This document shows positions 1 through 23,816 of a stretch of DNA of 23,816 bases, piece by piece. Source of the DNA: Halococcaceae archaeon (lineage in GTDB: Archaea > Halobacteriota > Halobacteria > Halobacteriales > Halalkalicoccaceae); contig SKWB01000375.1 in the NCBI GenBank assembly GCA_007129135.1, positions 1 to 23,816 of the forward strand, given 5' to 3'. A program made the position numbers and the translations under genes. How positions within the stretch are numbered: the stretch's first letter is position 1; the number at the start of each line of letters is the position of its first letter. The notes beneath the pieces are model-generated. The model did no database searches. It was given only the letters and a program-made list of their open reading frames with translations, and was not told the DNA's origin.

Positions 1-7
1 ACGCGAT

Positions 8-223
8 TCAGAGACCGGCGGAGCGCTCGGGCCGCCGATCGACCGTCCCCGCCCGTGCCACCCCGCCCAGGAGTTCGATCTCGTGGCCTGGTCGGTCGGC
101 ACAGCTCCTCGCCCCGCCGACCGTCCGGATCTCACCCTCGTCCGAGACGTAGACCGGCGCGATCCGCCCGCAGGACCGACACCGACCGACGCCTTTCGTC
201 CGGTCGTCGTGGACCGATCCCAT
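8..223 (-). CDS. Small putative zinc-binding protein
   Basis: A 71-residue protein of unknown function. C15 and C18 form a CxxC pair, and C41 with H47 could complete a zinc site, although the second half is not a clean CxxC. The ATG lies 2 nt after the TAG stop of the zinc-finger gene at 226-390, so the two are probably cotranscribed and translationally coupled. That tight junction is the main reason to believe the gene is real. The C-terminal 20 residues look unstructured and arginine-rich. It is not a family I can name. A spurious frame in GC-rich DNA remains possible. Confidence 0.5.
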   Translation of the reverse strand: MGSVHDDRTKGVGRCRSCGRIAPVYVSDEGEIRTVGGARSCADRPGHEIELLGGVARAGTVDRRPERSAGL

Positions 224-225
224 CG

Positions 226-390
226 CTAGATCCCTCCGCCAGCGGTTGGGTCGGTTCCGACCGCGCCGCCCCGTTGGAGGCTGCGGGCGGTCGTACAGTG
301 GAGACAGCCGTCGATTCGGTCGTCGTTGTCGCCGAAGACCCGGGCGAACTCGGGGGTGACGAACCGGTCACACGAGTTACAGAGTGGCAT
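226..390 (-). CDS. Small CxxC...CxxC zinc-finger protein (haloarchaeal type)
   Basis: A 54-residue protein with C4-x2-C7 and C29-x2-C32, a typical four-cysteine zinc ribbon. The core (MPLCNSCDRFVTPEFARVF) resembles the small single-domain zinc-finger proteins common in Halobacteria, which carry an N-terminal CxxC followed by FVT...RVF. The start is placed at the ATG giving MPLCNSC, because the upstream extension is not conserved-looking and known relatives begin just before the first CxxC. Such proteins are suspected of nucleic-acid or protein binding, but the role is unproven. It is followed 2 nt downstream by another small cysteine-containing ORF. Confidence 0.75.
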   Translation of the reverse strand: MPLCNSCDRFVTPEFARVFGDNDDRIDGCLHCTTARSLQRGGAVGTDPTAGGGI

Positions 391-664
391 TCGTATCAGG
401 TAAACGTACTTCCCGGCGGACCCTGGTAACCCCTCGGCCTGCAGATTCGGGGCCGGACGCGAGCGTGACCGCTCCGACACACGGGCGCTCTACCAGGCGT
501 CTCCCGATCGGCGTCAGTGGACGAGGACCGTGCGGGACCGACTACCTCCGGAACCTGTACGTCGATACAGACTCCTCCGGAAAAGGAGGGGTCGTCTCCA
601 CGGCCGACTCACCCATCGCCTCGGGCGGTCGATCCTCGCTCGGTGGGCTCCCCCGAGCGGGGGC
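391..664. other. Intergenic stretch with GC-rich hairpins
   Basis: No convincing gene is seen between the zinc-finger gene and the GYD gene. Just downstream of the GYD stop (minus strand) there is a strong hairpin, CCCCC at 650-654 pairing with GGGGG at 659-663 around a 4-nt loop. A second one has CCTCC at 574-578 pairing with GGAGG at 585-589, with four A in the loop (TTTT on the minus strand). Either could help 3' end formation of the minus-strand GYD transcript. This is inference from sequence only. Confidence 0.4.
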
Positions 665-949
665 TCAGAAGTCGCTGACGAGGTCGGCGAACTCCTCGAC
701 CGGGATGAGCTCTTTCGTCTCGGTCGAGAAGCCGTAGCTTCCGATCGTGATGGCGGCCTGTGCCGCCGCGTCGCGGTCGGGCGCGTCGATGATGAGCACG
801 AAGTCCACGTCGCCCAGGACGGCGTACGAGCGGACGACCTCCGTGTCGAACTCCTCCAGTTTCTCGTGGAGGTCCCCCCAGAGACCGGCGAGCTCCTGGG
901 CGTTCTGGACGTGATCGTCGATCGTCACCTGGACGAGGTACTCGGCCAT
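665..949 (-). CDS. GYD-domain protein
   Basis: A 94-residue single-domain protein. The pattern MAEYLVQVTI, then a long helix, then SYAVLGDVDFVLIIDAPD and a second helix (AAAQAAITIGSYGFSTETKELIP) matches the GYD family (Pfam GYD). These are small ferredoxin-like-fold proteins whose name comes from a Gly-Tyr-Asp motif, here replaced by Gly-Asp-Val-Asp. The biochemical function of the family is not established. The start is set at MAEYLVQV, where family members begin. A longer frame to 1009 adds 20 residues with no resemblance. It is monocistronic and divergent from the membrane-protein pair at 1072. Confidence 0.85.
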   Translation of the reverse strand: MAEYLVQVTIDDHVQNAQELAGLWGDLHEKLEEFDTEVVRSYAVLGDVDFVLIIDAPDRDAAAQAAITIGSYGFSTETKELIPVEEFADLVSDF

Positions 950-1071
950 ACCCGTGAGACGAGATCCGGGGGTGATGCCGCTTTCGAAGCCGGCGGTTCC
1001 CATACACACCGGAGGGTTTTCTACGGGGGTGAGAGCGATAGAGCTAACCTGATCGCCGAGCCACGGCGACC

Positions 1072-2178
1072 ATGCCCGACTCGCTCCTCCTCCAGGTCCT
1101 CATCGGGGTCTACGTCGGCGTGCTCACGGGGGTGTTGCCGGCGCTCGTCTCCTGGGCGCTCGGCTTCACCTTCCGGTACGTGACCGGGGTGACGATCCCC
1201 GGTCTGGCGGTCGTCGCGGTCGGTGCGGCGCTCGCGGGGATCTCCGGCGGTCTCCTCGGCCTGCTCGACCCCGGGATCGCGGACACGCCGGTCGCGGTGA
1301 CCGCGGTGCTCATCGTCCTGATGGCGTCGCTCTGGGCGCACGACCAGGGCGACAAGACGGCGGCGGAGGTCCCGAGACGGTTCACGCTCGCCACGATCAG
1401 GGACCGGACCCTACCGACGGAGCTCGTAGAGCGCGTCGGCGGCTTCGGTGAGGTGAGCATCGAGGTCGAGACGATCGAGGAACACACCGAGAGAGCGCTC
1501 TCCGAGGAGCTACGCGGGGCGATCGTCGGCGAGCGGTTCCGGTTCCCGGCGGACCTGACCGTGGGGGAGATCGAAGGCCGACTCGCCGATCGCCTCGCGG
1601 CGCGCTACGAGCTCGCGGACGTCTCCGTCTCGATCGACGGACGCGGGCGCGCGACCCTCCTCGCCGCACCCGCGGGCGCGCGGCTCTCGCGGCGACTCCG
1701 GGAGGGACAGCGCGCGGTCGTGGTCCGGACGCTCGTTCCGCCGGGGCTCGCCCGGGGCGACGAGGTCCGCGTCGAGGAGGCCGACCTCACCGCGACGGTC
1801 CTGAGCGATCCACCCACCGAAGACGAAGAGGACGGGGAGCTCGGGAGGGTGGCGCTGGGTGTCACACGGTCGGCCGAGCGGGCGCTCCTCGGCAGGGAAC
1901 GAGTGGAGGTTCACGTGCTCCCGCGCGGAGACCGCCCGGTCGAGGCGTTCGCGACCGCGCTCCGTCGAACGGGTCGCGAGATCGGTCGGGTTCGACTCTC
2001 GAACGCCGAGCACCGAGCGGCGGTGGCGAGCGCCGTCGAGTCGAACGACCTCGCAGTGCTCGCGGTTCGCCGTCCGGACGGCAGGCTCTGCGGAGAGCTC
2101 ACGGAGGGCGACGCCGCGGAGGTGTTCCTCGCCGGGTCGCGGGAGGCACTGCGCTCCGTCCGGGGGGGGAGAGCGTGA
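1072..2178 (+). CDS. Membrane protein with TrkA-C/RCK-like soluble region, first of a pair
   Basis: A 368-residue protein. The first ~90 residues contain about three hydrophobic segments (roughly 5-32, 42-66, 72-90). The remaining ~275 residues are soluble and acidic, with repeated beta-rich stretches such as RRLREGQRAVVVRTLVPPGLARGDEVRVE. The architecture resembles haloarchaeal proteins annotated as TrkA-C (RCK_C) potassium-transport regulators. I see no K+ channel selectivity filter (TVGYG) and no Rossmann GxGxxG nucleotide site, so a channel role is not shown. The stop overlaps the GTG start of the next gene by 4 nt (GTGA), so the two proteins are probably made together and may form a heteromeric membrane complex. 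Confidence 0.65.
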   Translation: MPDSLLLQVLIGVYVGVLTGVLPALVSWALGFTFRYVTGVTIPGLAVVAVGAALAGISGGLLGLLDPGIADTPVAVTAVLIVLMASLWAHDQGDKTAAEVPRRFTLATIRDRTLPTELVERVGGFGEVSIEVETIEEHTERALSEELRGAIVGERFRFPADLTVGEIEGRLADRLAARYELADVSVSIDGRGRATLLAAPAGARLSRRLREGQRAVVVRTLVPPGLARGDEVRVEEADLTATVLSDPPTEDEEDGELGRVALGVTRSAERALLGRERVEVHVLPRGDRPVEAFATALRRTGREIGRVRLSNAEHRAAVASAVESNDLAVLAVRRPDGRLCGELTEGDAAEVFLAGSREALRSVRGGRA

Positions 2179-3281
2179 GCGCGGTCGTCGAGGCCGTCCG
2201 GATACTCGGTCTCGCGGCGCTCTCGGGGGTCGTCGCGGCGGGGGTAGCCGTCGGCTGGCGGTGGTACACGAGGGATCGGCTCCCGGGTCGGCTCGCGGTG
2301 CTCGTCGGTCTCTCCGCGGTGGCGCTCGTGCTGAACTCGGTCGTCGCGCTCTCGCAGTTCATCGACGTCGGACCGGCCCCGCTCTCGGTCACGCGCGCGC
2401 TGCTCACCGTCGGAACCTTCGTGACCGCGGGGGTGACCGCGCTCGTCGGTCGAAAGCTCGGCGACCGGTTCGCACGCGACTCGACGGCGCTCGTCGGCGC
2501 GCGCGACGTCGACGGCGAGGTCAGTCCGCTCGTGACGACGGTCGGACGGCTGATCGCGGTCGACCTCCCCACACCGATCGAGGACGCCGAGGGCTACGAG
2601 CCGATATCGGAGGATCGGAAGGCGACGCTCGCGGGCAAGACACTGCTCTTCCCGCGCGGCCTCACGGTCGCGGAACTCGAGAACAGGATCGAGACACGGC
2701 TCCGCGAGGACTACGGCGTCGGCTACACGGACCTCTCGGTCGAGTCCGACGGCACGATCACGCACCTCGCGGTCGGACGGCGGGTCTCGGGCCTCGGTGC
2801 CTCGCTCCCCACCGGAACGGTCGCGGTCGCGGTACGGGCCGACCCGGGACTCGACTCCGGACCGGGCGACAGGGTCGCCCTCTGGACCGAGGGAGCGGAG
2901 CCGACACGGATCTGTACGGGGGAGATACGTGGCCGCTCCGGGGACGTGGTGAGCCTCGCGGTCGAGCGCGAGACGGCGGCGGAACTCGACCCCGAGAAAC
3001 GGTATCGCCTCGTCACGCTCCCACCGCGGGAGCGGGTCGATCGGGACCTCGCATTGCTGTTCGAGCGGGCGGGCTGGCGCTTCGAGGCTCGCACGATCGG
3101 GGGCGACGGGGAGGGGCGCGCTGTCGGGTCGTTCGAAGGACGCGTCGTCGCGCTCGAGAGGGAGACCGGAATCGAGCTGTCACCGGAGGCGGATCGAACC
3201 GTCGAGGCGGGCGAGCGGCTCTACGTGATCGAACGGCCGGAGAGAACGGAGAGTCGGCGGGGTGTGCTCAGGCCGCGGTGA
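2175..3281 (+). CDS. Membrane protein with TrkA-C/RCK-like soluble region, second of a pair
   Basis: A 368-residue protein, the same length as its upstream partner and with the same plan. There are three hydrophobic segments (about 8-28, 41-62, 72-92), then a long soluble part with an acidic beta-rich pattern (KTLLFPRGLTVAELENRIETRL parallels FRFPADLTVGEIEGRLADRL in the partner). The pair therefore looks like an old tandem duplication. It starts with GTG inside the GTGA overlap. Annotation as a TrkA-C-type potassium-transport protein is likely by analogy, but substrate and function are not shown. The 3' end overlaps the end of the convergent winged-helix gene by 14 nt. Confidence 0.6.
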   Translation: MSAVVEAVRILGLAALSGVVAAGVAVGWRWYTRDRLPGRLAVLVGLSAVALVLNSVVALSQFIDVGPAPLSVTRALLTVGTFVTAGVTALVGRKLGDRFARDSTALVGARDVDGEVSPLVTTVGRLIAVDLPTPIEDAEGYEPISEDRKATLAGKTLLFPRGLTVAELENRIETRLREDYGVGYTDLSVESDGTITHLAVGRRVSGLGASLPTGTVAVAVRADPGLDSGPGDRVALWTEGAEPTRICTGEIRGRSGDVVSLAVERETAAELDPEKRYRLVTLPPRERVDRDLALLFERAGWRFEARTIGGDGEGRAVGSFEGRVVALERETGIELSPEADRTVEAGERLYVIERPERTESRRGVLRPR

Positions 3282-3504
3282 ACGTCTCGCCCTCGCGCTC
3301 GACGAGACCGGCCGCCGAGAGCGTGTCGAGGACCGGGTAGAGCGCGAGTTTCTTCATCTTGAGCGTCGACTCGAGGTCGTCGATCGTCGCGTCGCCGCTC
3401 GCGCTGAGGTAGAGGTAGACGAGTTTGGAGCCGGTCGAGTCGAGTTCGGACGGCAGTTCGTCGATCGTCGCGTGGGTGTGCTGGTATGACGCTGTGGCGC
3501 TCAT
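3268..3504 (-). CDS. Small winged-helix (MarR/TrmB-like) protein
   Basis: A 78-residue protein. The C-terminal 55 residues form a helix-turn-helix pattern: SKLVYLYLSASGDATIDDLESTLKM, KKLALYPVLDTLSAAGLVER, then a short wing EGETFTAA. This is the layout of haloarchaeal stand-alone winged-helix proteins of the MarR/TrmB type, which bind DNA or act as small scaffolds. The ATG at 3504 is preferred over the frame opening at 3585 because GATAAA (TTTATC on the coding strand) lies at 3533-3538, about 30 nt upstream, giving a leaderless transcript. It is divergent from samp1 across a 131-nt gap and may regulate itself or samp1. That regulatory link is inference. Confidence 0.7.
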   Translation of the reverse strand: MSATASYQHTHATIDELPSELDSTGSKLVYLYLSASGDATIDDLESTLKMKKLALYPVLDTLSAAGLVEREGETFTAA

Positions 3505-3532
3505 GTCTACCCGAGAGGTGTCTCTCACCCTT

Positions 3533-3538
3533 GATAAA
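3533..3538 (-). promoter_or_regulatory. TATA-like box of the winged-helix gene
   Basis: Reads TTTATC on the minus strand, centred about 31 nt before the ATG at 3504. It lies within an AT-rich island (3530-3600) unlike the surrounding DNA. Confidence 0.5.
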
Positions 3539-3635
3539 CCTAGCCCATATATCGGCCGTATAGATTCCATGTGTATAAGGGACATATGCTCATGGTAAAC
3601 ACAACGCTCATCGGCGGCGGTTTCCCAGGTCCGGT

Positions 3636-3914
3636 ATGAACTGGAAGCTCTTCGCGGACCTGGCGGAGGCGGCGGGAGAGAAGGAGCTGTCAGTCGACGC
3701 CGAGCCGGGAGAGACCGTGAGCGAGGCGCTCGATCGGCTCCTCGCGGCGCATCCCGCGCTCGCTGAGCGCGTGCTCACCGAGGACGGCGAGCTCGAAGAG
3801 CACATCAACCTCCTTCGGAACGGGAAGAACGTCCACACGGCGGAGTCGGGACTGGAGACGGAACTGGAGGCGGGCGACGAGCTCGCGCTCTTCCCGCCGG
3901 TCAGCGGCGGGTGA
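3636..3914 (+). CDS. samp1: SAMP1-type ubiquitin-like small archaeal modifier protein
   Basis: A 92-residue beta-grasp (MoaD/ThiS/ubiquitin-fold) protein ending in the diagnostic LFPPVSGG. MNWKLFADLAEAAG at the N-terminus, HINLLRNGKNV in the middle and the C-terminal diglycine match SAMP1 of Haloferax volcanii as I know it. In that organism SAMP1 is adenylated by the E1-like UbaA and attached by isopeptide bonds to lysines of target proteins. It also serves as MoaD in molybdopterin synthesis, which is relevant because the window encodes a pterin-dependent oxidoreductase. Its 3' end overlaps the convergent GNAT gene by 14 nt. A possible TATA (GTGTATAA) lies at 3571-3578. No E1 gene is in the window. 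Confidence 0.9.
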   Translation: MNWKLFADLAEAAGEKELSVDAEPGETVSEALDRLLAAHPALAERVLTEDGELEEHINLLRNGKNVHTAESGLETELEAGDELALFPPVSGG

Positions 3915-4797
3915 GGTCCGCGCCGAGGACGAAATCCGGCTCGTCGGAGACGCCCGCACGGGCGTAGGCGGCGTCGGAGACGCACCGACACGTCTCGGGG
4001 ATCAGCACGCGGGTCGCGTCGGCGTCGACGGCGGCGGCATCGCGTGCGATAGCGGCGAAGAGCGCCCTCGCCGCCCCAACCGACTCCCAGACGCCGACAC
4101 CGTAGATCGCGACCCGATCGGCGTCCTCGCCGTACTGCGAGACGCGGACGCGGTGGGCCATCCCGGAGAGCCCGTCGTCGAGGACGACGAAGACGGCCGT
4201 CTGGTCGGCCGCGCGTTCGAGGTCTGCGGGGGTGAGCCGCGAGAGCGCCCACGACTCGTCGCTGTCGAGCGCGAGCCCGCGGAGATGCGTGGAGAACTCG
4301 CTCTCGACCCAAACGTGCCAGGCGAGTTTCGGCTCCTCGCTGACCTCCGGATCGGGCTCGGCTGACGGGTCGGGCTCCGGCGTCGCCCACCGGAACTCGG
4401 TGACCGGCTCGAAGCCGACCGACCGGGACTGGCCCAGCCCCGCGACGTTCCACGAGAAGACCATGTTCCGCGCGACCGTCGCCCCTCGATCGTGCGCCCA
4501 GTCGAAGAGCGCCTCACTCAGCCGCTTCGAGACACCCCGTCCCCGATAGTCGGGGTTCATCCGCATCCCCTGACACCACGCCTCGTACTCCGAGAGCAGC
4601 ACGCACTGGGCGATGCCAGCGATCTCGCTCCCGGCGTCGAGGACGAACGTCCCCCGTTCCTCGCCCTCGATCCACTCCGGGTAGACCCGCGCGAGGTAGT
4701 CCTCTCCCTCCCGATCCGGCCAGGTGTTCTCGGTCATCGCCGCGACCGCCTCGTGGTCCTCCGGGCGCGCCTCGCGTAGCTCCAGGTCTACGTCCAT
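3901..4797 (-). CDS. GNAT-family N-acetyltransferase, tandem-domain type
   Basis: A 298-residue protein. Residues ~1-140 form a GNAT domain: LELREARPEDHEAVAAMTENTW, then motif A around MRMNPDYRGRGVSKRL, whose RGRGVS is the acetyl-CoA pyrophosphate-binding loop, then the helix FDWAHDRGATVARNMV. The C-terminal half (from about WHVWVESEFSTHLRG) resembles a second, degenerate GNAT-like domain without an obvious RxxGxG loop. The acceptor substrate cannot be told. The start codon overlaps the last 10 nt of gatD, so translation is probably coupled to gatD. The 3' end overlaps that of samp1 on the other strand. Confidence 0.82.
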   Translation of the reverse strand: MDVDLELREARPEDHEAVAAMTENTWPDREGEDYLARVYPEWIEGEERGTFVLDAGSEIAGIAQCVLLSEYEAWCQGMRMNPDYRGRGVSKRLSEALFDWAHDRGATVARNMVFSWNVAGLGQSRSVGFEPVTEFRWATPEPDPSAEPDPEVSEEPKLAWHVWVESEFSTHLRGLALDSDESWALSRLTPADLERAADQTAVFVVLDDGLSGMAHRVRVSQYGEDADRVAIYGVGVWESVGAARALFAAIARDAAAVDADATRVLIPETCRCVSDAAYARAGVSDEPDFVLGADLTRR

Positions 4798-6032
4798 GGC
4801 ACCGACCGGTCGGTGACCTCGCCGGCGATCGACGTCGAGAACAGCTCCTCCGTACTACCGTCCTGTGCGAGCGCCCACATCAGCTTCACCTTCGCCGTCC
4901 CCGGGAGGACGTCCCCGCCCTCGATCACGCCGGCCTCCAGGAGGTCACGGCCGGTGTCGTAGACGCGGTCACAGACCCGCCCCTCGATGCACTGGCTCGT
5001 CATCACGACCGTGGTCCCGGCGTCGACGAGGTCTGCGATCCGCGGGATCCAGTCGGTGTGGACGTGGCCGAGACCCGTCCCCTCGAGGACGAGGCCCGCC
5101 GACCCCTCGACGTGGTCCAGGAGGGAGGGGTCGGTCCCGGGCGTGAACTTCAGCAGGTGGACGTCGGTCTCGAGCTCGGGGTCGAGCGCGAGCTCGCGTT
5201 CCCCACGCTCGGCGTACTCCCCCCGTACCTCGATCTCCTCCGTCCCGTAGTCGACGGTCCCGAGCGGCTCCCCGCCCACGGTCTCGAACGCGTCCCGCCG
5301 GGAGGTGTGGTTCTTCCGCACGCGGGTCCCCCGGTGAAGCGCACAGACGTCGTCGGACTCGTTTTCGTGCATGCAGACGAGCACCTCGGCGATCTCGCCT
5401 TTCGCCGCCTCGACCGCACAGACCGCGTTCATCACGTTGTCCGAGGAGGGCCGGTCCGCCGAGCGCTGGCTCCCGGTGAAGACGATCGGCACGGGCGTCT
5501 CGAGGGCGAACGCGAGCGCGCTCGCGGTGAACCCCATCGTGTCCGTGCCGTGCATGACGACGACGCCGTCGGCACCCGCCCCGACCTCCTCGTAGACCGC
5601 GTGCGCGAGGTCGGCCCAGACGTCGGGCGTCATGTTCTCCGAGAGGATGTTCGCGACGACTCGTCCGCGGAAGTTCGCCCGGCCCGCGAGGTCTGGGACG
5701 GCTCTCAGGACGTCTTCGGCGTCGAACTGCGCGGTGACCGCGCCGGTCCGGTAATCGACGGTCGAGGCGATCGTACCACCCGTACTGATCAGCGAGACCG
5801 TCGGCAGGGAGTCGTCGAACTCGACGTCGGAGGCCGCCGACCGCTCGCCGTCGACGTCGTAGACGCCCTCGTCGATCACCTCGACGCTCGACGGCTCTCG
5901 TTCGATACCGACGTTGTAGCCGCCGTCGAGTTTCACGACGAGGTGGTCCCGCGAACTCGAGGGCATCAACACCCCTTCGACGTCGTGGTCCGGACCGCGG
6001 ACGCGAACTCGGTCGCCTTCGGCTGCGTTCAT
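4788..6032 (-). CDS. gatD: Glutamyl-tRNA(Gln) amidotransferase subunit D
   Basis: A 414-residue protein, close to the family length. GatD is the amidohydrolase subunit of the archaeal GatDE complex. It releases ammonia from glutamine or asparagine, and GatE uses the ammonia to convert Glu-tRNA(Gln) to Gln-tRNA(Gln) in the cytosol. Residues ~1-75 are the small N-terminal beta domain typical of GatD. An L-asparaginase-type domain follows, with motif 1 SLISTGGTIAS, motif 2 VVMHGTDTMGFTASALAF, and the FTGSQRSADRPSSDN segment. The partner gatE is not in the window. The GNAT gene overlaps its 3' end by 10 nt. A TATA-like TAAATTC at 6058-6064 sits ~29 nt before the ATG. Confidence 0.95.
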   Translation of the reverse strand: MNAAEGDRVRVRGPDHDVEGVLMPSSSRDHLVVKLDGGYNVGIEREPSSVEVIDEGVYDVDGERSAASDVEFDDSLPTVSLISTGGTIASTVDYRTGAVTAQFDAEDVLRAVPDLAGRANFRGRVVANILSENMTPDVWADLAHAVYEEVGAGADGVVVMHGTDTMGFTASALAFALETPVPIVFTGSQRSADRPSSDNVMNAVCAVEAAKGEIAEVLVCMHENESDDVCALHRGTRVRKNHTSRRDAFETVGGEPLGTVDYGTEEIEVRGEYAERGERELALDPELETDVHLLKFTPGTDPSLLDHVEGSAGLVLEGTGLGHVHTDWIPRIADLVDAGTTVVMTSQCIEGRVCDRVYDTGRDLLEAGVIEGGDVLPGTAKVKLMWALAQDGSTEELFSTSIAGEVTDRSVPWT

Positions 6033-6057
6033 ACCCGGGGTTCCGTCGCCGTGGACG

Positions 6058-6064
6058 TAAATTC
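6058..6064 (-). promoter_or_regulatory. TATA-like box of gatD
   Basis: GAATTTA on the minus strand, centred about 29 nt before the gatD ATG, consistent with a leaderless mRNA. Confidence 0.45.
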
Positions 6065-6121
6065 ACTCGTTCGTCGGCCCGACCGCCGGGATCCAGCCAT
6101 CCGAGGAGCCGGGTCCGCTCG

Positions 6122-6204
6122 CGAGACCACCGGGGTCACTACCCGTGGGCGTTCGAAGACGCTTGCGTCCGGAGCACGACCGATCCGATCGGTCGGTGGT
6201 CTCG
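6122..6204. repeat. 11-bp inverted repeat enclosing smaller hairpins
   Basis: Arms 6122-6132 and 6194-6204 are perfectly complementary over 11 bp, with a further G-T wobble pair possible inward. An internal 8-bp inverted repeat (6177-6184 with 6188-6195) overlaps the right arm by 2 nt, so it would shorten slightly if both stems form. The role is unknown: a small RNA, operator or transcription-punctuation structure are all possible. Confidence 0.5.
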
Positions 6205-6308
6205 GAACCGGTCGCGGCCGGGCTCCGTAGTCGAGTGGCCGTAACCGGCGGGCCGCTCGACCCATCCGAGAGACGGATTCAGGTGGCTCGGTACGCTCGA
6301 GCTGGCGG

Positions 6309-6315
6309 TTTTATT
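6309..6315 (+). promoter_or_regulatory. TATA box of the USP gene at 6339
   Basis: TTTTATT centred 27 nt before the ATG, a textbook haloarchaeal leaderless arrangement. Confidence 0.65.
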
Positions 6316-6338
6316 CGGGTCGATCGCGTAGGCCGCCC

Positions 6339-6767
6339 ATGGCCGAGACCGTACTCGTGGCGATGGACGACTCGCCGGGGTCGCGTCGGGCGCTCGAGTT
6401 CGCGCTCTCGACGTTTTCCGACGCCGAGATCACCGTCCTCCACGTCGTCGACCCGTCGACGGGCTATCTGATCGCGGAGAACCTGCCATCGGCGGACGTC
6501 GGCAGTCCCCGCGAACGGGGTGAGGCGCGCGGGAAGGAGCTGCTCTCCGAGGCGGAGGCGCTCGCGGCGGAGCACGACCGGGGAGTCTCGACGATGCTGG
6601 AGACGGGAAAGCCGGCGCGGGCGATCGTCGAGACCGCTGAGGAGCTCGGGGCCGACCACGTCGTGATGGGCAGTCACGGCCGCGAAGGCGTCTCGCGGAT
6701 CCTTCTGGGAAGTGTCGCAGAGCAGGTGGTCCGCCGTTCGCCGACGCCGGTGAGCGTGATCCGCTGA
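6339..6767 (+). CDS. Universal stress protein (UspA family), ATP-binding type
   Basis: A 142-residue single-domain protein. The N-terminal strand VLVAMDDSPGSRRALEFAL carries the family's conserved Asp. The C-terminal GSHGREGVSRILLGSVAEQVVRRSPTPVSVIR contains the G-2x-G-9x-G-S nucleotide-binding motif and the final strand. Members of this class bind ATP and are usually induced by stress or starvation, but the physiological target here is unknown. The gene is alone on its strand with a clear TATA box. It is convergent with the GntP permease, with a 95-nt gap holding a 9-bp inverted repeat. Confidence 0.93.
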   Translation: MAETVLVAMDDSPGSRRALEFALSTFSDAEITVLHVVDPSTGYLIAENLPSADVGSPRERGEARGKELLSEAEALAAEHDRGVSTMLETGKPARAIVETAEELGADHVVMGSHGREGVSRILLGSVAEQVVRRSPTPVSVIR

Positions 6768-6768
6768 G

Positions 6769-6845
6769 GCGGACCGCCGTGCCTGTATGCCGCTGAGGGG
6801 GTGGCTAGCTCTCGGTCCGAGCGGGAGGGGCGGAAAGCGGTCCGC
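6769..6845. repeat. 9-bp inverted repeat between convergent genes
   Basis: GCGGACCGC (6769-6777) is complementary to GCGGTCCGC (6837-6845), with a 59-nt loop. Each arm is itself nearly self-complementary. It sits in the gap between the ends of the USP and permease genes. A short direct repeat CCGCTGAGG also occurs at 6761-6769 and 6790-6798. It might act in bidirectional termination. No T-run is present. Confidence 0.35.
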
Positions 6846-6862
6846 ATGACGGGCTGCCGGGC

Positions 6863-8245
6863 CTACGCGAGCGGGGCGATCAGCTGGAGGACGAAGACCA
6901 GGATCAGCCCCGTGATCGACATCACCGTACAGACCGCCGAGTAGCTCTTGAACGTCTCGAGCTGGGTGATCCCGGCGACCTCGCTCACGACCCAGAAGCC
7001 GCTGTCGTTGTACCAGGGGGCGATCATGCCGCCGAAGCCGATCGCCATCATCAGGTAGACGGCGTTTGCGTCGAAGCCACCCGCGAGCGGCGCCATGATC
7101 GCCGCACCGGTGAGGATCGCGACGGTGCCCGACCCCTGGGCGACCCGGATGACGGCGGCGATCGCCCAGCCGGTGAACAGCAGGCCGAGGCCGAGCGCCT
7201 CGAGACCTCCGGCGATCCACTCGCCGACGCCGGCGATGGCGAGCATCGCGCCGAACGTACCGCCCGCGGCGGTTATCGCGATGATGTTCCCACCGCTCTT
7301 GATCGCCTCCGTGATCTCGTTGTTGAAGAGGTCCCGGTCGCCGACCATCTCCATCCTGTAGTAGGTGAACGCCGCGAGCAGCGCCGCCGCGGTCAGCGCG
7401 AAGTTCGGATCGCCGAGGAACGACGTGGAGACGACGACAGCGCCACCCTCCGCGATCACTCCGGCGTCGGCGAGGACGTCCGCGGTCGTGTTGGAAGCGA
7501 TCAGCAGGACCGGGGCGGCGATCGGCAGCGAGGACTCGAACAGGCCGGGGAGTTCGGAGGTCGGCCGATCGGTCTTCTCCCGCAGGTCCTCCGGCGACGA
7601 ACCCATCGCCTCTCGCAGGGGAAACTCCTCTCTACCGTGGAGAAACCGTCCGTAGACGATCCCACCGAGCATCGACGTCGGGAGCGCGACCGCGGCGCCG
7701 ACGAGGATCGCGAGGCCGAGGTCGACGTCCAGTTCGGCGGCCATCGCGAGCGGTCCGGGCGTCGGCGGGACGAGCATGTGCGTCGCCAGCGCGCCCGCGG
7801 CGAGCACCGAGACGTAGAGCGAGAACTTCACCCCGGTCCGGGCCTTCATCGAGCGGCCGAGCGGGGCGAGCAGGTAGAAGACGTTGTCGAAGAAGACCGG
7901 GATCGAGAGGACGTAGCTGCTGCCCATCAGCGCGTACTCCGATCGCTTCTCCCCCGTGAGCGAGAGGAAGCCGCGGACGATCCGGTCGGCGGCCCCGCTG
8001 TCCATCAGACACTTGCCGATGATCGCCGCCATCAGGATCGGGATGCCGATCGCGACCATCACGCCGCCGAACTCCTCGGCGGTCTGGGCGGCCACGTCCG
8101 CCGTCGCCAACTCCGGCGTCGTCAGCCCGATCGCCATCGCCGCGATGACGAGCCCGACGAACGCCGGGAGTTTCAACCAGACGAGCAGTGCGACCACGGT
8201 CACGAGCCCGACGAGGAACGGGATAATGGGGCTTGTTAGCACCAT
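6863..8245 (-). CDS. GntP-family permease (gluconate/hydroxyacid:H+ symporter)
   Basis: A 460-residue polytopic membrane protein, normal for the GntP family, with about 12 or more hydrophobic segments. Family-like stretches include MAAIIGKCLMDSGAADRIVRGFLSLTGEKRSEYALMGSS split by loops, IPVFFDNVFYLLAPLGRSM, and LATHMLVPPTPGPLAMA, which match the conserved FFD and HxxxPPTPGP motifs of gluconate permeases. Transport of gluconate, another sugar acid or a short hydroxyacid is likely, and the exact substrate cannot be read. No kinase or dehydratase for gluconate is adjacent. A TATA-like TTTTCATA (8273-8281, minus) lies ~32 nt before the ATG. Confidence 0.92.
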   Translation of the reverse strand: MVLTSPIIPFLVGLVTVVALLVWLKLPAFVGLVIAAMAIGLTTPELATADVAAQTAEEFGGVMVAIGIPILMAAIIGKCLMDSGAADRIVRGFLSLTGEKRSEYALMGSSYVLSIPVFFDNVFYLLAPLGRSMKARTGVKFSLYVSVLAAGALATHMLVPPTPGPLAMAAELDVDLGLAILVGAAVALPTSMLGGIVYGRFLHGREEFPLREAMGSSPEDLREKTDRPTSELPGLFESSLPIAAPVLLIASNTTADVLADAGVIAEGGAVVVSTSFLGDPNFALTAAALLAAFTYYRMEMVGDRDLFNNEITEAIKSGGNIIAITAAGGTFGAMLAIAGVGEWIAGGLEALGLGLLFTGWAIAAVIRVAQGSGTVAILTGAAIMAPLAGGFDANAVYLMMAIGFGGMIAPWYNDSGFWVVSEVAGITQLETFKSYSAVCTVMSITGLILVFVLQLIAPLA

Positions 8246-8348
8246 TGTATTCAGGAACGCTCTGTCGATCGATTATGAAAATTGCGGTAGCCGAAGCGAG
8301 CATCAGATCGTCGATACGTGTTCCGGGACCCCGGTCCGTCCCCCCGGG

Positions 8349-8561
8349 TCACTCCAGTGGGGGGACGAGGCTCCCGTACGTTCTGCGCATCACGACGACC
8401 ACCGCGACCACGAAGATCGCGGAGACCGGTAGCGCGAGCCAGAGGGCGGTCTCCAGTGAGCCACCGCTCACGAGGCGAACGAACAGCACCGAGGGAAAGA
8501 CGGTCGTGATGGCGAAGACGATCGCGACGGCGACGAAGAGTACCTCCTCGCGGTCAGGCAT
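8349..8561 (-). CDS. Small two-helix membrane protein
   Basis: A 70-residue hypothetical protein with two strongly hydrophobic helices (about 8-31 and 41-60) separated by a short loop (VSGGSLETA). It ends in RRTYGSLVPPLE on what is probably the cytoplasmic side. The ATG at 8561 is used. A GTG two codons upstream is possible. It lies between the permease and the YdjM-like gene on the same strand, with ~100-nt gaps each side, so operon membership is uncertain. Third-codon GC bias supports a real gene. The family is not recognised. Confidence 0.6.
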   Translation of the reverse strand: MPDREEVLFVAVAIVFAITTVFPSVLFVRLVSGGSLETALWLALPVSAIFVVAVVVVMRRTYGSLVPPLE

Positions 8562-8688
8562 CGTCACGGGTTCTCGTCATGGGGGAGCGTTCGAGTATTC
8601 GGTCGTCGGTCCCGAGATCGAGGCGTGTTCACCTAACAGTGTCGACCGGTTCCGTGCCCGAACCGCGAGCGATCAGTCCGTCGTGCTA

Positions 8689-9201
8689 TCAGTTCGCGTG
8701 GTGAGAATCGGGCGCGAACGGGCTCCGATACCGAACGTACCAGACGCCGGCGGCGAGCAGACCCGAGGCGGCCGCTGGCCAGCGGTCGCTGCTCAGGTAC
8801 CAGTTCGGCGTCGGGGGGTTGTAGCCCGAAAGCGGCCAGAGGACGGCGTAGGAGTGTCCGGACGGGTTGGTGAGAAAGAGATCGAGCGCGTGGTGTGAGG
8901 CCATCCCCACGAAGAGCAGCGCCGCGACACGGAGGCGGATCTCCGGGTGGACGAGCAGCGCGCCGATCCCGACGGCGACGAGCGAGCCGCCCATGGTGTG
9001 GAACGCACCCCACGAGAACGGGACTCCCAGCGCGGCCTGGACTGCGTGTTCGCTCACGAGCAGCTCCGCCCGGTTCATGTCGGGAATGAGCGCACCCGCC
9101 ATCGCGACGGTGACGTACCGAGGGGTGATCCACTCGTAGCGAAACGAGAGCAGCGTCGCGAGCGAGTAGCCGACGAGGACGTGTGTCAGCAGGTCAGCCA
9201 T
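8689..9201 (-). CDS. Membrane-bound metal-dependent hydrolase, YdjM/DUF457-like
   Basis: A 170-residue membrane protein beginning MADLLTHVLVGYSLATLLSF. The histidine in the DLLTH opening, the GALIPDMNRAELL segment and a later HHALDLFLT are the conserved His/Asp positions of the YdjM (PF04307) inner-membrane putative hydrolase family. Four hydrophobic segments are seen. Substrates of the family are unknown. It overlaps the upstream gene by 8 nt, which suggests co-translation with the protein at 9194-9709, a likely functional partner. Confidence 0.8.
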   Translation of the reverse strand: MADLLTHVLVGYSLATLLSFRYEWITPRYVTVAMAGALIPDMNRAELLVSEHAVQAALGVPFSWGAFHTMGGSLVAVGIGALLVHPEIRLRVAALLFVGMASHHALDLFLTNPSGHSYAVLWPLSGYNPPTPNWYLSSDRWPAAASGLLAAGVWYVRYRSPFAPDSHHAN

Positions 9202-9709
9202 CGCGCTCGCCTCCGAGGATCGACCGGACCGTGAGTGGCTTCTCGCGTGGCTCCAGTCCGGCGGCGTTCCACTCGATCCGCCAGCCGCGGAGCAGCCGGG
9301 CGAGCACCCAGAGCCCCGCGAGGAACGAGACGACGTACATGTAGGCCAGCTCCCAGGTGTCTCTAACGAGCGTCTCCTCCGCCGAGAGTACCTGCCCCTC
9401 CTGCACCTCGCCGAAGGCCCTGAGCGCCTGGCCCTCCTCGACCGGTTCCTCGACGCCTTCGACGGTCAGCGCGATCCCCTCCCCGGGCGGGCCGGTCTCG
9501 ATGACGACCGGGTCGGTCGAGACGACCGCGCCGGAGACGTCGGCCTGTTCGCCGACGTAGGTATCGTACTCGAGTGCGAGGTGATCGCCGTCCGGGTAGG
9601 CGTGCCGGTCGGGATCGGGCTCGCCGGCTCCAGAGAGGACGAACAGGCCGACCAGGAGCGCGAACAGGACGAGGAGCGCGAGGGCACGGGATCGGGGAGT
9701 GCGGAGCAT
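9194..9709 (-). CDS. Membrane-anchored protein with OB-like extracytoplasmic domain
   Basis: A 171-residue protein. An N-terminal hydrophobic helix (~8-27, ALALLVLFALLVGLFVLSG) is followed by a ~85-residue acidic beta-rich domain. Its strands (YVGEQADVSGAVVSTDPVVIE, IALTVEGVEEPVEEGQALRAFGEV) look like an OB fold. A second membrane helix (AYMYVVSFLAGLWVLARLL) and a short tail with WRIEWNAAGLEPREKP follow. The domain between the helices is probably outside the cell. The ATG at 9709, preceded by AGGTGG, is preferred over a GTG at 9751. It overlaps the YdjM-like gene by 8 nt. The function is unknown. Confidence 0.68.
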   Translation of the reverse strand: MLRTPRSRALALLVLFALLVGLFVLSGAGEPDPDRHAYPDGDHLALEYDTYVGEQADVSGAVVSTDPVVIETGPPGEGIALTVEGVEEPVEEGQALRAFGEVQEGQVLSAEETLVRDTWELAYMYVVSFLAGLWVLARLLRGWRIEWNAAGLEPREKPLTVRSILGGERDG

Positions 9710-9846
9710 GTGCCCACCTGTCGGCGGAGGTGCTTCGTCGTTTCCGTTCACACGACCGAGCAGGCCGACCGAGTCCCACGATCACGGTACCGGAGAACGG
9801 GACGGGGAATCGGCACACCGAAGACGTGACCGGAGATAACGGTCCC

Positions 9847-10797
9847 ATGCACGTGGCCGTGGTCGGCAGCGGAACGATCGGGTCGACCGTCGCCTACGAC
9901 CTCGCTACCGGACCGGACGCGATCGACGTCACGCTGATCGACACGGACGGGGACGCCGCCTACGGGCACGCGACCGACCTCAGACACGCGACCCGACACG
10001 TCTCGCACCCGACCGGGACGGCGTCGAGGGACCGCTACGGAACGGTCGAGACGGCTCCGCCGGGACCCGACGCGCTCTCCGACGCGGACTGTATCGTCGC
10101 GACCGCGAGCGCGCCACGGACGGCCGGCGGGGCCGAACGCGGCGGCCGGATGACCTTCCTCGAGCGGAACCTCTCGATCGCCGAGGAGATCGGCGGGTGG
10201 CTCCGGGAGCTCGAACCCAGAGCGCTGCTCACCGTGACGAACCCGGTCGACCGCATCACACACCGGCTCTGGGCCGAGAGCGGGTGGCCCCGCGAACACC
10301 TCCTCGGCTACTCGCTCTCGGAGACCGCGCGGATGGCCGACTGGATCGCCGACCGCGAGGGCGTCTCCCCCGCGGACGTCGCCTGTCCGATGCTCGGCGA
10401 GCACGGCGAGCACCTCGTCCCCGCGATCTCGCGCGCGACGGTCGACGGGCGGCCGCTCTCGCTGACCGAGGGAGAACGCGAGGCCGCGCTCGACTTCGTC
10501 AGGGAGGCCCCGTACGACGTGATCGCCCACCGCGGCCCCGAGGACTCCTCACGCTGGGTGACCGCCCGCGGCGTCGCGGGCATCGTCGAGGCGCTCTCCT
10601 CGGACGGAGTGGACGAGCCGGTCTGCCTCTCGGTCCCGCTCGACGGCGAGTACGGACAGCAGGGGGTCTCGCTCTCGGTCCCGGTCACCCTCTCCTCCGA
10701 CGGCTGGAGCGAGATCCACGAGTGGGAGCTCTCGACGTGGGAACGCGAGCGGATGGCCGCTGCCGCGGGGGCGGTACGATCCTCGCTCGAGCGATGA
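9847..10797 (+). CDS. Divergent lactate/malate dehydrogenase-family protein
   Basis: A 316-residue member of the NAD(P)-dependent 2-hydroxyacid (LDH/MDH) family. The nucleotide site is VVGSGTIGSTVAYDL (residues 5-19), with acidic residues D32/D34 after strand 2 that favour NAD. Catalytic-region matches are R91 (SAPR), TNPVD with N132, R162, and H186 in LGEHGEH. Compared with haloarchaeal MalDH as I recall it, the mobile substrate loop (R91 to R101) is about four residues longer. The Asp that partners the catalytic His is replaced by Glu (E159, SETAR), and this stretch is one residue shorter. It may thus act on a different 2-oxoacid. The start is the ATG giving MHVAVVGSG. It is convergent with the AOR gene. 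Confidence 0.85.
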   Translation: MHVAVVGSGTIGSTVAYDLATGPDAIDVTLIDTDGDAAYGHATDLRHATRHVSHPTGTASRDRYGTVETAPPGPDALSDADCIVATASAPRTAGGAERGGRMTFLERNLSIAEEIGGWLRELEPRALLTVTNPVDRITHRLWAESGWPREHLLGYSLSETARMADWIADREGVSPADVACPMLGEHGEHLVPAISRATVDGRPLSLTEGEREAALDFVREAPYDVIAHRGPEDSSRWVTARGVAGIVEALSSDGVDEPVCLSVPLDGEYGQQGVSLSVPVTLSSDGWSEIHEWELSTWERERMAAAAGAVRSSLER

Positions 10798-10895
10798 TCG
10801 GCGGTCGAACCGCTCGTACGGTCTGCTGTGACGATCGACCGGCCCAACGCCGACCGTCCTGCGGTTGCGCCGGTACTGACGGTCAGCAGCCCGTA

Positions 10896-12743
10896 TCAGT
10901 CCGCCGGCAGGTCGAGCCGCGAGAGCGTCTCTTCGGTCGGTTCTCCCTCGCTATCCCACCCGCGGAACGCGTAGTACTCCTCACGCATCCGCTCAAGCTC
11001 CTCGGGCGGGCAGTACATCCCCTCGCTCGGGCCGTCCGGGATCGGCTCGTGCGTGACCCGGTGGGGGAGCGTGTCCGTCTCGCGGCCCGCGACCCCGCGT
11101 TCGAGGTTGATCAGCCGCTCGAGCGTGTAGACCCGCTCGCCGATCTCCTCTACCTCCTCGACCGAGAGCTCCCACCCGAGCGCGAGGTTCACTGCATCCC
11201 TGTAGTTCTCGTTGACGTGGACGCCCCACCCGCCCTCGCTGACGAACCGACACTGGGTGAGCGAGTCGCCGAGCGCCGTGAAGTGCTGCGACCGCGCGGC
11301 GAACTCCGCGGTCCCCTCCGTCGTCTCGTCGTACTCCCCGCGGTACTGACGGGTCGGGCGGGTGTCGTGGTGCGAGCCGCCGCGGTTCGAGGTGGCGTAG
11401 CCGATGCTCATCCCCTTGAGACCTCTGGGAGAGTGGGCGGCGAACTCCAGGCCCATCCGGCCGTGGACGAACTCCTCCGACTCCTCTCCCAGCTCCTCCG
11501 AGAGCCGGAACGAACCCTCCGCGATTGCGTCGCCGATCCCCTCGCGGTGGGCGGTCTCCCTCGCCAGCTCGACCAGCCCGTCCGCATCGCCGAACTCCAG
11601 GTGCGGCGAGTCCTCCTCCCCGAGCAGCCCCTCCTCGTGGCACTCGCGGGCGAACGCGACCGTGACCCCCCAGCTGATCGTGTCCATCCCCAGGCGATCG
11701 CAGAGGTCGTTCGCCTTCATCACCCGTTTGATGTCGTAGACCTCCTGCATCGTCGTCGTCGCGAAGAGGCTCTCGAACTCCGGGATCTTCGCCTCCGTGA
11801 TCCCCTCGCTCTCGACGCTCACGTGTTTCCCACACCGGACCGCACAGGCCGCACAGGTGGTGTCCTCCGTGACGTACTCCTCCTTGAGCGTCTCGCCGGA
11901 GACCGCCTCCGCGTCCGCGTCCTCGGCCTGCTCGGACTGGTTGTTCCTGGTGCCTAGCTTCCCCATCTCGTTGATCGGGTTCACCAGTCCGGCGGTCCCG
12001 TGGGTCTGGAGCATCTGCGTCTCGTCCATCAGCCGCCCCATCTGCCCGGTCGTGAGCTCTCGGAACTCGCTCTCCGAGGCGACCTCCGGCTCGAACGAGC
12101 CCTCCCGGATCGCGAGCGCCTTCACGTTCTTCGATCCCATCACGGCGCCCGCACCGCCGCGTCCGGCGACGCCCTCCCTGTCCCGGCCCTGGTGCAACAG
12201 ACAGGCGTAGCGGACGAGGTTCTCGCCCGCCGGCCCGGCGGCGATCACGTGCGTCGAGTGGCCGACGCCCTCCTCCTCGCGGATCCCCTCGCAGGTCGCG
12301 TAGGTGTCCTCGCCGGCGAACCGCTCCGCGTCCTCGATCCGAGCACCCTCCTCGTCGACGACGACGTACGAGAGCTCCTCGGCCCGCCCGTGGAGCACCA
12401 CCACGTCGAAGCCGGCCGTCTTCTGGGCCTGCGGGAAGGTGCCCCCGAACGTGCTGTCGAAGAAGCCGTTGGTCATCGGGCTCACGAAGCCGACGACCCC
12501 GCGGCTGGTCGACTGAAACGGCGTGGCCGTCATCGGGCCGACCGCGAACGCGAGGACGTTCTCCGGGTCGAACGGCCCGGCGTCGGAGGGGACGTGGTCG
12601 TGGACGAGCTTCGCGGCGAAGCCGTTCCCCCCGAGGAGTCGTCGCGCGTCGACCGGATCGATCGCCTCGCGCTCTGTCTCGCCGGTAGCGAGGTGGACGT
12701 GCAGTATCTCGCCGCCGTAGGCGGGCGGAAGGTCGTCTGACAT
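10896..12743 (-). CDS. Aldehyde:ferredoxin oxidoreductase (tungsten pterin family)
   Basis: A 615-residue protein of full family length. This family oxidises aldehydes to carboxylic acids with ferredoxin as electron acceptor, using a bis-pyranopterin tungsten (or molybdenum) cofactor and one [4Fe-4S] cluster. Cluster ligands are visible as C297-x2-C300-x3-C304 (TTCAACAVRCGKH) and C498 (SLTQCRF), in the same spacing as the Pyrococcus enzyme. Typical blocks include AAGPAGENLVRYACLLHQ, GAVMGSKNVKALAI, HGTAGLVNPINEMGKLGTRN, CDRLGMDTISWG and AHREGIGDAIAEGS. The start at MSDDLPPA is chosen over an upstream ATG at 12770. The enzyme is cytosolic, and the aldehyde substrate is not evident. Confidence 0.93.
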   Translation of the reverse strand: MSDDLPPAYGGEILHVHLATGETEREAIDPVDARRLLGGNGFAAKLVHDHVPSDAGPFDPENVLAFAVGPMTATPFQSTSRGVVGFVSPMTNGFFDSTFGGTFPQAQKTAGFDVVVLHGRAEELSYVVVDEEGARIEDAERFAGEDTYATCEGIREEEGVGHSTHVIAAGPAGENLVRYACLLHQGRDREGVAGRGGAGAVMGSKNVKALAIREGSFEPEVASESEFRELTTGQMGRLMDETQMLQTHGTAGLVNPINEMGKLGTRNNQSEQAEDADAEAVSGETLKEEYVTEDTTCAACAVRCGKHVSVESEGITEAKIPEFESLFATTTMQEVYDIKRVMKANDLCDRLGMDTISWGVTVAFARECHEEGLLGEEDSPHLEFGDADGLVELARETAHREGIGDAIAEGSFRLSEELGEESEEFVHGRMGLEFAAHSPRGLKGMSIGYATSNRGGSHHDTRPTRQYRGEYDETTEGTAEFAARSQHFTALGDSLTQCRFVSEGGWGVHVNENYRDAVNLALGWELSVEEVEEIGERVYTLERLINLERGVAGRETDTLPHRVTHEPIPDGPSEGMYCPPEELERMREEYYAFRGWDSEGEPTEETLSRLDLPAD

Positions 12744-12840
12744 ACCTTCTCGCAGGAGGGTCGGTGACAAGGAAGTTCCGCTCGCAGGACCTCGACGTGC
12801 ACCAGGGCCTGCGACTCCGATCCGAGCTACTCTCCAGCCA

Positions 12841-12867
12841 CGAAACGTTTATTCGCGCGTTCGAACG
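12841..12867 (+). promoter_or_regulatory. BRE/TATA promoter with palindrome for the first Gfo/Idh gene
   Basis: CGAAA (12841-12845) resembles a BRE. It merges into GTTTATT (12847-12853), whose centre is 27 nt before the ATG at 12877. AAACGTTT (12843-12850) and CGTTCGAACG (12858-12867) are perfect palindromes. The second lies between TATA and the predicted start site, where a repressor could act. Confidence 0.55.
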
Positions 12868-12876
12868 TGGTTGTCC

Positions 12877-13839
12877 ATGCGAATCGGGATAGCCGGAGCC
12901 GGGTTCATGGCCGAGACACATCTCGCGGCGTACGCCGAGATGGACGTGGAGGTAGTCGGCGTCGCCGCACCGAGCGATCCGAGACGGTTCGTCGACGAAC
13001 ACGGCCTCGACGCGACACCCTACACGGACGTCGCGAGCATGTGCGCGAACGAGGGGATCGACGCGCTCGACGTCTGTACGCCGACGCACACGCACGTCGA
13101 CCTCGTTCGGTGTGCTGTCGAGGCTGAGGCCGCCGTCTTCGTGGAGAAGCCGATCGCGAGCACCCTCGACGGGGCGCGTGAGATCGCCGACGCGGTCGAC
13201 CGAGCGGAGCTGACGTTCATGGCCGGCCACGTCGTCCGCTTCTTTCCGGAGTACGCGACGGCGGCCGAACTCGAGGTGGGAACCCCCGGAGTCGCGCGGG
13301 CGAGACGGCTCTCGCCGTTTCCCGAGTGGGGCTCGGAGGACTGGTTCGCCGACCGGGAGAAAAGCGGCGGGATATTCGTCGACCTCGCCATCCACGACCT
13401 GGACTACCTCCGGTGGTGCTGGGGAGAGGTCGAGCGGGTCTTCGCTCGCCGCCACCGCGAACCACGCGCGGAGCACGGCTTCGTCACGCTCCGCTTCGAG
13501 TGCGGAGCCGTCGGCTACGTGGAGGCCTCCTGGGCACAGCCAGAGTCCCGAGCGTTCACGAGCGAACTCGAACTCGCGGGCGATGCGGGGCTGGTCGAGT
13601 TCTCGACCGAGAGTGACTCCCCCTACCGCCAGTGGACCGACGACGGCGAGCTGGTCGAGAGCCCCCACGCGAAGGGTGGCTACCGACGCGAACTCGAACA
13701 CTTCGTCTCGTGTGTCGAATCGGGAACCGACCCCGCAGTCGGGGTGCGCGAGGCGACCGAGTCGCTCAGACTGGCGCTCGCCGCCGAGCGATCGGCCGAC
13801 CGCGGCCGACCCATTACCGTGTCGGAGGTGGTCGCGTGA
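12877..13839 (+). CDS. Gfo/Idh/MocA-family oxidoreductase 1
   Basis: A 320-residue NAD(P)-dependent oxidoreductase of the sugar/inositol dehydrogenase type. The N-terminal Rossmann motif is RIGIAGAGFMAETH (residues 2-15). The conserved EKP that contacts the nicotinamide ribose is at 90-92 (VFVEKPIAST). The C-terminal half has the family helix FVDLAIHDLDYLRW with the catalytic-region His. The ATG at 12877 is fixed by a TATA box 27 nt upstream. The terminal codons (GAGGTGGTCGCGTGA) form the first copy of the junction repeated downstream, and the stop overlaps the GTG of a mini-ORF. Sugar or polyol specificity is not determined. Confidence 0.93.
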   Translation: MRIGIAGAGFMAETHLAAYAEMDVEVVGVAAPSDPRRFVDEHGLDATPYTDVASMCANEGIDALDVCTPTHTHVDLVRCAVEAEAAVFVEKPIASTLDGAREIADAVDRAELTFMAGHVVRFFPEYATAAELEVGTPGVARARRLSPFPEWGSEDWFADREKSGGIFVDLAIHDLDYLRWCWGEVERVFARRHREPRAEHGFVTLRFECGAVGYVEASWAQPESRAFTSELELAGDAGLVEFSTESDSPYRQWTDDGELVESPHAKGGYRRELEHFVSCVESGTDPAVGVREATESLRLALAAERSADRGRPITVSEVVA

Positions 13840-13898
13840 GCGAGCGGGGCGAGCGAACGCGGGTACACTGGAGCTCTTCTCCGGGGGTGGTCGCGTGA
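13836..13898 (+). CDS. 20-codon mini-ORF 1 in repeat
   Basis: A GTG-initiated 20-residue frame, SERGERTRV near the start and SPGVVA at the end. Its GTG overlaps the TGA of the upstream Gfo/Idh gene (GTGA), and its TGA overlaps the GTG of mini-ORF 2. Codon phase and overlaps allow translation to run from one large gene to the next. Whether a stable peptide is made is unknown. It could simply be a translational relay formed by duplication. Confidence 0.35.
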   Translation: MSERGERTRVHWSSSPGVVA

Positions 13899-13957
13899 GC
13901 GAGCGAGGCGAGCGAACGCGGGTACGCCGAGACTTGGCTTCGGGGGTGGTCGCGTGA
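13895..13957 (+). CDS. 20-codon mini-ORF 2 in repeat
   Basis: The second copy, with the same SERGERTRV start and a GVVA end but a different centre (RRDLAS instead of HWSSSP). About 14 of 20 residues equal mini-ORF 1. Its TGA overlaps the GTG start of the second Gfo/Idh gene at 13954. Same caveats as mini-ORF 1. Confidence 0.35.
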   Translation: MSERGERTRVRRDLASGVVA

Positions 13958-14943
13958 GTCTCGACGTCGGGGTCCTCTCGGCGGCCCACGTCCACACCGA
14001 CGGGTACGCGGCGGAGCTCTCACGACGAACCGACCTCTCGTTCGTCGGGGTCACCGACGGGGACGAAAGGCGAGGGACCACCTGTGCCGATCGGCACGGA
14101 ACCGAGTACGTGGCCGATCCGGACGAGCTGCTCGGTCGAATCGACGCGGGCGTGATCTGTGCGCCGAACGCGGACCACCGGGCGTGGATCGAACGTGCCG
14201 CCGCGGCGGGCGTTCACGTCCTCTGCGAGAAGCCGCTCGCACCGACGCTCGAGGAGGCGAGGGCGATCGTCGAGCTCTGGCGCGAGTCGGAGGTCAACGT
14301 GGGCGTGGCGATGCCGTTGCGCTTCAGCGAGGCCGCAACGCGTGCGAAGCGTGCGCTCGAGGACGGAGAGATCGGCCGGATCGGAGCGATCTCCGGGACG
14401 AACCGCGGGAAGATGCCCGGTGGCTGGTTCGTCGACCCGGAGGAAGCCGGCGGCGGTGCGGTGATGGACCACACCGTCCACATCGTCGACCTGGTCGAGC
14501 ACCTCACCGGCCGAACGGTCTCGGAGGTGTACGCCGAGATCGACACAAGGTTTCACGAGATCCCGGTGGAGGACGTCAACGTGCTCTCGATGAGCCTCTC
14601 GGACGGCACGCCCTTCCTGCTGGACGGCTCCTGGAGCAAGCCCGAGAGCTGGCACACCTGGGGCGATGCGACCGTCGAGTTCGTCGGCTCTGAGGGAGCG
14701 CTCGCGGTCGACACGACCGATCAGTCGGTCGCCCACACCGTCGCTTCGGGCCCTGAGGCCGGCGTCCACACCGTCTCCCACGCGACGGATACGTCGGCCG
14801 CCCTGATCGCGGACTTCGTCGCGAGCGTTCGGGAGGACCGCGACCCGATGACCACGCCGGAGGAGGGGGTGCGCGCGGTCGCGGTCGTCGAGGCGGCCTA
14901 CGAGTCGGCAGAGCGGGGCGAGCCCGTGGCCGTCGAGCTCTGA
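13954..14943 (+). CDS. Gfo/Idh/MocA-family oxidoreductase 2
   Basis: A 329-residue paralogue of the upstream oxidoreductase, but from a different subgroup. The nucleotide-binding opening is DVGVLSAAHVHTDGYAAEL, in which the usual GxGxxG is replaced by LSAAHVH. The EKP motif follows in VHVLCEKPLAPTLEEA. The substrate-domain pattern GGGAVMDHTVHIVDLVEHLTG is normal for the family and supplies a His. The start is the GTG within the GTGA overlap with mini-ORF 2, since the first residues align with the expected strand. It probably acts in the same pathway as the upstream enzyme. The substrate is unknown. Confidence 0.9.
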   Translation: MSLDVGVLSAAHVHTDGYAAELSRRTDLSFVGVTDGDERRGTTCADRHGTEYVADPDELLGRIDAGVICAPNADHRAWIERAAAAGVHVLCEKPLAPTLEEARAIVELWRESEVNVGVAMPLRFSEAATRAKRALEDGEIGRIGAISGTNRGKMPGGWFVDPEEAGGGAVMDHTVHIVDLVEHLTGRTVSEVYAEIDTRFHEIPVEDVNVLSMSLSDGTPFLLDGSWSKPESWHTWGDATVEFVGSEGALAVDTTDQSVAHTVASGPEAGVHTVSHATDTSAALIADFVASVREDRDPMTTPEEGVRAVAVVEAAYESAERGEPVAVEL

Positions 14944-14967
14944 ACGTCCTCGGGACTCGCCGACGTG

Positions 14968-14997
14968 GCTCCCGGTCGAGACGACGGCCCCGGGAGC
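14968..14997 (+). terminator. Possible terminator hairpin after the oxidoreductase pair
   Basis: GCTCCCGG (14968-14975) pairs with CCGGGAGC (14990-14997) over 8 bp with a 14-nt loop, 25 nt after the stop of the second oxidoreductase. No T-run follows, so function as a terminator is uncertain. Confidence 0.3.
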
Positions 14998-15056
14998 GAG
15001 CCGCGATCGAACCAGCTCTCGGCGGTCGGGTGTGGCATCGGGTCGGTGACCAGAAC

Positions 15057-15062
15057 GTTTTC
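15057..15062 (+). promoter_or_regulatory. TATA-like box of the PIG-L gene
   Basis: TTTTCA centred about 28 nt before the ATG at 15088, in an AACG-TTTTCAC context. It suggests the deacetylase has its own leaderless promoter. Confidence 0.4.
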
Positions 15063-15087
15063 ACCCGCCGAGCGCGCGCGGGTAGCC

Positions 15088-15909
15088 ATGTCGCTCAGGC
15101 TGCTGGTCGTCGGTGCACACCCCGACGACCCCGATATCAGGGCGGGAGGGCTCGCGTGTGCGGCCGCGGCCGCCGGCCACGACGTCCTGTTCGTCTCGAT
15201 GACCGACGGGCGGGGCGGTCACCACGAGCACCACGGCGAGGGCCTCGTTGAGAGGCGGCGTGAAGAGGCGGCCGCCGCGGCAGGGACCGCCGGGATAGCC
15301 TACCGAGTGCTCGACACACCGGACGGACGGCTGCGACCGACTCTCGACCGGCGCGAGGAGCTCGTCCGGCTGATCCGCGAGACCGACCCGGACGTCGTCT
15401 TCACCCACCGAACGAACGACTACCACCCGGACCACCGCTACACCTCGCAGCTGGTTCGCGACGCGGCGTACACCGTGACCGTCCCGAACGTCTGCCCGGA
15501 GGCCCCGATACTGGAGACCAACCCGACGTTCGCCTCCCTCCTCGATACGTTCGCCCGGCCGAACCCGTTCGACCCGGAGCTCTTCGTCCCGATCGACGAG
15601 GAGAGCCTCGAACGGAAGTACGACATGCTCGACTGTCACGAATCACAGATGTACGAGTGGCTACCCTACAACAAGGGCGATCTGAACGCAGTGCCGGAAG
15701 GCGGTGAGGCGAGACGGAGGTGGCTGGAGACGGATCCGCACCCCGGATTGAGTGAGATGCGCGAGGCGGCCGACCGGTTCCGCGACGGACTGATCGACCG
15801 GTTCGGAACGGAGCGTGGACGCGCCATCGAGTACGTCGAGGCGTTCGAGATCTCGGAGTACGGAAGTCCCCTCCCACCAGAAGTCGAGGAGGAGCTCTCG
15901 TCACTGTGA
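15088..15909 (+). CDS. PIG-L/LmbE-family deacetylase
   Basis: A 273-residue zinc-dependent N-deacetylase-type protein. The first zinc/catalytic motif is VVGAHPDDPD (H11, D13, D14), in which the usual AHPDDE glutamate position is occupied by Pro followed by Asp. The second motif is NDYHPDHRYTS (H113, D115, H116). Relatives remove acetyl groups from N-acetylglucosaminyl compounds and similar amino sugars. The ATG at 15088 directly precedes the first strand (SLRLLVVGAHPDD). It is cytosolic, with no signal peptide. Its position after two sugar-type oxidoreductases suggests a shared role in amino-sugar or glycoside metabolism, which is inference. Confidence 0.9.
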   Translation: MSLRLLVVGAHPDDPDIRAGGLACAAAAAGHDVLFVSMTDGRGGHHEHHGEGLVERRREEAAAAAGTAGIAYRVLDTPDGRLRPTLDRREELVRLIRETDPDVVFTHRTNDYHPDHRYTSQLVRDAAYTVTVPNVCPEAPILETNPTFASLLDTFARPNPFDPELFVPIDEESLERKYDMLDCHESQMYEWLPYNKGDLNAVPEGGEARRRWLETDPHPGLSEMREAADRFRDGLIDRFGTERGRAIEYVEAFEISEYGSPLPPEVEEELSSL

Positions 15910-15946
15910 CCGGATAGGGGGCCGGATCTGGTCGGGAGAGGAGAGT

Positions 15947-15978
15947 GTTCGGAGCGACCTGGCGACTCCCCTCCGAAC
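15947..15978 (+). terminator. Possible terminator hairpin after the PIG-L gene
   Basis: GTTCGGAG (15947-15954) pairs with CTCCGAAC (15971-15978), 8 bp with a 16-nt loop, 38 nt past the stop codon. There is no T-run. The rest of the 200-nt gap to the epimerase gene shows nothing else until the promoter. Confidence 0.25.
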
Positions 15979-16079
15979 CCGTCCGTGACCCTCCCGATAG
16001 CCCGTCACGGTCGAAGCGGTCGGACCGATCGAGTCTTCCCCGGTGGAACCAGGCATCCCGTCAGTCCCGAGAACCGAAC

Positions 16080-16089
16080 AGCTATAGCT
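16080..16089 (+). promoter_or_regulatory. Palindromic TATA box of the epimerase gene
   Basis: AGCTATAGCT is a perfect 10-bp palindrome centred ~25 nt before the ATG at 16110. It is the only AT-rich stretch there and is suited to be the TATA box. The symmetry could also mark an operator. Confidence 0.5.
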
Positions 16090-16109
16090 CGGCGTAGAAT
16101 GTAACAAAC

Positions 16110-17087
16110 ATGAACACTCTCGGAGATCGGGTACTCGTGACGGGCGGTGCGGGGTTCATCGGGTCGCACCTCGTCGAACGGCTCCTCGAGGACGGACACG
16201 ACGTGACCGTCGTAGACGACCTCTCGGGTGGCACACGCGAGTGGCTCCCCGGGGGGGTAGGCTTCGTCGACGGGGACCTCACGGAACGGGAGGTCGTCGA
16301 GGAGGCGCTCACCGACGACGTCGATCTCGTCTTTCATCTCGCGGCCTCGAAACAGGTCAACACCGACCGGCCACGGGAGCAGTTCGAGCGGAACAGCGAG
16401 ATGACCTACAACCTGCTCGAACGGATGGACGCGGTGGGCACCGACCGGCTCGCCTTCACCTCCTCGTCGACCGTCTACGGCGACGCACCCCGGCCGACCC
16501 CGGAGGAGTACGCGCCGCTGGAGCCGATCAGCGTCTACGGCGCGAGCAAGCTCGCCGACGAGGGGTTGATCTCCACCTACGCACACTCCCACGGGATCCA
16601 GGCCTGGGCGTTCCGGTTCGCGAACATCGTCGGACCGCGCCTCAGAGGAGCGGTGATCCCCGATTTCGTAGAGAAGCTGCGAGCCGATCCCGAGACCCTC
16701 ACGATCCTCGGGAACGGCCGCCAGGAGAAGTCGTTCATGCACGTCTCCGACTGCCTCGACGCGATGCTCTACGCCGTCTCACACGCTGACCGGCCGATGA
16801 ACGTCCACAACCTCGGCACCCGGACGACGACGTCGGTGACGACGATCGCGGACATCGTCGCGGAGGTGATGGGCCTCGATCCGGCCTACGAGTACACGGG
16901 CGGGGATCGAGGCTGGACCGGCGACGTCCCGAAGATGTGTCTCTCCATCGAGAAACTCGCGGCCCTCGGCTACGAACCCGAGCTGTCCAGCGACAGGGCG
17001 GTGCGGCGAGCGGCGGAGGAGCTCGTCGAGGGGATGCCGGACGATCGAGAACCGCGGGTAGCCACGTCCGACGAGAGCACGGACTGA
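16110..17087 (+). CDS. NAD-dependent sugar epimerase/dehydratase (extended SDR)
   Basis: A 325-residue extended short-chain dehydrogenase of the UDP-sugar 4-epimerase/dehydratase group. The NAD site is VTGGAGFIGSH (residues ~10-20), with acidic DD after strand 2 (VTVVDDLSGG), so NAD is expected. The active site shows the TSSSTVYG serine/threonine stretch and the catalytic YGASK (YxxxK). GDRGWTGDVPKM near the C-terminus is the usual nucleotide-sugar region. It probably acts on a nucleotide-activated sugar for glycan or exopolysaccharide synthesis. The exact sugar is not determinable. A further ATG is not needed since the TATA palindrome fits the one used. Confidence 0.92.
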   Translation: MNTLGDRVLVTGGAGFIGSHLVERLLEDGHDVTVVDDLSGGTREWLPGGVGFVDGDLTEREVVEEALTDDVDLVFHLAASKQVNTDRPREQFERNSEMTYNLLERMDAVGTDRLAFTSSSTVYGDAPRPTPEEYAPLEPISVYGASKLADEGLISTYAHSHGIQAWAFRFANIVGPRLRGAVIPDFVEKLRADPETLTILGNGRQEKSFMHVSDCLDAMLYAVSHADRPMNVHNLGTRTTTSVTTIADIVAEVMGLDPAYEYTGGDRGWTGDVPKMCLSIEKLAALGYEPELSSDRAVRRAAEELVEGMPDDREPRVATSDESTD

Positions 17088-17168
17088 TCGGCGAGGCGGG
17101 CGGTTCGCGGATGGACCACGGCGGATCGCGATCGTGACCGGTTCCGGTGGAGCTGCCGGGAGCCACAG

Positions 17169-17175
17169 TTTTATC
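17169..17175 (+). promoter_or_regulatory. TATA box of the prolyl oligopeptidase gene
   Basis: TTTTATC centred 27 nt before the ATG at 17199. A GGGGGAGGAGG purine tract also precedes the start codon and could serve as a ribosome-binding site if the mRNA has a leader. Confidence 0.6.
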
Positions 17176-17198
17176 CTCGAACCGGGGGAGGAGGCGGT

Positions 17199-19220
17199 AT
17201 GTCCGATCCTCCGGAGACGCTCCGGGATCCGGTGACGGAGACGCTCCACGGCGAGGAGTTCGTCGACCCGTATCGCTGGCTCGAAGCCGACTCCGCCGCG
17301 ACCGAGCGGTGGGTCTCCCGGCAGAACGAGTACACCGACGGCGTCCTCGGTGACCTCACCGCGCGCGAGGCGCTCGAGCCGGCGATGGAGGCGCTCGCGG
17401 AGACGGTCGAGTACGAGCCGATCACGCCGACCGAGACGGGACTCTTCCAGCGGGTGAAGGCCGCGGACCAGGACCACTCGGTGCTCACGGTCAGAGAGCG
17501 CCTCGACGACGACCGGCGCACGCTGGTCGACCCGAACGCCCTGAGCGAGGACGGCTCGGTCTCCGTCGACTGGTACGTCCCGACTCCGGACGGCTCGCTG
17601 GTGGCCTACGGCGTCGCCACGGACGGGGACGAGCAGTACGACGTCAGGATCCTCGACATCGAAACCGGGGAGATCGTCGACGAACTCCCCGGAACCGGTC
17701 GGACGGGACCGCACTCGTTCGCCTGGGTCGGCGGTGGGTTTCACTACGTCGCGACCGGCTCCGCGGCGGAGGGAGACCAACTCGAGAAGGAGGTCCGGTA
17801 CCACGAACTCGGGTCGGGAGAGGACGATCCGGTCACGGAGACCGTGACCGACCCGATGGTCTGGCCCGGGCTGGTCACGGACCCCGACGGCGAGCACGTC
17901 CTGGTCGCACACTCCGAGGGCTGGGAACGGACGGACCTCTACGCGCTCAGGGAGGGGGAACTGGATCCGGTGCTCACGGGTCGGGACGCGATCTACCACC
18001 CACGGATCCGCGACGGGGTGGCCTACCTCCTGACGACCGACGGTGCACCCACCTACCGACTGGTCGCGATCGATCTCGACGACGCGGAGTACGACGGCGA
18101 CGCGGCGCTCTCCGAGGTCCTCCCCGAGGGCGAGGGCGTCCTCGAGTCGGTCGCGATCACCGACGATCGGCTCGTGGTCAGGCGCGACGTCGACGTCTCC
18201 TCGTCGGTCGAGGTGTATGACCTCGACGGGGAGTTCCGGAGGTCGGTTTCGCTCCCCGGACTCGGTTCGGTGGGCTCGCTCGTCGGGAGCCGAGGGCGCT
18301 CCGACGCGTTCCTCACCTACGAGTCCTTCGACCAGCCACGGAGTACGTACCGGGTGCGACCGGAATCCGGCGGGCTCGACCTCCTCGACGAGCCGGAGAC
18401 CGCACCGGAGTTCCCGATCACCACGACACAGGAGTGGTACAGTGCGGCGGACGGCACCGAGGTCCCGATGTTCGTCGTCCACCGCGAGGGCGTCGAGCGG
18501 AACGGGACGAACCCGACGCTGCTCTACGGCTACGGCGGGTTCGAGGTCAGCTTGACGCCGTCGTTCTCGCGCTTTCGACTCCCGTTCCTGTGCGACGGCG
18601 GCGTGTTCGTCGTCGCGAACTGCCGCGGCGGCGGCGAGTTCGGCGAGGGGTGGCACCAGGCGGCGCGTCACGGGAGGAAGCAGGCGACGTTCGACGACTT
18701 CATCGCCGCGGCGGAGACGCTGATCGAACGGGGGTATACGACCGCGGAGCGGCTGGCGATCATGGGCGGGTCGAACGGCGGACTGACCGTCGGCGCGGCG
18801 ATCACCCAGCGTCCCGAACTGTTTCGCGCCTGCGTCTGTGCGGTCCCGTTGCTCGACATGCTTCGCTTTCACCGGTTCCTCCTCGGCGAGTCCTGGACCA
18901 GCGAGTACGGCTCGCCGGAGGAGCCCGAGGCCTTCGAGCATCTCAGGGCCTACTCGCCGTACCAGAACGTCGAGGATCGGGAGTACCCCGCAGTGCTGTT
19001 GAAGACCGCAGAGAGCGACACCCGGGTCCACCCGTTTCACGCGCGGAAGATGGCCGCGAAGCTTCAGCACGCCCAGCGAGGGGAGGAGCCGATCCTCCTT
19101 CGAACCGAGTCCCAGACCGGCCACGGCGTCGGGAAACCGGTCTCGAAGGTGATAGCGGAACAGCTCGACCTCTGGGGCTTTCTCTACGATCGGCTCGGCG
19201 TGGAGCCCGGAGGGCGCTGA
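17199..19220 (+). CDS. Prolyl oligopeptidase-family serine peptidase (S9A type)
   Basis: A 673-residue protein, the usual size for cytosolic prolyl endopeptidase, which cleaves short peptides after proline. The N-terminal GEEFVDPYRWLEA and WVSRQNEYTDGVL are typical S9A. The middle (~75-400) is the beta-propeller that screens substrates. The C-terminal alpha/beta hydrolase holds the triad: S525 in GGSNGG, D607 in ESDTRVHPFHARK and H642 in TGHGVGKP. LLYGYGGFEVSLTPSFS and NCRGGGEFGEGWH are strong family blocks. No signal peptide is seen. Its stop codon is directly followed by the stop codon of the convergent USP, with no bases between. Confidence 0.94.
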   Translation: MSDPPETLRDPVTETLHGEEFVDPYRWLEADSAATERWVSRQNEYTDGVLGDLTAREALEPAMEALAETVEYEPITPTETGLFQRVKAADQDHSVLTVRERLDDDRRTLVDPNALSEDGSVSVDWYVPTPDGSLVAYGVATDGDEQYDVRILDIETGEIVDELPGTGRTGPHSFAWVGGGFHYVATGSAAEGDQLEKEVRYHELGSGEDDPVTETVTDPMVWPGLVTDPDGEHVLVAHSEGWERTDLYALREGELDPVLTGRDAIYHPRIRDGVAYLLTTDGAPTYRLVAIDLDDAEYDGDAALSEVLPEGEGVLESVAITDDRLVVRRDVDVSSSVEVYDLDGEFRRSVSLPGLGSVGSLVGSRGRSDAFLTYESFDQPRSTYRVRPESGGLDLLDEPETAPEFPITTTQEWYSAADGTEVPMFVVHREGVERNGTNPTLLYGYGGFEVSLTPSFSRFRLPFLCDGGVFVVANCRGGGEFGEGWHQAARHGRKQATFDDFIAAAETLIERGYTTAERLAIMGGSNGGLTVGAAITQRPELFRACVCAVPLLDMLRFHRFLLGESWTSEYGSPEEPEAFEHLRAYSPYQNVEDREYPAVLLKTAESDTRVHPFHARKMAAKLQHAQRGEEPILLRTESQTGHGVGKPVSKVIAEQLDLWGFLYDRLGVEPGGR

Positions 19221-19676
19221 TCAGGCCTCCGCCCGGACGAACGTCACGGGACAGGGTGCGGTGAGCAACACCTCTTGAGCGGTCGATCCGAAGACCGCCT
19301 TTCCCGAGGGGCGTCGTTGGCGTCCGCCGATGATGACCCGATCGGCCCCGATCGAGGTCGCGAGGTCGGTGATGCTCTCGGCGCGCTCGCCGACCACGCC
19401 ACGGATCTCGTGGTCGACGTCCATCGCGTTCATCGCCCCCACGAGTTCGCGGATCGTCGCGTGGCGGTCGGCGACCTCGTCCGGGGTCGCCTCCTCGCTG
19501 TCCCGGCCGATGTGGAGTTCCTCGAGCACCTCGTCGTACTCCGCCTCGGTGAAGACGTGTGCCAGTACGACCGTCGCGTCTGCCGGTTCCGCCACCTCGA
19601 TCGCCGCCTCCGCGAGCTGTTCGACGCGTCCGGAGTCCTTCGGGCCGACGGCGAGCAGGATCGTCTCGAGCGTCAT
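19221..19676 (-). CDS. Universal stress protein (UspA family)
   Basis: A 151-residue UspA-fold protein: ETILLAVGPKDSGRVEQLAEAA at the N-terminus, IVGGVVGERAESITDLA-like centre, and IGADRVIIGGRQRRPSGKAVFGSTAQEVLL near the end. It retains the terminal G-S/T of the ATP-binding motif, but the first G-2x-G is altered (GGRQRR). Nucleotide binding is therefore possible but not assured. RPSGKAVFGSTAQ-type ends are common in haloarchaeal USPs. The promoter is ATAAAA/TTTTAT at 19701-19706 (minus), ~27 nt before the ATG. It is convergent with the peptidase gene, and the two stop codons abut. Confidence 0.9.
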   Translation of the reverse strand: MTLETILLAVGPKDSGRVEQLAEAAIEVAEPADATVVLAHVFTEAEYDEVLEELHIGRDSEEATPDEVADRHATIRELVGAMNAMDVDHEIRGVVGERAESITDLATSIGADRVIIGGRQRRPSGKAVFGSTAQEVLLTAPCPVTFVRAEA

Positions 19677-19699
19677 GCTACCTATGCACAGCCAGGCTA

Positions 19700-19706
19700 C
19701 ATAAAA
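19700..19706. promoter_or_regulatory. TATA box in divergent gap (USP, possibly also MFS leader)
   Basis: CATAAAA on plus reads TTTTATG on minus, ~27 nt before the USP ATG at 19676, so it is a good leaderless USP promoter. If it also worked to the right, plus-strand RNA would start near 19730 and give the MFS gene a leader of about 190 nt. Confidence 0.5.
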
Positions 19707-19714
19707 CTCCAGTC

Positions 19715-19908
19715 CGGTGAGAGGGGGCTTTCGTAGATCGGTCGGGAGCTCATCTCACCGTCCGGGAGAGCCCCTGGAGGGAGGCGAGAACGTGAAAGCG
19801 CCTTCGGGGGTCGTGATCGGGTTCGCGACGACGGTTCGCCCGGGCTTTCAGGCAACCTTGGAGGGGTCACGAACACTCAAGCCCGACTCAGCTGAAGGGG
19901 CGAACCGT
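19715..19908 (+). ncRNA. Structured leader or small RNA candidate upstream of the MFS gene
   Basis: No protein gene fits this stretch. It contains CGGTGAGA/TCTCACCG (19715-19722 with 19753-19760). Next is a compound hairpin: TGAAAGC/GCTTTCA (19793-19799 with 19844-19850), CGGG/CCCG (19805-19808 with 19839-19842) and an apical GTCGTGA/TCGCGAC (19810-19816 with 19823-19829). Overlapping it is an alternative: ACGGTTCGCCC (19831-19841) pairs with GGGCGAACCGT (19898-19908), and CGGGCTT (19841-19847) pairs with AAGCCCG (19879-19885). The two folds use the same bases, so they exclude each other. The alternative stem ends 14 nt before the MFS start codon. Function is unproven. Confidence 0.45.
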
Positions 19909-19922
19909 TCAAGGAACCCGCC

Positions 19923-21125
19923 GTGCGCTCAGTCTCACACCACCTCCACCAAGCGACCCGACACTGGCGGGACGGCCGCGGGAAGATACTGACGGCCATC
20001 GCGGCCGGGTGGGCGCTCTCGATCGGCGTCCGTCTCGCCTACCCGGTCATGCTTCCGTACCTCCAGAGCGCCTACGGTCTCACGCTCACGACCGCCGGCC
20101 TCCTCTTGAGCGTCCTCTGGATCGCCTACGCGCTCGGGCAGCTCCCGGGGGGCCTGCTCGCCGACCGGATCGGCGAGGGGACGACGATGGTCCTGAGCAT
20201 GGCGCTCGCGGCGGGGACGCTCACGCTCGTGATCGTCGGGGCGAGCGCGCCGCTGCTCTTCGTCGCGACGACGCTGTTCGGCTTCGCGACGGCGCTGTTC
20301 GGCGTCGTCCGCATCACCGCGATCTCGGCGGTCTACCCCGATCGGATCGGCACCGCCTTCGGCCTGATCTCCGCGGCGGGCGACGTCGGGAACACGCTCT
20401 TTCCCCCCGCGGCTGGCCTCGTCGCCGCGGTCCTCGCCTGGCAGCTCGGCTTCGGACTCGCGGTCCCGATGTTCGCGCTCGTCGCGGTCGCCATCTGGGT
20501 CGTCGTCCCCGCTCGGACCTCCGAGGAGACGGCGTCGGAGGGGCTCTCGCTCGAGGCCGTCAGGTATCTGTTCGGGGTGCTCCGGGAACGACCGATCCTG
20601 CTCGCGCTGGCGTTTCAGATCGTCGGCGTCTCCGTCTGGAACGCCTTCACCGGCTTCTTCCCGACCTACCTGATCGACGTGAAGGGGCTCTCAGCGACCG
20701 TCGCCGGCGGTATCTTCGCGCTCTACTTCGCGCTCGGAATCCTCATCAAGCCGGTTTCGGGTACCGCCTACGACCGGGTCGGGGCTCGTCTCTCGCTGGT
20801 GGTCATCTGCGTCGTCTCCGGTGCTGGATTGGTGATCCTCACGGTCGTAGAGGGCTTCTGGCCGGTCGTCGCCGTGACCGCGCTGTTGAGCGCGATGCTC
20901 GGTCGGGGGACGATCACCCTCTCGTATCTGACGGTCGCGCTCGCCGACGACGTCCTGAACACGGGCCTCGGCACCCTCCGGACGATCTACATGACCGTCG
21001 GGGCTGCGAGCCCCCTCGCCTTCGGTGCGATCGCCGACCTCGGCTACTTCGACGAGGCGTTCCTGTTGCTCGCCGTTCTGACCGGACTCTCGATCCTGCT
21101 CGTCCTCAGGCTCCCCGAGGTCTGA
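19923..21125 (+). CDS. Major facilitator superfamily (MFS) transporter
   Basis: A 400-residue membrane transporter with about 12 hydrophobic segments. The first helix (ILTAIAAGWALSIGVRLAYPVMLPYLQ) is followed by LTTAGLLLSVLWIAYALGQLPGGLLADRIGEG, the conserved MFS loop 2-3 motif (G-x3-D-R-x-G). VYPDRIGTAFGLISAAGDVGN lies further on. A central cytoplasmic loop (ARTSEETASEGLS) separates two six-helix halves. The GTG at 19923 (AAGGA 8 nt upstream) is the only start that leaves the amphipathic N-terminal WRDGRGK lead-in seen in relatives. The substrate is unknown. It is preceded by the structured leader candidate. Confidence 0.92.
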   Translation: MRSVSHHLHQATRHWRDGRGKILTAIAAGWALSIGVRLAYPVMLPYLQSAYGLTLTTAGLLLSVLWIAYALGQLPGGLLADRIGEGTTMVLSMALAAGTLTLVIVGASAPLLFVATTLFGFATALFGVVRITAISAVYPDRIGTAFGLISAAGDVGNTLFPPAAGLVAAVLAWQLGFGLAVPMFALVAVAIWVVVPARTSEETASEGLSLEAVRYLFGVLRERPILLALAFQIVGVSVWNAFTGFFPTYLIDVKGLSATVAGGIFALYFALGILIKPVSGTAYDRVGARLSLVVICVVSGAGLVILTVVEGFWPVVAVTALLSAMLGRGTITLSYLTVALADDVLNTGLGTLRTIYMTVGAASPLAFGAIADLGYFDEAFLLLAVLTGLSILLVLRLPEV

Positions 21126-21149
21126 GCGGGTCGCTCGCTCCGGAGGGTT

Positions 21150-21155
21150 GATATC
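21150..21155 (+). promoter_or_regulatory. TATA-like box of the SnoaL-like gene
   Basis: GATATC in GGTTGATATCGAT, ~29 nt before the ATG at 21182. It suggests a separate leaderless transcript rather than read-through from the MFS gene. Confidence 0.45.
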
Positions 21156-21181
21156 GATCGTTCGTGATACTGTAGACGGAG

Positions 21182-21538
21182 ATGGCAACGACAAAGGAGA
21201 TACTGGACCACCACTGGGAGGCCTTTACCGACCAGGACCTGGAGGCGGTGATGGAGGACTACGGGGAGGAGTCGGTCGTCATCACGAACATGGGTACTTT
21301 CCGTGGACTCGAGGAGATCGAAGGGCTCTTCGAGAACATCTTCGCCGACTTCGCCCAGGAGGGATCGACCGCGGAGTTAGCCCAGGAGGAGGTCGACGAC
21401 GACCTCGCGTACATCGTCTGGAACGGCGAGACCCCCGACAACGACTACGAGTTCTGCACCGACACCTTCGTCGTGAGGGACGACCTGATCGTCTCACAGA
21501 CGTTCGCGGGCGTCGTCGAGCCGAAAGGGAGCCGGTAG
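21182..21538 (+). CDS. SnoaL/NTF2-like domain protein
   Basis: A 118-residue cone-fold protein of the NTF2-like/SnoaL superfamily. The opening ATTKEILDHHWEAFTDQDLEAVMEDYGEESVVIT is the classic helix-helix-strand with an acidic catalytic-type pocket position. GTFRGLEEIEGLFENIF is the next helix, and strands AYIVWNGETPDNDYEFCTDTFVVRDDLIVSQTFAGVV end the domain. Family members include isomerases, hydrolases and plain ligand binders, so activity cannot be assigned. It is cytosolic and soluble. It lies 56 nt after the MFS gene. Confidence 0.87.
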   Translation: MATTKEILDHHWEAFTDQDLEAVMEDYGEESVVITNMGTFRGLEEIEGLFENIFADFAQEGSTAELAQEEVDDDLAYIVWNGETPDNDYEFCTDTFVVRDDLIVSQTFAGVVEPKGSR

Positions 21539-21698
21539 GACACCCGTATCCTCTCGTCGACCGGGCCGGCGAGGGGAGGGGCGATCGCTCGGATCGGCTC
21601 CGGTCGTGACACAGTCAGCTACGCACCGAACCCGTTACCGACGGCCAGGACGGCACATCCGAGAGTTATCGCCCACTACTCGGAGACGAGCGCCCGAA

Positions 21699-22118
21699 TC
21701 ACCGGACGACGGTGACCGGTACCGGCGACCGACGGGTCACCGCCTCGGCGACGCTGCCGAGCAGCAGTCGGGAGATCCCGGAGCGACCCCGACTCCCGAG
21801 GATGATCTGGTCGACCCCCTCCTCCTCCGCGTAGGTGAGTATCGTTCGGGGGGCCTGGCCGGTCCGGGTTTCCGTGGTGAGGGTCACGTCGTGGCCGTTC
21901 GCGATCCCACTCACGCGCTCGAAGAGTTCCTCGGCGTTCTTCTCTTCGGCCTCGATGATGTGGCCGTAATCGAAGTAGCCCTCGGTGCCGTAGTGATAGC
22001 TCGGATTGATGACGTGGAGGACCCTGATATCGGCGTCGGGATACCGGCTGACGGCGAACTCGACGGCCTTCTCCGACTCCTCCGAGTAGGTCACGGGGAC
22101 GAGGATGCGTTCTACCAT
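21699..22118 (-). CDS. Universal stress protein (UspA family), ATP-binding type
   Basis: A 139-residue single USP domain. ERILVPVTYSEESEKAVEFAVSRYP forms strand 1 and helix 1. GSRGRSGISRLLLGSVAEAVTRRSPVPVTVVR holds an intact G-2x-G-9x-G-S ATP-binding motif. A tyrosine-rich insert (YHYGTEGYFDYGH, residues ~41-53) is distinctive. The ATG at 22118 sits at the centre of a perfect 14-bp palindrome (TCTACCATGGTAGA, 22111-22124). A TTTAAA box at 22158-22163 lies ~43 nt upstream, giving a short leader. It is divergent from the acidic protein gene at 22251. Confidence 0.93.
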   Translation of the reverse strand: MVERILVPVTYSEESEKAVEFAVSRYPDADIRVLHVINPSYHYGTEGYFDYGHIIEAEEKNAEELFERVSGIANGHDVTLTTETRTGQAPRTILTYAEEEGVDQIILGSRGRSGISRLLLGSVAEAVTRRSPVPVTVVR

Positions 22119-22124
22119 GGTAGA
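22111..22124. repeat. 14-bp perfect palindrome on the USP start codon
   Basis: TCTACCATGGTAGA reads the same on both strands and is centred on the start codon of the USP gene at 21699-22118. It is a possible operator or RNA hairpin over the start. Palindromes of this size are expected a few times by chance in a window this long. Confidence 0.45.
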
Positions 22125-22157
22125 TCATTCACCACTGGGAGCTACGATACACGCCGG

Positions 22158-22164
22158 TTTAAAT
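22158..22164. promoter_or_regulatory. TATA-like box in divergent gap
   Basis: TTTAAAT is the most AT-rich site in the 132-nt gap between the USP (minus) and the acidic protein gene (plus), and it can be read on both strands. Distances to the two start codons (~43 and ~50-90 nt) imply leaders on both mRNAs if it is used. Confidence 0.4.
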
Positions 22165-22250
22165 CGTACGCGGATTCCCGGTGGGGTCGTTTCGGGGGTG
22201 GAGCTATACCGATGGAGGGCGAACGCCTCATCCGATGGGTCCCCGCCACC

Positions 22251-22979
22251 ATGACCGAGAGACGTGACAGCCGGTCGGTCGAGCCCCCCGAGACGGGGTC
22301 GTTCTCCCGGGGCGAGCCAGTGGTCGACCGCGAGGACGACGATCCGAGCGACGGCATCGTCATCCTCACGCCGACGGCGACGATCGCGGACTGGGAGATC
22401 AGGACCGACGACGGAGAGCGGACGATCGCGGAGACGAACCCCGAGTACGACCCCGAGGAGCCGGTCGTGCTCGTGACCTACGAGCACTGGCTGGACGAGT
22501 CCTGGCCCGGCTGGGAGGCGTCGGAGCCGGAGGCTCTCTTCGACAGCGTCTGCGATCGCGGGGTGAAGTTCTACTCGTTTCCCGCCTCCCGACTCGAACA
22601 CGACCCGACGCGCACGCCAGTCGGCGACAGGGAGCCCGAACTGGAGGACGCCGACTCCGATCCCGAGGAGGGTGTAACCGGGACGGAGAACGCGAGCGAG
22701 CCGGGCGACGGGTCGGGTTCGGACGAGGAGGACGAACCGGACGAACCCGACGAGGGAGCTCCGGAGGAACCGACCTGGGAGCCACCGGAGTGGATCCTCG
22801 AGCTGAAGACGCGGCTGAGCGAGAGCGCCTCGGTCTCGATCGACCCCGGCGACGAGCTACTCAGGATCGAGACGCTCGGCGAACAGTACGCGGTCGACGC
22901 GGAGGGGGAGATCGAGGGCGACGGCGCGCTTCGAACCCGACTCGAACCGGTCGTCGAGGAGCTCTACGGGGACGAATAG
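22251..22979 (+). CDS. Unrecognised, highly acidic hypothetical protein
   Basis: A 242-residue soluble protein. I do not recognise the family. Residues ~1-125 look folded (ETGSFSRGEPVVDREDDDPSDGIVIL, then PVVLVTYEHWLDESWPGWEA and RGVKFYSFPASRLE). A ~50-residue very acidic linker of Glu/Asp/Gly/Pro (SDEEDEPDEPDEGAPEEP at its end) follows. A C-terminal ~65-residue part (PPEWILELKTRLSE to VVEELYGDE) resembles a small alpha/beta module. The ATG at 22251 is chosen. An in-frame ATG at 22212 would add 13 residues. Two Cys are absent apart from one (SVCDRG). The USP-like gene starts 35 nt after its stop, so the two may be one operon. Confidence 0.7.
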   Translation: MTERRDSRSVEPPETGSFSRGEPVVDREDDDPSDGIVILTPTATIADWEIRTDDGERTIAETNPEYDPEEPVVLVTYEHWLDESWPGWEASEPEALFDSVCDRGVKFYSFPASRLEHDPTRTPVGDREPELEDADSDPEEGVTGTENASEPGDGSGSDEEDEPDEPDEGAPEEPTWEPPEWILELKTRLSESASVSIDPGDELLRIETLGEQYAVDAEGEIEGDGALRTRLEPVVEELYGDE

Positions 22980-23014
22980 AACGGTTGAGTCGCTCGAACG
23001 GCTGCTGTTCCGGT

Positions 23015-23416
23015 GTGAATCGTGTCGTGGTCCCGGTGCGATATCCACTCTCTCCGGGCTCGAAACGGGCGTTTCGGGAAGTGCGGTCGGTCGCGGCCGA
23101 ACGGAATGCGGAGGTCATCGTCCTGCACGTCGACCTCTATCGGAACGGTCGGAAGGTGAGACGGAGTGAACTGCAGGCGGCGGTCGACGCCGAGGTCGGT
23201 CCCATCCCGGCTGCCGAGTACGTCATCCGCTCGGGCTACCTCTTCACCGAGACGATCCGCGGGGAGATAGAGGCACAGGACGCCGAGACGGTCGTGACCG
23301 GCCGCGGTCGAGACGCGGTCTGGCGACGAGTACTGAGCGGGCTGGTCCGCAGACGGTCGTTCGCGGCGACGCTCTCCGAGAGCGTCGAGTGTTCGATCAT
23401 CGAAGTGAGCGCGTGA
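23015..23416 (+). CDS. USP-like protein lacking the ATP-binding motif
   Basis: A 133-residue protein with the USP fold pattern NRVVVPVRYPLSPGSKRAFREV, VIVLHVDLYRNGRKVRRSELQAAV split by loops, YVIRSGYLFTETI and the GRGRDAVWRRVLSGLVRR region. The expected G-2x-G-9x-G-S is missing: the C-terminal GRGRD is followed by VWRRVL and no Gly-Ser. ATP binding is thus unlikely. Haloarchaea carry a recognisable USP subgroup beginning with VPVRYPLS. The start is GTG at 23015, since no ATG is available before the first strand. It lies 35 nt downstream of the acidic protein gene, a likely transcription unit. Confidence 0.82.
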   Translation: MNRVVVPVRYPLSPGSKRAFREVRSVAAERNAEVIVLHVDLYRNGRKVRRSELQAAVDAEVGPIPAAEYVIRSGYLFTETIRGEIEAQDAETVVTGRGRDAVWRRVLSGLVRRRSFAATLSESVECSIIEVSA

Positions 23417-23497
23417 GCCGAACGCGAACCCGTCTCTAGCTGTCGACCGTCGACCGGAAACTGGTGACGGGAGGCCGACGACCGGTCCCCCGACGGC

Positions 23498-23629
23498 TCT
23501 CCTCGAACTGTTCGGAACGACTCCGAGGATCACGTCGCCGTCGGCACGCCAGTTCTGTCCGTCGGCGTAGCCCTAGCGGACGGTCTCCTCGGTGTCCTCG
23601 CCGGGGGCGGTCACGGTCCGGACGCCCTC
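23498..23629 (-). pseudogene. In-frame coding-like remnant beyond the stop of the edge gene
   Basis: In the same frame as the gene at 23630-23816, reading continues after TGA as EGVRTVTAPGEDTEETVR. It then meets a TAG (23573-23575) and continues as GYADGQNWRADGDVILGVVP. The codons are GC3-rich and acidic like real haloarchaeal coding sequence, in contrast to random antisense. This suggests that the edge gene once ended further on and was cut by nonsense changes. A sequencing error is also possible. Confidence 0.35.
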
Positions 23630-23816
23630 TCAGAGCGTAAGCACAAACCCGTCGGGGAACGTAGCCGGGTCGACTCCCTCCTCGTCGGCGTCGTCGTCCG
23701 ATCCGATATCTATCGGCTCCCGGTCGTCCCCGGCCTCGTCGGTGTCGTCCGTCTCGGTGTCGCCCGTGTCGTCCGTCTCGGTGTCGCCGGTGCCGTCGTC
23801 CCCGGGTGCGTCCTCG
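23630..23816 (-). CDS. 3' end of an acidic protein gene running off the window
   Basis: Only the C-terminal ~61 codons are present, and the gene continues beyond the right edge. The visible part is a low-complexity acidic linker with a repeated GDTETDDT unit (encoded by a 24-bp tandem repeat), then REPIDIGSDDDADEEGVDPATFPDGFVLTL and a TGA stop. Such Thr/Asp-rich linkers are common in secreted or membrane haloarchaeal proteins, between an anchor and a domain. The product cannot be named from this fragment. The ending just after a beta-strand-like FVLTL is abrupt, and coding-like sequence continues in frame past the stop. Confidence 0.55.
   Translation of the reverse strand, partial: EDAPGDDGTGDTETDDTGDTETDDTDEAGDDREPIDIGSDDDADEEGVDPATFPDGFVLTL
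23742..23789 (-). repeat. 24-bp tandem repeat, two copies
   Basis: Units 23742-23765 and 23766-23789 are identical except for the last base. Translated on the minus strand, each encodes GDTETDDT. It is a coding low-complexity repeat in the edge gene. Confidence 0.85.

Follow-up and report, generated by a model that had tools for sequence, protein, structure and literature searches.

A dispersed haloarchaeal repeat at stop-start overlaps whose mini-ORF would preserve translational coupling: a probable archaeal counterpart of MIRU

A short tandem repeat between two oxidoreductase genes of a Halococcaceae archaeon belongs to a dispersed haloarchaeal element located at stop-start overlaps, whose own mini-ORF would preserve termination-reinitiation coupling between the neighbouring genes and which, with a probability of roughly 0.77 as judged from sequence, is an archaeal counterpart of the mycobacterial MIRU. 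The unit is dispersed, is placed exactly at the overlap and keeps its frame; its inner hairpin covaries, and comparable junctions occur as empty sites or with a changed number of copies.

The Gfo/Idh junction and the proposed relay

In the window, the whole stretch of 23,816 nucleotides that was analysed, a tandem repeat has been identified by TRF at 13823-13958 (period 59, 2.3 copies, 87% matches), with a score of 200 that is the highest among the 13 rows for the window; a separate short low-complexity tandem repeat with a 24-bp period (TRF score 98) is found at 23736-23798. Both genes flanking the 59-bp repeat are assigned to Gfo/Idh/MocA by Pfam, and GTGA overlaps at 13836-13839, 13895-13898 and 13954-13957 give the order gene 1, mini-ORF 1, mini-ORF 2, gene 2. 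Each mini-ORF consists of 20 codons plus a stop, or 63 nt, and the period is 59 bp because the mini-ORFs overlap by 4. The preliminary description, which had reported the repeat, its two 20-codon mini-ORFs, a GTGA at every step and a period of 63 minus 4, was accurate on each of these points. The features of the junction and its genes are as follows.

12877..13839, + strand: upstream gene, Gfo/Idh/MocA oxidoreductase, ending in GTGA (ATG start at 12877; TTG at 12871 possible too)
13824..13839, + strand: junction motif 1, Shine-Dalgarno GGAGGTG and GTGA stop-start overlap
13836..13898, + strand: mini-ORF 1, 20 codons and TGA
13857..13896, + strand: predicted stem-loop of unit 1 (from the fold, with covariation in relatives)
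13868-13873/13879-13884, + strand: predicted inner helix of unit 1
13857-13862/13891-13896 and 13864-13866/13887-13889, + strand: predicted outer helix of unit 1
13895..13957, + strand: mini-ORF 2, 20 codons and TGA
13916..13955, + strand: predicted stem-loop of unit 2 (inner helix 13927-13931/13939-13943)
13954..14943, + strand: downstream gene, Gfo/Idh/MocA oxidoreductase, with its GTG start within the last GTGA

The two units are 81% identical over 59 nt, and the central part of the mini-ORFs, noted from the start as differing, falls in the loop and stem of a hairpin that varies. The predicted stem-loop of unit 1 spans the following Shine-Dalgarno (13883-13889) together with some of the start codon, and in unit 2 the predicted outer helix involves the Shine-Dalgarno at 13942-13948 and the start of gene 2. 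When up to 3 mismatches are allowed, the junction motif GGNGGTGNTCGCRTGAGCGA is matched three times in the window, each time at the Gfo/Idh junction, as compared with 0.15 expected from shuffles; at the gathering score, no Rfam family was matched anywhere in the window. On the minus strand, a 1000-codon open frame (10993-13995) runs antisense to the gene 1 region and is probably a high-GC artefact.

The GTGA overlaps in the window, each with a Shine-Dalgarno upstream of the restart, carry the sequence feature of a termination-reinitiation pair. In the accessible parts of two Haloferax volcanii studies, ATGA/GTGA termination-reinitiation relies on an identical RTGA overlap, the Shine-Dalgarno being located within the upstream frame, but there two real genes overlap directly, whereas the haloarchaeal unit places a mini-ORF in between (PMC6728339, PMC10666635). 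As excerpted, the second of these reports that a gap of about 20 nt almost abolishes reinitiation in three H. volcanii and three E. coli pairs, and that the last 15 nt of the upstream gene suffice in the H. volcanii and/or E. coli work (PMC10666635). By this distance rule, as far as the available text gives it, the 114-nt gap between the oxidoreductase genes (13840-13953) should uncouple the pair (PMC10666635). The mini-ORFs would restore the -4 spacing at each step, and the pair would stay coupled across the gap.

In the proposed mechanism, the unit (usually 59 bp net) begins directly after an RTGA, whose RTG would open its reading frame; the 3' side of its stem-loop would hold the next Shine-Dalgarno and probably the start codon, and a new RTGA closes the unit. 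On completing gene 1, a ribosome would reinitiate on the mini-ORF and open the stem-loop in the course of translation. Termination at the following RTGA would leave the ribosome over the Shine-Dalgarno, from where it would reinitiate once more. A more far-reaching version, in which units across the order act as chainable gates, with the stem hiding the next Shine-Dalgarno and start, mini-ORF translation opening them and copy number tuning subunit ratios, can be put forward only tentatively.

Dispersal, empty sites and copy number

When the own genome was searched with a strict pattern, both window copies were recovered exactly, plus 7 places with 2-3 mismatches, as compared with 5 for a reversed control pattern; this pattern was too narrow, and models were therefore used for the unit search. 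Model R1 was built from 22 units and includes the RTGA ends. The own genome (G000) has four matches at three sites, the two other junctions with a unit being a thiolase and OB-fold gene pair (L013) and the ribosomal L18e and L13 genes (L027), both of which also carry it in relatives. Within the family, an R1 match at E<=0.01 is present in 10/10 genomes, the sole match in G002 being weak (E 9.5e-4, none at 1e-6), and G004 has up to 16 such matches, of which the weakest are possibly chance. Across the order, 150/392 genomes match at E<=1e-6, near which cut-off the matches include other repeats, most of the weak ones fetched (L225-L246) lying off junctions. The count of the unit in related genomes, which had been proposed as a check, gave a strong match in 64/392 genomes (best match E<=1e-11, counted from the table) and units at no fewer than 23 gene junctions, with copies undercounted because 12 candidates were scored per genome. 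A sample of the phylum yielded matches in 11/196 genomes, all of the same order.

An R1 search of 132 sequences gave 153 matches, of which 135 were classified; 17 of the 18 remaining were at <=37 bits and one (L020:722-797) was at 77 bits. The most frequent site is the thiolase-OB-fold junction (53/135 matches), so match counts are dominated by one kind of junction. Other host pairs, as assigned by Pfam, include aconitase-type large and small subunits, L18e-L13, ETF beta-alpha, GcvP, ATP synthase C-F, HPr and ABC ATPase-permease. In the incomplete gene table of a Natribaculum luteum plasmid, no gene is listed for the mini-ORF at the unit, and mini-ORFs may therefore be easily missed. Searches of open-access full text yielded no description of the element from haloarchaea.

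Copy number at the Gfo/Idh pair, a comparison also proposed earlier, was obtained from a search of 40 related genomes: three congeners have 2 (G000), 1 (G001) and 0 (G002) units, and where the genes occur without a unit (G002, G005, G007) they overlap directly by GTGA. A search with the gene 2 protein gave 56 loci; of the 15 haloarchaeal ones that were read, 14 start the gene within a direct RTGA overlap and one (L078) has no partner gene. The ancestral state of the pair was therefore most likely a plain overlap to which units were added. Random spacing between the two genes in relatives, which would have spoken against a chain, was not seen; the relatives read have either a direct 4-nt overlap or the chain. 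At rpl18e-rpl13, the 9 family genomes with the gene comprise four with no unit, four with one and one with two. Fifty thiolase-OB-fold junctions (the 30 best loci and 20 chosen from 80 matches) were classified by eye as 44 direct -4 or -1 overlaps, 5 with a unit and 1 degraded; a scripted check of the same 50 starts, with unit-bearing and plain junctions pooled, gave 44 at a -4 and 6 at a -1 overlap. That most relatives are without the unit was counted against the relay explanation.

Comparison of the left with the right junction flank at 69 single-unit loci gives 5.39 matching positions of 7, as compared with 4.90 when shuffled (0/5000 shuffles as high), and the 33 thiolase loci alone give 5.42 versus 5.04; the left and right start codons are identical in 59/69 loci. 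This likeness fits duplication of the junction upon a presumed insertion of the unit. In G242 (L215:936-1246), five nearly identical 59-bp units stand between the thiolase and OB-fold genes, with the junction's own letters repeated in each. The suggestion that the window repeat is a duplicated haloarchaeal junction repeat has thus been upheld, the element being dispersed and differing in copy number between congeners.

These differences also bear on another explanation, in which each unit is a reinitiation step below full yield, so that the number of units sets the ratio of downstream to upstream protein and is selected for. Comparable junctions do carry from 0 to 5 units (2/1/0 at Gfo/Idh, 0/1/2 at rpl18e-rpl13, 5 at the thiolase-OB-fold junction of G242), and some of the pairs that host units code for parts of a single complex (ETF beta/alpha, ATP synthase C/F, aconitase-type large/small, GcvP). 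However, most orthologous junctions have no unit (44/50 for thiolase), and slippage could yield tandem arrays, making selection on unit number a doubtful account.

Reading frame and stem-loop of the unit

The classified matches have an NTGA on the left in 124 of 135 cases, and 103 of them also have an RTGA on the right and a length of 50-80 nt; the 32 without RTGA at both ends or of odd length were excluded before frames were counted. A unit was assigned to the junction class when an open frame of >=50 codons or another unit lay upstream and one of >=60 codons or another unit lay downstream, its reading direction being that of its neighbours by definition of the class. This holds for 96 of the 103 full units, in 32 gene-pair clusters, some of which split one site; merging clusters with a common gene leaves 23. 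Among these 96, many of which are related by descent so that counts overstate independence, 87 have their stop precisely on the following RTGA, 7 continue in frame across the next start codon, 2 terminate no more than 8 nt from it and none has a broken chain. The translational relay envisaged from the window alone is accordingly supported as one that would preserve coupling, with the chain intact in 96/96 junction units, a role in setting the ratio of the two enzymes being possible. The unclassified match at L020:722-797 reads in frame into the next unit, and counting it would give 97 junction units and 8 run-throughs. Early stops occur in L225 and L064, outside the junction class, among the dropped matches and the 7 non-junction units; L227, within the class, resembles another repeat. 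A further unit, which has no terminal stop (L025:727-802), continues in frame into the N-terminal end of a gene resembling an oxidoreductase.

The lengths of junction units are mostly 63 nt (n=60) or 54 nt (n=19), followed by 64 (n=5), 57 and 69 (n=3 each), 65 (n=2), and 58, 60, 67 and 75 nt (n=1 each). When each merged cluster and length is counted once, 28/36 combinations are multiples of three (p 6e-8), and 16/23 merged clusters contain only multiple-of-three units (p 4e-4). In the 87 exact units, in-frame stops number 0/1599 codons, as compared with 41/1512 and 35/1512 in the other frames (p 9e-15).

Structure was examined in an alignment (A4) of 79 of 100 cores, from which odd lengths, identical rows and weak matches were left out. 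The inner hairpin is paired in 96.0% of cells, with a double change in 87 cells and slid controls at 22-49%; in alignment A5, with 95 of the 96 junction units and odd ones included, 94.3% of cells are paired. Double changes occur at 7/7 pairs of the inner hairpin, in the 79 chosen cores as well as in the 95 junction units, and one of these, from G-C to A-T, separates G001 from G000 at rpl18e-rpl13. The covariation firmly supports the inner hairpin as a real structure.

Folds of single units extend this to a longer stem through pairing of AAYGCGA with TCGCRT in the region of the next start. For this outer helix, 95 aligned 3' halves have 77.1% of cells paired, against 74.4 for shuffles (sd 0.5) and 21-56% for slides, and the base opposite the start-codon purine varies with the start codon (T/ATG 49, C/GTG 19, C/ATG 19, T/GTG 1, other 7; Fisher 6e-8), these counts being inflated by the relatedness of units. 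The RNAalifold consensus of the full set contains the inner helix and one further pair and does not include the outer helix. When eight units were folded singly, four had z -2.2 to -5.3 and one had z -1.23; the other three, namely both window units and L009, did not exceed shuffles (z -0.71, 0.07, -0.23). Pairing of the outer helix with the Shine-Dalgarno and start codon is thus likely, with moderate support.

A palindromic core could also belong to a mobile or palindromic DNA repeat of the REP or PATE kind, to which translation is irrelevant and for which the junction is only the target choice, with the stem pairs serving a DNA-level function. A model built without the Shine-Dalgarno and RTGA flanks (R2) reduces the bias from the RTGA ends of R1; it is a partial control only, because it was trained on the same units. 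R2 matches 101/392 genomes at E<=1e-5, other repeats included. Of its 68 best matches, 56 are at junction-class units, 6 are second units of chains (own listing) and 6 are other: the chain is kept via a start shifted by 3 nt in L158 and L196, L221 has a gene downstream but none that is clear upstream, L197 continues in frame, only the downstream side is present in L023, and L237 is intergenic. Forty weaker R2 matches that were fetched are mostly other dispersed intergenic repeats, at most 2 (L278, L301) being junction-like. Their similar hairpins can be taken in favour of a DNA repeat. Against it stand the frame kept at lengths of 54, 57, 60, 63, 69 and 75 nt and the in-frame run-through at 58, 64 and 67, the zero in-frame stops of the 87 exact units, and stem mismatches of G-U 29 versus A-C 14 (p 0.03), which fit an RNA strand, weakly. 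We therefore hold a role in DNA alone to be improbable.

A simple common-repeat origin was set aside in view of the same weaker core matches, and a related wider family is possible. At about position 1000 of L279, L281, L284, L285, L287, L288, L290, L293, L295 and L296, a different dispersed repeat of one genus (g6) is found, with a GCCGGCGC..GCGCCGG hairpin followed by CTGCCAGAG, off RTGA junctions in the stretches printed. Also at about position 1000, L277, L280, L282, L294, L298 and L302 carry a similar core (GCGAACGAGAGCACGG-like) and a hairpin with the stem AAGAGC..GCTCTT, which may represent the wider parent family of the junction unit.

A conserved peptide (SERxERTRV...) as the product, also raised in the preliminary description, has fared worse. 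Similar N-terminal SER-ER words do recur in many units, but the phase of the conserved 17-nt core differs among the 103 units (phase 2 in 66, phase 0 in 33, phase 1 in 2, core not found in 2), lengths and sequences vary, and the hairpin constraint accounts for much of the remaining similarity. Because the core is read in two phases, it is the nucleotide sequence and the stop register that are kept, not the peptide; the peptide thus appears free to change and the chain does not, and a peptide gene is very improbable. A purely local tandem duplication without wider meaning, suggested by the two similar copies in the window (81% identical over 59 nt), is ruled out as a full account by the dispersal of the unit to many other gene pairs in several families, and the empty site of G002 does not contain the inserted sequence.

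Relation to known systems and significance

The closest parallel to the relay element is the MIRU, a class of mycobacterial short interspersed repeats (Supply et al., 1997, given as reference 77 of PMC12548453, in its accessible part). According to the accessible text of that source, MIRUs are apparently mobile, with insertions at start codons that affect expression little, and contain an internal ORF coupled at -4 nt (PMC12548453). As far as the excerpted sources describe them, both MIRU and the haloarchaeal unit are short dispersed intergenic repeats, often in tandem and variable in copy number, with an ORF coupled at -4 nt (PMC12548453, PMC2734929). The unit is dispersed within one genome, mostly overlaps both neighbours by 4 nt, varies in copy number and, judging from empty sites, is probably inserted at an existing stop-start overlap, four features that place it with MIRU by function. 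Judged by these features, it would work like a MIRU, the likeness being one of function. It differs from MIRU, as described in the accessible texts, in its archaeal hosts and in the added covarying stem-loop over the next Shine-Dalgarno. To our knowledge, MIRUs have been described without such dyad symmetry.

Other systems share single aspects of the unit, as far as the excerpted sources go. The nfORF boosters and bicistronic designs likewise use a short ORF of irrelevant peptide, with an internal ribosome-binding site by its stop that feeds the next gene; they are synthetic, made for E. coli and placed upstream of a target gene, whereas the haloarchaeal unit is natural, repeated and inside operons (PMC13255528, in part). 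In Salmonella, the small ORF mgtQ lies between mgtC and mgtB and promotes translation of the gene that follows, its ribosome-binding region being covered by stem-loops; unlike the unit, the available account presents a single case that depends on particular codons and is not dispersed (PMC8092293). REP/RPE and PATE elements are likewise small dispersed palindromes, REPs can extend into coding regions and PATEs are described as related to IS605-type transposons, but a stop-start relay is not described in the accessible parts of these sources (PMC12306157, PMC3733652, PMC3119063).

These comparisons suggest that insertion into an operon without breaking translational coupling, as in MIRU, exists in Archaea too, where an RNA stem-loop accompanies it. 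Close relatives that carry 0, 1 or 2 units would be natural test pairs for the range of a reinitiation relay and its cost per step, and the model organism of this group already has the reporter system.
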